A stretch of 64,000 nt of DNA, from contig NZ_FNUD01000002.1 of NCBI RefSeq assembly GCF_900106095.1, positions 2,811,501 through 2,875,500 of the forward strand. The letters are read 5' to 3'. Position numbers and translations under genes: made by a program. The notes below the pieces were generated by a model. It was not told where the DNA came from and did not search any database. It saw only the letters and a program-made list of their open reading frames with translations. Source of the stretch: Pseudomonas deceptionensis (GTDB taxonomy: Bacteria; Pseudomonadota; Gammaproteobacteria; Pseudomonadales; Pseudomonadaceae). Of the stretch, positions 1 to 64,000 are shown one piece after another. Positions within the stretch are counted from its first letter, which is position 1; each line of letters begins with the position of its first letter.

Positions 1-1
1 T

Positions 2-1837
2 TGCTTTGGCGCGCAGTTGACCCACGTAGATGGCGTGCCCGGGGTGCGCTTTGCGGTGTGGGCGCCCAATGCGCGGCGGGTTTCGGTTGTGGGTGATTTC
101 AATGGCTGGGACGGCCGTCGTCACCCCATGCGCCTGCGCCATCCGAGCGGGGTGTGGGAGCTGTTTGTACCCCGCCTGCAAGCCGGTGAGGCCTACAAGT
201 ATGAAATTCTCGGGGCCCAGGGCATTTTGCCGCTCAAGGCTGACCCCGTGGCCCTGGCTACGCAGTTGCCGCCCGACACCGCGTCAAGAGTCGCCTCGCC
301 CCTGACGGTCGACTGGCAGGACAGCGAGTGGATGCAAGCCCGTGCGCAGCGCCAGCGCCATGATCAACCGTTGTCCATCTACGAGCTGCATGTGGGCTCA
401 TGGCAGTGCGAGGCCGATGATGCCGGCGAGATCGCGCGTCAGTACACCTGGCCTGAGCTGGCGGACCGCCTGATCCCCTATGTGCAGCAACTGGGCTTCA
501 CCCATATCGAGCTGATGCCGATCATGGAGCACCCGTTCGGCGGCTCCTGGGGCTATCAGCCCTTGTCGCAATTTGCACCCACCGCCCGCTACGGGTCGCC
601 CGATGATTTTGCGGCGTTCGTCAATGCCTGCCATGTGGCCGGTATCGGGGTGATTCTGGACTGGGTGCCCGCGCACTTCCCCAACGATACCCACGGGCTG
701 GCGCAATTTGATGGCACTGCGTTGTACGAATACGCCAACCCGCTTGAAGGTTTTCACCAGGACTGGAATACGCTGATTTACAACCTGGGCCGCACCGAAG
801 TGCATGGCTTTATGCTGGCCTCGGCCCTGCACTGGCTTAAACACTTCCACATCGACGGGCTGCGGGTCGATGCGGTGGCGTCCATGCTGTACCGCGACTA
901 CTCACGCAAGTCCGGTGAGTGGGTGCCCAATCGCCATGGCGGCCGGGAAAACCTCGAAGCCATCGAGTTTTTACGCCATCTCAATGACGTGGTTGCCCAC
1001 GAAGTTCCCGGTGCGCTGGTGATTGCCGAAGAGTCCACGGCCTGGCCGGGGGTCAGCCAAAGTACCGATCAGGGCGGCCTGGGTTTTTCATACAAGTGGA
1101 ACATGGGCTGGATGCACGATTCGCTGCACTACATCCAGCAAGACCCGGTGTACCGCGCCCATCATCACAACGAGTTGAGCTTTGGCCTGGTGTACGCCTG
1201 GACCGAGCGTTTTATCCTGCCGATTTCCCACGATGAAGTGGTGCACGGCAAGCACTCGCTGATCGACAAAATGCCCGGTGATCGCTGGCAGAAATTCGCC
1301 AACCTGCGGGCTTACCTGAGTTTTATGTGGGCCCATCCGGGCAAGAAGCTGCTGTTTATGGGCTGCGAATTCGGACAGTGGCGCGAGTGGAATCACGACC
1401 AGCAGCTGGACTGGTACTTGCTGCAATACCCCGAGCACCGAGGTGTGCAAAAACTGGTGGGTGACTTGAACTGTTTGTACCGCGAGCAACCTGCGTTGTA
1501 TGAGCAGGACGACGTGGCGCAAGGGTTCCAGTGGTTGATCGGGGATGACGCCGCCAACAGCGTTTACGCCTGGCTGCGCTGGAGCAAGGACGGTTCGCCA
1601 TTGCTGGTGGTGACCAACTTTACCCCGGTGCCACGTGAGGGCTATCGCATCGGAGTGCCGTTTGCCGGTACCTGGAAAGAGGTCATCAACAGTGATTCGG
1701 CCATCTACGCCGGTTCTGATTATGGCAACGGCGGCGGGGTCGTGACCGAGGCGCTGCCCAGCCATGGGCAGAGTGTGTCAGTGGCCCTGAATCTGCCTCC
1801 GTTGGGGGTGTTGATCTTGCGGCCGGTGGTTGCCTAG
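2..1837 (+). CDS. glgB: 1,4-alpha-glucan branching enzyme GlgB (5' end cut by window)
   Basis: GlgB cuts alpha-1,4 glucan chains and re-attaches them by alpha-1,6 bonds, building branched glycogen in the cytoplasm. The reading frame is open from base 2, and the visible TTG at 17 lies inside the conserved N-terminal CBM48 module, so the true start is upstream. The GH13 catalytic triad is intact: Asp at base 869 (GLRVDAV), Glu at 1028 (IAEEST) and Asp at 1232 (SHDEVVHG). Their spacing matches the D405/E458/D526 triad of the E. coli enzyme, and by that alignment roughly 120 N-terminal residues are missing. In Pseudomonas this gene normally follows treS and glgE, which would lie off the left edge. 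It converges with the minus-strand gene at 1901-2695. Confidence 0.93.
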
Positions 1838-1847
1838 ATCACAGGCG

Positions 1848-1883
1848 CCTCACCCTGGTCCTCCCGGAGGGTGCAGGGTGAGG
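1848..1883. terminator. Hairpin between convergent glgB and the 1901-2695 gene
   Basis: Perfect 10-base arms CCTCACCCTG (1848-1857) and CAGGGTGAGG (1874-1883), with a further short dyad in the loop. It lies between two convergent stop codons, so a bidirectional terminator is likely. There is no T-run on either side, so intrinsic termination is not certain. Confidence 0.5.
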
Positions 1884-1900
1884 TGAGGGGGCGCCCGGAT

Positions 1901-2695
1901 TTACAGATGCACCTCAACCGCCAGCGGCAAGTGATCCGATAAATGCGTCCACGGTTTGTTGCCGAGGATTTCGGGGTTGTGGCTGCTGGCGTTGCGCAGG
2001 TAGATGCGGTCCAGGCGCAGCAGCGGCCAGCGTGCGGGGTAGGTTTTGGCCAGTTGCCCATGATGCCGGGCGAATACTTCGTGCAGGTCGTCCCGTTGGC
2101 AGAGGGCGGCGTTGCCTTGCTGTTTCCAGTCGTTGAAGTCACCGGCAATGATCACCGGCTCGTCAGGCGGCAAGGATTTGAGCAATTGGTTCAGCAGTAC
2201 GATCTGTAACTGGCGATGGCTTTCCAGCAAGCTCAAATGCACGCAAATGGCATGCACATTGTCGTGGCCGGGGACGTCCAGCACGCAATGCAGCAGGCCA
2301 CGCCGTTCCGGGCCAGTGATGGAAACATCCAGGTTGCGCCAGGACTTGATCGGGTATTTGGACAGCAGCGCATTGCCGTGATGGCCGTCGGGGTACACCG
2401 CGTTGCGGCCGTAGGCAAAGTCGCTCCACATGCTGTCGGCAAGGAACTCGTACTGTGAGGTTGCCGGCCAGTCTTCGTAGCGCGATGCGTATTTTTCGTG
2501 TTCGCCTAGCACTTCCTGCAAAAACACCAGGTCGGCGCCGGTACTGCGTACCGCCTCACGCAGTTCGGGGAGGATGAAGCGTCGATTGAAAACCGTGAAC
2601 CCTTTGTGCGTATTGACCGTCAGCACTTTGATCTGGTGCACGGCAGGCGCCGTCGCGGGTGTGGCAGGCGCGAGGGGGGTACCGACAACAGCCAT
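1901..2695 (-). CDS. Endonuclease/exonuclease/phosphatase-fold protein
   Basis: A 264-residue metal-dependent phosphoesterase of the exonuclease III/DNase I fold. The family signatures appear in order: VNTHKG near the N-terminus, LQEV (metal-binding Glu), a GNALLSKYPI strand, IIAGDFNDW in the middle, and LSDHLPL with the catalytic Asp-His at the C-terminus. I chose the ATG at 2695 because AGGAGTG sits about 8 bases before it; an upstream in-frame extension is Ser/Cys/Arg-rich and non-protein-like. No signal peptide is seen. Relatives near Pseudomonas glg genes often stand beside a phospholipase D/cardiolipin synthase gene, which is not visible here. The substrate (nucleic acid or phospholipid head group) cannot be told from sequence. 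Confidence 0.85.
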   Translation of the reverse strand: MAVVGTPLAPATPATAPAVHQIKVLTVNTHKGFTVFNRRFILPELREAVRSTGADLVFLQEVLGEHEKYASRYEDWPATSQYEFLADSMWSDFAYGRNAVYPDGHHGNALLSKYPIKSWRNLDVSITGPERRGLLHCVLDVPGHDNVHAICVHLSLLESHRQLQIVLLNQLLKSLPPDEPVIIAGDFNDWKQQGNAALCQRDDLHEVFARHHGQLAKTYPARWPLLRLDRIYLRNASSHNPEILGNKPWTHLSDHLPLAVEVHL

Positions 2696-2734
2696 GGTTA
2701 GGGTCACTCCTGTGTTGGTGCCGTTTTTGGCTTC

Positions 2735-2786
2735 AAGCTGCAAGCTGCAAGTCAGAGCTCGACTCTGGCAGCTTGCAGCTTTTTTA
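2735..2786 (+). repeat. Long inverted repeat with T-run
   Basis: Perfect 14-base arms AAGCTGCAAGCTGC (2735-2748) and GCAGCTTGCAGCTT (2768-2781), with a nested CAGAG/CTCTG stem in the loop, followed on the plus strand by six T residues. It looks like a strong plus-strand intrinsic terminator, yet both flanking genes are on the minus strand. It may act on antisense transcription or be a dispersed AAGCTGCAAGCTGCAAG-type repeat. Confidence 0.6.
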
Positions 2787-2816
2787 TGGGGGCGCGCTTG
2801 ATGCTTATCAATACAT

Positions 2817-4970
2817 TCACGACACCTCGGTATGTTGCAGCTCAAACAGCACCAGCGAGCGCCCGGTGACGCTGTAGGGTTTGTTGAAGGGCAGGTGCTG
2901 CGGGCCTTTGATAGACGGGTCAGTGGTGTCGAGCTTGCAAGACCAGCTGATGCCATCGGGGACTTTAGGCAAGTTGAAGTTGAGGTTGTCGAAGTGTGCG
3001 TTCACCACGATCAGCAGGGTGGCGTCGGCGCCGGCACGCTGGACCCCGGACACTTGGGTGCGACCGTCGAGCAACATGCCCAGGCATCGGGCCTCGGGGT
3101 CATTCCACTGCTCGGTGGTCATCTCGTTGCCGTCCGCAGCCAGCCAGGTCACGTCCTTGACCTCGGGGTTCTCGTTGCAGTGGCCAACCAGAAACAGGCC
3201 GCGGCGCAAGATGGGGTAGTGCAGGCGTAACTTGATCAGGCGTTTGACAAACGCGAGCAGGGTTTTGGCCGGTTTGTCGAGTTCCCAGTTGACCCAGCCG
3301 ATTTCACTGTCCTGGCAGTAGGCGTTGTTATTGCCGTGCTGGGTGCGGGCGAACTCGTCCCCGGCCACCAGCATCGGTGTGCCCTGGGCCAGAAACAGGG
3401 TGGCCATGAAGTTGCGCATCTGGCGCTGGCGCAAGGCATTGATGTCGGGATCATCGGTGGGGCCTTCGACCCCATGGTTCCACGAAATATTGTTGTTGCT
3501 GCCGTCCTGGTTGTTTTCGTCGTTGGCTTCGTTGTGCTTGTCGTTGTAGGACACCAGATCATGCAGGGTGAAGCCGTCATGGGCGGTGATGAAGTTGACC
3601 GAGGCATAGGGCCGTCTGCCGCGATGGTTGAACAGGTCGGCAGAGGCGGTCATGCGCCCGGCAAAGTCGGCCAGCTTGCCTTCGTCACCTTTCCAGAAGG
3701 CCCGTACGGTGTCGCGAAAGCGGTCGTTCCATTCCGCCCAGCCGGGCGGGAAGCCCCCCACTTGATAGCCGCCGGGGCCACAGTCCCAGGGTTCGGCGAT
3801 CATTTTGACCAGGCGCAACAGCGGGTCCTGGCGGCAGGCCACCAAAAAGCTGTGACGCTCGTTAAACCCGTCGTGATAACGCCCCAGAATGGTTGCCAGG
3901 TCGAAGCGGAAACCGTCGACGTGCATCTCCTGTGCCCAGTAGCGCAAGGAGTCGGTGACCATCTGCAAGACGCACGGGTGGCTCAGATCCAGCGTGTTGC
4001 CGGTGCCGGAATCGTTGACGTAAAAGCGCTTGTCGTCGGGCATCAGCCGATAGTACGAGGCGTTATCGATGCCGCGCATGGACAGGGTTGGGCCTTGTTC
4101 GTTGCCTTCGGCGGTGTGGTTGTAGACCACATCCAGAATCACCTCCAGCCCGGCGTTGTGCAGGTGCGCGACCATTTCCTTGAACTCGGCAATCTTGCCG
4201 CTGGCCAGGTAGCGCGGGTCCGGGGCGAAAAAGCCGATGCTGTTGTAGCCCCAGTAATTGGTCATGCCTTTTTGCAGCAGGTGCTGGTCGTTGACGAACG
4301 CGTGTACCGGCAGCAGCTCGATGCTGGTCACGCCCAGATCCGTGATGTGCTCGATCACTTCTTCGACCATCAAGCCTGAAAAGGTGCCACGCACCTCATC
4401 CGGCACCGCCGGGTGGCGCATGCTGATGCCACGGACATGGGCCTCATAGAAAATGGTGCGTTCCCACGGTACGGTCACGCGATGGTCATGGCCCCAGGTG
4501 TGGGCAGGGTCAATCACTTTGCACTTGGGCACAAACGGTGCGCTGTCGCGCTCGTCAAAGCTCAGGTCGGCATCCGGATGGCCAATGGTGTAGCCAAACA
4601 GCGCCTCCGACCATTTGAGCTCCCCCACCAGTTGCTTGGCATAAGGGTCGATCAGCAATTTGTGGTGGTTGAAGCGATGGCCGTTCTCGGGGTCATAAGG
4701 GCCATACACGCGATAGCCATAAACCTGCCCGGGGTGGGCGTCCGGCAGATAGCCGTGAAATGTCTCGTCGGTGTACTCGGGCAGCTCGATACGCTCCAGT
4801 TCGACTTCACCCGTGGAGTCGAACAGGCACAGCTCGACCTTGGTGGCATTGGCGGAAAACAGGGCGAAGTTCACGCCCAGGCCGTCCCACGTAGCCCCCA
4901 AAGGAAAGGGCAGCCCTTCGCGGATGCGCAAGGCATCGCCAGTGGGAGGTGCTGACGTACGTTTGCTCAT
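2817..4970 (-). CDS. glgX: Glycogen debranching enzyme GlgX
   Basis: GlgX removes alpha-1,6 branches from limit-dextrin-like glycogen in the cytoplasm and releases malto-oligosaccharides for MalQ and phosphorylase. The 717-residue protein has an N-terminal CBM48 region (about 20-110) and a GH13_11 barrel with a complete triad: Asp357 (VDGFRFDL), Glu393 (MIAEPWD) and Asp465 (ITAHDG). The length is normal for the family. The ATG at 4970 is preceded by AGGAGC at good spacing. It is the last gene of the minus-strand glgA-malQ-DUF2934-glgX set, separated from the DUF2934 gene by a REP element. Confidence 0.95.
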   Translation of the reverse strand: MSKRTSAPPTGDALRIREGLPFPLGATWDGLGVNFALFSANATKVELCLFDSTGEVELERIELPEYTDETFHGYLPDAHPGQVYGYRVYGPYDPENGHRFNHHKLLIDPYAKQLVGELKWSEALFGYTIGHPDADLSFDERDSAPFVPKCKVIDPAHTWGHDHRVTVPWERTIFYEAHVRGISMRHPAVPDEVRGTFSGLMVEEVIEHITDLGVTSIELLPVHAFVNDQHLLQKGMTNYWGYNSIGFFAPDPRYLASGKIAEFKEMVAHLHNAGLEVILDVVYNHTAEGNEQGPTLSMRGIDNASYYRLMPDDKRFYVNDSGTGNTLDLSHPCVLQMVTDSLRYWAQEMHVDGFRFDLATILGRYHDGFNERHSFLVACRQDPLLRLVKMIAEPWDCGPGGYQVGGFPPGWAEWNDRFRDTVRAFWKGDEGKLADFAGRMTASADLFNHRGRRPYASVNFITAHDGFTLHDLVSYNDKHNEANDENNQDGSNNNISWNHGVEGPTDDPDINALRQRQMRNFMATLFLAQGTPMLVAGDEFARTQHGNNNAYCQDSEIGWVNWELDKPAKTLLAFVKRLIKLRLHYPILRRGLFLVGHCNENPEVKDVTWLAADGNEMTTEQWNDPEARCLGMLLDGRTQVSGVQRAGADATLLIVVNAHFDNLNFNLPKVPDGISWSCKLDTTDPSIKGPQHLPFNKPYSVTGRSLVLFELQHTEVS

Positions 4971-5010
4971 GACCTGCTCCTGCTCAACCGGGGTTCGAGG
5001 TGTGTATGTG

Positions 5011-5081
5011 CTGTGGGAGCGGGCTCGCGATCAGTGCTTGAATCGCGAGCAAGCCGGGTCGCCGAACCGTTGCTCCCACAG
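5011..5081. repeat. REP element pair
   Basis: Inverted REP sequences CTGTGGGAGCGGGCTCGCGA and a matching TCGCGAGCAAGCC...GCTCCCACAG lie between the DUF2934 gene and glgX. REP pairs of this kind are frequent in intergenic DNA of the P. fluorescens group. Confidence 0.8.
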
Positions 5082-5098
5082 CGGGTGTACAGGCGTAT

Positions 5099-5326
5099 TC
5101 AAGATGAAGCAGGTTTGCGCGGTGCCCGTGGCTTTTTCTCGGCGGCCGGTTTTGCCGCCGTCTTGGCTTTGGTCACACGCGGCCCGGCCTTGGAAGGGGC
5201 AAGGGCCTGAGCCTGGGCCAGTTTGTGGGCCATTTCCCAGTGGCGCTCCTCCTGACCGTCAGGCCGCCCCTCGGATTCCCAGATTTGGTAGGCAAATTCA
5301 CGAATGCATTTTTCGTCGCTACTCAT
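5099..5326 (-). CDS. DUF2934 family small protein
   Basis: A 75-residue protein. The N-terminal 40 residues match the DUF2934 pattern (IREFAYQIWESEGRPDG, then ERHWEMA). The C-terminal half is Lys/Ala/Pro-rich, of a type that can be disordered or bind nucleic acid. AAGGAGC stands before the ATG at 5326. In P. aeruginosa the equivalent gene (PA2161) lies in the same place before glgX. It starts 27 bases after malQ ends and is probably co-transcribed. Function unknown. Confidence 0.8.
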   Translation of the reverse strand: MSSDEKCIREFAYQIWESEGRPDGQEERHWEMAHKLAQAQALAPSKAGPRVTKAKTAAKPAAEKKPRAPRKPASS

Positions 5327-5353
5327 GGCAAAGCTCCTTGACTCGTGGGTGAA

Positions 5354-7435
5354 TTATCGGTCCCGTTCATGGGCTTGCTGGCGGGCACAGGCCAGCAATT
5401 CGAGGCGTTGCGTGGCATCAATGGTGTCCAGCAACGTGTTGCAATCACCAGGCAGCCGTCGGCACCAGTTGGGGTGACCGCTGATGGTGCCCGGCAAATT
5501 GGCTTGTTCCTCAAGACCCAGCGCGTCCTCTATCGGCAGCAATACCAGTGGCGCACGGGTGTGCCCCAGAAAACGAATGCTGGCGTCCAGTGTCGGCGCG
5601 TTGCCTTGGGCTTCTTCCTGAAAGTTTTGCGGGTCCTGGCTCAAGGCGCGGTGCAGGCCTTCGCACTCGATGCTGCGATTTTCGCGCCAGCGCTGCGCGG
5701 CCACCGGATCGACCAGACCCAGGCGTTCGTTCCAGTCGATGTCGCGTCCGTGCAGCCAGCCATTGAGGGTTGGCAGGTCGTGGGTGCTGGTGGTGGCCAG
5801 TGCGTCATCCGGCCAGTCCAGAATCGGCTTGAAACGGGCGCCATAGTCCTGTTCGAACAGCAGCACGCGAATGCCGAGGATCGCCCGCTCGCTGAGTTTT
5901 TCCCGCAGCCCGTCGGGTACAGTGCCGAGGTCTTCACCCAGGACGATGGCCTGGTTGCGCACGGACTCGAGGGCGACCAGGCGCAGCAGGTCATCGATCG
6001 GGTAATACAGATAGGCCCCTTCGCTGGGCGATGCCCCCAAGGGGATCAGCCACAAGCGTTGCAAGCCCAGTACATGGTCAATGCGCAGCCCGCCTGCGTG
6101 GGCGAAGTTGGCGCGCAACATTTCGATAAACGCTCGGAAACCATTGCGCTTGAGGCCTTCGGGCGAGAACGCGGAAATGCCCCAGCCCTGGCCTGCGCGG
6201 TTGAGCTGGTCGGGCGGGGCGCCCACGGTCAGTTTTGCCAGCAGTTCATCCTGCCGGCACCAGGCCTGGCTGCCCGCACCATCGGCCCCCACGGCCAGGT
6301 CGGCGATCAGGCCAACGGCCATGCCGCTGGCCCGGGCGGTGGCTTGTGCGCGAGCCAGGCAGCGGTCCATCAACCACTGACAAAAGGCGTAAAAAGCGAT
6401 CACATGCCGGTGTTTTTCGGCGAAGTGCAGCAGCGCCGGGCTGTCAGGATTGCGCCACTGCTCGGGCCAGTCGCGCCAGTCGAGGCTGTGGTTATCGGCC
6501 ACACAGGTTTCCTGCACGGCTTCGAAGCGACAATGGTTTTCCAGCGCCTCGCCACCCTGTTCGCGAAACTGCCGGAAGTCGGCCAGCAGCGGGTGATCGT
6601 CCTGGACAAAGTGCTCGTAGAGCTGGCGCAGCAGGGTCTGCTTGGCCCGGGTTGCGGCGGGCCAGTCGATCAGGGGGAGCTGTTCCAGCCGCTCCAGTTC
6701 ATCCTTCAGCCCGGTGGCCTCAATGGCTTTGCTGAGTGCTTCTTTCCCCAGAATGCTGGCCGGAGCGGCATACAGGCTGTTGAGAAACAGGCGGCTGGAC
6801 GGTGAGTACGGGCTGTAGTGTTTTGGCGCGCTGCTAAACATGGCGTGCACGGGGCTGATCGCCAGTGCATCGGCGCCTCGCTCGCCAGCGGCCTGCAACA
6901 GGGTTTCCAGGGCCCGGGTATCGCCGAAGCCGCCGTCGCCATGCCGGCGCAACGAGTACAGTTGAGCGCTCAGGCCCCAGGCCCGGGGGGCCGACTGGTG
7001 CAAGGCATCGCCGATACTGAAGCACTTGGCCGGGGCCACGGCCAGGGTGAAATGCTGGTCGTCCAGCTGCACCCGGTGGTAGCCGACGGGGATCATGCCC
7101 GGCAGCATCGCGTCGGCATCCAGCTGGATCGCCAGCGACTGACCGTTTTCAAGGTGCACCACGCAGTGACTGTGGGGGTGGAAATAGCGTGATAAATCCA
7201 GGGCCTTGCCAGCGTCGGCGGTCAGTAATGGCGGCAGACGCTTGTTCTGTTGCTCCAGTTGCAGGTTAAGCAAGCTGGTTTCAATGGCTTCGGCGCTGTT
7301 GGCTGGCAGGCCCAGCCCCGCCAATATGGCTTCCAGTACTTGGGGCTGGACTCTTTGTGGCTGGCCGTTGGCATCAATCCAGTCAACAGCCAGCCCGGCT
7401 CGACCGGCAAGTATTTCAAGTTGCGCTTCGCTCAT
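5354..7435 (-). CDS. malQ: 4-alpha-glucanotransferase (amylomaltase) MalQ
   Basis: MalQ moves maltosyl and longer glucan units between malto-oligosaccharides, working with GlgX on glycogen-derived dextrins. The 693-residue GH77 protein has the expected catalytic residues Asp453 (GLRIDHV), Glu501 (VLGEDLGTVP) and Asp553 (STHDLPT). An N-terminal extension of about 140 residues precedes the barrel, as in other bacterial type II amylomaltases. It begins 59 bases after glgA ends. In P. aeruginosa treZ lies between glgA and malQ and treY follows malQ; neither is present here. Confidence 0.94.
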   Translation of the reverse strand: MSEAQLEILAGRAGLAVDWIDANGQPQRVQPQVLEAILAGLGLPANSAEAIETSLLNLQLEQQNKRLPPLLTADAGKALDLSRYFHPHSHCVVHLENGQSLAIQLDADAMLPGMIPVGYHRVQLDDQHFTLAVAPAKCFSIGDALHQSAPRAWGLSAQLYSLRRHGDGGFGDTRALETLLQAAGERGADALAISPVHAMFSSAPKHYSPYSPSSRLFLNSLYAAPASILGKEALSKAIEATGLKDELERLEQLPLIDWPAATRAKQTLLRQLYEHFVQDDHPLLADFRQFREQGGEALENHCRFEAVQETCVADNHSLDWRDWPEQWRNPDSPALLHFAEKHRHVIAFYAFCQWLMDRCLARAQATARASGMAVGLIADLAVGADGAGSQAWCRQDELLAKLTVGAPPDQLNRAGQGWGISAFSPEGLKRNGFRAFIEMLRANFAHAGGLRIDHVLGLQRLWLIPLGASPSEGAYLYYPIDDLLRLVALESVRNQAIVLGEDLGTVPDGLREKLSERAILGIRVLLFEQDYGARFKPILDWPDDALATTSTHDLPTLNGWLHGRDIDWNERLGLVDPVAAQRWRENRSIECEGLHRALSQDPQNFQEEAQGNAPTLDASIRFLGHTRAPLVLLPIEDALGLEEQANLPGTISGHPNWCRRLPGDCNTLLDTIDATQRLELLACARQQAHERDR

Positions 7436-7494
7436 TGGCGGGCTCCCGTGGCGATAAACGATCGAGCGTCAGGCAGATCCGCAGGTTGCGTGGT

Positions 7495-9066
7495 TCAAGG
7501 CTTGACGGAACGAAGCAGTGACTTGGCAACCAACTGTTCATACAGCTCGGCGTAGGGTTCAACCGCCTTGCACCAGTTGAACGGTGCGGCCATGGCGCGG
7601 CAACGCATGGCGTTGAGCAGCCGGGGGTAGGCAAACACCTTGAACGCCCGTTTCAACGCTTGCTCGTAGCTGGCCACGGTGGACTCATCGAACAAAAAGC
7701 CGGTGACACCGTTTTCAATGGTGTCGGCCAGGCCGCCGGTGTTGCGTGCCACAGGCAGCGAGCCAAAGCGTTGTGCATACATCTGGCTCAAACCGCAGGG
7801 CTCGTAGCGTGAGGGCATCAACAGGAAATCGCTGCCCGCGAACATGCGGCGCGCATCGGTTTCGTTGAACCCGATGCGCACCCCGATCTGCCCCGGGAAG
7901 CGCAGGGCCAGTTCGCGCATGGCGTGTTCTTCTTCGGGCTCCCCGCGACCAATAATTGCAATCTGCCCGCCTGAGGCGACGATAAAAGCCGCTACGGCTT
8001 CGGTCAGGTCCAGGCCTTTTTGGTACACCAGGCGCGAAACCACGGCAAACAAAGGACCTTTGGACGGCTTGAGGCCGAACAAGGCGCGGACATGAGTGGT
8101 GTTCAGGCCCCTGGCCTCCCAGTCGCCGATGCTGAACGGGGCAACCAGATGCGGGTCGGTTGTCGCTTCCCAGCTTTCATCGATGCCATTGGGAATGCCG
8201 CTCAGCAGCCCTTGCTGGGTTTTGCTGGCCAAAAAGCCATCCAGGCCGCAACCAAAAGCCGGGGTGGTGATTTCGGCGGCGTAGGTCGCACTGACCGTGG
8301 TGATATGGCTGGCGTAGGCCATGCCGGCCTTGAGGAACGACAACTTGCCATAAAACTCCATGCCGTCCTGTTGCAAGGCATGGTGCGGGATGCCCAGTTC
8401 CGGGCAGCAGGCGCGGCTGAATACACCCTGGTAGGCAAGATTGTGGATGGTAAACAGCGTAGGTGTGCGTTGACCGCGCCAATGCATATAGGCTGGTGCC
8501 AGCCCGGCAGGCCAGTCGTGGGCGTGTACCAGATCGGGCTGCCAGTGGATCTGTGCCAGGTTGGCCGCAATATCGGCTGCAGCCAGGCCCAGGCGGGCGA
8601 AGCGAATATGATTGTCAGGCCAGTCACGGCCGTTATTGGCGCCGTAGGGTGAGCCTTCGCGCTCATACAGTTCGGGGCAAATCAGTACATAGATGACCAG
8701 CCCGTCCTTGAGGTCCATGCGCCCGATCTTGCAGGCGGGCAGGGCGGCATGGCCGCCAAGTTCGCCGATGATATGAATCGGATTGTCACTATTGAGCACT
8801 TGCGGATAGCCCGGGATCAGCACCCGTACATCATGCAAGTGACGCATGGCCCGTGGCAGGGCGGCCGACACATCGCCCAGACCGCCGGTTTTAACCAGAT
8901 CGGCCAGTTCGGAAGTGACAAACAGCACTTTCTTTTTATTGAGGTTGGCACTGGCCGACGGCAGCAAGGGCTTCCCGGCAGGAGCCATGCCTGGCAGTGA
9001 TATCAGCTCACTAATAACTTGCGGGTGCAGACGTTCTTCTTGATTTGGCGCAGCAGCACTGATCAT
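7495..9066 (-). CDS. glgA: Glycogen synthase GlgA
   Basis: GlgA is a GT5 glucosyltransferase that extends alpha-1,4 glucan from ADP-glucose. The 523-residue protein has an N-terminal extension of about 44 residues, then KKKVLFVTSELADLVKTGG with the ADP-glucose-binding KTGGLGD motif (residues 59-65). The C-terminal nucleotide-sugar site appears as SRYEPCGLSQMYAQRFG with conserved Glu and Cys. The ATG at 9066 is preceded by a GGGAGA-type site. It is the first gene of the minus-strand operon glgA-malQ-DUF2934-glgX, so the promoter should lie in 9067-9300. Confidence 0.95.
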   Translation of the reverse strand: MISAAAPNQEERLHPQVISELISLPGMAPAGKPLLPSASANLNKKKVLFVTSELADLVKTGGLGDVSAALPRAMRHLHDVRVLIPGYPQVLNSDNPIHIIGELGGHAALPACKIGRMDLKDGLVIYVLICPELYEREGSPYGANNGRDWPDNHIRFARLGLAAADIAANLAQIHWQPDLVHAHDWPAGLAPAYMHWRGQRTPTLFTIHNLAYQGVFSRACCPELGIPHHALQQDGMEFYGKLSFLKAGMAYASHITTVSATYAAEITTPAFGCGLDGFLASKTQQGLLSGIPNGIDESWEATTDPHLVAPFSIGDWEARGLNTTHVRALFGLKPSKGPLFAVVSRLVYQKGLDLTEAVAAFIVASGGQIAIIGRGEPEEEHAMRELALRFPGQIGVRIGFNETDARRMFAGSDFLLMPSRYEPCGLSQMYAQRFGSLPVARNTGGLADTIENGVTGFLFDESTVASYEQALKRAFKVFAYPRLLNAMRCRAMAAPFNWCKAVEPYAELYEQLVAKSLLRSVKP

Positions 9067-9550
9067 GAATCTCTCCCGTTGTATTTATAGATCCCCTTGC
9101 GGCCACCCGGCCAGTACGTCCCCACTTGCTAATCCGCCAGCCACCCTTGTCTCGATACACAGAGGGTGAGTAAGGCACTGCAAGGAATGCACCAAAAGCG
9201 GCGACCTTGTCTGAATTCGACCTATCACGGGCGCAGAAGATTCGTTTATTTAATTACGACGTTTAGACGCCGTAGACACGACAGCGTTGAGTGTAGGAGA
9301 GATAGTTCAAGTTTGTAGGATCGAGTGGATAATTTGTAGGACAAAACAGTGTTTGTTGCAGGGGCAATATGTCACACGTTGTGTGTCACAGATATTTCGG
9401 GCACGACTGAAAGTCTGTGGCCGTTGGTCGGGTGTGGCTGACACCCCGGAAGGCCTGCATCACCAGGCCGGCTCCCACAGGCTGCCGGCCGTCCTATGAC
9501 CCTTAACTGCACGCCGAACGCACCATTGCGGTGCGTTCGGTGCTGGAATT
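9067..9550. other. Intergenic region upstream of glgA
   Basis: About 480 bases with no convincing gene. The 9200-9300 part is A/T-richer and probably holds the minus-strand glgA promoter. Around 9450-9486 there is a half-REP (CCGGCTCCCACAGG). A 70-codon plus-strand frame here has no ribosome site and no family resemblance, so I did not call it. Confidence 0.5.
9514..9540 (-). terminator. Hairpin after the DUF411 gene
   Basis: Perfect 11-base arms CCGAACGCACC (9514-9524) and GGTGCGTTCGG (9530-9540) with a 5-base loop, just downstream of the minus-strand DUF411 stop at 9551. No clear T-run follows on the minus strand. Probable transcript end or RNA-stabilising hairpin. Confidence 0.6.
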
Positions 9551-9997
9551 TCAGTTGCCTGGGTATTCGGCGATGACCTGGTCGCTGCCATCGTTGCGCA
9601 GGCCGATGACCTGATACGCATCTTTGCGATCGCCCATTTCCATTCCCGGTGAGCCCATCGGCATGCCCGGCACGGCGATCCCTTTAAGGTCGCTGCGCTT
9701 GCTCAGTGCAACCACTTGGTCGGCGGGCACATGGCCCTCAACGAATTTGCCGTTGATCACACCGGTATGGCACGAAGCCAGTCGCGGCTGGACGCCGAGG
9801 CGTTGCTTGACACTGCTCATGTCGGCTTCCACATGGTCATTGACCTTGAACCCGTTGGTTTCAAGGTGCGAGATCCAGGCTTTACAGCAACCGCAGTTGG
9901 CGTCGCGATGCACATCAATGGTCAGTTGCTCGGCGGCCTGGGCCATGGAAGTCAGCAACAGGGCCGAGAGAGCGGCAAGGCGCAATGGGGTTTTCAT
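9551..9997 (-). CDS. DUF411 periplasmic metal-associated protein
   Basis: A 148-residue exported protein with a signal peptide (residues 1-21, ending AQA). Mature DUF411 features follow: DVHRDANCGCCKAW with a CxCC metal-binding motif, a further Cys in ASCHTGVI, and a Met-rich stretch GMPMGSPGMEMG. DUF411 proteins are commonly found with copper resistance genes and are thought to bind copper in the periplasm. A copper-box-like palindrome lies about 67 bases upstream (10064-10077), which supports copper control. GAGGGAAC precedes the ATG. The function is inferred from family and motifs. Confidence 0.88.
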   Translation of the reverse strand: MKTPLRLAALSALLLTSMAQAAEQLTIDVHRDANCGCCKAWISHLETNGFKVNDHVEADMSSVKQRLGVQPRLASCHTGVINGKFVEGHVPADQVVALSKRSDLKGIAVPGMPMGSPGMEMGDRKDAYQVIGLRNDGSDQVIAEYPGN

Positions 9998-10063
9998 CGA
10001 GTTCCCTCTTTACAAAAAAGATCAGCCTGAGCGACAGGGGCTGTCAGGCAGATGATGGCTAGA

Positions 10064-10077
10064 TGACAATTTTGTCA
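10064..10077 (-). promoter_or_regulatory. Copper-box-like palindrome
   Basis: Read on the minus strand this is TGACAAAATTGTCAT including the next base: TGACAA arms around a 2-base spacer. It lies 67 bases before the DUF411 ATG. As I recall it, this resembles the TGACAA-NN-TTGTCAT boxes bound by CinR/CopR-type copper response regulators in Pseudomonas. A second, shorter dyad GACAG/CTGTC follows at 10033-10045. Confidence 0.5.
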
Positions 10078-10164
10078 GGTTGGGCCGGTTTTGATGGAAT
10101 CAAGTGCAGGGCGATACACCCCGTAAACAGCGCTGAGCCAGCATCCGGCTTGCCAGCGACGGGG

Positions 10165-10695
10165 TTACTGGCCCAGGCGCAAACTGGCCCGAATGCCCTG
10201 TACTTCGGCCTCGTTGGCTTTGTACCCGTCTGCCGGGCCGGCGTAGGAGAGGGCATACGCGCTGTTGTCACGGGTCGCGGCGACCAGGGTCTGCGTAATG
10301 ACGTGGTTGCCGTTCTGGGTGATCTTGCAGGTGGTTTCCAATGCGTCCATGCCGCCCAGGGTGCTGCTGCGGATTTTGTTGCAGGCGCTCTGGTAACCGC
10401 CTTTGGCGAAATTCTGTTGCAGGGTTTTGCGCATCTGCAACAACACCGCCTCCATATTGACCTTGTGCTCAGGCGTCAGGGTCGACTGGGTCAGCTCCAT
10501 GACCATTTGCGGATCGCCGTTGGCGTCGTTCTTCACTGCCCGCTGGCGCACGCTGCTGTCGTCAGGCGCAGGCGGAACCGCTTGAACTTCCCAGCCCCCA
10601 GGCCAGGTAATCATCAGCGTGTCGGCACTGGCCGCGGGCACTGCTGCGAGCAGGCATAAGCCGATAAAAACAGGTAAACGGCGAGCAAAGTGCAT
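10165..10695 (-). CDS. Exported hypothetical protein (possibly DUF4946)
   Basis: A 176-residue protein with a signal peptide (MHFARRLPVF... cleaved near AASA). The mature part starts with TLMITWPGGWEV and contains two cysteines (ACNKI and ETTCKI) that could form a disulfide. I chose the ATG at 10695 because the signal peptide starts there; a 31-residue upstream extension is polar and unlike an export signal. From memory it resembles the Pseudomonas-specific DUF4946 family, but I cannot confirm this. Probably periplasmic; role unknown. Confidence 0.7.
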   Translation of the reverse strand: MHFARRLPVFIGLCLLAAVPAASADTLMITWPGGWEVQAVPPAPDDSSVRQRAVKNDANGDPQMVMELTQSTLTPEHKVNMEAVLLQMRKTLQQNFAKGGYQSACNKIRSSTLGGMDALETTCKITQNGNHVITQTLVAATRDNSAYALSYAGPADGYKANEAEVQGIRASLRLGQ

Positions 10696-10923
10696 GGATT
10701 TCGGGCCTTTTTGACGGGGTTTTGACCGTAATAGTGTATCAATAGGTGTCGAGGTATTGCTTTGCAGCGTGACATCATTTTTGACCATTGCTCAGCTAAA
10801 CCTTTGCTTCTTATGTCTAATCCCGGACAATCGCGCCCCTCTTATGGCCGGGGCGATGTCAGCAAGGTGTTTCTTGTCCGCCCCGGCTGCGTGGTAACGA
10901 CCGGCTAGCGGAGATTCGACCGG

Positions 10924-12201
10924 ATGAATGACCAGGCTAACAGCGTCGACGAACGCTTCGACGAGACACCCGCGACCCTCAGTCGCTGGAACCGTCATGA
11001 CACCACCTGGATGCTGGGCCTGTTCGGCACAGCGATTGGCGCAGGTACCTTGTTTTTGCCGATCAACGCAGGGCTGGGCGGCTTTTGGCCGTTACTGATC
11101 CTGGCGCTGTTGGCGTTCCCGATGACCTTTTACGCACACCGTGGGCTGACCCGCTTCGTACTCTCCGGGCGCGAAGGTTCAGATATCACTGATGTGGTTG
11201 AAGAGCATTTCGGCCTGCGCGCCGGTGCCGTGATCACGCTGCTGTACTTCCTGGCTATTTTCCCGATCCTGCTGATCTACAGCGTAGCGCTGACCAACAC
11301 GGTCGGCAGCTTTATGCTCAACCAGATGCATATCACCCCGCCACCACGGGCACTGCTGTCGCTGGTGCTGATTCTGGGCCTGCTGATCGTGGTGCGCTGC
11401 GGCGAACAAGTGATCGTCAAGGCCATGAGCATGATGGTCTATCCGTTTATCGTCGCGTTGCTGTTTTTGGCGGTGTTTTTGATCCCGCACTGGAACGGCG
11501 GCATTCTGAGCACTGCAGGCACGCTGCCTGAACCTTCTGCCCTGTTGCATACCTTGTGGCTGGCGATTCCGGTGATGGTGTTCTCCTTCAACCATTCGCC
11601 GATCATCTCGGCCTTCGCCGTTGATCAAAAGCGCCGTTATGGCACCAACGCCGATGAGCGCAGCTCGCAGATCCTGTCACGCGCCCACTTGCTGATGGTG
11701 GTGATGGTGCTGTTCTTTGTCTTCAGTTGTGTGCTCACACTGTCGCCAGCGCAACTGGCTGAAGCCAAGGCCCAGAACCTGTCGATCCTGTCTTATCTGG
11801 CCAACCACTTCGATAACCCGACCATCGCTTTTGCCGCGCCGCTGATTGCGTTTGTGGCCATTGCCAAGTCTTTCCTGGGCCACTACATCGGCGCCAGCGA
11901 AGGCCTTAAAGGTCTGGTACTGAAAACCGGCAAGCGTCCGGGTGCAAAAAACCTCGACCGCATGACCGCCGCTTTCATGCTGGTGGTGTGCTGGGCGGTG
12001 GCAACGCTTAACCCAAGCATCCTGGGGATGATCGAAACCATGGGCGGACCGGTGATTGCCACCATTCTGTTCCTGATGCCGATGTACGCGATTCGCCGGG
12101 TGCCGGCCATGCGTCAGTACTCGGGCCAGATCTCCAACGTGTTTGTCACGGTTGTGGGCCTGATCGCGATTTCGTCGCTGGTGTACTCGCTGATTCCTTG
12201 A
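10924..12201 (+). CDS. HAAAP-type amino acid permease (serine/threonine or aromatic)
   Basis: A 425-residue inner-membrane protein with about eleven hydrophobic segments. The first carries LFGTAIGAGTLFLPINAG, the typical glycine-rich motif of hydroxy/aromatic amino acid permeases (SdaC, TdcC, TyrP). Later segments include SFNHSPIISAF, close to SdaC. It most likely imports serine or threonine with protons or sodium. Its ATG follows a GCGGAGAT site. It stands alone, between a minus-strand exported protein and the FecI-like gene, so the substrate is not fixed by context. Confidence 0.85.
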   Translation: MNDQANSVDERFDETPATLSRWNRHDTTWMLGLFGTAIGAGTLFLPINAGLGGFWPLLILALLAFPMTFYAHRGLTRFVLSGREGSDITDVVEEHFGLRAGAVITLLYFLAIFPILLIYSVALTNTVGSFMLNQMHITPPPRALLSLVLILGLLIVVRCGEQVIVKAMSMMVYPFIVALLFLAVFLIPHWNGGILSTAGTLPEPSALLHTLWLAIPVMVFSFNHSPIISAFAVDQKRRYGTNADERSSQILSRAHLLMVVMVLFFVFSCVLTLSPAQLAEAKAQNLSILSYLANHFDNPTIAFAAPLIAFVAIAKSFLGHYIGASEGLKGLVLKTGKRPGAKNLDRMTAAFMLVVCWAVATLNPSILGMIETMGGPVIATILFLMPMYAIRRVPAMRQYSGQISNVFVTVVGLIAISSLVYSLIP

Positions 12202-12287
12202 TGCTTGCCCCTGTCGCCGCCGTCCAGCGCGGCGACACTGCACTGATTGTCCCTCGCAAGCCGTCCTGGGCTTGAGTCTGGTCAGTA

Positions 12288-12322
12288 CTGCGAATATGAT
12301 TGCGACCCATTCCTATTCGCAG
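12288..12322. promoter_or_regulatory. Inverted repeat before the fecI-like gene
   Basis: Perfect 9-base arms CTGCGAATA (12288-12296) and TATTCGCAG (12314-12322) flank a 17-base centre containing ATGATTGC and CCATTCC. The GCGAAT...ATTCGC arms resemble the ends of Pseudomonas Fur boxes, but the centre fits the GATAATGATAATCATTATC consensus poorly. It ends 30 bases before the GTG start, where a Fur operator would be expected. Confidence 0.4.
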
Positions 12323-12351
12323 TGTGCTGCCAGCACGTCCCGAGGGTTCCC

Positions 12352-12876
12352 GTGTCGTCATCCCCGCCGAACCCATCGCTATTGCATTCAGACGTGCGCA
12401 GCCTCTACAGCGACCACCACGGCTGGCTGGTGAACTGGCTGCGACGGCGTTTGCGCGATACCGACAATGCCGCCGACATGGCGCAAGACACCTTCCTCTA
12501 CGTGTTGGGCAAGCCGGAACAGGTGGCCCGTTTGCGCGAGCCACGTGCCTGGCTGAGCAGCATCGCCAAGGGTTTGCTGATTGACCGCTTTCGCCGCCAG
12601 CAGGTTGAGCAGGCGTACTTGAATGCCATCGCGCATTTGCCTGAGCAGGACATGCCTGCCCCCGAGGAACGTTTGATCCTCCTTGAAACCCTGACCCGGA
12701 TTGACGCGTTGCTCGACGGCTTGAAGCCCAATGTGCGGACTGCCTTTTTGCTCTCGCGCCTCGAAGGCCTCGGTTATCAGGCGATTGCCGAGCGCCTGGG
12801 GGTTAGTCTCAGCTCAGTGGAAAAGTACATGGCTACGGCCATCCGGCACTGTTTCCTTGCGCGAAACGCACTATGA
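12352..12876 (+). CDS. FecI-like ECF sigma factor
   Basis: A 174-residue iron-starvation-type ECF sigma factor. Region 2 is seen as LYSDHHGWLVNWLRRRL...DMAQDTFLYVL, and region 4 as GLGYQAIAERLGVSLSSVEKYM. It would direct RNA polymerase to the TonB receptor gene downstream. I chose the GTG at 12352, with CGAGGG just before it, because the frame above it encodes a Cys-rich non-sigma-like stretch. The stop overlaps the start of the FecR-like gene by 4 bases (ATGA), giving translational coupling, and an inverted repeat with Fur-like ends lies upstream. Confidence 0.9.
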   Translation: MSSSPPNPSLLHSDVRSLYSDHHGWLVNWLRRRLRDTDNAADMAQDTFLYVLGKPEQVARLREPRAWLSSIAKGLLIDRFRRQQVEQAYLNAIAHLPEQDMPAPEERLILLETLTRIDALLDGLKPNVRTAFLLSRLEGLGYQAIAERLGVSLSSVEKYMATAIRHCFLARNAL

Positions 12877-13856
12877 GCGGCGGATCAGTCCCGACTGGAT
12901 TCGCTGCGCAGGTACTGGATCAGGCGATTGACTGGCTTGTGAAATCCCGGTCGGGTGTCGCTGACCCGCACGTGCAGGCTGCGTGTGAACAGTGGCGAGC
13001 GGCCGATGCCAGCCATGAGGCGGCCTGGCAAGCCCTGCAAGTCGCCGAAATGGCCTTTCAAAAAGTCTCGGCGCTGCCCGGTCGCGTGGCCCTCGACACC
13101 CTGTCCACCAGCGCTCGACTGCGCTCGCGCCGTCAGACCCTCAAGGTGCTCGGCTTGGGCCTGCTGGGCGCCGGGGCGGGCGGGCTGGTCGTGCAGCAAC
13201 AACCCTGGCGCACCATGGGCGCCGACTATGCGACCGGCGTGGGGGAGCGGCGCCTGTTCAACCTGGCAGATGGCACTCTATTACAGCTAAATACCGACAG
13301 TGCTGCTGATGTGCTGTTCACTGCGCAACAGCGGCTGATTGTTTTGCGCGCTGGCGAGATTTTTATCCGCACAGGCCACGACCCTGCCTCCACGGCCGCA
13401 CGCAGGACGTTTTGGGTGCAGACCCGTGAGGCGCGGCTGGAGGCAATCGGCACGGCATTCGATGTGCGCCAGGAACCCGGGCGTACCCGGTTGATGGTCG
13501 AGGAAGGCGTGGTGGCGATACATCTGCCTGTTGCCCGACCGGTGTTGGTGCAGGCCGGCAGCGAGTATGTGATCGATACCCGGTCGGCGCGCGCGCAGCC
13601 CGTCTCGACCCTGGATGTCGGCGGCTGGGCCCGTGGGGCGCTGGTGGCCAGACAGATGCGTTTGCAGGACCTGGCGCAAGAGTTGGCGCGCTACCGTCAC
13701 GGTTGGTTGCAGTGTGATGCCGCGGTCAGTGATTTGCGTGTGTCCGGGGTGTTTCAGCTGGATCAGATAGATCGTGCACTTGAGGGCCTGAGCCAGTCAT
13801 TGCCGGTACGGATCGAGCGCAGGACGCGGTTCTGGACGCGGATTGTGGCGGTTTAA
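12873..13856 (+). CDS. FecR-like anti-sigma/transmembrane signal regulator
   Basis: A 327-residue inner-membrane sensor. The cytoplasmic N-terminus (about 8-50: AIDWLVKSRSG...WQALQ) is the DUF4880 region that binds the sigma factor. One membrane segment follows near residues 90-108 (VLGLGLLGAGAGGLVV). The periplasmic FecR domain (about 115-210) has GERRLFNLADGT and FWVQTREARLEAIGTAFDV. The C-terminal part should contact the STN domain of the receptor. It overlaps the sigma gene by 4 bases and stands about 118 bases before the receptor, forming a standard cell-surface-signalling trio. Confidence 0.9.
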   Translation: MSGGSVPTGFAAQVLDQAIDWLVKSRSGVADPHVQAACEQWRAADASHEAAWQALQVAEMAFQKVSALPGRVALDTLSTSARLRSRRQTLKVLGLGLLGAGAGGLVVQQQPWRTMGADYATGVGERRLFNLADGTLLQLNTDSAADVLFTAQQRLIVLRAGEIFIRTGHDPASTAARRTFWVQTREARLEAIGTAFDVRQEPGRTRLMVEEGVVAIHLPVARPVLVQAGSEYVIDTRSARAQPVSTLDVGGWARGALVARQMRLQDLAQELARYRHGWLQCDAAVSDLRVSGVFQLDQIDRALEGLSQSLPVRIERRTRFWTRIVAV

Positions 13857-13881
13857 GTCGCTTGCGTGAGCGGCTTTCGGG

Positions 13882-13900
13882 TGTATTGCGAATAATTATC
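13882..13900 (-). promoter_or_regulatory. Weak Fur-box-like site before the receptor gene
   Basis: On the minus strand this reads GATAATTATTCGCAATAC, about 12 of 19 positions of the Fur consensus by eye, with a perfect first hexamer. It lies 75-93 bases before the receptor ATG. The receptor promoter may instead be recognised only by the FecI-like sigma factor. Confidence 0.3.
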
Positions 13901-13974
13901 AAATTCTTTTGCGGGTTTCCAGGTGTCCTTCGACAAATAGGCATATGACCTGTTAATTGTCGGAGCCCAGCTCA

Positions 13975-16419
13975 ATGTCCCGTGTCTTTCGCAACCCTTC
14001 TTTATTTTCGCGTAACCGTTTAGCCATCGCCTTGCAGGCGGTTCTACTGGGCGGCGTACTGGTTGGCGCGCAATCGGTCAGCGCAGCGGCCGTCACTGCC
14101 CAGCGCAGCTTCGACGTGCCGGCCAGCGATCTGGAGGCGTCGTTGAACCGTTTTGCCCAGCAGGCCAACATCTCCCTGCCTTACGCCCCGGCCCTGGTAA
14201 AAAACAAACAGGCACCGGCACTCAAGGGACGTTTTGATGTGGCCCAGGGTTTGCTGCAACTGCTCAAGGGCAGCGGTCTGGCGGCCACTGAAGGCGCTAA
14301 TGGGGTCTGGACGCTCTACCCGCTGACTACCGGCGGTGCTGACGGCCAATTGCAACTGCAAGCCACCAGCGTCACAGGTCTGGCTTTGGGCGGCACCACA
14401 GAAGGCAGCCATTCCTACACCACAGGTGAAACCAGCACCGCGACCAAGTTACCGCTTTCGCTGCGTGAAACGCCGCAATCGGTCACGGTGATTACCCGCC
14501 AGCAGATGACCGACCAAGGCTTGGGCAGCATCGCCCAGGTGCTGGGGCAAACGCCGGGCATCACGGTGGTGCATGACGATAGCGAGCGCTTCAACTTTTA
14601 CTCCCGGGGTTTCACCCTGGACAACTTCCAGTACGACGGTGTGCCGACTTCGGACTTCACCACCAACACCAACGGCCTGGGCATGCGTGACATGGCCATT
14701 TACGACCGGGTTGAAGTGGTGCGCGGAGCGACCGGGCTGATGAGCGGCGTGGGCAGCCCGTCCGGCGCGGTGAATCTGGTGCGCAAGCGCCCAACCAAAG
14801 AGTTTCAGGGCTCTGTGGCAGGCAGTGGCGGATCATGGGATCGCTATCGCAGCGAGATGGACCTGTCCGGGCCGCTCACTGAAAACGGAACAGTGCGTGG
14901 TCGCGTCGTGGCAGCCCGCGAAGATGGCCGTTCCTTTATTGACCGCTATTCCTCCATCAAGGACGTGTTTTACGCCATCGGCGAAGCGGATTTGACTGAC
15001 GCCACGACCGTCTATGCCGGGATCGACTACCAGCGAATAAATTCCAACGGCTCAAGCTTTGGTCAGTTGCCGTTGTATTACAGCGATGGCAGCCGCACCC
15101 ACTTCAAGCGCTCAATGAATCCGGCAGCCAAGTGGGCGTATGCCGACAGCGAAAGTACCAAGTACTTCGCCGGGGTTGAGCAACGTTTTGATAGCGACTG
15201 GCTGCTCAAGGTCGAGGCCAGCCACTGGAAGGGCACTACCTGGCAGCTGCAGGGCAATCTGGTGGGCTGGGGCCCTTTCCCGGACAAAGCCACCGGCGAA
15301 GCACAGTTCATGAGCGGGACCAAAGACTTCGGGATCAACACCGATTCTTTGGACGCCTATGCCACCGGGCCGTTTGAGATGCTGGGCCGCACCCACGAGT
15401 TGGTGGTGGGGGTGAACATGAGCAGTCGGCGCACTGATTACCTGGCAATGAATGCGGATGACCTGACCGTCAATTATCAGGACTGGAATAATGACGCACC
15501 ACGGCCTACGGACTTGAGCCAGGGCTTGAAGCAGAAGTACAAAACCAGGGAGTCGGCAGCCTACGCGGCATTGCGCTTGAAGCCGACCGATGACCTGTCA
15601 GTGATTGTGGGAACCCGCGTGGTGGACTACGACCGCAAGGGCGCCATGACCTATAACGCGGCGCAAACGACGCCGACCACGGACGATTCGAAAACAACCG
15701 GGAAAATGATTCCTTACGCTGGCATCGTCTATGACCTGAGTGAAAATCACTCGGTCTACGCCAGCTACACCGACATCTTCACCCCGCAAAGTTACTTTGA
15801 CCGCGATGACAAAGTACTCGCGCCGATGACCGGTCAAAGCTATGAAGCTGGCTTCAAGTCCGAGTATTTCGGCGGCGCGCTGAACACCAGTTTTGCGCTG
15901 TTTATGATCAAACAGGACAACTACGCCGAATACGATGGTATGCGCGCTAACGGCGAAGATGCCTACAAAGCGGTGAGCGGCACCAAGACCAAAGGCTTTG
16001 AAGCGCAAATCTCTGGCGAGATCATGACCGGCTGGCAATTGCTGGCGGGCTACACCTACGCGCAACCGAGGGACAAAGACGGCAAGCGGATCAACAGCAA
16101 CCATCCGGAACAGCTATTCAAACTGGCCACCAGCTATCAACTGACCGGCGATCTTAAAGACCTGAACGTGGGCGGCAACCTGTCGTGGCAGGGCTCGACC
16201 TACAGCGAGCTGGACTCATCGATCAAGGCCGACGCCAAGGAAGGCAGCTTCGCGGTGGTCGGCCTGATGGCCCGCTATGACATCAATGAAAACCTGAGTG
16301 CCTCGGTCAATCTCAACAACGTATTCGACCGCGAATACCTCAGCGGTTATGGCTTGTATTCGACCTATTACTACGGCGATCCACGCAATCTGATGGTGGG
16401 GATGAAGTACCGTTTCTGA
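13975..16419 (+). CDS. TonB-dependent siderophore receptor with STN signalling domain
   Basis: An 814-residue outer-membrane receptor of the FpvA/FecA type. It has a signal peptide (about 1-40, ending SVSAA), an STN domain (about 45-100: FDVPASDLEASLNRFAQQ, then GRFDVAQGLLQLLKGSGL), a plug domain (LRETPQSVTVITRQQM, GITVVHDD) and a barrel ending in the aromatic VGMKYRF. The ATG at 13975 follows CGGAG; a TTG six codons earlier is less likely. The STN domain and the adjacent sigma/anti-sigma genes show it both imports a ferric siderophore and signals its presence. The siderophore cannot be told from sequence; no siderophore synthesis genes are nearby, so a foreign siderophore is plausible. Confidence 0.92.
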   Translation: MSRVFRNPSLFSRNRLAIALQAVLLGGVLVGAQSVSAAAVTAQRSFDVPASDLEASLNRFAQQANISLPYAPALVKNKQAPALKGRFDVAQGLLQLLKGSGLAATEGANGVWTLYPLTTGGADGQLQLQATSVTGLALGGTTEGSHSYTTGETSTATKLPLSLRETPQSVTVITRQQMTDQGLGSIAQVLGQTPGITVVHDDSERFNFYSRGFTLDNFQYDGVPTSDFTTNTNGLGMRDMAIYDRVEVVRGATGLMSGVGSPSGAVNLVRKRPTKEFQGSVAGSGGSWDRYRSEMDLSGPLTENGTVRGRVVAAREDGRSFIDRYSSIKDVFYAIGEADLTDATTVYAGIDYQRINSNGSSFGQLPLYYSDGSRTHFKRSMNPAAKWAYADSESTKYFAGVEQRFDSDWLLKVEASHWKGTTWQLQGNLVGWGPFPDKATGEAQFMSGTKDFGINTDSLDAYATGPFEMLGRTHELVVGVNMSSRRTDYLAMNADDLTVNYQDWNNDAPRPTDLSQGLKQKYKTRESAAYAALRLKPTDDLSVIVGTRVVDYDRKGAMTYNAAQTTPTTDDSKTTGKMIPYAGIVYDLSENHSVYASYTDIFTPQSYFDRDDKVLAPMTGQSYEAGFKSEYFGGALNTSFALFMIKQDNYAEYDGMRANGEDAYKAVSGTKTKGFEAQISGEIMTGWQLLAGYTYAQPRDKDGKRINSNHPEQLFKLATSYQLTGDLKDLNVGGNLSWQGSTYSELDSSIKADAKEGSFAVVGLMARYDINENLSASVNLNNVFDREYLSGYGLYSTYYYGDPRNLMVGMKYRF

Positions 16420-16601
16420 CGGCAAGTTTCATGTCGTGCCTGCGCTGCGTCGACTAGGGTTAAAAACCACCGGATCGCAGGCAGGCAATGTGCGATAACG
16501 GCATCCCCTGGCGCCGCGCAACGACGCTGACCTGCATCAAGGATGCCCGACCCGCACAGGCTTAGTCTGGGTTCATTCCATGTTCGAGGAGGTTGCCATA
16601 G

Positions 16602-17591
16602 ATGAGCATCATCGTGACCGGGGCTGCCGGGTTTATCGGCAGTAATCTGGTAAAGGCGCTTAACCGGCGTGGCGAGCGCGACATCATCGCCGTGGACGAC
16701 CTGACCGATGGCGACAAGTGCCGCAACCTGGCGGACTGCGATATCGCCGATTACTTCGACAAGCGCGAGTTCGTGCAACGCTTTGCCACTCATCAGTTGG
16801 GTGAAGTGCGGGCCGTGCTGCATCAAGGGGCCTGCTCCAGCACGGTCGAAAGTGACGGCCGGTTGATGATGGACAACAACTACCGTTACAGCTGCGATCT
16901 GTTGCAGGCCTGCCAGGAACAGTCGGTGCCTCTGCTGTATGCCTCTTCGGCGGCGGTTTACGGGGCCGGCAGGGATTTTAGCGAAGCCCGTGAGCATGAG
17001 CGGCCCTTGAATGTGTATGCCTATTCCAAGTGCCTGTTCGACCAGCGCGTGCGCCGGTTACTGCCCAAATCGCGCAGCCAGATCGTCGGCTTGCGTTACT
17101 TCAATGTTTACGGCCCCCGTGAGCAGCATAAGGGGTCCATGGCTTCGATGGTCTGGCACTGTTTCAACCAGTACCGCGATCGTGGCCATGTCGAGTTGTT
17201 TGGCGAGTACGGCGGTTATCCGGCGGGCGGGCATGAGCGTGATTTTGTGTCGGTTGAGGATGTGGTCAAGGTCAACCTGCACTGGCTGGATCATCCACAA
17301 ACCAGCGGTATTTTCAACCTAGGCACCGGGTGCGCCCGTTCATTCAATGATCTGGCGCTGGCAACGATCAACAGCTTGCGCTGTGCTGAGGATCGACCGC
17401 CTTTGACCGTGGAAACCGCCATTCTGGACGGCGTATTGCGCTACTGCGAATTCCCGCAGGGGCTCAAGCACAAATATCAGGTCTATACCTGCGCGGACCT
17501 TGGGCAATTGCGCGAGGCGGGTTATCGCGAGCCGATGATGGGGCTGGAGGAGGGGGTGCAACGGTATTGTGCAGGGCTTCTTGCAACTTGA
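16602..17591 (+). CDS. hldD: ADP-L-glycero-D-manno-heptose 6-epimerase HldD
   Basis: HldD (RfaD) converts ADP-D-glycero- to ADP-L-glycero-D-manno-heptose for the lipopolysaccharide inner core. The 329-residue extended SDR protein has the NADP-binding GAAGFIGSN (residues 7-15), a catalytic Ser/Thr region at [11 protein letters not shown] and the YxxxK pair Tyr139/Lys143 (YAYSK). It matches E. coli RfaD in length order (about 310) and motifs. GAGGAGG precedes the ATG. It is a single gene here, away from other LPS core genes, and converges with tal. Confidence 0.93.
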
Positions 17592-17596
17592 GTCCC

Positions 17597-17651
17597 CTGT
17601 GGGGGGGAGCTTGCTCGCGAAGGTCGTTCGCGAGCAGGTTCGCTCCCACAG
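17597..17651. repeat. REP element between hldD and tal
   Basis: Inverted arms CTGTGGGGGGGAGCTTGCTC and GAGCAGGTTCGCTCCCACAG with a short GCGAAGGTCGTTCGC tip fill the gap between two convergent genes. The hairpin may also help end both transcripts. Confidence 0.8.
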
Positions 17652-17659
17652 TTGAAAGG

Positions 17660-18583
17660 TTATTTACCCGACAGCAGTGCTTCCAGTTTTTCCTGGTCAC
17701 GGGCGAACTGGCGAATGCCTTCAGCCAGTTTCTCGGTGGCCATTGCATCCTCGTTGGACGCCCAGCGGAATTGCGACTCGTCCAGCACCAGGCGTGGTTC
17801 GCCAGCGTTGCCCGGAGCCAGTTTGCGCTCCAGTTTGCCGTCGTCCAGGGCCAGTTTTTCCAGCAGATCGGGGCTGATGGTCAGGCGGTCGCAGCCGGCC
17901 AGTTGCTCGATCTGGTTGAGGTTGCGGAAGCTGGCGCCCATCACCACGGTGTTGTAGGCATTGGCTTTGTAGTAGTTGTAGATGCGGGTCACGGACTGCA
18001 CGCCCGGATCATCGGAACCGGTGTAGTCGATGCCGGTGGACTTCTTGTACCAGTCGTAGATCCGGCCCACGAACGGCGAGATCAAAAACACCCCGGCATC
18101 GGCACAGGCAGCTGCCTGGGCAAACGAGAACAACAGGGTCAGGTTGGTCTGGATACCGGCTTTTTCCAGTTTCTCGGCGGCGCGGATGCCTTCCCAGGTG
18201 GAGGCGAGCTTGATCAGCACTCGGTCACGGCCTACGCCGGCCTTGTCGTAAAGCTCGATCAGCTGGTTGGCTTTTTGCAGCAAGGCCGGTTCGTCGAACG
18301 ACAAACGGGCGTCGACTTCAGTCGAAATACGTCCCGGGATCACCTTCAAGATACCGCTACCCACAGACACCGCGAAATGATCGCAGGCCAGGCCCACATC
18401 GCCTTTGGCGTGGCTAATGGCGTTTTGTAGCAAGTCGGCATAACCGGGCATCGCTGCGGCCTTGAGCAGCAGCGAAGGGTTGGTGGTTGCATCCACAGGT
18501 TTGAGACGGGTAATTGCGTCGAGGTCGCCGGTGTCTGCGACCACGGTGGTGAACTGCTTGAGTTGTTCCAGCTTGGAAGTCAT
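17660..18583 (-). CDS. tal: Transaldolase
   Basis: Transaldolase exchanges dihydroxyacetone units between sedoheptulose-7-phosphate and glyceraldehyde-3-phosphate in the cytoplasmic pentose phosphate pathway. The 307-residue protein is a TalB-type enzyme with the N-terminal DATTNPSLL strand, the Schiff-base Lys125 in VLIKLASTW, and [10 protein letters not shown]. Asp17 in VADTGD fits the catalytic aspartate. It appears to be transcribed on its own. Confidence 0.95.
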
Positions 18584-18737
18584 GAGCGTCTCTGTCGAAA
18601 AGGTATTAATGGCAGTACAGATTGATTGCGTCGTCGATCAATAGTTCGCTGAACGGTGAGTGGCAGAATGCCGCTGAATGCATTCACAGTGCAACTAATG
18701 GTACAGATTTAATCTGCCGCAGTGCCATTACCCGGCT

Positions 18738-18968
18738 TCAGAGTTCCAGCTTGCCCCATCCCGGTTTGCGTAGCTCTGGTTCGCTGATCTGCACGGCATT
18801 GACGGTTTTGCCGGTGGCGAGTTCTACCCGACGCGCCACCTCCGGGTCGTCGGCGAACGGGATCAGGCTGGCATCGTCGATGTCCTGCTCGGTTTTATGC
18901 TGCAAACACCAGCTGATTGCGCAGTAGATGCCGATCACGGCGGCGGTGTTGAGGGCGAGTTCCAGCAT
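18738..18968 (-). CDS. CcoQ-like small membrane protein
   Basis: A 76-residue protein with one N-terminal membrane segment (residues 3-22, LALNTAAVIGIYCAISWCL) and a charged soluble tail. AAGGAGCC precedes the ATG. It begins 56 bases after the orphan ccoN ends and is in the same direction, so it is almost surely co-transcribed. The position matches the CcoQ4-type gene (PA4134) beside ccoN4 in P. aeruginosa. It probably binds or stabilises the oxidase. Confidence 0.75.
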   Translation of the reverse strand: MLELALNTAAVIGIYCAISWCLQHKTEQDIDDASLIPFADDPEVARRVELATGKTVNAVQISEPELRKPGWGKLEL

Positions 18969-19024
18969 GTTCAAGGCTCCTTGCGCAGTGCAACGCAAGC
19001 CTTGCGGCCTGCGTTGCGTGGGGG

Positions 19025-20452
19025 TCAGGCAATCTGTGCTGTCAGCTCGGCTTGCTTGAGGTTGGCGACACGGACCGTGCGCCACACGTTCCAGGCCATC
19101 AGCAGCATGCCGCTGAGGAAGAAAATCCCGCCCACCAGACGCACGACGAAGCCTGGGTGGCTGGCCTGCAACGACTCGACAAACGAGTAGGTCAGGGTGC
19201 CGTCGTCGTTGATGGCACGCCACATCAGGCCCTGGGTGATGCCGTTGACCCACATCGAGGCGATGTAGAGCACGGTGCCGATGGTGGCCAGCCAGAAGTG
19301 CAGGTTGATCAGCGCGATGCTGTGCATTTGCTCACGGCCGAAGATTTTCGGGATCATGTGGTACAGCGCGCCGAAGGTAATCATCGCCACCCAGCCCAGG
19401 GCGCCGGCGTGGACGTGGCCGATGGTCCAGTCGGTGTAGTGGGAGAGGGCGTTGACGGTCTTGATCGCCATCATCGGGCCTTCAAAGGTCGACATGCCGT
19501 AGAACGCCAGCGACAGCACCAGAAAACGCAGGATCGGGTCGGTGCGCAATTTATGCCAGGCGCCCGAGAGGGTCATCATGCCGTTGATCATGCCGCCCCA
19601 GCTGGGTGCCAGCAGGATGATCGACATCGCCATGCCCAGCGATTGCGCCCAGTCCGGCAAGGCGGTGTAGTGCAAGTGGTGCGGGCCTGCCCAGATGTAC
19701 AGCGTGATCAGGGCCCAGAAGTGCACGATGGACAAGCGATAGGAGTAAATCGGTTTGCCGACTTGTTTCGGCACGAAGTAGTACATCATTCCGAGAAAGC
19801 CGGTGGTCAGGAAGAAACCTACGGCGTTATGCCCGTACCACCACTGCACCATGGCGTCGGTGGCGCCGGAGTACACCGGATATGACTTGAACCAGTCCAC
19901 GGGGATTGCCAGATGGTTGACCACGTGGAGCATGGCGATCACCAGAATAAAGGCACCGAAGAACCAGTTGCCGACGTAAATGTGTTTGGTTTTGCGCCGT
20001 ACCACGGTGGAGAAAAACACGATGGCATAGGCCACCCAGACCACAGTCAGCCAGACGGCACCGGTGAACTCGATTTCGGCGTATTCCTTGGTGGTGGTGT
20101 AGCCCAGGGGCAGGGTGACCAGCATGATCACAATCACCGACTGCCAGCCCCAAAAGGTAAAGGCTGCCAGCTTGTCCGAGTACAGCCGGACCTGGCAGGT
20201 GCGTTGCACGGCGTAGTAGCTGGCGGCAAATTGCGCGCTGCCGGCAAAGCCGAAAATCACCAGGCTGGTGTGCAACGGCCGCAGGCGGCCGAAGGTGGTC
20301 CAGGGCAGGTCGAGGTTCATTTGCGGCCAGGCCAGTTGCGAGGCGATCCACACCCCCATGGCCATGCCGATAACCCCCCATACCACGGTCATGATGGCGA
20401 ATTGGCGGACGACCTTATAGTTATAGGCCTGCCCGTTTAGTGCTGTGCTCAT
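19025..20452 (-). CDS. ccoN: Orphan cbb3-type cytochrome c oxidase subunit I (CcoN)
   Basis: A 475-residue haem-copper oxidase catalytic subunit with about twelve membrane spans. Conserved haem and copper ligands are visible: [28 protein letters not shown], the paired histidines in WAGPHHLHY, and [12 protein letters not shown]. The ATG at 20452 gives the usual CcoN N-terminus; a GTG five codons upstream is possible. No ccoO or ccoP genes are adjacent, so this is an orphan CcoN of the ccoN3/ccoN4 kind, which in P. aeruginosa combines with CcoO/CcoP made elsewhere and can raise tolerance of cyanide or nitrite. The 338-base upstream region is large enough for a regulated promoter. Confidence 0.93.
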
Positions 20453-20790
20453 GCTCAAGTCTTCCACGGTTCAAAGTCCTGCCAGGCCTCGTGGTCTGGC
20501 GCAGGGTGAACTCTAGGAAGCTTGAGAGAAACAAAACAGATTCAGAAAAACAGAAATTATGCGGAGCAGATTTAATCGCTGTTTCAAAGCTTTGTTGATT
20601 GATCTGATATGGTTTTTCGAACCATGTAAAAATTTATTTAAAACTGAGCTGTTCAGTTTCCTGCGTTCTGTAGTGGGTGCTCGATCACAATAAACACCGA
20701 ATAAAACCGGGATCTGCGGTGATTTCCTACGGCTTGGCTATACCTATAATTCCGTGTACCTGCGGTTGCACCCCCTACAGGAGTTACAGC
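20453..20790. other. Divergent intergenic region between ccoN and the lipoprotein gene
   Basis: About 340 A/T-rich bases between divergent genes, so it should hold two promoters. I looked for an FNR/Anr box (TTGAT-N4-ATCAA) and found only TTGATTGATCTGAT near 20595, which matches one half. No gene is seen. Confidence 0.5.
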
Positions 20791-21459
20791 ATGAAGCTTG
20801 GCTTAATGATTGGTACGTTGTGCATCGCCTCTATCGGGGTGGTCGGTTGTGCGAGCAAGGTCCAGCAACCGGATGAATACTCCGGATTTTTGAAAGATTA
20901 CAGCCGGCTGAAAGAGGGCAAATCCCCTTCCGGTGTTGAGGTCATGCGTTGGGTTGACCCTAAACTCAATCTGAACAAGTACACCAGCGTGTATATCGAG
21001 CCGACTCAGCTTTACCCGGCACCGAAGCCGACGGAGAAAATCCCGCAAAGCACCCTGAACGGGATCACCAACTACTACGATCAGGCCCTCAAGCGCGAGA
21101 TGGTGAAATCATTGCCGTTGGCCAGTGCCCCGGGGCCGGGCGTGATTGTGGTGCGGGCAGCCATCACGGCAGTCAGCAGCGAGACCGAGAGCCTGGCACC
21201 GTATGAATATATTCCGGTTGCCCTGGTGGCTGCGGCGGTGAGCACGGCGTCGGGGATTCGTGATCAGGAAACCCAACTGGCGACCGAAGCTGTATTTATC
21301 GACGGGCAAAGCCAGGACGTTGTGGCGCAGGTAGTGCGCAAAGGCACCGGCAAGCCGCTGGCTAACGACAGTCAGGTGATGAAGGCCGATGACGTGAAAA
21401 AGGTCATTGATAGCTGGGCCTCGGACATGCACCAGTCGTATCTGAAACTGAAAAAGTAA
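20791..21459 (+). CDS. DUF3313-like lipoprotein
   Basis: A 222-residue protein with a lipoprotein signal: MKLGLMIGTLCIASIG then VVGC, where Cys would be lipidated. ACAGGAG stands just before the ATG at 20791. The mature part (DEYSGFLKDYSRLKEG... RWVDPKLNLNKYTSVYIEP) follows the DUF3313 pattern of envelope lipoproteins. It ends in a Lys-rich tail. Function unknown; likely outer-membrane or periplasm-facing. Transcribed alone. Confidence 0.8.
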   Translation: MKLGLMIGTLCIASIGVVGCASKVQQPDEYSGFLKDYSRLKEGKSPSGVEVMRWVDPKLNLNKYTSVYIEPTQLYPAPKPTEKIPQSTLNGITNYYDQALKREMVKSLPLASAPGPGVIVVRAAITAVSSETESLAPYEYIPVALVAAAVSTASGIRDQETQLATEAVFIDGQSQDVVAQVVRKGTGKPLANDSQVMKADDVKKVIDSWASDMHQSYLKLKK

Positions 21460-21490
21460 GCGTCTCTTGTGTAACCGCTGACGAGATACG

Positions 21491-21570
21491 AGGCTGCGAT
21501 GGGCTGCGAAGCAGCCCCGGTATGTTGAAGGTCCTGCGGACCTTATCGCAGCCTTCGGCAGCGGCTACAA
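21491..21570. repeat. Second-type REP-like repeat
   Basis: Nested inverted repeats: AGGCTGCGAT...ATCGCAGCCTTCGG outside, GGGCTGCGAAGCAGCCC and AAGGTCCTGCGGACCTT inside. The same family recurs at 59286-59393 and 61914-62040. It differs from the GTGGGAGCGAGC type. Confidence 0.75.
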
Positions 21571-21596
21571 AGTTGCTCAAAACAGTTGCTGCCTGA

Positions 21597-23003
21597 TTAC
21601 CCGCCAACCGGTGTCAGCAACGGCATTTTCCACTGCCCCTTGGCCACTTCTGGCTTTGGCATGTAAATACGCAGAACCCCATAAAACGGACCATCCGGTG
21701 CCGGCAACCAGTTGCTTTGCAGCTCGTTGGCCGGTGGCTGATGTTGTACATACAGCGTCAGGCCGCCATCCGCATCGCGCTTGAGCTCGGGCAGCATGCG
21801 CGAGTTGATCAGGTAACGATCAAGCGGGTTGTCCACGAGCAGTTTGCTTTTGCCGTCATACAGGGTCAGCGACCAGAAAGCATTGGCCGGGGGCAGGGCG
21901 TCCTTGGCGAAGTGCAAGGTGTAGCGGTGTTTGGAGCCGTCTACCGGGTGCCCCTGGTTGTCGACGAAGTAACCGATGTAGTCGGCCTCTTCTGCCGAGT
22001 TGCCGAAGATCCCCATATTCGCGCCCGCATAGCGGTACAGGTAGTTGTTGTTCAGGTGTTCGCGTGAGCCGAACAGATCGCCGCTGCTGATCTTGTGGGT
22101 GTCGACCTGCTCCTTCTTGAATTGCCCGAATTCGGCTTTGCCGGCCGCAATCCCGTCTTGCAGTGCTTTGCGCTGCTCACTGCTCAACTGGTCCAGTGCG
22201 TAGGGTTGGCCCGGCTCAATACCGATCTTTTTGAAGCGCTCGCGCAGTGCGCTTTCGCCGGGTTGTGTTTCGGCAAATGCCAGCATGAAACTCAGGTACT
22301 TGAACAGTTCAGGGCTGTCGCTCATGTCTGCTACCGGCGCCGGCCAATCAATGGCGGGTACGGCAGCCGGCGCAGGCTGGTGCAGGAACTGGCTCAAAGG
22401 CTGTACGCCATAACCGCTCTGGATGTGCTTGACCTTGGGCAGGTCCTTTTCATCAAACAGCTGTGTGCGGTACAGGCCGTAGGCAATGGCACTTTCACTG
22501 GGGATCACTGCGTCGATATTGGCCGGTTTTTCGCCTTTCCAGCCGGGGCCGACAATCATGAAATTGCCGCCTTTGTTGCCGGTGGTGCGGGTGCCCAGGT
22601 ACGCAAAGTTTTGCGTGTACAGATCAATCAGCTGGGTGGAGTAATAACGTTCGTCTTCAATCGGCGGCAGGGTCAGCACCAGCGGTTCTGCACGCAGATC
22701 CATCCACAGAAACGAATAGGGCGTGTCCGAGTTGGGCGTCACGAAGGCCGTGTCCTTGGGCGTGAATACCATGGCGGTATTGCCGATCTGATTGAACGGT
22801 GCCTTGAAGTTTTTGCCGTCCTTGTCCACCGCCTGGGTGTAGAGGGTCTTGTACATTTCCACTACCGGGAAGCCGTACAGATAAGCTTCCCTGGCGATGC
22901 TCCGAGCCTCGTCAGGCGTGGCACTGAAGTTCATGGCAGGCACGTTGCCCGCCCATAAACAGAGGCAGGTCGCGAGCAGAAAAGCAGGGCGTTTGAGGTA
23001 CAT
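21597..23003 (-). CDS. DUF1254 domain exported protein
   Basis: A 468-residue protein with a signal peptide (MYLKRPAFLLATCLCLWAG...VPAM). The N-terminal DUF1254 domain (about 35-170: EARSIAREAYLYGFPVVEMYKT, then NSDTPYSFLWMDLRAEP) and the C-terminal DUF1214-like part (about 340-460: FWSLTLYDGKSKLLVDN, then LPAPDGPFYGVLRIYMP) are both present. AAAGGA precedes the ATG at 23003. Proteins of this two-domain type are widespread and poorly characterised. It follows a frameshifted small gene and an outer-membrane protein on the same strand, which may form one operon. Confidence 0.85.
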   Translation of the reverse strand: MYLKRPAFLLATCLCLWAGNVPAMNFSATPDEARSIAREAYLYGFPVVEMYKTLYTQAVDKDGKNFKAPFNQIGNTAMVFTPKDTAFVTPNSDTPYSFLWMDLRAEPLVLTLPPIEDERYYSTQLIDLYTQNFAYLGTRTTGNKGGNFMIVGPGWKGEKPANIDAVIPSESAIAYGLYRTQLFDEKDLPKVKHIQSGYGVQPLSQFLHQPAPAAVPAIDWPAPVADMSDSPELFKYLSFMLAFAETQPGESALRERFKKIGIEPGQPYALDQLSSEQRKALQDGIAAGKAEFGQFKKEQVDTHKISSGDLFGSREHLNNNYLYRYAGANMGIFGNSAEEADYIGYFVDNQGHPVDGSKHRYTLHFAKDALPPANAFWSLTLYDGKSKLLVDNPLDRYLINSRMLPELKRDADGGLTLYVQHQPPANELQSNWLPAPDGPFYGVLRIYMPKPEVAKGQWKMPLLTPVGG

Positions 23004-23032
23004 GGCAGTGTCCTTTGCTCTCGGTTGGCGAG

Positions 23033-23195
23033 TCATGGTGTGAGGGTGATGTCGTCAAGCTTCCAGCTTTTGTCGAACCATCGGTATCGGGCCGATTCGG
23101 GTTTGAAGGCTCTTGGTGGGGGCGTTGGCGCTGAGACCACAGCTGGTGGCAAGCGCCAGCACGCCAAGGCCTGCGGCTCGGAGTAACGGATTCAT
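23033..23195 (-). pseudogene. Small exported protein gene with apparent frameshift
   Basis: From the ATG at 23195, with AAGGA just before it, the frame encodes a signal-like start (MNPLLRAAGLGVLALATSC) and stops at 23055 after 46 codons. Dropping one base in the five-C run (five G on the plus strand, 23118-23122) joins it to a far more protein-like tail, RAFKPESARYRWFDKSW then KLDDITLTP, that stops at 23033. So either this is a 53-residue exported protein broken by a one-base insertion, or the run length is a sequencing error. It sits 9 bases after the outer-membrane gene stop. Confidence 0.5.
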
Positions 23196-23204
23196 GGGGT
23201 TTCC

Positions 23205-23996
23205 TTATTTTCCGAAGGTGACATTGATACCGGCAAACAACGTGAATTGCGGCAGGTTGTCGCCCTTGCGCTCCACGGTCCATTGGGGTTCAACAAACGC
23301 GTTGAGGATATTGGTTCCGGCCTTCCAGGCTTTGCCGACACCCAAACCGACGGGGATGTAGTGGGTGTTGTTTTTCAGGTCGTAGGTCCAGGTGCCGGTG
23401 GAGCGCAGGTACCAGCCCTTGGGCAGGTTGTGGATGATGAACGGCTGGAAGGTGGCGCTTTCGACATGCTGGCGATCGCTGTCACCGGCGAATGAGCGTT
23501 GGTATTGCACCAGTGCGCCGAGCAAGCCCCGGGGTGAGGAGTCGATGGCGATTGCCGCCAGCCCGGCTTGCCATTTGCCGGTGCCCAGCTCGTCATGTTC
23601 GGCGGTCGGCGCGGTGATTTGCGGGCCGATGCCCAGCTGAACGCCTTCGGTCTTGAGCAGGAAAATATCGAACACATTGAGGTCGCCAATCCCGGTGCTG
23701 TAGCCACTGTGCGGATCAGGGCGGGTGCTGATCGGCAGGGTTACGCGCAGCAGTTGCGGCACCCCGACAAAGTCGTTCGGCGCCATGGGCAATGCGCCGC
23801 GCAGCAGGGCGTCGTTGGTGTGGATGTTGCTGTCGTAAACCTGTGGCGTGTAATAGTCCTGAAGGTTCAGGCCGGGTGCCAAACTGAGGGGGTTGTTACT
23901 TTTGTTGGCTGTTTCTGCGTTATCTGCCTGCGCGCCGGCGAAGGGGAAAAGGGCGAGCGTGAGCAATAACCCCGGGGCAATTTGACTGGTGTTCAT
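23205..23996 (-). CDS. Outer-membrane beta-barrel-like protein (neuromedin U/MetA-pathway type)
   Basis: A 263-residue protein with a signal peptide (residues 1-24, ending AGAQA). The mature part has alternating amphipathic strands (LLRVTLPISTRP, YSTGIGDLNVFDIFLL, QLGIGPQITAPTA, KWQAGLAAIAIDSS) and ends QFTLFAGINVTFGK, typical of a small outer-membrane barrel. Such proteins are often annotated as transporters or, misleadingly, as neuromedin U. It begins the minus-strand set with the frameshifted small gene and the DUF1254 gene. The substrate is unknown. Confidence 0.72.
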   Translation of the reverse strand: MNTSQIAPGLLLTLALFPFAGAQADNAETANKSNNPLSLAPGLNLQDYYTPQVYDSNIHTNDALLRGALPMAPNDFVGVPQLLRVTLPISTRPDPHSGYSTGIGDLNVFDIFLLKTEGVQLGIGPQITAPTAEHDELGTGKWQAGLAAIAIDSSPRGLLGALVQYQRSFAGDSDRQHVESATFQPFIIHNLPKGWYLRSTGTWTYDLKNNTHYIPVGLGVGKAWKAGTNILNAFVEPQWTVERKGDNLPQFTLFAGINVTFGK

Positions 23997-24267
23997 GGCT
24001 ATCCAAGTCCTTGGTTGTAGGCATGAACGCTAGCAGCACCTCAAGGCTTAGCCAGTTGGGGGGGTAGTATTTACGGCGTATTTGCGCAGAACTGCACAGA
24101 AAAAGTACAGGGTTTGGGTAATCGTTAATCTCTCTAAACGTGGAAGATGCGTAGGAATAGTCTTTTTGTCATGGGAGGTATGTGATTTTGTGTTCGGACC
24201 GTAGGTCGTGCGAGTGATTCATGTTTAACTTCGGCCTCTTCAAAAACTGTTAAGAAGGACATCGTTC

Positions 24268-24768
24268 ATGGCTCAAGTGACGCTTAAAGGCAATCCTGTT
24301 CAAGTCAACGGCGAACTGCCAGCAGTAGGCTCCAAGGCACCGGCGTTTTCGCTGGTTGCGGGTAATTTGTCCGACGTAACCCTGTCCAGCTTTGCCGGCA
24401 AGCGCAAAGTACTGAACATCTTCCCAAGCGTTGATACCCCGACGTGCGCCACCTCGGTTCGCACGTTCAACGCCCAGGCCAACGAACTGGCCAACACCGT
24501 TGTACTGTGCATTTCGGCTGACCTGCCGTTTGCCCAGGCACGCTTCTGCGGCGCAGAAGGCCTGGAAAACGTACAAAACCTGTCGACCCTGCGCGGCCGT
24601 GAGTTCATCGAAAACTACGGCGTGGCAATCGCAGATGGCCCGTTGGCTGGCCTGACTGCCCGCGCGGTCGTGGTACTGGACGAGAACGACAATGTGCTGC
24701 ACAGCGAGCTGGTTAAAGAAATCGCTGAAGAGCCGAACTACGAAGCAGCGCTGGCTGTTTTGAAGTAA
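24268..24768 (+). CDS. tpx: Thiol peroxidase Tpx
   Basis: Tpx is an atypical two-cysteine peroxiredoxin that reduces lipid and hydrogen peroxides with thioredoxin. The 166-residue protein has the peroxidatic Cys60 in [10 protein letters not shown] and the resolving Cys94 in ARFCGAEG, with standard length. AGAAGGA precedes the ATG. A strong terminator follows at 24791, so the gene is monocistronic. Confidence 0.96.
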
Positions 24769-24790
24769 GTTGCACCGTACTGCCCAAAGC

Positions 24791-24822
24791 GGCCTGGCAT
24801 TTAATGCCAGGCCGTTTTTTTT
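24791..24822 (+). terminator. Intrinsic terminator of tpx
   Basis: Perfect 10-base stem GGCCTGGCAT/ATGCCAGGCC with a 3-base loop, then G and a run of nine T. It is placed 22 bases after the tpx stop codon. Confidence 0.95.
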
Positions 24823-24850
24823 GCACTCCAAAAAAATCACACAACACCTG

Positions 24851-24936
24851 TGTGAACTGGCTTGCCAGCGATGCAGGCCCCAGGGTGTAGCTGAGTGACC
24901 GCGGTGATGCGATCGCCAGCAGGCTGGCTCCCACAG
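24851..24936. repeat. REP element pair (GCCAGCAGGCTGGC variant)
   Basis: Inverted REP arms GGCTTGCCAGCGATGCAGG and GATCGCCAGCAGGCTGGCTCCCACAG between tpx and muxA. The same variant appears at 47516-47604. Confidence 0.8.
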
Positions 24937-25043
24937 AATTTGGCCGGTTACACCTCTATAACGTAAATAGCCGGTAAAGAACCTTTTCATAACCGTCCAC
25001 ACTGCTTATCGTTCCCCCTCCTGTTAATAATCGCTCGCGCCTA

Positions 25044-26351
25044 ATGGTTGATCACTCCATGCAATCCTCTGTTTCCCACAAATCCCGTCTCTGGCCAATT
25101 GGTCTGCTGGTCTTGCTGATTGTTCTCGGCCTGTGCTGGTGGCTATGGCCGTCGGCCTCGAAAAAGGCAGGGGCCGAGCAGCCCGCCGGGCACACCGGCC
25201 GCTCGGGGATGATGCGTCCCGGCTTTGGTGGCTCGACGCAAGCGGTGCCGGTGCGGGTCTCAGAAGTGACGCTGGGTGATTTTGCGGTGTACTTCAAGGC
25301 CCTGGGCACTGTGACCGCACTCAACACCATCAATGTGCGCAGCCGGGTGGCAGGGGAGCTGGTCAAGGTCTATTTCAAGGAAGGGCAGATGGTCAAGGCG
25401 GGCGAGCTGCTGGCTGAGATCGACCCGCGCAGCTATCAAAACGCGCTGCTGCAAGCCGAAGGCACCTTGATGCAAAACCAGGCCCAGTTGAAAAACGCCC
25501 AGGTCGATGTGCAACGCTATCGCGGGCTGTATGCCGAAGACAGTATCGCCAAGCAAACCCTGGACACCGCCGAAGCATTGGTCAGCCAGTATCAGGGTAC
25601 GGTCAAAACCAACCAGGCAGCGGTCAACGACGCCAGGCTGAACCTTGATTTCACCAAGATCCGCGCGCCTATCAGTGGCCGTGTGGGCTTGCGTCAACTG
25701 GACGTCGGCAACCTGGTGGCGGCCAATGACACCACGGCCCTGGTGGTCATTACCCAAACCGAGCCGATCGTGGTCAGCTTCACCCTGCCCGAGAACAACC
25801 TGGCCCTGGTACTTGAGCGTTATCGCAGCGGCGCCAAATTGCCGGTGCAAGCCTGGAACCGTGGCGACACCAAAGAGCTGGCAGTGGGTGTGTTGAGCAG
25901 CATCGACAACCAGATCGACATCACCACCGGCACCCTGAAGTTCAAGGCGCTGTTCGAGAACCGTGATCAGGCACTGTTCCCCAACCAGTTCGTCAATGTG
26001 CACTTGCTGGCTGACACCCTCAAAGACGTCGTGCTGGCGCCGACAGCCGCGATCCAGTACGGCACCAATGGCTCGTTCGTGTATGCAATGGACGGCGACA
26101 AAAAGGTCAAGATCCGCAGCGTCAAAGTGGGTGCCACCGACGGTGACATCACGGTGATCGAAGACGGCCTGGCGCCGGGCGATCGTGTGGTGCTCGAAGG
26201 CACTGACCGTCTGCGTGACGGTGGCGCGGTGGAAGTGGTCAACGACAGCGCCCAGGTGCCTGCAACCGCTGCTGAGCAACTGCAAGGCGTCGACGATGAT
26301 GCGGCTCCTGCCTCCGCCCCCGAGAAGGCCAAGGCCAAGGCGAACGAATGA
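25044..26351 (+). CDS. muxA: RND efflux periplasmic adaptor (MuxA/MdtA type)
   Basis: A 435-residue membrane fusion protein linking two RND pumps to the outer-membrane channel. One N-terminal membrane anchor is seen (about 17-37, [19 protein letters not shown]), then lipoyl halves ([21 protein letters not shown] and [17 protein letters not shown]), a coiled-coil hairpin, and a beta-barrel/MP domain. The C-terminus is Ala/Lys-rich. I kept the ATG at 25044, though an ATG five codons later is possible and neither has a clear ribosome site. The stop overlaps muxB by 4 bases. The order adaptor-RND-RND-OMF matches muxABC-opmB and mdtABC. Confidence 0.92.
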
Positions 26352-29300
26352 ATCTGTCGCGGCTGTTTATCCTGCGCCCGGTCGCAACCACGCTGTGCAT
26401 GCTGGCCATCGTGTTGTCCGGGATCATCGCCTATCGCTTGCTGCCCGTTTCGGCTTTGCCCCAGGTCGACTACCCGACAATCCGCGTGATGACGCTGTAC
26501 CCCGGCGCCAGCCCGGATGTGATGACCAGTGCGGTCACGGCGCCGCTTGAGCGCCAGTTCGGGCAAATGCCGGGCCTGACGCAAATGGCCTCCACCAGTT
26601 CCGGTGGCGCATCGGTACTCACCCTGCGCTTTAACCTGGACATCAACATGGATGTCGCCGAGCAACAGGTGCAGGCCGCGATCAACGCCGCCAGCAACTT
26701 GCTGCCCAAGGATTTGCCGGCACCGCCGGTGTACAACAAGGTCAACCCGGCCGATACCCCGGTGCTGACGCTGGCGATTACGTCCAAGACCATGCTGTTG
26801 CCCAAGCTAAATGATCTGGTCGACACCCGCATGGCGCAAAAAATTGCCCAGATCAGCGGCGTGGGCATGGTCAGCATTGCCGGCGGTCAACGCCAAGCGG
26901 TGCGGATCAAGGTCAATCCCGAGGCGCTGGCCGCCAATGGCCTGAACCTGGCGGATGTGCGCACACTGATCGGCGCATCCAACGTCAACCAGCCCAAGGG
27001 CAACTTTGACGGCCCGACCCGGGTGTCGATGCTCGACGCCAACGACCAGCTCAAAACCCCCGAGGAATACGCCGAACTGATCCTGGCGTACAACAACGGC
27101 GCGCCGCTGCGACTTAAAGACGTGGCCGAGATTGTGGACGGCGCCGAGAACGAACGCCTCGCCGCCTGGGCCAATGAAAACCAGGCCGTGCTGCTTAACA
27201 TTCAGCGCCAGCCCGGCGCCAACGTGATTGAGGTGGTGGACCGGATCAAGGCGCTGCTGCCGAGCATCACCGACAACCTGCCGGCCGGTATCGACGTCAC
27301 GGTTCTGACTGACCGCACGCAAACCATCCGCGCCTCGGTGCGCGATGTGCAGCATGAGCTGTTGATCGCCATCGCACTGGTGGTGATGGTGACCTTCCTG
27401 TTTCTGCGCAGGGCCAGCGCCACGCTGATTCCGTCCATTGCGGTGCCACTGTCATTGGTGGGCACCTTTGGTGTGATGTACCTGGCCGGGTTCTCGATCA
27501 ACAACCTGACGCTGATGGCCCTGACCATCGCCACCGGCTTTGTGGTGGATGACGCCATCGTCATGCTGGAAAACATCTCGCGCTATATCGAGGAGGGTGA
27601 CAGCCCGATGCAGGCGGCGCTCAAGGGGGCCAAGCAAATCGGCTTTACCCTGATCTCGCTGACCCTGTCGCTGATTGCGGTACTGATCCCGCTGCTGTTT
27701 ATGGCCGACGTGGTGGGGCGCCTGTTCCGCGAGTTTGCGATCACCCTGGCGGTGGCGATCCTGATCTCGCTGGTGGTCTCGCTGACCCTGACGCCGATGA
27801 TGTGTGCCCGCTTGCTCAAAGCCGAGCCCAAGGAAGAAGAACAGGGGCGTTTTTACCGGGCCAGCGGCGCGGTCATTGACTGGATGATCGCCGAATACGG
27901 CCGTATGTTGCAGTGGGTGCTCAAGCACCAGCCGCTGACCCTGCTGGTGGCCGTCGGTACGTTGGCGCTGACCGTGGTGCTGTACATGGCGGTGCCCAAG
28001 GGCTTCTTTCCGGTGCAGGACACCGGCGTGATCCAGGGCATTTCCGAGGCGCCGCAGTCTATTTCGTTCAGTGCCATGAGCCAGCGTCAGCAGGAGCTGG
28101 GCCAGATCATCCTGAAAGACCCGGACGTTGAAAGCCTGTCGTCCTATATCGGGGTGGACGGTGATAACCCGACGCTGAACAGCGGGCGCATGCTGATCAA
28201 CCTCAAGCCCCACAGCGAGCGCAGTGACAGTGCCTCTGAGGTGATTGCGCGCCTGCAACCGCAACTCGACAAGCTGGTGGGCATTCGCCTGTTCATGCAG
28301 CCGGTGCAGGACCTGACCATCGAAGACCGCGTGAGCCGTACCCAGTATCAGTTCAGCCTGTCATCGCCGGATGCCGATCTGCTCAGCACCTGGAGCCAGA
28401 AACTGGTGACGGCGTTGTCCAGCCAGCCTGAGCTGGCCGATGTGGCCAGTGATCTGCAAGACAAGGGCTTGCAGGTTTATCTGGTGATTGACCGCGATGC
28501 GGCCTCGCGCCTTGGGGTGTCGGTCGCCAATATCACCGACGCGCTGTATGACGCGTTCGGCCAGCGGCAGATCTCGACCATCTACACCCAGGCCAGCCAG
28601 TACCGCGTGGTGCTGCAGGCCAAGGATGGCGAAAAAATCGGCCCGCAGGCGCTCGACCAGATACACGTCAAAACCACCGATGGCGGTCAGGTGCGCTTGT
28701 CGAGCCTGGCCAAGGTCGAAGAGCGTCAGGCGCAACTGGCGATCTCCCATATCGGCCAGTTCCCCTCGGTGATGGTGTCGTTCAACCTGGCCCCCGGCGT
28801 TGCCCTGGGGCAAGCAGTGGAACTGATTGATCAGGTGCAAAAGGACATCGGCATGCCGGTGGGAGTCAAGACCGAGTTCCAGGGCGCGGCCCAGGCGTTC
28901 CAGGCTTCGCTGTCGAGCACCTTGCTGTTGATCCTGGCGGCCGTGGTGACCATGTACATCGTGCTTGGTGTGCTCTACGAGAGCTACATTCACCCGATCA
29001 CGATTCTCTCGACTCTGCCCTCGGCGGCGGTCGGTGCCTTGCTGGCGCTGATCCTCAGTGGCAATGACCTGGGGATGATCGCGATTATCGGCATCATCCT
29101 GCTGATCGGTATCGTGAAAAAGAACGCGATCATGATGATCGACTTCGCCCTTGATGCTGAACGCAACCAGGGCATGGCGCCCGAGCAGGCGATTTATCAG
29201 GCGGCGCTGCTGCGCTTCCGTCCGATCCTGATGACCACCCTGGCGGCGCTGTTTGGTGCCGTGCCGCTGATGCTGGCCACCGGTTCCGGCGCTGAACTGC

Positions 29301-29449
29301 GCCAGCCGTTGGGTCTGGTGATGGTCGGCGGTTTGCTGGTGAGCCAGGTCTTGACCCTGTTCACCACGCCGGTGATCTATCTGTACTTCGATCGACTGGG
29401 CCGCCGCTGGCGGGGTGACGCAGCCAGCGCTGAGCAGGCCCCGGTATGA
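26348..29449 (+). CDS. muxB: RND efflux pump subunit MuxB (MdtB type)
   Basis: A 1033-residue inner-membrane HAE1 transporter using the proton gradient. It starts with the canonical [16 protein letters not shown], has twelve expected spans and two large periplasmic loops, and carries [19 protein letters not shown], the TM4 signature with the paired Asp for proton relay. It forms a hetero-trimer with the next gene product in characterised MdtBC/MuxBC systems. It overlaps both neighbours by 4 bases, so all four proteins are translationally coupled. Confidence 0.95.
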
Positions 29450-32400
29450 ACCTGTCCGGCCCTTTCATCAAGCGCCCGGTAGCGACCATGCTCCTGAGCC
29501 TGGCAATCATGTTGCTGGGCGGGGTGAGCTTTGGTTTGCTGCCGGTGTCGCCTTTGCCGCAAATGGACTTTCCGGTGATCGTGGTTTCGGCCAGTTTGCC
29601 GGGGGCCAGCCCCGAGGTCATGGCGTCCACCGTCGCCACGCCGCTGGAGCGATCTTTCGGTGCGATTGCCGGGGTCAACACCATGAGCAGCCGTTCGAGC
29701 CAGGGTTCGACACGGGTGATTTTGCAGTTCGATCAGGACCGTGACATCAACGGCGCGGCTCGGGAAGTGCAGGCAGCGATCAACGCTTCGCGCAACCTGC
29801 TGCCCAGCGGCATGAAAAGCATGCCGACCTACAAAAAGGTCAACCCGTCACAGGCACCGATCATGGTGCTGTCGCTGACCTCCGATGTCTTGTCCAAGGG
29901 CGAACTTTACGACCTGGCCTCGACCATTCTGTCCCAAAGCCTGTCCCAGGTGCCCGGGGTGGGTGAGGTGCAAATCGGCGGCAGTTCGCTGCCGGCGGTG
30001 CGTATCGAGTTGGAGCCGCAACTGCTCAACCAGTACGGCGTGTCGCTGGATGACGTGCGCAACACCATCGCCAATGCCAACGTGCGCCGCCCCAAGGGCG
30101 CGGTGTCCGACGGTGATCGCAACTGGCAGATCCAGGCCAACGACCAGCTGGAAAAAGCCAAGGATTACGAACCGCTGATCATCCGTTACCAGGATGGCGC
30201 GGCACTGCGCCTGAGCCACGTGGCCAAGGTCAAGGACAGCGTTGAAGACCGCTACAACAGTGGTTTCTTCAATAACGATGCGGCCGTGCTGCTGGTGGTC
30301 AACCGCCAGGCCGGGGCCAACATCATTGAAACCGTGAACGCAATCAAGGCCCAGTTGCCGGTCTTGCAGGCAGTGCTGCCGGCCAGCGTGCAACTGAACC
30401 TGGCGATGGACCGTTCGCCGGTGATCAAGGCCACGCTGCACGAAGCCGAGATGACCTTGCTGATTGCCGTGGCGCTGGTGATTCTGGTGGTGTTCCTGTT
30501 CCTGGGGAACTGGCGTGCTTCGTTGATCCCGACCCTGGCAGTTCCGGTGTCCCTGGTTGGCACTTTCGCCATCATGTACCTGTACGGGTTTTCGCTGAAC
30601 AACCTGTCGCTGATGGCCCTGATTCTGGCCACCGGGCTGGTGGTGGACGATGCCATCGTGGTGCTGGAGAACATCTCGCGGCATATCGATGACGGTATCG
30701 CCCCGATGAAAGCGGCGCTGCTGGGCGCCAAAGAAGTCGGCTTCACCCTGCTGTCGATGAACGTCTCGCTGGTGGCGGTGTTCCTCTCGATCCTGTTTAT
30801 GGGCGGGATCGTCGAAAGCCTGTTCCGCGAGTTTTCCATCACCCTGGCCGCCTCGATTGTGGTGTCGCTGGTGGTGTCGCTGACCCTGACCCCGATGCTC
30901 TGTGCGCGCTGGCTCAAACCCCATGTGCCGGGCACTGAAAACGCCATGCAACGCTGGAGCATGCGCCTTAACGAACGCATGGTCAGCGGTTATGCCCGCA
31001 GCCTGGACTGGGTATTGCGCCACCAGCGCCTGACGCTGTTCAGCCTGCTGGTGACCATTGGCGTCAATGTGGCGCTGTACGTGGTGGTGCCCAAAACCTT
31101 TATGCCGCAACAGGACACCGGGCAACTGATCGGTTTTGTGCGCGGTGATGACGGCCTGTCGTTCAGCGTGATGCAGCCCAAGATGGAAATCTTCCGCAAG
31201 GCCGTGCTGGCCGATCCTGCGGTCGAGAGTGTTGCCGGCTTTATCGGCGGCAACGGTGGCACCAACAACGCCTTCATGATCGTGCGCCTCAAGCCGGTAT
31301 CGGAGCGCAAGGTGTCTTCGCAAAAGGTCATTGAGCGCCTGCGCGAAAACATGCCCAAAGTGCCCGGTGGCCGCCTGATGCTGATGGCCGACCAGGACTT
31401 GCAGTTTGGCGGCGGACGCGAGCAAACCAGTTCGCAATACTCTTACATCCTGCAAAGTGGCGACCTTGGCGAACTGCGTGCCTGGTACCCGAAAGTGGTG
31501 GCCGCACTTAAAGCACTGCCCGAGCTGACAGCCATCGACGCCCGCGAAGGCCGTGGCGCGCAGCAAGTGACGCTGGTGGTTGACCGCGATCAGGCCAAGC
31601 GCCTGGGCGTGGACATGGACATGGTCACTGCGGTGCTGAACAACGCGTACAGCCAGCGGCAGATTTCCACCATCTACGACAGCCTGAACCAGTATCAAGT
31701 GGTGATGGAGGTCAACCCCAAATACGCCCAGGACCCCGAAACCCTGAACCAGGTGCAAGTCATCACGGCCGATGGCCAGCGTATTCCGTTGTCGGCCATC
31801 GCCCACTACGAGAACAGCTTGCAGAACGACCGGGTGGAGCACGAAGGCCAGTTTGCATCGGAGACCATCTCGTTTGACATGGCCCCCGGCGTAACGGTGG
31901 AGCAGGGCACCACGGCCATTGAGCACGCCATCGCCAAACTCGGCTTGCCCGAAGAGGTGATTGTGAAAATGGCCGGCACCGGAGATGCCTTTGCCGCCAC
32001 CCAAAAGAGTCAGCCCTTCATGATTCTGGGGGCGTTGGTGGCGGTGTATCTGGTGCTGGGGATTCTCTATGAGAGCTACATCCACCCGCTGACCATTCTG
32101 TCCACCTTGCCCTCGGCCGGGGTGGGTGCGTTGCTCAGCATCTACCTGACAGGGGGCGAGTTCAGCCTGATTTCGCTGCTGGGCCTGTTTCTGTTGATTG
32201 GTGTGGTGAAGAAAAACGCGATTCTGATGATCGACCTCGCGCTGCAACTGGAACGGCACGCGGGCCTTGGCCCGCAAGAGTCGATCCGCAGCGCGTGCCT
32301 GCAGCGTTTGCGGCCGATCCTGATGACCACCCTGGCGGCCATGCTCGGCGCCTTGCCGTTGATGCTCAGTACCGCCGAAGGCGCGGAAATGCGCCAGCCC

Positions 32401-32553
32401 CTGGGCCTGACCATTATCGGCGGGCTGCTCCTGAGCCAAATCCTGACCCTTTACACCACCCCGGTGGTTTACCTCTATCTCGACCGTATGCGCCGTCGCT
32501 TCAACAAATGGCGCGGCGTGCGTACTGATGCTGCTCTGGAAACTCCGCTATGA
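29446..32553 (+). CDS. muxC: RND efflux pump subunit MuxC (MdtC type)
   Basis: A 1035-residue second RND subunit, clearly related to but distinct from MuxB (start [19 protein letters not shown]4 signature [19 protein letters not shown]). In MdtBC-type pumps one subunit is thought to move protons and the other to bind drug. The C-terminal span [21 protein letters not shown] is typical of the family. Long minus-strand open frames opposite this gene are coding shadows. ATGA overlaps at both ends. Confidence 0.95.
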
Positions 32554-34046
32554 CCTCTCGTTTGCTTGATCTTGCCCCGGCCCTGTCGTCCCAACGCTGG
32601 GCGCTTGCCCGCGGCTCGCGCTTGCTGGGCCTGGTGTTATCAGGCCTGTTGCTCAGCGCATGCGCGATTGGCCCGGACTACCAGCGTCCCGAGGCCGCGT
32701 CGCCCGCCCAATTTAAAGAAGCCGCAGGCTGGACCCAGGCCAACCCGAGCGATGCGCTGGAGCGTGGCGCGTGGTGGGAGCTGTATGGCGACCCGCAGCT
32801 CAACGGGCTGGTGGAGCGACTCAACAGTGCCAACCAGAGCGTGGCTCAGTCCGAGGCGCAGTTTCGCCAGGCGCAAGCCCTGGTGCGCAGTGCGCGCGGG
32901 GCGTTCCTGCCCAGTGCCGACCTGACGGTGGGTAAAACCCGCTCCAGCCAGGGCACCGGCAGCTCCAGCTCCAGTTTGAGCAGCTCCAGCAGCGGGATCC
33001 GCAACACCTTGAACGCGCAAGTCGGCGTGAGCTGGGAAGCCGATGTGTGGGGCAAGTTGCGTCGCGGTCTGGAAGCCAACGAAGCCAGTGCCGAGGCCAG
33101 CCTGGCCGATCTGGCGGCGATGCGTTTGAGCCAACAGTCGGAGCTGGTGCAGAACTACCTGCAACTGCGGGTGATAGACGAGCAAAAGCGTTTGCTGCAA
33201 GCCACGGTCGAGGCCTATCAGCGTTCGTTGAAGATGAGTGAAAACCAGTACCGGGCGGGGATTTCCGGCAAGGATGCGGTGGCCCAGGCGCAGACCCAGT
33301 TGCGTACTACCCAGGCCAGCCTGATCGACCTGATCTGGCAGCGTGCGCAGTTTGAAAACGCGATTGCGGTACTTACCGGGCAAGCACCGGCCGGGTTTGC
33401 TCTGGCTGAAACCAAAAACGTACCCGAGTTGCCGCAGATCCCTGCCAGCTTGCCGTCACAATTGCTGGAGCGCCGCCCGGACATCGCGTCTGCGGAGCGC
33501 TCGATCATCGCCGCCAACGCCAATATCGGCGTGGCCAAAGCCGCTTACTATCCGGACTTCAGCCTGAGCCTGCAGGGCGGCTACAGCAGTAGCAAGTATG
33601 AAGACTGGATCAGCGTGCCTAACCGCTTCTGGTCGGTGGGGCCGAAAATTGCCTTGCCGTTGTTCGACGGTGGCCAGCGTTCGGCGGAAGTGGACCGCAA
33701 CGAGGCCGTCTATGACCAGACCGTGGCCAAGTACCGCCAGACCGTGCTCGACGGTTTGCGCGAAGTGGAAAACTACATGGTTCAGCTCAAGGTGCTGGGC
33801 GATGAGTCGGTGGTGCAAGAGCAGGCGCTGGAGTCCGCCCGGGAGTCGCTGCGTTTGACCAATAACCAGTACAAGGCGGGTTTGATTGCCTATCTGGATG
33901 TGGTGTCGGTGCAAACCACGGCCTTGAGCACCGAGCGCAGCGTGCTCAACCTGCTGCAAAGCCGTCTGATCGCCAGCGTGCAACTGATCGCGGCGCTGGG
34001 CGGTGGTTGGGATGGCAACACCGACCTGAGTGCCCGGGAACAATAA
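32550..34046 (+). CDS. opmB: Outer-membrane efflux channel OpmB (OprM/NodT family)
   Basis: A 498-residue TolC-like outer-membrane factor. The N-terminus has a lipoprotein signal with the lipobox LLLSAC followed by AIGPDYQRP, the classic start of mature OprM-family proteins. Two OEP repeats follow (about 65-260 and 290-480). A Ser-rich stretch (SSQGTGSSSSSLSSSSSG, residues about 132-149) lies in the first periplasmic hairpin. It is the last gene of the pump operon, followed at once by the 167-base repeat array. Confidence 0.94.
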   Translation: MTSRLLDLAPALSSQRWALARGSRLLGLVLSGLLLSACAIGPDYQRPEAASPAQFKEAAGWTQANPSDALERGAWWELYGDPQLNGLVERLNSANQSVAQSEAQFRQAQALVRSARGAFLPSADLTVGKTRSSQGTGSSSSSLSSSSSGIRNTLNAQVGVSWEADVWGKLRRGLEANEASAEASLADLAAMRLSQQSELVQNYLQLRVIDEQKRLLQATVEAYQRSLKMSENQYRAGISGKDAVAQAQTQLRTTQASLIDLIWQRAQFENAIAVLTGQAPAGFALAETKNVPELPQIPASLPSQLLERRPDIASAERSIIAANANIGVAKAAYYPDFSLSLQGGYSSSKYEDWISVPNRFWSVGPKIALPLFDGGQRSAEVDRNEAVYDQTVAKYRQTVLDGLREVENYMVQLKVLGDESVVQEQALESARESLRLTNNQYKAGLIAYLDVVSVQTTALSTERSVLNLLQSRLIASVQLIAALGGGWDGNTDLSAREQ

Positions 34047-34060
34047 ATCCTGCCCCGCGG

Positions 34061-35182
34061 GTGCTCACCCACCCTGATGGTTGCAGCACCTTTGTGGGAG
34101 CGAGCCCGCTCGCGATGGCATCACTGCGATTGTTCGGATGCACCGCGGCGCCAGAATCGCGAGCAGGCTCGCTCCCACGGTGAATTGAGGAAAGATCCAG
34201 ATTCTATGAGCTGCTTGGGGGCCTGCTGTGCTCACCCACCCTGATGATTTCAGCGCCTTTGTGGGAGCGAGCCCGCTCGCGATGGCATCACCGCGATTGT
34301 TCGGATGCACCGCGGTGCCAGAATCGCGAGCAGGCTCGCTCCCACGGTGAATCGAGGAAAGAGCCAGATTCTATGAGCTGCTTGGGGGCCTGCTGTGCTC
34401 ACCCACTCTGATGATTTCAGCGCCTTTGTGGGAGCGAGCCCGCTCGCGATGGCATCACCGCGATTGCTCGGATGCACCGCGGTGCCAGAATCGCGAGCAG
34501 GCTCGCTCCCACGGTGAATTGAGGAAAGATCCAGATTCTATGAGCTGCTTGGGGGCCTGCTGTGCTCACCCACCCTGATGATTTCAGCGCCTTTGTGGGA
34601 GCGAGCCCGCTCGCGATGGCATCACTGCGATTGTTCGGATCCACCGCGGTGCCAGAATCGCGAGCAGGCTCGCTCCCACGGTGAATTGAGGAAAGAGCCA
34701 GATTCTATGAGCTGCTTGGGGGCCTGCTGTGCTTACCCATCCTGATGGTTGCAGCGTCCTTGTGGGAGCGAGCCCGCTCGCGATGGCATCACCGCGATTG
34801 TTCGGATGCACAGCTGAGCCAGAATCGCGAGCAGGCTCGCTCCCACGGTGAATTGAGGAAAGAGCCAGATTCTATGAGTTTCTTGGTGGCCTGCTGTGCT
34901 CACCCATCCTTATGGTTGCAGCGTCCTTGTGGGAGCGAGCCCGCTCGCGATGGCATCACCGCGATTGTTCGGATCCACTGCGGCGCCTGAATCGCGAGCA
35001 GGCTCGCTCCCACGGTGAATTGAGGAAAGATCCAGATTCTATGAGCTGCTTGGGGGCCTGCTGTGCTCACCCACCCTGATGATTTCAGCGCCTTTGTGGG
35101 AGCGAGCCCGCTCGCGATGGCATCACCGCGATTGTTCGGATGCACCGCGGTGCCAGAATCGCGAGCAGGCTCGCTCCCACAG
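34061..35182. repeat. Tandem array: seven copies of a 167-base REP-pair unit
   Basis: Units start at 34061, 34228, 34395, 34562, 34729, 34896 and 35063, exactly 167 bases apart; the seventh is cut at about 35182. Each begins GTGCTCACCCACCCTGATG (small variations), then holds an inverted REP pair (TGTGGGAGCGAGCCCGCTCG ... CGAGCAGGCTCGCTCCCAC) and a unique spacer GAGGAAAGAKCCAGATTCTA. Copies differ at a few sites: the GATTTCAGCGCC variant in units 2, 3, 4 and 7, the GGTTGCAGCRYC variant in 1, 5 and 6. The array fills the gap between the convergent opmB and diguanylate cyclase genes, ending 5 bases before the latter's stop. Open frames of about 75 codons inside are repeat artefacts. Confidence 0.95.
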
Positions 35183-35186
35183 GTCT

Positions 35187-36263
35187 CTACTGATAAAAAC
35201 TGAACCGGTCCTTGCCACTGTTCTTGGACCGGTACAGCGCCTTGTCGGCCTTGGCCAGGGCCTGGTTGAGGGTGTCATCCTCTTCCACACGGGTCAGCCC
35301 GATGCTGATGGTCACCGGGTGTTCGTCGGGATCTTCGCGCACCCGGCGGCACAGGGTATCCATCAGGATCTCGACGTCCGAGCGCCGCACCCCCGACATA
35401 TACACCGCAAATTCCTCGCCGCCCAACCGCGCGTATTCGTAGCCAGTCATCACCGCCTCGATGTTTGCGGCAGTGCGCTTGAGCACTTCATCGCCAATAT
35501 CATGGCCAAACTGGTCGTTTACCTTCTTGAAGTTATCGATATCGATCATCGCAAGATAGTGGTCGTGTTCCCGGGGCAGGACCTGTAACTCATGGCCTGC
35601 CTGAAGCATGAAGGAGCGTCGGTTGGGAATCTCGGTCAGGGCATCCAGATAAGCCTGGGCCACCAGCAATTTGGACATTGTGTAGTTGTGCAGTTTGACC
35701 CGGCGTAGTTTGAAAAAGCTGTAGATCGTCAGGCTGCACAAAAAGGCGAAGTAGCACAGGATCAAGAGGCCGCGCAGATCCATGATCGACGCCTGGGTCA
35801 TCAGGAAAGGGTTGAGCATCACACAGTTGATGGCCGCAACGCTGAGAAAGGCCCAGCGGCTAAGGGGTAAAACCGATGCGCTGTAAAGGATGCTGGAACT
35901 GGCAAGTGCCAGCCAGATTGGCTGTGTCTCTGCGGGCAGGCCAAAGATGATCAGACGCAAGCCGAGCGTGATGACCAGGACGAAAATCAGGTTGAGTACG
36001 TCGAAGTGCCGGTAGTTGTGAATAAAGCCAAGAATGACGGTCAGCCCCACCATGACGCTGATAAACAGCAGGGACAGGCCGGTAAAACCCTGGCCGCCCT
36101 TGGTGCTGATAATAAGGTTGAACAGCAACCAGATCGCAATGCTCGTGATGTAGGTCAGGCGGCAAAAATTGCGCAGCTTTTCAAAATCATGTTGGGCAAA
36201 TTCGGCTTGCAAGGCAGGTGGCGCGGCTTGTTTCGAAATCTCTTTTTCAATGGTCTTGAGCAT
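35187..36263 (-). CDS. Membrane-bound diguanylate cyclase (GGDEF)
   Basis: A 358-residue protein that should make cyclic di-GMP from GTP. The N-terminal 190 residues contain about six membrane spans (first at 38-52, last at 165-185). The GGDEF domain (about 200-355) has LDALTEIPNRRSF, the metal-binding MIDIDNFKKVND and the active-site GGEEF at 281-285. No RxxD inhibitory site is seen just before GGEEF (MTGY stands there), so product inhibition may be absent. No recognisable soluble sensor domain is present; the membrane part may be the sensor. GGDEF proteins control biofilm and motility. Confidence 0.9.
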   Translation of the reverse strand: MLKTIEKEISKQAAPPALQAEFAQHDFEKLRNFCRLTYITSIAIWLLFNLIISTKGGQGFTGLSLLFISVMVGLTVILGFIHNYRHFDVLNLIFVLVITLGLRLIIFGLPAETQPIWLALASSSILYSASVLPLSRWAFLSVAAINCVMLNPFLMTQASIMDLRGLLILCYFAFLCSLTIYSFFKLRRVKLHNYTMSKLLVAQAYLDALTEIPNRRSFMLQAGHELQVLPREHDHYLAMIDIDNFKKVNDQFGHDIGDEVLKRTAANIEAVMTGYEYARLGGEEFAVYMSGVRRSDVEILMDTLCRRVREDPDEHPVTISIGLTRVEEDDTLNQALAKADKALYRSKNSGKDRFSFYQ

Positions 36264-36293
36264 TGCGAGCCTGGGTCACTGTCGGATGACGGG

Positions 36294-36336
36294 ACCCGGG
36301 CGCGCAAAGACCTTTAAACGTCTTCCTGGCCCGGGT
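36294..36336. other. Hairpin in the leader of the diguanylate cyclase gene
   Basis: Perfect 8-base arms ACCCGGGC (36294-36301) and GCCCGGGT (36329-36336), with an inner AAGAC/GTCTT stem. It lies 31 bases upstream of the cyclase ATG and 70 bases after the HPP gene stop, both minus-strand. There is no T-run; it may separate the two transcripts or fold in the cyclase leader. Confidence 0.45.
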
Positions 36337-36406
36337 TACACATCAATAACCCTAGCAGGACTTGGCGGCTTATCTATGCAGATCGAGCCTGGCGCACATG
36401 TCTGTT

Positions 36407-37123
36407 TCAGCCACTGTGGGTGAACACCTCGCCGACACTGCGCCGGCGCGCGTAGTGTTCGCTGGACCGAATCAAGGCTTCAAGGTCTTCGGGGGTCACG
36501 TCTATGAACGCGTCCATCTGCTCCAGGGCTTTTTGCAAGTCTTCAGCGGTAATGCCCGGATCACCGGGGACGGGAGGGTTGGCGAATGCCGGGTCCGGTT
36601 CGGCTGCTTTTTTCGGGTAACGCACCCGGGTCAGATTGTTATAGGCCAGTGCCGCGAGCAGCATGCACACCGCGCTGAGCATCACCGGTGCCAGCAGGCC
36701 CCAGCCCAGACTGGCGCTGTCCGGATCGGCGAGCACCACCAGCAACGCCAGCGCACCGGCAGGCGGATGCAGGCAGCGCAACAGGCACATGCACACCAGG
36801 GCCAGGCCGACGGCCAGGCACGCTGTGTCGAGGGTGCGGCCGAAAAAGTGCACCACCCCCAGCGAGACCAGCGTTGCGCACAGGTAGCCGCCGACAATCG
36901 ACCAGGGTTGCGCCAGGGCCCCTGAAGACACGGCAAACAACAAAATGGCCGATGCCCCCAACGGGCCGATCAAGTGCATGGCCACGGGCAGGCCAAACAT
37001 CAGGCTGCACACCCAGACACTGAACAGTGTGCCAAGGGATACACCAATGGCGGCACGGCTCCATTCGGTAGGGCGGGTGTTCGTAGCCGCAGGCAACAGG
37101 CGGCTGATCCAGCGGGTTTGCAT
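36407..37123 (-). CDS. HPP family membrane protein, apparently lacking CBS domains
   Basis: A 238-residue protein from the ATG at 37123 (MQTRWISRLLPA). The HPP domain (about 25-165) has four or five membrane spans and the signature LRCLHPPAGALALL. In related longer Pseudomonas proteins this domain is followed by a linker and two CBS domains. Here the linker is present (DVTPEDLEALIRSS...RRRSVGEV) but the protein stops right after FTHSG, where CBS sequence would begin. HPP proteins have been linked to nitrite transport in some organisms; the role here is unknown. An ATG 21 codons upstream is possible. Confidence 0.75.
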   Translation of the reverse strand: MQTRWISRLLPAATNTRPTEWSRAAIGVSLGTLFSVWVCSLMFGLPVAMHLIGPLGASAILLFAVSSGALAQPWSIVGGYLCATLVSLGVVHFFGRTLDTACLAVGLALVCMCLLRCLHPPAGALALLVVLADPDSASLGWGLLAPVMLSAVCMLLAALAYNNLTRVRYPKKAAEPDPAFANPPVPGDPGITAEDLQKALEQMDAFIDVTPEDLEALIRSSEHYARRRSVGEVFTHSG

Positions 37124-37326
37124 GGTAAGGACAATCCGGTGTTGTAGGCGTAGCCGAAAAAAAAGGGCCTGCGGGTTTCCCGACAAGCCCTTGAAAATGT
37201 CCCTTCATTTGGGGGAGGAACAGCTGCAGTCTGCCCCGTTATGGTGCAGTCTGCAAATGCATAATAATGCTGGTTAACTGCAATATTTTTGATACTTGGT
37301 AGCGTCAGGCCCTGGATGCGGTGGCT

Positions 37327-37581
37327 TTACGGGGGCGAAACCGGTCTGGCCAGCTTGCCCAATACACGCTCATGCACCTCATTGCTCAACAGCCGCTGCT
37401 CCATAAGGCTGCGCACGCCTGGGCTGTTGGCCAGCGGTCCCTTCAACACGAGCAAGGCATCACGCAGTTTCATCAACGTGCTGAGCTCTGGCATGCAGAT
37501 CACCTTTGCACAGGCCGGAGCAGGGGCAAAAGGGCGCTGCTCCGGTGAGGGTTCACACGTGGCCAATAAGGAATAACGCAT
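37327..37581 (-). CDS. Small hypothetical protein
   Basis: An 84-residue frame with GGAG 8 bases before the ATG at 37581. The sequence has no signal peptide or membrane span; the C-terminal half (MKLRDALLVLKGPLAN...LMEQRLLSNEVHERVLGKLA) looks helical. I do not recognise a family. Codon use is acceptable for this genome, but with no neighbour coupling the call is moderate. Confidence 0.45.
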   Translation of the reverse strand: MRYSLLATCEPSPEQRPFAPAPACAKVICMPELSTLMKLRDALLVLKGPLANSPGVRSLMEQRLLSNEVHERVLGKLARPVSPP

Positions 37582-37944
37582 GACGTCGTGCTCCATAAAT
37601 GAAGGGTATGGGTAGGGTGTTCAGATCCTTGAAAACATTCAGATGGGTGCATGGCGACGCTGTCGTCAATGCCGGGCATTGCGATACAAGAAGTGACATA
37701 TCGGCCATTTACTCGGCAAGGGATCTAGGATTTGCGCCGGTGATTGTAAAGTGCCAAAACAACGAGGTGTTGTCAGGAAATGCGCAGCTAGAGATAAGAT
37801 CTACGGAGAAGTTCGTAGGAGTGTTCAGTCCCAATAGTGGGCGTGGCGGCGGGGAAAAATCATGCCGCGATAAGCGCATTAGTGCTGATGTAACGTCTTA
37901 CTTGAATTTACATCAGCGGATAAGCGTTGAAATACTTTGGGCGG
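37582..37944. other. Intergenic region with a long dyad
   Basis: About 360 bases, less G/C-rich than the surroundings. It contains a perfect 10-base inverted repeat GCTGATGTAA (37884-37893)/TTACATCAGC (37908-37917), flanked by two GATAAGCG copies (37869 and 37919). A plus-strand frame from 37599 runs into the end of the regulator gene and lacks a ribosome site, so I did not call it. The dyad may end the regulator transcript. Confidence 0.45.
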
Positions 37945-38856
37945 TTAGTCGTCAAACCCTACTTGCTCGTGAATTTCATCCACTTTGAGTTCCAGCCGAT
38001 ACGCCACGGCGATAAACAGCGCCTGGCACAGGCACAGCGTGGCGCTCAGTGAGCGAAACGCGAACGAGCTGCCCTCATTGACCAGCAACACGCTGTTGGC
38101 CCGCTTGGCCAAGGGCGACAGGTTACTGTCAGTGATGATCAGGGTTTTGGCCTGATGCAACTGCGCGATGCGCAAGCAATGCTGGGTTTCCTTGCCATAG
38201 GGGGTAAAGCTGATGGCGATTACCAGGTCATTGGCGCGCACGCTGCGCATCTGCTCGCGATAACTGCCGCCCAGCCCGGACACCAGGTGAATGCGCTTGT
38301 TGGTGTGCTGCAGGTTGTACACCAGGTAATCGGCGACGGCGAACGAGCGCCGCACCCCGACCACATAAATGTTGTCGGCGTTGACCACCAGGTCCACCGC
38401 CTTGTCGAACGCCTGATCGTCGAGCTCCAGCCCCAGTCGCTCGATGCCTGACAGCGTGGCATTGATGCACTCACGCGCCAGGTCGCCGCCACTGGCCTTT
38501 TGCGACTTGTTGGCGATCATGCTGCGAATGCGCTGTTGATAGTTCTGAACCGGCGTCGCCTTGTGGGTATAGGCCTCGCGAAACAGCGCCTGCATTTCAC
38601 TGAAACCACTGAACCCAAAACGTTGCGAGAAACGCACGATGGCCGAAGGGTGCACCTCGCACTCACGGGCGATATCACTGATCCGGTCGACCATGATCCG
38701 GTCGCTTTGCTGGCTCATGTAACTGGCAATACGTTTGAGCTGGCGCGGCAGGCTCTCGTATTCCTCGGTTATTAGCTGCAGAAGGCGTTCGGCATTGATC
38801 GGTGGGCTGACCGGTTCGCTCTCTGGCGTGTGGGCCGGCTGATCAGTGGATGGCAT
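37945..38856 (-). CDS. iolR: RpiR/MurR-family regulator of inositol genes (IolR-like)
   Basis: A 303-residue regulator with an N-terminal HTH_6 domain (about 25-105: YESLPRQLKRIASYM, then CEVHPSAIVRFSQRFGF) and a C-terminal SIS sugar-phosphate-binding domain (about 135-275: NIYVVGVRRSFAVADYLV, AISFTPYGKET). It likely senses an inositol breakdown intermediate and controls the divergent iol genes. AAGGA precedes the ATG. The 289-base divergent region holds A/T-rich sites shared with the inositol importer promoter. The name rests on context and family. Confidence 0.85.
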   Translation of the reverse strand: MPSTDQPAHTPESEPVSPPINAERLLQLITEEYESLPRQLKRIASYMSQQSDRIMVDRISDIARECEVHPSAIVRFSQRFGFSGFSEMQALFREAYTHKATPVQNYQQRIRSMIANKSQKASGGDLARECINATLSGIERLGLELDDQAFDKAVDLVVNADNIYVVGVRRSFAVADYLVYNLQHTNKRIHLVSGLGGSYREQMRSVRANDLVIAISFTPYGKETQHCLRIAQLHQAKTLIITDSNLSPLAKRANSVLLVNEGSSFAFRSLSATLCLCQALFIAVAYRLELKVDEIHEQVGFDD

Positions 38857-39007
38857 AGATGAGTCCTTATAGATGGCTCTTGTAGGGCAGGTAGCGGATT
38901 AGCGTGCGCAGTCTACAGCGTAGGCGCTTAAAAAATCCTGACCAGCCGTTCAATGACCCGATCGCTGAATCGATACAGGGTCGAAAAACAGAGCCCGCCG
39001 ACGGATA

Positions 39008-39050
39008 TGGAACAAAAATTCTACATTAAAATTTTATGGAATAAATATTG
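39008..39050. promoter_or_regulatory. Candidate IolR operators before iolC
   Basis: Two A/T-rich sites of similar build, TGGAACAAAAATTCTA (39008-39023) and TGGAATAAATATTG (39037-39050), lie about 100-140 bases before iolC. A related TGGAAATTATTTTCCA lies before the importer gene at 48703. The shared GGAA-N6-TTCC shape and the two-promoter occurrence suggest an operator of the RpiR-type regulator. Confidence 0.5.
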
Positions 39051-39145
39051 TTTATTGTGTGCGGACGTTTTAGTCTTCATTCCACAAAGAGCGCTCAGGC
39101 CTTAGGTGCGATGAGTGCAGGCTGATAAAAATAACAGGAGCCAGC

Positions 39146-41083
39146 ATGGGACAGACTCGTTTTGCCACAGGGCGTGATTTGGATTTGATCTGCCTTGGAC
39201 GCCTGGGCGTCGACCTCTACTCGCAGCAAGTAGGGGCACGCCTGGAGGACGTCAGCAGTTTTGCCAAATACCTTGGCGGCTCATCGGCCAATATCGCTTT
39301 CGGTACTGCGCGACTGGGCTTGCGCTCAGCCATGTTGAGCCGGGTGGGCGATGACCACATGGGCCGCTTTCTGACCGAATCCCTGGCCCGCGAAGGCTGT
39401 GACGTCAGCGCCATCACCATCGATACGCAGCGCCTGACCGCGCTGGTGCTGCTGGGCCTCAAGGACCGCGAAACCTTCCCGCTGGTGTTCTACCGCGAAA
39501 ACTGTGCCGACATGGCGCTGCGGGCAGAGGACATCAACCCGGCCTTTATCGCTTCTAGCAAGGCATTGCTGATTACCGGCACCCACTTCTCCACCGAGGG
39601 CGTGTACCAGGCCAGCATTCAGGCGCTGGACTATGCCCGGCAGCACAACGTACGGCGGGTGCTGGATATCGACTATCGCCCTGTCCTGTGGGGGCTGGCG
39701 GGCAAGGCCGATGGCGAGACCCGTTTTGTCGAAGACCACAAGGTCACTGCCCACGTGCAATCGATCCTGCCGCGCTTTGACCTGATCGTTGGCACCGAAG
39801 AAGAGTTTCTGATTGCCGGTGGCGGCACTGACTTGCTGGCTGCATTGCGCGCAGTGCGCGGCCTGACCGCTGCCACGCTGGTGGTCAAGCTGGGGCCGCA
39901 GGGGTGCACCGTGATCCACGGTGAAATCCCGGCCCGGCTGGAAGATGGCGCCATTTACCCGGGTGTGCAGGTTGAAGTGCTCAACGTGCTGGGTGCGGGT
40001 GATGCCTTTATGTCCGGCTTTCTCAGTGGCTGGCTGGAGGACGCGAGCGATGAGCGTTGCTGCCAGTTGGCCAATGCCTGCGGTGGGCTGGTGGTGTCGC
40101 GCCATGCCTGCGCCCCGGCCATGCCGACGCGCGCCGAGCTCGATTACCTGTTCAACAGCCCGGTGCCGATTACCCGGCCTGATCAGGATGTGGCGTTGCA
40201 GCGTTTGCATCAGGTCAGCGTGCCGCGCAAACAGTGGAAGCAGCTGTTTGTGTTCGCATTCGATCACCGCTGGCAGCTGGTTGAAGTTGCCCAGCAGTAC
40301 GGCCGCGATCACGACAGCATCTGCGCCCTCAAACAGCTGTTTATCCAAGCGGTGGAACGGGTCGAAACCGACTTGCGCCGCCAGGGCATCGACGCCGATA
40401 TCGGGTTGCTGGCCGACCAGCGTTTCGGGCAGGACTCACTGAACGCCGCCACCGGTCGCGGCTGGTGGATTGCCCGTCCGGTAGAGGTTCAAGGCTCGCG
40501 GCCACTGGCCTTTGAGCATGGCCGTTCGATCGGCAGCAACCTGATTGCCTGGCCACAAGAACACATCATCAAATGCCTGGTGCAATTCCACCCCGATGAC
40601 GAGCCGCTGCTGCGCCTTGAGCAGGAAGCACAGATCAAGGGGCTGTATGACGCATCACTGATCAGCGGGCATGAACTGCTGCTGGAAATCATCCCGCCCA
40701 AAGACCATCCCTCAACTCATCCGGACGTGCTGTACCGCTCCATCAAGCGTTTGTACAACCTGGGCATTTTCCCGGCCTGGTGGAAAATCGAAGCGCAGAC
40801 CGCGCAGGTGTGGGAGCAACTCGACGCGCTGATCAACGAGCGCGACCCGTATTGTCGGGGCGTGGTGCTGTTGGGTCTGAATGCGCCGGCCTCGGTGCTG
40901 GCCGAAGGCTTCAGGCAGGCACGCCAGAGCACCACCTGTCGAGGTTTTGCCGTGGGCCGCACGATCTTCCAGGAGCCGAGCCGCGCCTGGTTGGCGGGTG
41001 AGATAGACGACCAGACGCTGATCGAACGTGTGCAAGGGACCTTTGTGCAGTTGATCGAATCCTGGCAAGTGGCCCGCAGGTAA
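39146..41083 (+). CDS. iolC: Bifunctional 5-dehydro-2-deoxygluconokinase/DUF2090 aldolase (IolC-IolJ fusion)
   Basis: A 645-residue fusion. The N-terminal half (about 1-330) is a PfkB sugar kinase with LGGSSANIAFGTARLGL and the catalytic NVLGAGDAFMSGFLSG near residue 285; it phosphorylates 5-dehydro-2-deoxygluconate. The C-terminal half (about 335-640, from KQLFVFAFDHRWQL) is a DUF2090 domain, the proteobacterial counterpart of the IolJ aldolase that splits the product into malonate semialdehyde and dihydroxyacetone phosphate. CAGGAG precedes the ATG. It is the first gene of the inositol set; a REP pair separates it from iolE. Confidence 0.93.
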   Translation: MGQTRFATGRDLDLICLGRLGVDLYSQQVGARLEDVSSFAKYLGGSSANIAFGTARLGLRSAMLSRVGDDHMGRFLTESLAREGCDVSAITIDTQRLTALVLLGLKDRETFPLVFYRENCADMALRAEDINPAFIASSKALLITGTHFSTEGVYQASIQALDYARQHNVRRVLDIDYRPVLWGLAGKADGETRFVEDHKVTAHVQSILPRFDLIVGTEEEFLIAGGGTDLLAALRAVRGLTAATLVVKLGPQGCTVIHGEIPARLEDGAIYPGVQVEVLNVLGAGDAFMSGFLSGWLEDASDERCCQLANACGGLVVSRHACAPAMPTRAELDYLFNSPVPITRPDQDVALQRLHQVSVPRKQWKQLFVFAFDHRWQLVEVAQQYGRDHDSICALKQLFIQAVERVETDLRRQGIDADIGLLADQRFGQDSLNAATGRGWWIARPVEVQGSRPLAFEHGRSIGSNLIAWPQEHIIKCLVQFHPDDEPLLRLEQEAQIKGLYDASLISGHELLLEIIPPKDHPSTHPDVLYRSIKRLYNLGIFPAWWKIEAQTAQVWEQLDALINERDPYCRGVVLLGLNAPASVLAEGFRQARQSTTCRGFAVGRTIFQEPSRAWLAGEIDDQTLIERVQGTFVQLIESWQVARR

Positions 41084-41087
41084 GTCC

Positions 41088-41180
41088 CTTGTGTGGGAGC
41101 GAGCCTGCTCGCGATGCAGCCAACGCGGGGTATCTGACACACCGCAGCGCCCCCATCGCGAGCAGGCTCGCTCCCACAAG
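41088..41180. repeat. REP pair inside the iol operon
   Basis: Near-perfect inverted arms TGTGGGAGCGAGCCTGCTCG (with CGATG) and CATCGCGAGCAGGCTCGCTC (with CCACAAG) between iolC and iolE, both genes reading rightward. It can form a strong mRNA hairpin and may change the ratio of iolC to downstream transcript. Confidence 0.85.
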
Positions 41181-41221
41181 TCATCAAAGGTTTAATTTTA
41201 AAAACAATAATAGGTGCAGCC

Positions 41222-42115
41222 ATGCCCGCTATCCGTATTGGCATCAACCCGATTTCCTGGAGCAACGATGACTTGCCGTCATTGGGCGGCGAGACGCCGT
41301 TGAGCACTGCACTCACCGAAGGCAAGCAAATCGGTTACGAAGGCTTCGAGCTCAACGGCAAGTTCCCCAAGGACGCCAAGGGCGTCGGCGATGTACTGCG
41401 CCCCTATGATCTGGCGCTGGTGTCGGGCTGGTATTCCAGCCGTCTGGCCCGCCGCTCGGCAGCCGAAGAAATCGACGCTATCGCCAGCCACGTGCATTTG
41501 CTGGCAGAAAACGGCGCCAAGGTGCTGGTGTACGGCGAAGTGGCCGACTCGATTCAGGGTCAGCGTATCCCGCTGGTGGAGCGCCCGCGGTTTCACACCG
41601 AACAGGCCTGGCAAACCTACGCCGACAAACTCAGCGAGCTGGCGCAGTTCACCTTGTCCAAAGGCGTTCGTCTGGCCTACCACCACCACATGGGCGCCTA
41701 CGTCGAATCGCCGTCCGACATCGACACCCTGATGCGCCTGACCAGCCCCGATGTGGGCCTGCTGTTCGACGCGGGCCACTGCTACATGGGCGGCGGCGAG
41801 CCGATCGAGGTGTTGCGCAAACACATCGACCGCGTCTGCCATGTGCACTTCAAGGATGTACGCAAAGCCGTGGTGCAACTGGCGCGCAATAATCTGTGGA
41901 GCTTCCCGGACTGCATCATCAACGGCACCTTCACCGTGCCGGGGGATGGCGATATTGATTTCGCCGCGTTGCTCGACGTACTGCTGGCGGCCGATTACCA
42001 CGGCTGGCTGGTGGTCGAAGCCGAACAGGACCCGGCCGTCGCGCCGAGTTTTGCCTATGCGCAAAAGGGTTATCAGACCCTGCGCGGGTTGCTGGATGCG
42101 AGGGTTGCCCGATGA
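41222..42115 (+). CDS. iolE: Myo-inosose-2 dehydratase IolE
   Basis: A 297-residue TIM-barrel enzyme that dehydrates 2-keto-myo-inositol to the trihydroxycyclohexane-dione, the second step of the pathway. It starts IRIGINPISWSNDDLPSLGG, the usual IolE opening, and has metal-binding motifs LAYHHHMGAYVES, LLFDAGHCYMGG, HVHFKDVR and WLVVEAEQDP. The end overlaps iolB by 4 bases (ATGA). Length is standard. Confidence 0.94.
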   Translation: MPAIRIGINPISWSNDDLPSLGGETPLSTALTEGKQIGYEGFELNGKFPKDAKGVGDVLRPYDLALVSGWYSSRLARRSAAEEIDAIASHVHLLAENGAKVLVYGEVADSIQGQRIPLVERPRFHTEQAWQTYADKLSELAQFTLSKGVRLAYHHHMGAYVESPSDIDTLMRLTSPDVGLLFDAGHCYMGGGEPIEVLRKHIDRVCHVHFKDVRKAVVQLARNNLWSFPDCIINGTFTVPGDGDIDFAALLDVLLAADYHGWLVVEAEQDPAVAPSFAYAQKGYQTLRGLLDARVAR

Positions 42116-42918
42116 GCCTGCTGATCAAAAGCAACGCCGCAGGTCAAACCATGGTCGAGTTGCCGCAAGGGGCCCTGGACTATGTGGGGTTTGGTGCCTA
42201 TCGCCTGGCCCCCGGTGAGTTGTTGCCGGTGAGTGCCTGTGAGCATGAATTGTGCCTGGTGCTGCTCAGCGGACGGGTCACGATCAAGGGTGAAGAGCCA
42301 CGGGGCGCGTTCAGCTGGGAAGACATCGGCGACCGGACCTCGGTGTTTGAGGATAAGTCACCGTTTGCGGCTTACCTGCCGCCGGGCAGTCAGGCTCAGA
42401 TACGGGCCTTGAGCGATGTGCAGATCGCCGTCTGCAAGGCGCCGGGCTCGGCGACTGCCGATTTGCCCGCGCGCCTGATCACCCCAGACACAATGAAACG
42501 CAGCGTGCGCGGCAAAGGCGCCAACACCCGCTATGTGTGCGACATCCTGCCTGATACCGAACCTGCGCATTCGCTGCTGGTGGTCGAAGTCCGCACGCCG
42601 TCCGGTCACTCGTCCAGCTACCCGCCGCACAAGCACGACACCGACGACCTGCCGCACCAGAGCTTTCTCGAAGAGACCTATTACCACCAGATCAACCCGC
42701 CCCAGGGCTTTGTGTTTCAACGGGTCTATACCGACGACCGCAGCCTCGACCAGGCCATGGCCGTGGAAAACAGCGACCTGGTGGTGGTGCCCAAGGGGTA
42801 TCACCCGGTCAGCGTGCCGTATGGCTATGAGTCTTACTACCTGAACGTCATGGCGGGGCCCAAACGCGTCTGGCAATTCCACAACGACCCGCAGCACAGC
42901 TGGCTGATGGATCTTTAA
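42112..42918 (+). CDS. iolB: 5-deoxy-glucuronate isomerase IolB
   Basis: A 268-residue cupin enzyme converting 5-deoxy-D-glucuronate to 5-dehydro-2-deoxygluconate. Cupin metal ligands are seen in [22 protein letters not shown], in two parts: PPHKHD and the Glu of FLEETYYH, with a later [10 protein letters not shown]. Normal family length. It overlaps iolE and lies 22 bases before iolA. Confidence 0.94.
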
Positions 42919-42940
42919 CCATTTTCGGAGAACAACAAGC

Positions 42941-44443
42941 ATGAGCATTACCCCGGTGATCGGCCACTACCTCAACGGCCAGGTTCAGGATTCAGGCGCC
43001 GAGCGCTTCAGCAATGTATTCAATCCGGCTACCGGTGCCGTGCAGGCCAGGGTGGCACTGGCCAGCCAGCAGACGGTAGACGAGGCCGTGGCTTCAGCGC
43101 TCAAGGCGTTCCCGGCGTGGTCCGAGCAATCGTCCTTGCGCCGTGCGCGGGTGATGTTCAAGTTCAAGCAACTGCTCGACGAGCACCATGATGAGCTGGC
43201 CGAAATCATCTGCCGCGAACACGGCAAAGTGTTCTCCGATGCCAAGGGCGAAGTGACGCGCGGCATCGAAATCGTCGAGTACGCCTGTGGCGCGCCGGCG
43301 TTGCTCAAGACCGACTTCAGCGACAACATCGGCGGCGGCATCGACAACTGGAACCTGCGCCAGCCCTTGGGCGTGTGCGCCGGTGTGACCCCGTTCAACT
43401 TCCCGGTCATGGTGCCGCTGTGGATGATTCCGCTGGCGCTGGTGACGGGCAACTGCTTCATCCTCAAACCGTCCGAGCGTGATCCGTCGGCCAGTTTGCT
43501 GATGGCCCGCCTGCTGACCGAAGCCGGTCTGCCGGATGGCGTGTTCAACGTGGTGCAGGGCGACAAGAGCGCGGTGGACGGCCTGTTGCAGCACCCGGAT
43601 ATCGAAGCCATTTCGTTTGTCGGCTCCACCCCGATTGCGCAGTACATCTACCAGCAGGGCACGGCCCGCGGCAAACGCGTGCAGGCGCTGGGCGGGGCCA
43701 AGAACCACATGATCGTGATGCCCGACGCCGACCTCGACCAGGCGGCGGATGCGCTGATCGGCGCGGCGTACGGTTCGGCGGGCGAGCGCTGCATGGCAAT
43801 CTCAATTGCCGTGACCGTGGGCGACGTCGCAGACAAGCTGATCGAGAAACTGCTGCCACGCATTGACCGGCTCAAGGTTGGCAATGGCTTGCTGCCCGAC
43901 AGTGAAATGGGGCCGCTGGTGACTGCCGAGCACAAGGCCAAGGTCATCGGTTTTATTGATCAGGGCGTGGAGCAGGGCGCAGACCTGATTGTCGACGGGC
44001 GCGACCTGAAAGTGCCGGGGGCCGAGGAGGGCTTCTTTGTCGGCGCCACGCTGTTTGATAACGTCACACCGGACATGAGCATCTACCAGGAGGAAATTTT
44101 CGGCCCGGTGCTGGGGATTGTCCGCGTGGCGGATTTCGCCAGCGCCGTGGCGCTGATCAATGCCCATGAGTTCGGTAACGGCGTGTCCTGCTTTACCAGT
44201 GACGGCGGTGTGGCCCGAGCCTTTGCGCGCACGATCAAGGTAGGCATGGTGGGCATCAACGTCCCGATTCCGGTGCCGATGGCCTGGCATTCATTTGGCG
44301 GCTGGAAGCGTTCGCTGTTCGGCGATCACCACGCCTATGGCGAAGAAGGCATCCGCTTCTACAGCCGCTATAAAAGCGTGATGCAGCGCTGGCCTGACAG
44401 CATCGCCAAAGGCCCGGAATTCAGCATGCCGACCGCCAAATAA
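42941..44443 (+). CDS. iolA: CoA-acylating methylmalonate/malonate-semialdehyde dehydrogenase IolA (MmsA)
   Basis: A 500-residue aldehyde dehydrogenase oxidising malonate semialdehyde to acetyl-CoA and CO2, the end of the inositol route. The NAD site is seen in [12 protein letters not shown] and [12 protein letters not shown], and the catalytic Cys284 lies in [11 protein letters not shown]. The motif and length separate it from hydrolytic dehydrogenases. CGGAG precedes the ATG. It also could serve valine breakdown, but the position between iolB and iolD assigns it to inositol. Confidence 0.93.
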
Positions 44444-44478
44444 CCGGCGGGCACACCCTACAAAAACAAGGTGCAAAC

Positions 44479-46416
44479 ATGAGCACGACACGACTGACCA
44501 TGGCCCAGGCCCTGGTGAAATTCCTCGACAACCAGTACGTCGAAGTCGATGGGGTTCAGAGCAAATTCATTGCCGGTATCTTCACCATTTTTGGCCACGG
44601 CAACGTGCTGGGGCTGGGCCAGGCGCTGGAACAGGACAGCGGCGATCTGGTGGTGCATCAGGGCCGCAACGAGCAGGGCATGGCCCACGCCGCCATCGGT
44701 TTTGCCAAGCAGAACCTGCGCCGCAAGATCTACGCCTGCACCTCATCGGTGGGGCCGGGTGCAGCCAATATGCTCACCGCCGCAGCCACCGCCACGGCCA
44801 ACCGGATCCCGTTGTTGCTGTTGCCGGGCGATGTGTATGCCAGCCGCCAGCCCGACCCGGTGTTGCAGCAGATCGAGCAGTTCCACGACCTGAGCATCAG
44901 TACCAACGATGCGTTCAAGGCCGTGAGCAAATACTGGGACCGCATCAACCGCCCCGAGCAGTTGATGAGCGCGGCGATCCAGGCCATGCGCGTGCTCACC
45001 GATCCGGCTGAAACCGGCGCCGTGACCCTGGCCCTGCCGCAAGATGTACAGGCCGAAGCCTACGACTACCCCGATTACTTTTTGCAAAAGCGTGTGCACC
45101 GCATCGACCGGCGTTTGCCGACCACGGCCATGCTGGCGGATGCCCGGGCCATCGTTGAGCGCAAGCGCAAACCGCTGATCATCTGCGGCGGCGGGGTCAA
45201 GTACTCCGGCGCCAATGCAGCGTTGCAGGCGTTTGCCGAGCGCTTTGATATTCCGTTCGCCGAAACCCAGGCCGGTAAAAGCGCCATCGTTTCAGCGCAC
45301 CCGCTGAACGTCGGCGGTATTGGCGAAACCGGCTGCCTGGCCGCCAATATGCTGGCCCGGGACGCGGACCTGATCATCGGTATCGGTACCCGCTACACCG
45401 ATTTCACTACCTCGTCCAAGTCGCTGTTTCAGCACCCGCAGGTGGAGTTTCTCAACCTCAATATCAGCCCCTGCGATGCGCTCAAACTCGACGGCGTGCA
45501 GTTGCTGGCGGATGCCAAGGCCGGGCTTGAGGCGCTGGCCGAGATTCTCGAAAACAGCGGTTATCGCTCAAGCTGGGGCGATGCTGCGCAACAGGCCAAG
45601 GCCCTGCTGGACGCTGAAGTGGACCGGGTGTATCAGGTCGATTATCAGCAATCGGACTTTGCTCCCGAAATCACCGACCACCTGGACCCGGCCGTGCTGC
45701 GCGAGTTTATCGAGCTGACCGGTTCATGCCTGACCCAAAGCCAGGTGCTGGGCGTGCTCAATCACACCCTGGCCGACGATGCGGTGATCGTGGCGGCGGC
45801 GGGGAGCCTGCCGGGCGACCTGCAGCGGGCGTGGCGCAGCAAGGGGGTGAACACCTATCACCTGGAATACGGCTACTCCTGCATGGGCTACGAGGTGAAC
45901 GCCGCGCTGGGGGTCAAGCTCGCCGAACCCGGACGCGAGGTGTACGCGCTGGTGGGCGACGGCTCGTACATGATGCTGCACTCCGAACTGGCGACCTCGA
46001 TTCAGGAGCGACGCAAGATCAACGTGGTGCTGTTCGACAACATGACCTTCGGCTGCATCAACAACTTGCAGATGGGCAACGGGATGGACAGCTTCGGCAC
46101 CGAGTTCCGGTTCCGCAACCCTGAAACCGGCAAGCTGGACGGTGGTTTTGTGCCGGTGGATTTCGCAATGAGCGCGGCGGCCTACGGCTGCAAAACCTAC
46201 AAGGTCAGCACCCTTGAGCAACTGCACGCGGCCCTGGCCGATGCGCGCTTGCAGACGGTCTCGACCCTGATCGACATCAAGGTGCTGCCCAAAACCATGA
46301 TCCACAGCTACCTGACCTGGTGGCGGGTCGGTGTGGCCCAGGTGTCCACCAGCGCCCGTACCGATGCGGCGGCACAAAAATCCAACCTTGCACTGACCAA
46401 AGCCCGGCAGTACTGA
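44479..46416 (+). CDS. iolD: 3D-(3,5/4)-trihydroxycyclohexane-1,2-dione acylhydrolase IolD
   Basis: A 645-residue thiamine-diphosphate enzyme that opens the cyclohexane-dione ring to 5-deoxy-glucuronate. The N-terminal pyrimidine domain has [19 protein letters not shown] with the conserved Glu and the [18 protein letters not shown] motif. The central domain has [13 protein letters not shown]. The C-terminal ThDP site is [14 protein letters not shown]...VLFDN. Normal length. It follows iolA by 35 bases. Confidence 0.94.
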
Positions 46417-47481
<1,065 letters not shown>

Positions 47482-47515
47482 TCCGGTCCCGCAATAGCCG
47501 GGTTTGATTGATCTT

Positions 47516-47604
47516 CTGTGGGCGCTGGCCTGCCAGCGATGCAGGCCCCGAGGTGTTTCAGGCACATCGCAGTGATGTCTTCGCCAGCAGGCTGGCTCCC
47601 ACAG
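47516..47604. repeat. REP element pair after iolG
   Basis: Inverted arms CTGTGGGCGCTGGCCTGCC and TCGCCAGCAGGCTGGCTCCC (with ACAG) between iolG and the next oxidoreductase. Same variant as the copy at 24851-24936. Confidence 0.8.
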
Positions 47605-47629
47605 GGATTGACTGTTAACAGGAGGTTTT

Positions 47630-48661
47630 ATGCGTATTGGACTCGTCGGTTTCGGCCACGGTGGCCGCTTTTTTCATGCTCCGCTTATCGCCAGCTTGCC
47701 CGGTGTCACGTTTGCCGGGGTGGTCACCCGTTCCCCTGAACGTCGGCAGCTATTGGCAAATGAATACCCCGGCGTCAACGCTTATGACAGCCTCGGCCAA
47801 CTGGTCGAAGCCGGCGTGGACCTGCTGGTGATCTCGACCACCCTCCAGGGGCGCCCGCAATTGGTGAAGCAGGCCATCGAGCTGGGCGTGCCTGTGGTCA
47901 GTGACAAGCCCTTCGCCGCCGATACGGCTCAGGCACGGCAACTGGTGGAGGCGGCCCAGCGTCGAGGCGTGCTGTTGAGCGTGTATCAGAACCGGCGTTG
48001 GGATTCGGACTTTCTGACCGTACGCAAACTGCTGGATGCCGGGGCGTTGGGGCAGGTCGCCCGATTTGAGTCCTTCGTCGAACGCTTTTCACCTGGCGCC
48101 GTGGGCGATGCCAGCGGCGGTGGCTGGATGCGCGATCTGGGCAGCCATCTGGTGGATCAGGCGCTGCAGCTGTTCGGCCCGGTGCAGTCGGTTTACGCCG
48201 AGCGCACTTGCAGCCCGCAGCACCCCGATATCGACCACAGCTTTTTTATGGCCCTGACCCACGCCAATGGCGTGATCTCTCACTTGGGCGGCAGTTGCCT
48301 GCAAAGCAGCCCCCGGCCAAGGTTTCGGGTCAGCGGCACCCTGGGCTGTTACAGCGTCGAAGGGTTCGACGGGCAGGAAGCCGCAGTGCTCGCCGGTTTG
48401 TCGCCCAAAACCGAAGGCGATCGCTGGGGCGCGGAAGAGCATCGGCGCTGGGGCTGGTTTGAGCAGGGCGATGAGCGCGAGCGAGTGCCTACCGAACACG
48501 GCCGCTGGCAGCAGTTTTATCTGCAAATGATCGCAGCCGTCAAAGGGCAGGGCGCCGTGCCCGTCGACCCCTGTGATGTGCTGCAGGCCCTGCAGGTGCT
48601 GGACGCGGCACGCTTGAGTGCTGAACGTCAGCAAGTCATCAGGGTCGACCTGAAGGCTTAA
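47630..48661 (+). CDS. Gfo/Idh/MocA oxidoreductase, IolW-like (scyllo-inositol dehydrogenase type)
   Basis: A 343-residue NAD(P)-dependent dehydrogenase. Motifs: GLVGFGHGGRFFHAPL (nucleotide site), VVSDKPFAAD, YQNRRWDSDFLTVRKLL and GGWMRDLGSHLVDQAL. The YQNRRWDSDFLT and DLGSHLVDQ motifs are characteristic of the IolW/YdgJ branch, which reduces or oxidises scyllo-inosose/scyllo-inositol with NADP. CAGGAGG precedes the ATG. Its place between iolG and the importer suggests the strain also uses scyllo-inositol. The exact substrate is inferred. Confidence 0.82.
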   Translation: MRIGLVGFGHGGRFFHAPLIASLPGVTFAGVVTRSPERRQLLANEYPGVNAYDSLGQLVEAGVDLLVISTTLQGRPQLVKQAIELGVPVVSDKPFAADTAQARQLVEAAQRRGVLLSVYQNRRWDSDFLTVRKLLDAGALGQVARFESFVERFSPGAVGDASGGGWMRDLGSHLVDQALQLFGPVQSVYAERTCSPQHPDIDHSFFMALTHANGVISHLGGSCLQSSPRPRFRVSGTLGCYSVEGFDGQEAAVLAGLSPKTEGDRWGAEEHRRWGWFEQGDERERVPTEHGRWQQFYLQMIAAVKGQGAVPVDPCDVLQALQVLDAARLSAERQQVIRVDLKA

Positions 48662-48664
48662 AAT

Positions 48665-48718
48665 AGAATTGTTTTTCGATTAAATTCTAAATCTGGTTGA
48701 TATGGAAATTATTTTCCA
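48665..48718. promoter_or_regulatory. Candidate IolR operators before the importer
   Basis: An A/T-rich stretch right after the oxidoreductase stop has two dyads: AGAATT...AATTCT (48665-48688) and TGGAAATTATTTTCCA (48703-48718, arms TGGAAA/TTTCCA). The second resembles the sites before iolC. It lies 85-100 bases before the binding-protein ATG, in promoter position. Confidence 0.5.
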
Positions 48719-48802
48719 ATAGAGTCGATTCCAGATTGCAGCAACCTCGTGACATACAAGTACCGCATCCATAAAACCAACAAGAATGTGGAGACTGCCC
48801 CA

Positions 48803-49729
48803 ATGAAACACTGCCTACCTTTTGCTTCCCTTGCACTGTCGATGATGCTTGCCAGCGGCGCAGCCCTGGCCGATACCAAAATCGGCGTGAGCATGTCGCA
48901 GTTCGATGACACCTACCTGACTTACCTGCGCGAGTCGATGAACGACAAAGCCAAAACCTACCCTGAAGGCGTGCAGTTGCAGTTTGAAGATGCGCGGGCT
49001 GACGTGGTCAAGCAACTGAGTCAGGTCGAGAACTTCATCAGTCAAAAAGTCGATGCCATTGTGGTCAACCCGGTGGACACCGCCGCGACCAAAAAAATCA
49101 CCGAGGCGGCGGTCAAGGCAGGGATCCCGCTGGTGTACGTCAACCGCCGCCCCGACGACACCAACCTGCCGCCGGGTGTCGCCACCGTTGCCTCCAACGA
49201 CCTGGAGGCCGGCATCATGCAGATGCAGTATCTGGCCGACAAAATGGGCGGTAAGGGCGACATCGTGATTCTGCTGGGCGACCTGGCCAACAACTCCACC
49301 ACCAACCGCACCAAAGGCATCAAGCAGGTACTGGCCAAGTACCCGGATATCAAGATCGATCAGGAACAGACCGGCATCTGGCTGCGTGACAAGGGCATGA
49401 CCCTGACCAACGACTGGATCACCCAGGGTCGCAAGTTCGATGCCGTGGTCTCGAACAATGACGAGATGGCCATCGGCGCGGCCATGGCCCTGAAACAGGC
49501 CGGGGTAAAACCGGGCACCGTGTTGATTGCGGGCGTTGACGGCACTCCGGACGGGGTACGTGCGGTGGAGAAGGGCGAGATGGCAATTTCGGTGTTCCAG
49601 GACGCCAAGGGCCAGGCCTACGGCTCGGTCGATACCGTGATGAAAATGATCAACAAACAGCCGGTTGAACAGGCGGTCTGGGTGCCTTTCCAGTTGATCA
49701 CTCAAGAGAACGCCAAGGACTTCAAGTAA
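48803..49729 (+). CDS. Inositol ABC importer, periplasmic binding protein
   Basis: A 308-residue type I sugar-binding protein of the RbsB-like class. A signal peptide (MKHCLPFASLALSMMLASG, cleaved after AALA) precedes the mature start DTKIGVSMSQFDDTYLTYL. The hinge-region strands QKVDAIVVNPVDTAAT and KAGIPLVYVNRRPDD are typical. I chose the ATG at 48803 because it gives a clean signal peptide and has GGAG before it. Genomic context between iol genes and the matching ATPase and permease supports myo-inositol as ligand. Confidence 0.9.
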   Translation: MKHCLPFASLALSMMLASGAALADTKIGVSMSQFDDTYLTYLRESMNDKAKTYPEGVQLQFEDARADVVKQLSQVENFISQKVDAIVVNPVDTAATKKITEAAVKAGIPLVYVNRRPDDTNLPPGVATVASNDLEAGIMQMQYLADKMGGKGDIVILLGDLANNSTTNRTKGIKQVLAKYPDIKIDQEQTGIWLRDKGMTLTNDWITQGRKFDAVVSNNDEMAIGAAMALKQAGVKPGTVLIAGVDGTPDGVRAVEKGEMAISVFQDAKGQAYGSVDTVMKMINKQPVEQAVWVPFQLITQENAKDFK

Positions 49730-49760
49730 TCGTCAGCTCGATCCAATAACAACAATAGGT

Positions 49761-49780
49761 GGCAAGGCTCAAGCCTTGCC
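49761..49780 (+). other. Intercistronic hairpin after the binding-protein gene
   Basis: A 9-base stem GGCAAGGCT/AGCCTTGCC with a 2-base loop, followed by a second weaker CCCGG/CCGGG dyad. Such hairpins after binding-protein genes commonly protect that part of the mRNA and keep the binding protein in excess over the ATPase and permease. Confidence 0.65.
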
Positions 49781-49823
49781 CACTGTCCCGGTCTCTGGCC
49801 GGGGCATCTGAGGAGTACTGGCT

Positions 49824-51389
49824 ATGCTCGCGTCAGCGACGGTTTCAAGCACCCCGGCGGTGGTTCCCACTTCCACGGCCATCACTGAAGATGCGCCTTA
49901 TCTGCTGGAAGTGATCAACGTCACCAAGGGCTTCCCCGGCGTGGTGGCGCTTGATGACGTGCAACTGCGGGTACGTCCGGGTTCGGTGCTGGCCCTGATG
50001 GGGGAAAATGGCGCCGGCAAGTCGACCCTGATGAAGATCATCGCTGGTATTTACCAGCCCGATTCCGGTGAGCTGCGCCTGCGGGGCAAGCCGGTCACTT
50101 TCGCCGGCCCCCTGGCGGCGTTGCAGGCCGGGATCGCGATGATCCACCAGGAACTCAACCTGATGCCGCACATGAACATCGCCGAGAACATCTGGATCGG
50201 CCGTGAGCAGCTCAACGGGCTGCACATGATCGATCACAAGGCGATGTTCCGCTGCACCGCGCAACTGCTGGAGCGCCTGCGCATCGACCTTGATCCCCAG
50301 GAACTGGTGGGCAACCTGAGCATTGCCGAGCGTCAGATGGTCGAAATCGCCAAGGCGGTGTCCTATGACTCGGACATCCTGATCATGGACGAACCGACCT
50401 CGGCCATTACCGACAAGGAAGTCGCCCACCTGTTTTCGATCATTGCCGACCTCAAGTCCCAGGGCAAAGGCATCATCTACATCACCCACAAAATGAATGA
50501 AGTGTTCAGCATTGCCGATGAAGTGGCGGTGTTTCGCGACGGCGCCTACATCGGCCTGCAACGCGCCGACAGCATGAACGGCGACAGCCTGATTTCCATG
50601 ATGGTGGGCCGCGAGCTGACCCAGCTGTTCCCGGTACGTGAAACCCCGATTGGGGATTTGCTGCTGTCGGTGCGCGACTTGCGCCTGGACGGGGTGTTCG
50701 AGGATGTCTCATTCGACCTGCATGCCGGCGAGATTCTGGGCATAGCCGGGTTGATGGGCTCGGGGCGTACCAACATTGCCGAAACCATTTTCGGCATCAC
50801 CCCGAGCGACGGCGGCGAGATCCGGCTCGATGGCCTGCCGGTGCGGATCAGCAGCCCGAATCAGGCGATTGAAAAAGGCTTTGCGCTGCTCACCGAGGAC
50901 CGCAAGTTGACCGGGCTTTTCCCGTGCCTGTCGGTGCTGGAAAACATGGAAATGGCGATCTTGCCGCTCTACGCCGGCAACGGTTTTATCCAGCAAAAAG
51001 CCCTGCGCGCCCTGTGCGAAGACATGTGCAAAAAGCTGCGGGTCAAAACCCCGTCGCTGGAGCAGTGCATCGACACCCTGTCGGGCGGTAATCAGCAAAA
51101 AGCCCTGCTGGCACGCTGGCTGATGACCAACCCGCGGGTGCTGATCCTGGACGAGCCGACCCGGGGTATCGACGTCGGTGCCAAGGTCGAGATTTACCGG
51201 CTGATCTCCTTTCTGGCCAGCGAAGGCATGGCAGTGATCATGATCTCGTCGGAACTGCCTGAAGTGCTGGGCATGAGCGACCGGGTGATGGTGATGCACG
51301 AAGGCGAGCTGATGGGCACGCTGGATCGCAGCGAGGCGACCCAGGAACGGGTCATGCAACTGGCGTCCGGTATTACGGCGATTCATTAA
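49824..51389 (+). CDS. Inositol ABC importer, ATP-binding protein (two ABC domains)
   Basis: A 521-residue RbsA-type ATPase with two fused ABC domains. Domain 1 (about 25-265) has Walker [24 protein letters not shown] and Walker [11 protein letters not shown]. Domain 2 (about 275-515) has the degenerate Walker [10 protein letters not shown] usual in this family, signature [15 protein letters not shown] and Walker [17 protein letters not shown] precedes the ATG. It powers uptake with the permease that follows. Confidence 0.94.
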
Positions 51390-51448
51390 CGATTTCGCCG
51401 CAGCCGCAACAGGGCCGCTGGCGCAGCAGAACAAGAGAGTAAACGTCC

Positions 51449-52477
51449 ATGAACGCAGTCACAGAAAACAAACCTGCCATAGCTCCGTCCAAGCCCAAAC
51501 AGCGTCGCCGGTTTCCCACTGAGCTGAGCATCTTTCTGGTGTTGATCGGCATCGGCCTGGTGTTTGAAGTGTTTGGCTGGATCGTGCGTGACCAGAGCTT
51601 TTTGATGAACTCCCAGCGTCTCGTCCTGATGATCCTGCAGGTCTCGGTCATTGGCTTGCTGGCGATTGGCGTCACCCAGGTGATCATCACCACCGGTATC
51701 GACCTGTCATCGGGTTCGGTGCTGGCGCTGTCGGCGATGATCGCTGCCAGCCTGGCGCAAACCTCGGACTTCACCCGCGCGGTGTTCCCGTCACTGACCG
51801 ACCTGCCGGTGTGGATCCCGGTGATTGCGGGGCTTGGGGTAGGGCTGCTGGCGGGTGCGATCAACGGCAGCATCATTGCGATTACCGGCATCCCGCCGTT
51901 TATTGCGACCCTGGGCATGATGGTGTCGGCCCGCGGCCTGGCGCGTTACTACACCGAAGGCCAGCCGGTGAGCATGCTCTCGGACTCCTACACCGCCATC
52001 GGCCACGGCGCGATGCCGGTCATCATCTTTCTGGTGGTGGCGCTGATTTTCCACATCGCCCTGCGCTACACCAAGTACGGCAAATACACCTACGCCATCG
52101 GCGGCAACATGCAGGCGGCGCGCACCTCAGGCATCAACGTCAAGCGCCACCTGATCATCGTCTACAGCATCGCCGGTCTGCTTGCAGGTCTGGCCGGGGT
52201 TGTTGCTTCGGCACGGGCTGCCACCGGGCAGGCGGGCATGGGCATGTCCTATGAGCTGGACGCGATTGCCGCAGCGGTCATCGGCGGCACCAGCCTGGCG
52301 GGCGGGGTAGGGCGCATCACCGGGACCGTGATCGGTGCACTGATCCTGGGAGTCATGGCCAGCGGCTTTACCTTTGTGGGAGTCGATGCCTACATCCAGG
52401 ACATCATCAAGGGCCTGATCATCGTCGCTGCGGTGGTTATCGATCAGTACCGCAACAAGCGCAAACTCAAGCGTTAA
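51449..52477 (+). CDS. Inositol ABC importer, permease
   Basis: A 342-residue RbsC-type inner-membrane permease with about eight to ten spans. Family signatures: GVTQVIITTGIDLSSGSVLAL, GLGVGLLAGAINGSIIAI, and IAAAVIGGTSLAGGVGRI. It ends in a basic tail (QYRNKRKLKR). It is the last gene of the importer set and converges with the XRE regulator. Confidence 0.94.
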   Translation: MNAVTENKPAIAPSKPKQRRRFPTELSIFLVLIGIGLVFEVFGWIVRDQSFLMNSQRLVLMILQVSVIGLLAIGVTQVIITTGIDLSSGSVLALSAMIAASLAQTSDFTRAVFPSLTDLPVWIPVIAGLGVGLLAGAINGSIIAITGIPPFIATLGMMVSARGLARYYTEGQPVSMLSDSYTAIGHGAMPVIIFLVVALIFHIALRYTKYGKYTYAIGGNMQAARTSGINVKRHLIIVYSIAGLLAGLAGVVASARAATGQAGMGMSYELDAIAAAVIGGTSLAGGVGRITGTVIGALILGVMASGFTFVGVDAYIQDIIKGLIIVAAVVIDQYRNKRKLKR

Positions 52478-52544
52478 GGCGCACAGGGGTAGATGGCTGT
52501 TGACCTTAATTCGCCAGCCCTGATCGTTAGGGGCTATCCGGGGC

Positions 52545-53399
52545 TCAAGCGCCAGGACTGTCGGGACTGCCTTGGAGCCATCGCTCAAACGCGTTGTGGG
52601 CGGGGTCTTCGAGGCAGGGCGCGTAGTACACCAGATGCAAGTGCCTGCCGGCGTCAATGGTCAGGGTGGTGTGCTCCAGCGAGATATTTCCAAATGCGGG
52701 AATATCAAGACGCCTGACGCCCTGACAGGGGCCCTGGATATCTTGCCTGTTCCACCCGTGTTTGAATTCGGCACTCACTTTCTCAAGGTCGCGTACCAGC
52801 TCAGCCACATCGCTTTGCGCCGACGCATGGGCAAAGTCACGGCGAAAGCTGGACAGCATCTCAATCGCCTGCTGGTCCCACGCGCACAGCAGCGAACGCA
52901 TGGGCTCATCCGTGAACAGCATCCACAGCAAGTTGCGCTGTGCTGGCGGTTTGTCTGCAAAGTTGAACAGTTTATCGGCAGCACTGTTCCAGGCCAGAAC
53001 GTCCCATCGCAGATTCAGCACATAGGCGGGGCGCAGCGGCATGTCTGCCATCATTCGATGGATGACCTTTGGCACCACGCACCAGGTCTGCGCCGGCTCG
53101 GCGGGCGCTCGTTGGTAGGTCAGCAGGTAAAGGTGCCTGCGCTCTGTAGCGTCCAGTTTCAAGACGCGGCACAGGCTGTCGAGGAACGCCGGTGAAACCC
53201 CGATATCGCGGCCTTGCTCCAGCCAGGTGTACCAGGTCAGCCCGACCCCCGCCAACGCGGCAACCTCCTCACGCCGCAACCCGGGCGTCCTTCTTCGACC
53301 GCCGGCAGGCAATCCTGCCTGATCGGGCGAAATGCGCTCCCGGCGGCTGCGCAAAAATGCCGCCAACTCATCCCGGGTGCGCTCGAGTGTCCTGGCCAT
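52545..53399 (-). CDS. XRE-type regulator with MmyB-like ligand domain
   Basis: A 284-residue regulator. The N-terminal helix-turn-helix (about 12-85) has RTPGLRREEVAALAGVGLTW and YTWLEQGRDIGVSPAFLDS. The C-terminal region (about 115-270: VLNLRWDVLAWNSAADKLF and HASAQSDVAELVRDLEK) matches the MmyB-like ligand-binding fold. I chose the ATG at 53399, with AAGGAG before it; a 21-residue upstream extension is not conserved-looking. It diverges from the MFS gene and probably controls it. Confidence 0.87.
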   Translation of the reverse strand: MARTLERTRDELAAFLRSRRERISPDQAGLPAGGRRRTPGLRREEVAALAGVGLTWYTWLEQGRDIGVSPAFLDSLCRVLKLDATERRHLYLLTYQRAPAEPAQTWCVVPKVIHRMMADMPLRPAYVLNLRWDVLAWNSAADKLFNFADKPPAQRNLLWMLFTDEPMRSLLCAWDQQAIEMLSSFRRDFAHASAQSDVAELVRDLEKVSAEFKHGWNRQDIQGPCQGVRRLDIPAFGNISLEHTTLTIDAGRHLHLVYYAPCLEDPAHNAFERWLQGSPDSPGA

Positions 53400-53436
53400 T
53401 ACACCGTTGCTCCTTGTAATAGTATAAGTGGTAGAT

Positions 53437-53447
53437 ATTGTAACAAT
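53437..53447. promoter_or_regulatory. Palindrome between the XRE regulator and MFS gene
   Basis: ATTGTAACAAT is a perfect palindrome around a central A, in an A/T-rich divergent promoter region of 127 bases. A candidate operator for the regulator; not tested against any known motif. Confidence 0.35.
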
Positions 53448-53526
53448 TATAAGCATGCTCAAGAATCCGCCGCGTTGAGGGGATGCGCAATGGCTGCGCG
53501 TCCTGATTTCGCAAAGGAAAATGCTT

Positions 53527-54738
53527 ATGCTCAGAGCAACACCCTCATCGGTCTACTGGATAGCCCTCGGCGCCTTTGCGCTGGGCATGGCGTCCTTTGT
53601 CACGGCCGGCCTGATACCCATGATCGAGCAGGCATTCAGTGTGCAGGCGGCGGTGGCGGCTCAATTGGTGACGGCCTTTGCCCTGGCGTATGGCATCGGC
53701 TCGCCCGTGTGCGTGGCCCTCTTGCCCCCGCAGCGCCAAAGGCTCGGGCTGTTGTCCGCGCTGGGGGTTTTTATCCTGGCCAACGGGGTGAGTGCCGTGG
53801 TGGATGACTTCTGCGTTCTGCTGGTATGCCGCGCATTGGCCGGGCTGGGTGCCGGCGTTTATCTGGCCACGGGCATCACTGCCTGTGCGGCGGTATCGGC
53901 GCCGGACAAGCGCGGTCGGGCGATTGCCATCATCATGGCTGGCATGGCTTGCGGCACCGTGATTGGCGTTCCTTTGAGCCTGCTGCTCGCGGAGCAGGCA
54001 GGGTGGCAGGCAGCTCTGTGGCTGATCGCACTGCTGGGGGCAGGGTCGTGGCTGGGGTTGGCGGTCTACCTGCCAGCGCTCCCTGCCGGGCCGGCAATGA
54101 CCATCCACAGCAAACTTCTGTTACTTGAGAACAGAAGGGTCGTGGGCATCCTGCTGGTTTCGCTGCTGGCCGCTGTGTCCAGTCTGGGGATGTACACGTT
54201 TATTGCTCCGCTCCTGACGGACCCCGCATACGCAGGGGTTGAGAGCGTGACGCCTTATCTGTGGGTATGGGGCCTTGGCGGGGTGGCTGGAAGTTTCCTG
54301 ATCGCCCCACTGATTGAGCGCATCGAGGGGCCGTTGCTGACATTTATCATCATGCTGGTGCTGGCCGTTTCGCTCTTGGTCTTGCCGCTGGCCGCTGGCG
54401 TGTCACCCTGGTTGGCCATGGTGCCCATTGCGATGTGGGGATGCGTGGGATGGGCCTTGCAGGTCCCTCAGAACAACGAGTTGCTCTTGCAGCGCGAGCA
54501 GCATGGCGATGGTAATTTGGCAGTGGCCTTGAACGAGTCGGCACTTTACCTGGGGAGCGCACTGGGGGCTGGCGCCGGAGGTTTGCTGTTGCTGTTGAAC
54601 ATGCCGGGTTGGAGCCTGGCGATCGGAGCCGGTGTCGTCGCGTTGCTTGGCGCCGCATTGCAGTTCCTGCTTTTGCGCACACATCACTTTCAACTTTCAG
54701 GACGCATCCAGAATGTCGACCACAGCTCGTTCGATTGA
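53527..54738 (+). CDS. MFS (DHA1-type) transporter
   Basis: A 403-residue inner-membrane protein with about twelve spans (first: VYWIALGAFALGMASFVTAG). The motif between spans 2 and 3 is weak, but VCRALAGLGAGVYLATG and GMACGTVIGVPLSLLL fit drug/metabolite exporters such as AraJ or NepI. I favour the ATG at 53527, with AAAGGA 8 bases before it, over the one at 53521. It diverges from the XRE regulator and its end overlaps the next gene by 26 bases, so the two are coupled. Substrate unknown. Confidence 0.85.
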   Translation: MLRATPSSVYWIALGAFALGMASFVTAGLIPMIEQAFSVQAAVAAQLVTAFALAYGIGSPVCVALLPPQRQRLGLLSALGVFILANGVSAVVDDFCVLLVCRALAGLGAGVYLATGITACAAVSAPDKRGRAIAIIMAGMACGTVIGVPLSLLLAEQAGWQAALWLIALLGAGSWLGLAVYLPALPAGPAMTIHSKLLLLENRRVVGILLVSLLAAVSSLGMYTFIAPLLTDPAYAGVESVTPYLWVWGLGGVAGSFLIAPLIERIEGPLLTFIIMLVLAVSLLVLPLAAGVSPWLAMVPIAMWGCVGWALQVPQNNELLLQREQHGDGNLAVALNESALYLGSALGAGAGGLLLLLNMPGWSLAIGAGVVALLGAALQFLLLRTHHFQLSGRIQNVDHSSFD

Positions 54739-55243
54739 ACACTATATTTTTGCCAAGGACGCAAACCGCCCACACCTTCTGCGCCAGGCTTTCACACCCG
54801 ATTCAAGCCTTGAAATGGTCGTGCACACAGGCGCCATTTCATTTCCGCCCCAGGTCAGCGGTCGGGCAGGGATCGCTGACGTATTGGTTCGTCGCTTCGG
54901 CCAGACCTATGAAAACGTCTATACGTTCTGCCTGGGCGCACCCCCCGAGGCAGGGGCAGGCAGCCATGCCTGCAAATGGCTGGTGGGCATGTCGGTCAAA
55001 GAAACCGGCGAACTGCGTATCGGCTGCGGGGAGTATCACTGGCGTTTTGAGCCGCAGTCCGGGCTCGCAGAACATTTACGCATCACGATCGAATACATGC
55101 AGGCTTGCACGGCGCAGGACCTGGAACCGGTCATGAATTGGCTGCAGGCGTTGGACTATCCGTGGTGCCTGCCTGGCAAAATGATTGATGGCGCACCGCC
55201 CATCAGCAACATTGCCCCCATCATGGAATACCTGAAAAGCTGA
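54713..55243 (+). CDS. Hypothetical protein, possibly SnoaL/NTF2-like
   Basis: A 176-residue cytoplasmic protein starting within the end of the MFS gene, with AGGA before the ATG. The opening RSIEHYIFAKDANRPHLL then FTPDSSLEMVVH resembles NTF2/SnoaL-like folds, where a small alpha-beta cone binds a ligand or acts as an isomerase. I cannot assign a family with certainty. Coupling to the exporter suggests it modifies or binds the exported compound. Confidence 0.7.
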   Translation: MSTTARSIEHYIFAKDANRPHLLRQAFTPDSSLEMVVHTGAISFPPQVSGRAGIADVLVRRFGQTYENVYTFCLGAPPEAGAGSHACKWLVGMSVKETGELRIGCGEYHWRFEPQSGLAEHLRITIEYMQACTAQDLEPVMNWLQALDYPWCLPGKMIDGAPPISNIAPIMEYLKS

Positions 55244-55587
55244 AGTCAGGCCCCCCGCGAGACACAAGGCAATAGCGCGGCAATCCCCTCCGGCACACCA
55301 CGTCTTCGCACGTGGTGTGCGCATTTTCAGCCCCATGATGGAATTTCTTGCTATAAACGCACTCCATTAGCCCCTGCGGAACACGTTTTTCGTCACTTTT
55401 CAGGTTTTGCTGGACAAATAGCTGTCTTTTCGGTTGCTGAGTCGATAAGTCGGCCTTAGACTGCCGCCCCTCGTAAATTGAGTGCCGGGTGGCGCTTGAA
55501 ATAGATAGCACCTAACTGGTTGGGATGAAGAACGGTCAGGACGCTCCCTAATTCGCCTTAATGCACGTATTTTTTATAGAGAAATCA
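55244..55587. other. Intergenic region upstream of the DksA-like gene
   Basis: About 340 bases without a credible gene. A GTCTTCGCACGTGGTGTGCGC-like dyad (CACACCACG/CGTGGTGTG, about 55295-55320) may end the upstream transcript. The A/T-rich part near 55560-55587 is probably the leader of the next gene. Confidence 0.4.
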
Positions 55588-55992
55588 ATGACAAAGGATA
55601 AGTTGCTGGCCATGCCGGCGGATGACTACATGAATGCCGAGCAACATGCTTTTTTCAGTGAGCTGTTGCAAAACATGAAGGTCGAAACCCACGAGCGTAT
55701 TGAGCAGAACCGCATCGCGATCGAGAGCCTGGATACTCCTGCCGACCCTGCTGACGCCGCTTCGGTTGAAGAAGAGCGCACCTGGCTGGTGAACGCAATT
55801 GATCGTGATCAGCGCATGTTGCCTCAGCTGGAACAGGCTCTGGAACGCATCAAGGACGACAGCTTCGGCTGGTGTGATGACAGTGGCGACGCAATCGGCC
55901 TTAAGCGCCTGCTGATCAGCCCGACCACCAAGTACTGCATCGAAGCTCAAGAGCGTCACGAGCAAATCGACAAGCATCAGCGTCAAGCCTAA
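55588..55992 (+). CDS. TraR/DksA family regulator with two-cysteine finger
   Basis: A 134-residue DksA-like protein. It has the coiled-coil N-terminus (AEQHAFFSELLQNMKVETH...ERTWLVNAIDRD) and a C-terminal zinc-finger fold reduced to two cysteines (FGWCDDSGD and YCIEAQERH), where housekeeping DksA has four. It would bind the RNA polymerase secondary channel with ppGpp. Two-cysteine versions such as P. aeruginosa DksA2 can work without zinc. I chose the ATG at 55588 over 55561 because homologous proteins of this type start MTKDKLL. The ribosome site is weak (AGAG). Confidence 0.88.
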   Translation: MTKDKLLAMPADDYMNAEQHAFFSELLQNMKVETHERIEQNRIAIESLDTPADPADAASVEEERTWLVNAIDRDQRMLPQLEQALERIKDDSFGWCDDSGDAIGLKRLLISPTTKYCIEAQERHEQIDKHQRQA

Positions 55993-56004
55993 GCGTTTGA
56001 CCTT

Positions 56005-56031
56005 GCCGGGGCCGCACCATGCGGCTCCGGC
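56005..56031 (+). terminator. Hairpin after the DksA-like gene
   Basis: An 11-base stem GCCGGGGCCGC/GCGGCTCCGGC (one G-T pair) with a 5-base loop, 12 bases after the stop codon. No T-run; a probable transcript end. Confidence 0.5.
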
Positions 56032-56192
56032 AGCTTGCCGGGCCCCGCAGTCATTCGCACTGCCGGCCATACAGCCTGTTGTAATCCCCGCTAAAATTTA
56101 ATGTAGACGTTGAGCTGAGTGTTTCGGTTGTGTCCCCTTATTATTCGGCACGGCGTTTTTGCGCAAAGCGGAATTAATCGAGGGCCAGCGTC

Positions 56193-57530
56193 ATGAGTCA
56201 CTCCAGCAAGACGGCGCGCGTGTTGCGTGTCGGCATTTTTTTCGATGGCACAGCCAATAACGCGTTCAATACCCTCACCGGACAAGTGCGTCAGGCCCAA
56301 GGCCAGGCGGTGGATGCGGGCAGCAGCTATGCCGGCGTTGCGACCAATATCGCCAAGCTGTACCACTGCTACCCGACGCAGGACGGCTTTGACGACGCCG
56401 GCCGGGCGGTGGCCTCGCTCTATGTCAGCGGTATCGGCACCACCACGGGAGCGGCCGACACACCTTTCCCGGGCCTGACCTATGGCCGTGGCCGCACCGG
56501 CGTATTGGGCAAGGCCGATCAGGCCCGGGCGCAGTTGACTGAGTGCCTGCGCCACTTTGTGAGCCTGGATGCCGCCCATCCCATCACCCGAGTGCAACTG
56601 GATATTTTCGGTTTTAGTCGCGGCGCAGCGGCGGCCCGGCATTTCGTCAATCAGGTCGCCAGCATTCCCTTCAAAACGCAATTTAAACTGGCCCCGGACT
56701 TTGAGTGCGTCATCCAGTTCGTGGGCCTGTTCGATACCGTCGCGGCAATGGGCGGGCTGGAGGATCTGGGGGATGTTGGTGACGAGGTCAACCCGGGGCT
56801 TAATCTGTACCTGGGGCCCAAGTGCGCACGGCAAGTCGTGCAGTTGAATGCCCGTGATGAGCTGCGGCGCAATTTTTCGTTGAACCGAATCGCCCCGCAA
56901 TGGCCGGTGGATCTGGCAGTGCCCGGCGCCCATGCCGATGTGGGCGGCGGCTACCCCAACGAAATGCAGGAGCAAGTGTTCCTGACCCGGTGGCAGAGCA
57001 ACCTGGTCAGCCCCTCCACCTCGATCCAGCACACCCGGGCCTGGAAGTTCACCCACGCGCAGCTGCTGGCATGGCAGGCTGAAGACTTGATCGACCCCCT
57101 GGACACAGATGCGGTGCTGGAGATTCGCACCCGCGAGCAACCCGAGGGTAGCCGTGAAGACCCGATGAAGCGTGTGCAGGCTGCCGTCTTCATGCAGCGG
57201 CGGGTACAGGGCCAGCTTTCACGGGTGTACCTGCGCATCATGCACGGGTTGGCGTGTGAGAACGGTGTGCCTTTTGGCGAATTGAGCGATGCACAGGCCG
57301 GGTTGCCCGATGAGTTGCTGCCCGTTGCGGCGCGGCTACAGGAGCAGGTGCGCCAGGGGAGCATCCGGCTGAGCGTTGCCGAAGAGCGCTTGTTGCGCCA
57401 GCGCTACGTTCACCAGTCGGCCAACTGGAATGCCAATGTGGGCGACGGTCTTGGCATGCTGGACAAGGCTTTTTTCAACATACCGCAAGAGGGCGGGCGC
57501 TCTGTATATGATCAGAAGGCCCCGGCATAA
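56193..57530 (+). CDS. DUF2235 alpha/beta-hydrolase, Tle1-like lipase
   Basis: A 445-residue protein with the DUF2235 hallmarks of Tle1 phospholipase effectors: FFDGTANN at residues 16-23, the nucleophile elbow GFSRG with Ser142, Asp181 in GLFDTVAAMG, and His247 in PGAHADVGGGY, giving a plausible Ser-Asp-His triad. No signal peptide or membrane span is seen, as expected for a type VI effector. It is shorter than some Tle1 proteins. No vgrG, PAAR, hcp or obvious immunity gene is in the flanking DNA; the next gene is a 72-residue cytoplasmic-looking protein. It could be an orphan effector or an intracellular lipase. Confidence 0.85.
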   Translation: MSHSSKTARVLRVGIFFDGTANNAFNTLTGQVRQAQGQAVDAGSSYAGVATNIAKLYHCYPTQDGFDDAGRAVASLYVSGIGTTTGAADTPFPGLTYGRGRTGVLGKADQARAQLTECLRHFVSLDAAHPITRVQLDIFGFSRGAAAARHFVNQVASIPFKTQFKLAPDFECVIQFVGLFDTVAAMGGLEDLGDVGDEVNPGLNLYLGPKCARQVVQLNARDELRRNFSLNRIAPQWPVDLAVPGAHADVGGGYPNEMQEQVFLTRWQSNLVSPSTSIQHTRAWKFTHAQLLAWQAEDLIDPLDTDAVLEIRTREQPEGSREDPMKRVQAAVFMQRRVQGQLSRVYLRIMHGLACENGVPFGELSDAQAGLPDELLPVAARLQEQVRQGSIRLSVAEERLLRQRYVHQSANWNANVGDGLGMLDKAFFNIPQEGGRSVYDQKAPA

Positions 57531-57652
57531 GCCCGGGTATTGTTACCGTTGATGCAATGGATCTATGCAGTACATAGCTTTTTCCGGTTGCCTTTACTCT
57601 CTACTATGGCGGACATCGTTAGGTAACTAACTAAATAGGTGGAATGACCATC

Positions 57653-57871
57653 ATGTCCAATCAGGTTGATGTCGCCGTAATGATAGGCAGCGGTGTACCC
57701 AAGGGCTTGCGAGCCCTGGGGAAAAAGGTGTGCTGGGTGGTGCTGGTCAATGGCGAACAGCGTGGTACGGCGTTTTCCAGCCGTCTGGAAGCTGAAGAAT
57801 GCCGCGCAGCATGGCTGGCGCAGCTGAGCGCCAACCATTGCGCAATGCAGGTTCGGGCTCAGCGTGCTTGA
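57653..57871 (+). CDS. Small Pseudomonas hypothetical protein
   Basis: A 72-residue protein (MSNQVDVAVMIGSGVPKG...). I chose the ATG at 57653, 9 bases after GGTGGA; an ATG three codons earlier abuts the ribosome site. No signal peptide; the central WVVLVNGEQRGTAFSSRLEAE suggests a small beta-hairpin/helix fold. Unknown function. It follows the lipase gene by 122 bases, so it may be independent; lack of an export signal argues against it being a periplasmic immunity protein. Confidence 0.65.
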   Translation: MSNQVDVAVMIGSGVPKGLRALGKKVCWVVLVNGEQRGTAFSSRLEAEECRAAWLAQLSANHCAMQVRAQRA

Positions 57872-57914
57872 GACGTGATCAGTGGGGGATGTTGCTGGGC
57901 TGCGTGGCTGCGGT

Positions 57915-58145
57915 TCAGGCGTTGAGGGCACCAGCGTCCACGGCGAGTTTCAATTCCTGAGCCGAACCCTTGGCCGCGATTTCTGCCTGTTCGGCTGTCT
58001 TGAACCAGCGGTCTTTCTCGACCTGGTGGTAAGTCACGGTTTTTAGCGGTGGTTTGGCCCGCATCACAATCACTGCCTGAAACTCACCGTCGACTTCTTT
58101 GGACTCGCCGCGGATAAAAAATTCGCCAATATCAAATTCCGTCAC
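57915..58145 (-). CDS. Small hypothetical protein
   Basis: A 76-residue protein starting at GTG 58145, with AAGGGAA about 9 bases before it. It has FDIGEFFIRGESKEVDGEF, then DRWFKTAEQAEIAAKGSAQE; no signal or membrane segment. The charged composition and size resemble conserved Pseudomonas small proteins, but I do not recognise a named family. It converges with the 57653 gene. Confidence 0.65.
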   Translation of the reverse strand: MTEFDIGEFFIRGESKEVDGEFQAVIVMRAKPPLKTVTYHQVEKDRWFKTAEQAEIAAKGSAQELKLAVDAGALNA

Positions 58146-58639
58146 GTGTCACTTTCCCTTCGAGGTAATGGAGCCAGACAACCCGGCGGCATGGGCCAGG
58201 CCGATTTTTCGCCAGTATGGCAGTTGTTGACAGCCAGCGGCGCAGTTAACGCATTGGTGCGACGAAAGCCCTGCCGAACGGGGCCCTAATGCAGCAAAAA
58301 ATACACCGATTGCCTGATAGAGACGCGGTTGTGTATACCCAACTTCAGGTTTGAGCCGGTAGAATGGCGTCCCGGCAGTATTTTTTAGCCAGTTTTCGCT
58401 GTTGCGGGCCCAGGTTGATGCCCTTCAGCTGCGGGTACCTGTTCGCCGGGTTAACCATGGCGCGACTTATTAGTCCTGATGTCATACGTCACTTCTGACT
58501 CGAACAGTCAGGAGACCTTGTTGTACTCGGTTTTTTACTTCAACAAGTGGCTGCGGCCTTTTTTCTGCTGCCTGTCTTTTATCTGGCAGTCCCACTTCAA
58601 GTTTTCGAGGGTTTTTCGTTGGCAGTCAGCAATTTGGAG
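58146..58639. other. Intergenic region and uncertain leader
   Basis: About 490 bases. The first 330 hold no gene and likely contain promoters. From 58499 a plus-strand frame is open into the next gene and encodes a hydrophobic stretch (AAAFFLLPVFYLAVPL), with CAGGAG at 58509 but no good start at the right spacing; a GTG at 58547 could start a longer protein. Confidence 0.4.
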
Positions 58640-59089
58640 ATGCATGCGTTGTTTGTTCTGGGTGACTTGCGGGCACGCTTGGTCAAGTTGTTCCAGTCCC
58701 GTTTTGTGTACATCACAGAGCAGACCGCAGAAGGTATTTACATCGCTGAGATCGATACAGAAACAGCGATGGTGGTAGATGACAAACCGGGCCTTGGGCT
58801 CAAGGTCGGCGATCATTTTCGTGCCGCCGTCTTGCCCAGCCGTGAAGGCGGCAAGCTCGAAATAAAGTTCCGCGATATCAAAATGACTATCTACGGCATC
58901 GGCGAGTACGCCTATGTCAGTTCGCCTCTGGGCGAAGGCATCGTGTTCAAGGAAGGCCAGACCGTGATGTTGATCTTCGCGGCCCAGGAACAATTGAAAG
59001 AAGGCCTGAGCAAAACCCTGAAGGCCGTCACCGCCAAAGCCGCCAAATGGCCCAAGGGCGAGCTGACGTTCAAGGCCAGCAAAGAGTGA
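58640..59089 (+). CDS. Hypothetical protein, coupled to the next gene
   Basis: A 149-residue protein (MHALFVLGDLRARLVKLFQS...). The middle has strand-rich segments (GIYIAEIDTETAMVVDD, then KLEIKFRDIKMTIYGIGEYA) and the tail is Lys-rich. No family recognised. The start is uncertain: TTGGAG directly abuts this ATG, and a GTG at 58547 would add a hydrophobic 31-residue N-terminus. It overlaps the next gene by 4 bases (GTGA). Confidence 0.62.
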   Translation: MHALFVLGDLRARLVKLFQSRFVYITEQTAEGIYIAEIDTETAMVVDDKPGLGLKVGDHFRAAVLPSREGGKLEIKFRDIKMTIYGIGEYAYVSSPLGEGIVFKEGQTVMLIFAAQEQLKEGLSKTLKAVTAKAAKWPKGELTFKASKE

Positions 59090-59289
59090 CCCTGACACGC
59101 CACGCGTTTCACCAGCAGCACCTTGAGCAGGCGCGGGCTCAGGCGGCTGAGCTGTTTGCACAAAAGGCAGTCCTGCAAGGCGCCTGGCTCAACTGGTGCG
59201 CGGGCCAGTTGTACAGCTTGCGTCCCGCCGAATACGCAAGCATGGTGCGCCGCGAGCTGGAGCAGTTGCAGACCAGCAAAGACTCGTAG
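59086..59289 (+). CDS. Small hypothetical protein, translationally coupled
   Basis: A 67-residue protein from GTG 59086, whose start overlaps the previous stop as GTGA. It is largely helical (FHQQHLEQARAQAAELFAQK, then AEYASMVRRELEQLQ). No family recognised. The coupling suggests that the two products act together. Confidence 0.6.
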   Translation: MTLTRHAFHQQHLEQARAQAAELFAQKAVLQGAWLNWCAGQLYSLRPAEYASMVRRELEQLQTSKDS

Positions 59290-59393
59290 CCGCGGCTACC
59301 GAGGCACCTGGCTTCGATGGGCCGCATGGCGGCCCCGATCTCCTGAAGGCCCTTCGGCCCTGATCGCAGCCTGATGCGTCGGCAGCGACTACA
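59286..59393. repeat. Second-type REP-like repeat
   Basis: Nested dyads of the family seen at 21491: GTAGCCGCGGCTAC at the left end, GGGCCGCATGGCGGCCC and AAGGCCCTTCGGCCCT inside, and GATCGCAGCCTGATGCGTC to the right. It separates the small coupled genes from the RND gene. Confidence 0.72.
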
Positions 59394-59546
59394 GGCTCAA
59401 TAGGTGTCTATCCCTCAAACAGCCTAACCCCAATGGACGATGTTCAGGGGTCGGGGGCGTTTGATTATCGCGATCACTTACAACAAGTGTGCGAGGGATC
59501 GACAGCATGGGCGTTATCGTCTTTACAGTTGCTGTGCGAGGTCGTA

Positions 59547-61985
59547 ATGACCAACGCACCTGAACTCACCCCCATGCAGCGCTTCGTCAACCGCTGTGCC
59601 GAGCAATTGATGGCCCGGCGCAAACTCCTGCTCGGCTTCTTTTTGCTGGTCACCCTGGCCCTGGGCTATAGCGCCACCCAGGTACGGTTGGACCCCGGGT
59701 TCAACAAGCAAATCCCGGTGCGCCATGCCTACATGCTCAACTTTCTGGATTTTAGCCGTATTTTCACCGGTGCCAATCGCCTGCTGGTGAGCGTGCACTG
59801 GAAGGGCGAGGGCGATATCTACAACCCCGAGTTCCTCCAGACCCTGCAACAGGTCACGGATGACGTGTTCTTTATCTCCGGGGTCAGCCGCCCCAGTGTG
59901 ACCTCGCTGTTTACCCCCAATGTGCGCTACATCGAAATCACCGAAGACGGGTATGTCGGTGATCTGGTGGTGCCGCCGCAATACGCCGCCACCCCCGAAG
60001 ATTTACAGCAAGTGCGCAGCAATGCCGCACGCTCCGGGCAGATCGGCCGCTTGCTGGCCAACGACTTGAAGTCGGCCATGGTGCGCGCCGATCTACAGGA
60101 CGTGGACCCCAAGACAGGGCAGCCGGTGAGCTATGTGCAAATCGCCCAGCGCCTGGAAGATATCCGCACCAAATACAGCAACGCCAACATCGAAATCAAC
60201 ATCGTCGGTTTCGCCAAACTGGTGGGCGATGTGGTGGAGGGGCTGAACACGGTAATGGGCTTTTTCGCCATTGCGTTCCTGATCACCGGTGCCTTGCTGT
60301 GGGTGTATTCACGCTCGTTGCGCCTGACCCTGGTGGCGCTGTTTGTCGCCTTGCTGCCGGTGGTCTGGCTACTGGGCCTGTTGCCGTTGTTGGGCCTGGG
60401 GATCGACCCGATGTCGATTCTGGTGCCGTTCCTGATTTTCTCCATTGGCGTATCCCACGCCGTGCAAATGACCAATGCCTGGAAGCAGGAAGTGCTGGCC
60501 GGCAGTGATTCGGTCAGTGCCGCCAAGGCGGCGTTCAGCAAGATTTTCATCCCCGGCGCCCTGGCGCTGCTGATGAACGCCCTGGGGTTCGGGGTGATCA
60601 TGCTGATCGATATCCCCATCGTTCACGAGCTGGGGGTCACGGCCTGCATTGGCGTCATGTTGATGATCATCACCAATAAAATCATGCTGCCGCTGATCAT
60701 CGCCCACCTGCAACTTGAGCCACGGCTGATGACGGTCAAGGCGCGTACCGGCGACGCCCGCCATCCGCTGTGGTGGCGCCTGTCCGCGCTCGCCACGCCG
60801 GGGCCGGCCCTCTGGGTGTTCGCCTTCAGCCTGGTGCTATTGGCGGTGGGGGCGATCAAGGCCCGTGAGCTGGCGATCGGCGACATTGGCTCCGGCGCCC
60901 CGGAACTGCGCGCCGACTCGCGCTACAACCAGGACAACCAGAAGATTATCGGCAACTACTCCATCGGTCTCGATGTGCTGTCGGTGTTCCTGACGATTCG
61001 CGACCGCAGTGAGGCCTGCCTCGACCCGGCCGTGATGCGTGCGGTGGAAACCTTCGACTTCAAGATGCGCGAAGTGCCCGGCGTGCAGTCGGTGCAAAGC
61101 GTGGCGGGCATGAGCAAGCAAGTGATCGCCGGCAACAACGAAGGCAACCCGCGGTGGGCGGCCATCCCCGGATCTGCCCAGGGTTTGCAGCAGGGCGCCT
61201 ACGCCTATTCGCCGGATTCGGGGCTGGTGACTGATGGTTGCCAGCAGATGCAGATCCTCGTGTTCCTGACCGATCACGAAGGTGCCACCGTGGCCCATGT
61301 AGTGGACGAGGCCAAACGCATCATTGCCGGGATTGAGGTGCCGGGGGTGGAGTTCAAACTGGCGGGCGGCAATATCGGCGTCATGGCCGCGTCCAACGAA
61401 GCGGTCAAGCACGCCGAGGTGGTGATGCTCGCGGCGCTGTTTATCTCGGTCGCGCTGTTCTGCCTGCTGACCTTCCGCTCAGTGCGTGCGGTGCTGTGCA
61501 TTCTGGTGCCGCTGGCGATAGTCGCGGTGCTGTGCAATGCGCTCATGGCGCTGCTGGGCATTGGCCTCAAAGTCGCGACCCTGCCGGTGATGGCGCTGGG
61601 TGTCGGGGTGGGGGTGGATTACGGCATCTACCTGTACGAGCGCATCGAGCATGAAATGGCTGCGGGGCAAGACCTGCGCGAAGCCTTTTACCGCGCCATG
61701 TGCCAGCGCGGTACGGCGGCGGTCTTTACCGCGCTCACCATGTCGCTGGGGGTGTGTACCTGGGTGTTTGCGCCCCTCAAGTTCCAGGCCGACATGGGCC
61801 TGCTGCTGGCCTTCATGTTTATGGTCAACGTGCTGGGCGCGATCTTCCTGCTGCCGGCCCTGGCCGCCTGGTTCAACCTGGGCAAACCGTTGGTGGCGGA
61901 CAGATCCCCTATGGCAGCTGCCGAAGGCTGTGTCCGGCCGCGAAGCGGTCGTAAACCCCTTGATGCAACTGTTCAGACAGATTGA
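59547..61985 (+). CDS. RND/MMPL-superfamily transporter
   Basis: An 812-residue inner-membrane exporter of the HAE3-like class, half the size of drug RND pumps per repeat and probably acting as a trimer or dimer. About twelve spans form two SSD-like groups: IGVSHAVQMTNAWKQEV in the first and LPVMALGVGVGVDYGIYLYER in the second, with the conserved Asp-Tyr. I chose the ATG at 59547; an upstream extension is not family-like. The last 27 codons (from RSPMAAAEGCVRPRSG) lie in a repeat element, so the C-terminus is unusual. Followed by DUF1329 and DUF1302 genes, the usual partners of this transporter. Confidence 0.9.
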   Translation: MTNAPELTPMQRFVNRCAEQLMARRKLLLGFFLLVTLALGYSATQVRLDPGFNKQIPVRHAYMLNFLDFSRIFTGANRLLVSVHWKGEGDIYNPEFLQTLQQVTDDVFFISGVSRPSVTSLFTPNVRYIEITEDGYVGDLVVPPQYAATPEDLQQVRSNAARSGQIGRLLANDLKSAMVRADLQDVDPKTGQPVSYVQIAQRLEDIRTKYSNANIEINIVGFAKLVGDVVEGLNTVMGFFAIAFLITGALLWVYSRSLRLTLVALFVALLPVVWLLGLLPLLGLGIDPMSILVPFLIFSIGVSHAVQMTNAWKQEVLAGSDSVSAAKAAFSKIFIPGALALLMNALGFGVIMLIDIPIVHELGVTACIGVMLMIITNKIMLPLIIAHLQLEPRLMTVKARTGDARHPLWWRLSALATPGPALWVFAFSLVLLAVGAIKARELAIGDIGSGAPELRADSRYNQDNQKIIGNYSIGLDVLSVFLTIRDRSEACLDPAVMRAVETFDFKMREVPGVQSVQSVAGMSKQVIAGNNEGNPRWAAIPGSAQGLQQGAYAYSPDSGLVTDGCQQMQILVFLTDHEGATVAHVVDEAKRIIAGIEVPGVEFKLAGGNIGVMAASNEAVKHAEVVMLAALFISVALFCLLTFRSVRAVLCILVPLAIVAVLCNALMALLGIGLKVATLPVMALGVGVGVDYGIYLYERIEHEMAAGQDLREAFYRAMCQRGTAAVFTALTMSLGVCTWVFAPLKFQADMGLLLAFMFMVNVLGAIFLLPALAAWFNLGKPLVADRSPMAAAEGCVRPRSGRKPLDATVQTD

Positions 61986-62040
61986 GTGGCCCCGATCAGG
62001 ACCGCTTCGCGCTCCAACGCAGCCTTCGACAGCTGCTACG
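61914..62040. repeat. Second-type REP-like repeat overlapping the RND gene end
   Basis: Outer arms GCAGCTGCCGAAGGCTG (61915-61931) and CAGCCTTCGACAGCTGC (62020-62036) differ at one position; an inner CGCGAAGCGGTC/GACCGCTTCGCG-like dyad is present. The left half is translated as the end of the RND protein, stop at 61985. Confidence 0.78.
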
Positions 62041-62079
62041 AGGTTTTGCATTCATACAATAAGAAGGAGAACTCCCCTC

Positions 62080-63462
62080 ATGCGACGTATCACACAGATG
62101 GGCGGCTGGCTGTCAGTTGCCCTCGTTTTGAACGGTTACAGCGGGCTGGTATCCGCCCAGGCTCCCGCCGACCAGATCGCCCGGCTGGGCAAGGACCTGA
62201 CCTGCGTCGGGGCACAAAGGGCAGGCAATGCCGAAGGCACCATCCCGGCGTTTGGCGGGCAATGGCTGGGCGCGGCGCCGGGGATGAAATTCGAGGGTAC
62301 CGGCAAACACCCGATTGATCCTTACCCGAGCGAAAAGCCGTTGTTTGTGATCACTGCGCAAAATCTCGACCAGTACGCCGCGCATCTGTCCGAGGGGCAA
62401 AAAGCCCTGTTCAAGCTCTACCCGCAAAGCTTCCGCATGCCGATTTACACGTCGCACCGCGACTTCCGCTTCTCTGACACGGTGTGCAAGGCCACCCTTG
62501 AAAACGCATCGGTCGCCAAGCTGGTTGACGACGGCGAAGGCGTGGTCGCACGCACCGGCGGTGTGGCATTCCCGATCCCGCAAAACGGCATTGAACTGCT
62601 GAAAAACGCCTCGCTGTTTACCGTGCGGGCCTGGACCGAGGAGTACACCTCCGACAACGCCTATGTGCTCAAGGACGGCAATATCAACTGGGGCCGCGTG
62701 CACTCACGCAATATGGCGCCGGGGCTGGAGCCGGGCAAGATTGGCGACACCACCGGCAACTCCTCGTTCTACCTCAACGAAACCCTGCTGCCGCAGCGTG
62801 ACAAGGGCGAAATCAACACTGGTACCGAGTACTGGAACGACAAGACCGAGCCGCGTCAGAGCTGGCGCTACGACCCGGGCACTCGCCGCGTGCGCCAGTC
62901 CCCGGGTTATGGTTTTGACATGGCATTCCCGGGCTCGGGCGGTTCGATCACCGTCGACGAAGTCCGGATCTTTAACGGCTCTGCCCAGCGCTACAACTGG
63001 AACATCGTGGGTAAAAAAGAGCTGTATATCCCCTACAACACCGCGCGCCTGCACGGCAACGACCTGAAATACGCCAACCTGCTGACCCCCGGCCATATCA
63101 ACCCGGACAACATGCGTTACGAGCTGCACCGCGTGTGGGTGCTTGAAGGCGTACTCAAACCCGGCAACCGCCACCTGTATGGCAAGCGCACGATGTACAT
63201 CGACGAAGACAGCTGGTTCCCGATCATGGGCGACAACTACGACAACCGTGGCGAGCTGTGGCGCACCTCGATGGTCAACTACTTCTACGCCCCGGAAACC
63301 CAGACCTGGCAGGCCGGTGTTGGCCTGTATCACGACCTGAATGCCGGCAGCTACCTGGCTTTCAACCTGATCAACGAGCAGCGCAACGGCTATGTCCTGA
63401 ACAAGGGCGGTTTTGCTCCGGGGGATTTTGGCCCCGAAGCGGCACGCCGGGCCGGCAAGTAA
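62080..63462 (+). CDS. DUF1329 exported protein
   Basis: A 460-residue protein with a signal peptide (to about residue 26, VSAQAP) and the DUF1329 domain (about 30-455: DQIARLGKDLTCVGAQRAG, NAEGTIPAFGG, then WNIVGKKELYIPYNTARLH and MYIDEDSWFPIMGDNYD). AGAAGGAG precedes the ATG at 62080. DUF1329 folds resemble outer-membrane lipoprotein-sorting (LolB-like) carriers, and the family travels with DUF1302 and RND genes, suggesting a lipid or hydrophobic-compound export or uptake route. Function inferred. Confidence 0.9.
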   Translation: MRRITQMGGWLSVALVLNGYSGLVSAQAPADQIARLGKDLTCVGAQRAGNAEGTIPAFGGQWLGAAPGMKFEGTGKHPIDPYPSEKPLFVITAQNLDQYAAHLSEGQKALFKLYPQSFRMPIYTSHRDFRFSDTVCKATLENASVAKLVDDGEGVVARTGGVAFPIPQNGIELLKNASLFTVRAWTEEYTSDNAYVLKDGNINWGRVHSRNMAPGLEPGKIGDTTGNSSFYLNETLLPQRDKGEINTGTEYWNDKTEPRQSWRYDPGTRRVRQSPGYGFDMAFPGSGGSITVDEVRIFNGSAQRYNWNIVGKKELYIPYNTARLHGNDLKYANLLTPGHINPDNMRYELHRVWVLEGVLKPGNRHLYGKRTMYIDEDSWFPIMGDNYDNRGELWRTSMVNYFYAPETQTWQAGVGLYHDLNAGSYLAFNLINEQRNGYVLNKGGFAPGDFGPEAARRAGK

Positions 63463-63561
63463 CCCTGTAACTCCCTGACTTTGCCCAACGCCCACTGCCA
63501 CAGGCCCTGCCTGTGCGCAGAGGGCTGGGCGAAACAAAAAAACAATAAAAAGGAGCAAGGC

Positions 63562-64000
63562 ATGTTCAAGCACTACACACGTTTTGTGGGCACCGGTTTG
63601 CTGTCGGGGCTGAGCACTCTGGCGCTGGGGGCGCCGACCCTCGAACTGGGAGAAAACACCACCCTGGATTCGTCGCTGACCGTGAACTACACCGCCTCGA
63701 TGCGAACTGAAAAGCCGGATCACGAATATCTCAACAACATCAACTACGACGATGCCACACGCAACTTCAAGCGCGGTTCGTTGATCAACAACCGGGTCAG
63801 TGTGTTTGGCGAGTTGATGCTCAAGCACGACAACCTCGGCGCGGTGATGCGCGGCAGTCACTTCTATGACGAGGTCTACCACCAGCGCAACGACAACGAC
63901 TCACCGGACACGGTCAACAAGACAGGTCGCTACAACGACTTCAGCCAGGACACACGCAAACTCAGCGGCAGCAAGGCGCGCCTGCTGGACGCCTACGTGT
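63562..64000 (+). CDS. DUF1302 protein (3' end cut by window)
   Basis: The first 146 codons are visible. A signal peptide (MFKHYTRFVGTGLLSGLSTLALG) is followed by APTLELGENTTLDSSLTVNY, then TRNFKRGSLINNRVSVFGE, which match the start of DUF1302 outer-membrane proteins. AAGGAG precedes the ATG. It follows the DUF1329 gene by 99 bases, the usual order for this pair. The rest lies beyond the window. Confidence 0.85.
   Translation, partial: MFKHYTRFVGTGLLSGLSTLALGAPTLELGENTTLDSSLTVNYTASMRTEKPDHEYLNNINYDDATRNFKRGSLINNRVSVFGELMLKHDNLGAVMRGSHFYDEVYHQRNDNDSPDTVNKTGRYNDFSQDTRKLSGSKARLLDAYV

What the first reader, a model, noticed from the sequence alone, without database searches (positions are those of the whole stretch)
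34061..35182. Seven head-to-tail 167-base units each carrying a REP pair
Seen directly: unit starts at 34061, 34228, 34395, 34562, 34729, 34896 and 35063 are exactly 167 bases apart, and the array fills the space between convergent opmB and a GGDEF gene. REP pairs (REPINs) are normally single; here the pair plus unique flank has been amplified as one block. Two sequence variants alternate (units 2,3,4,7 against 1,5,6), which points to repeated unequal crossover or gene conversion rather than one recent duplication. Such arrays may bind gyrase or DNA-bending proteins, or end both transcripts.
Basis: seen in the sequence. Interest (0 to 1): 0.72.

Follow-up and report, generated by a model that had tools for sequence, protein, structure and literature searches.

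The report
Tandem REPIN cluster between convergent genes
Seven near-identical copies of a small mobile hairpin element with its neighbouring spacer stand head to tail in one gene gap of a Pseudomonas; such clusters are already known in this genus, and the mildly surprising part is that the spacer is not unique to this place but turns up beside the same elements elsewhere in the genome.

Summary
A 167-bp unit is repeated 6.7 times (94% matches) at 34061-35180 and fills 1,120 of the 1,140 bp between convergent opmB-like and GGDEF genes. Each unit holds one REPIN (two inverted 22-nt REPs, identical in all seven units) plus an 82-bp spacer. The '1,5,6 versus 2,3,4,7' grouping does not hold; units are mosaics. 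The kind is known: Bertels & Rainey 2011 report 16 tandem REPIN clusters 'including the flanking sequences' in P. fluorescens SBW25, and the related P. paraversuta has longer ones, 14.9 x 120 and 13.2 x 116 bp. The same gap lacks this array in the four sister species that could be checked, so it is not conserved. A RAYT gene elsewhere in the genome is flanked by exact copies of this REP. Function is untested; one REP lies 6 nt from the GGDEF stop codon.

The parts
34061..35180 (+). tandem array, 6.7 units of 167 bp (six full units, one of 118 bp)
   Evidence: TRF score 1995, 94% matches, 0% indels; unit comparison
34094..34178 (.). REPIN 1 (inverted REP arms 34094-34115 and 34157-34178)
   Evidence: both arms exact
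34261..34345 (.). REPIN 2
   Evidence: arms exact; RNA fold -62.2 kcal/mol on + and -66.8 on -, z -9.3 and -10.2
34428..34512 (.). REPIN 3
   Evidence: arms exact
34595..34679 (.). REPIN 4
   Evidence: arms exact
34762..34846 (.). REPIN 5
   Evidence: arms exact
34929..35013 (.). REPIN 6
   Evidence: arms exact
35096..35180 (.). REPIN 7; on the - strand its first REP begins 6 nt after the GGDEF stop codon
   Evidence: arms exact; distance; fold of 35095-35196 on the - strand -68.5 kcal/mol, z -9.1
34346..34427 (+). inter-REPIN spacer, 82 bp, one of six; homologous to the spacers of the REPIN cluster at G000:C2 1940.5 kb
   Evidence: 64-71 of 82 aligned bases identical over the six spacers and two partner spacers; alignment A1
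34061..34093 (+). 33-bp remnant of the spacer at the opmB-side end of the array
   Evidence: sequence and unit comparison; matched by spacer model positions 50-83
32550..34046 (+). opmB-like efflux outer-membrane gene, 498 aa (flanking gene)
35187..36263 (-). GGDEF (diguanylate cyclase) gene, 358 aa, convergent flanking gene
   Evidence: PF00990, TIGR00254

Best explanation
This is an ordered tandem REPIN cluster. REPINs of the GTGG-GAGCGAGCC[C/T]GCTCGC type, presumably mobilised by the cell's cognate RAYT (inferred), entered a tolerant gap between two convergent genes in this lineage. They came as a REPIN-plus-spacer unit of a kind also present about 0.9 Mb away. The unit was then multiplied and partly homogenised in place by unequal exchange and gene conversion between long direct repeats (inferred). 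I infer no conserved function at this site. It may incidentally affect transcript 3' ends; the most concrete candidate is the GGDEF gene, whose stop codon lies 6 nt from a very stable hairpin.
For: Shown: array geometry and exact REP arms; strong hairpins on both strands; a RAYT (NF047646, 144 bits, cut-off 80) with five exact arms of this REP close to it, three on one side and two on the other, while the genome's second RAYT has none (up to 3 mismatches) in its 4-kb locus. The array is absent from the orthologous gap in 4 of 4 sister species whose contig spans it: P. bubulae 142 bp with another palindrome-like sequence, P. helleri 440 bp with a different 125-bp REP-type array, P. lundensis 12 bp, P. 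paraversuta 34 bp. Mosaic units. Spacer shared with the 1940.5-kb cluster. Comparable clusters in SBW25 and P. paraversuta.
Against: Neither RAYT action nor unequal crossover was observed. REP arms carry fewer variable sites than the rest of the unit in all three own-genome arrays tested (0/44, 0/44, 2/44 against 21/123, 14/85, 40/203), so plain neutral duplication is not the whole story; selection or preferential recopying acts on the arms. Two of three P. paraversuta arrays do not show this depletion. No second strain of the same species was available to show copy-number change.
Confidence: 0.78

Rival explanations
1. A selected 3'-end device: the array acts as a two-sided transcription or translation punctuation mark for the efflux operon and the diguanylate cyclase, and copy number tunes it.
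For: Convergent position with the gap filled; hairpins on both strands; the REP is 6 nt from the GGDEF stop, within the under-16-nt limit at which REPs lower translation in E. coli (passages of PMC12306157 citing its reference 17); REP arms invariant across the seven units. The consensus scan found no intrinsic terminator in the region.
Against: Absent from the same gap in 4 of 4 sister species that could be checked, two of which have gaps of only 12 and 34 bp. The opmB stop is 47 nt from the nearest hairpin, outside that limit. No terminator-like T-tailed stem was found.
Confidence: 0.12
2. A gyrase- or IHF-binding BIME-like array that relieves supercoiling between two converging transcription units.
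For: E. coli BIMEs are tandem REPIN-like doublets, and IHF, gyrase and Pol I interact with REPs or BIMEs (PMC3686654 passage); the convergent position would build positive supercoils (general knowledge).
Against: No binding data for Pseudomonas REPs were found or tested. Two of the four clusters of three or more units lie between co-directional genes (333 kb and 1940.5 kb).
Confidence: 0.06
3. The array is an assembly artefact of one or two units.
For: Long repeats are a common site of assembly error (general knowledge).
Against: 21 variable sites tell units apart; the genome is in 2 contigs, 5.1 Mb; independent arrays occur in another assembly of the group.
Confidence: 0.04

Closest known systems
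Ordered tandem REPIN clusters of P. fluorescens SBW25 (Bertels & Rainey 2011, PMC3116915)
   Same: [quoted passage not shown] unit = flank, REPIN, shorter flank (passages and Fig. S7 legend). Two large SBW25 GI/GIII REP arrays are near-identical copies at distant loci (section), comparable to the spacer sharing seen here.
   Different: The largest ordered REPIN cluster there has four REPINs plus one REP, over 700 bp; here seven REPINs in 1,120 bp. Here the spacer is shared with another locus at about 78-87% identity.
BIMEs of E. coli
   Same: Inverted REP pairs with linkers, often in tandem copies (passages of PMC3686654, and PMC8266576).
   Different: GTGG rather than the common GTAG head tetranucleotide (for GTAG); protein binding untested here.
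REPIN arrays of P. paraversuta (G423)
   Same: Head-to-tail REPIN plus spacer units of 114-120 bp.
   Different: More copies (up to 14.9); the two arms of the unit are of two different REP types (consensus units); other spacer sequences.

Membership tests
REPIN | two inverted REPs a short distance apart that fold as one hairpin | tested here: met
   7 of 7 units, arms 41 bp apart, exact; folds of REPIN 2 (z -9.3 and -10.2) and REPIN 7 on the - strand (z -9.1); the other five were not folded
REPIN | many dispersed copies of the same REP in the genome, mostly extragenic | tested here: inconclusive
   118 matches at E<=0.001 on both strands, 40 of 234 candidates scored; copies are dispersed, but the extragenic share was not counted
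REPIN | a cognate RAYT in the genome flanked by the same REP | tested here: met
   RAYT at L068 1596-2054 with five exact arms at 1430-2211; the other RAYT has none in L067
REPIN | mobilisation by the RAYT | not testable with these tools
   no experiment
ordered tandem REPIN cluster (SBW25 type) | near-identical REPINs repeated in tandem together with flanking sequence | tested here: met
   period 167, 94% matches, flank included
BIME (E. coli) | binding by DNA gyrase, IHF or Pol I | not testable with these tools
   no binding data
intrinsic terminator | GC-rich stem followed by a T tract | tested here: not met
   0 sites in 33900-35400 on both strands, shuffles mean 0.7

The most novel reading that the evidence does not exclude
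The mobile unit in this genome is not only the REPIN but a REPIN-plus-spacer cassette. Clusters would exchange or send out cassettes to distant loci, cut without regard to REP ends, for example as recombination circles or RAYT-made single strands, so that clusters act as nurseries of second-order elements. Support: of 22 REPIN loci compared, the four clusters of three or more units all share spacer sequence with another locus, while 16 of 22 share nothing with each other (one of the 22 was added because one search had found it). One partner locus (1922 kb) holds a copy 164 bp long, longer than one 130-bp unit, at 95% identity, beginning inside a REP arm and ending inside a spacer.
Probability: 0.25. 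Interest if true: 0.55.

Novelty: new member of a known kind. Interest (0 to 1): 0.3.

Why it matters
It shows that tandem REPIN clusters arise repeatedly among these related Pseudomonas, and that the spacer DNA of a cluster can travel with its REPINs. If confirmed, that gives a handle on how clusters form, a step that the 2011 work left open as a 'second mechanism'. The REP 6 nt from a diguanylate cyclase stop codon is a simple test case for REP effects outside E. coli.

Tried and rejected
Spacer as a gene fragment: weak spacer-model hits at about positions 27-78 (own 2161.3 kb, L199, L213, L214; 13.8-20.3 bits) fall in the same orthologous reading frame, a 2-hydroxyacid (lactate) dehydrogenase-like gene (name recalled from the translation, no family search). 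I set it aside because per-genome E-values of 0.0017-0.21 are near chance over 398 genomes and the own gene matches worse than those of other species. It is not fully excluded. Hits in G224 (18.4 bits, E 0.009), G419, G420 and G421 (E 0.05-0.8) were not followed.

Rfam: 28 sub-threshold hits, all microRNA hairpin models below their gathering scores; a result of long hairpins only.

Coding array: minus-strand ORFs of 75-81 aa recur in the units, but 167 is not a multiple of 3 and the one tested has no Pfam match. Rejected.

Ancestral spacer at the partner locus: no spacer hit (E <= 0.01) in any of five sister loci around the PadR gene; REP pairs were there in 2 of 5 (L209, L210). The P. helleri locus (L211) gave no hit to the PBP gene, so its gap may not be the same.

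Tandem junctions of exactly this REP type (30-90 bp apart) were found only in the own genome, 14, and in 0 of 5 sister genomes; the P. paraversuta arrays use other REP types. The unit's REPIN has relatives in 4 of 5 sister genomes, none in P. lundensis.

Plasmid search of the region: no match. The spacer DNA search of 398 genus genomes found only the own array, but the same kind of search missed the about 80%-identical partner in the own genome, so its silence says little. The profile search is better but scored only 11 candidates per genome.

Full report
What is there. The region 34061-35180 is a head-to-tail array of a 167-bp unit, 6.7 copies, 94% matches, no indels. Each unit contains one REPIN of 85 bp: a REP arm GTGGGAGCGAGCCCGCTCGCGA, a 41-bp middle and an inverted arm with one base changed. 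All 14 arms match the pattern exactly, and the C/T difference between left and right arm is the same in all seven units. REPIN 2 folds at -62.2 and -66.8 kcal/mol on the two strands, z -9.3 and -10.2; the other REPIN folded, REPIN 7 on the - strand with its flank, gives -68.5, z -9.1. Between REPINs lies an 82-bp spacer. On the opmB side only the last 33 bp of a spacer remain; on the GGDEF side there is none.

Surroundings. The left gene is an outer-membrane efflux gene (TIGR01845, PF02321) and the right a GGDEF gene (PF00990), in convergent orientation. The gap is 1,140 bp and the array takes 1,120 of it; the first hairpin is 47 nt from the opmB stop and the last is 6 nt from the GGDEF stop. 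The consensus scan found no terminator-like and no promoter-like site in 33900-35400.

Sister species. The GGDEF protein search gave five near relatives at 74-85% identity: P. bubulae, P. psychrophila, P. helleri, P. lundensis and P. paraversuta. In the four whose contig spans the gap, opmB is next door and convergent. The gaps are 142 bp (P. bubulae, with a CCCTCACCC-type palindrome-like sequence; copies elsewhere not tested), 440 bp (P. helleri, with its own tandem array, 125 bp x 2.7, of another REP-containing unit that also occurs at other P. helleri loci), 12 bp (P. lundensis) and 34 bp (P. paraversuta). The P. psychrophila contig ends 43 bp after the GGDEF stop. So this array is not shared with these species, and the same gap holds a different array in one of them. 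In the 23 further loci with a near full-length relative of the gene (L076-L098) opmB was not found within the fetched DNA at E 1e-30.

How the units relate. 21 of 167 columns vary. Units 2, 3, 4 and 7 are close (0-5 differences) and units 2 and 7 are identical over 118 bp, but 5 and 6 differ by 11 and unit 1 is nearer to 2, 3 and 4 than to 5 or 6. There are 15 pairs of sites with all four gametes among the six full units (8 among all seven units over 118 columns). In a simple, approximate no-recombination simulation for six units the mean was 0.34, and 3 of 3000 runs reached 15. This supports exchange between units. No variable site lies in the 44 arm columns (21 of 123 others, p 0.001). The own-genome arrays at 333 kb and 4057 kb agree (0 of 44 against 14 of 85; 2 of 44 against 40 of 203). 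Of three P. paraversuta arrays one agrees and two do not (1/44 against 9/68, p 0.04; 2/22 against 16/96, p 0.30; 8/44 against 12/70, p 0.66); pooled p is 8e-7. The fourth own-genome cluster (1940.5 kb) and the fourth P. paraversuta array (117 bp) were not put into this test. REP arms in the own-genome arrays tested are therefore constrained or preferentially recopied.

Same elements elsewhere. The unit matches at least 118 places on both strands in the genome (40 of 234 candidates scored). Two RAYT genes were found; the one at 4217.6 kb has five exact copies of this REP arm around it and the other has none in its 4-kb locus, so the first is the likely partner. The clusters with three or more units that I saw are at 333 kb (130 bp x 4.1), 1940.5 kb (134 bp x 2.2; six arms, three REPINs), here, and 4057 kb (247 bp x 5.9). 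Two of the four lie between convergent genes (here and 4057 kb) and two between co-directional genes. P. paraversuta has 120 bp x 14.9, 116 x 13.2, 114 x 6.8 and 117 x 4.0. Tandem junctions of exactly this REP type, 30-90 bp apart, occur 14 times in the own genome and not in the five sister genomes.

The spacer is not unique. The 82-bp spacer recurs, 64-71 of 82 aligned bases identical, between the REPINs of the 1940.5-kb cluster (for one spacer pair the score is 46 against a maximum of 9.5 in 2000 shuffles). It was not convincingly found in five sister genomes (best other hit E 0.034) or in 397 other genus genomes (three with weak hits, E 0.0017-0.009), within the limits of those searches. 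Of 22 REPIN loci of this genome compared with REPINs masked, three pairs share flank: this array with 1940.5 kb (84 bp, 83%), the 333-kb cluster with the single REPIN at 1922 kb (44 bp, 93%), and the 4057-kb cluster with the single REPIN at 4241 kb (88 bp, 80%); 16 of 22 share none. The 4241-kb locus had been added because an earlier search found it, the 1940.5-kb cluster was already known to match, and the 22 are only part of all REPIN places. Unmasked, the 1922-kb copy is 164 bp long at 95%, more than one 130-bp unit, beginning inside a REP arm and ending inside a spacer. So REPIN-plus-spacer pieces appear to have moved between loci without respecting REP ends.

Mechanism. Shown: structure, spread, absence in the sisters checked, mosaic units, shared spacers. 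Inferred: RAYT-driven entry, growth by unequal exchange, tolerance of the convergent gap. A side effect on the GGDEF transcript is plausible, since in E. [quoted passage not shown]); it is untested here.

Known or new. Bertels & Rainey 2011 (PMC3116915; passages and one section seen) report 16 ordered clusters of REPINs including flanking sequences in SBW25, the largest with four REPINs plus one REP, and two near-identical distant REP arrays. This array is a larger member of that kind. I saw passages of PMC3686654, PMC8266576 and PMC12306157. The literature searches listed no title or abstract start that treats spacer sharing between REPIN clusters as such; they cover open-access text only, and apart from the four papers named I saw only listings.

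Noticed in passing
window 41093-41177: Single intact REPIN of the same type, with 9 nt between it and the stop codon of the 645-aa gene ending at 41083.
   Followed up: no
window 17599-17649, 24913-24934, 47581-47602: A degenerate REP pair (3 and 1 mismatches) and two lone REPs of a variant type (GAGCCAGCCTGCTGGC).
   Followed up: no
L076, L077, L078 about 7103-7172: In three other Pseudomonas loci, where opmB was not found nearby, a pair of REPs facing outward lies some 25 nt after the stop of the related GGDEF gene; the gene end may be a recurrent REP site.
   Followed up: partly
L194 1428-2944 (P. paraversuta): The 116-bp x 13.2 REPIN array also reads as 346-bp x 4.4, a three-unit higher-order repeat, suggesting multi-unit duplication steps.
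   Followed up: no
L073 7101-7438 (P. helleri): Different REP-containing 125-bp tandem array in the same opmB-GGDEF gap; its unit recurs at other P. helleri loci.
   Followed up: partly
L069 1339-1776 (own genome 1033.4 kb): Two-unit direct repeat of 219 bp (98%) that contains the REPIN; it shared no flank with the other 21 loci compared.
   Followed up: partly
window 34065-35145, minus strand: Five recurrent 75-81 aa GTG-start ORFs in the array units that automatic annotation could call hypothetical proteins.
   Followed up: partly
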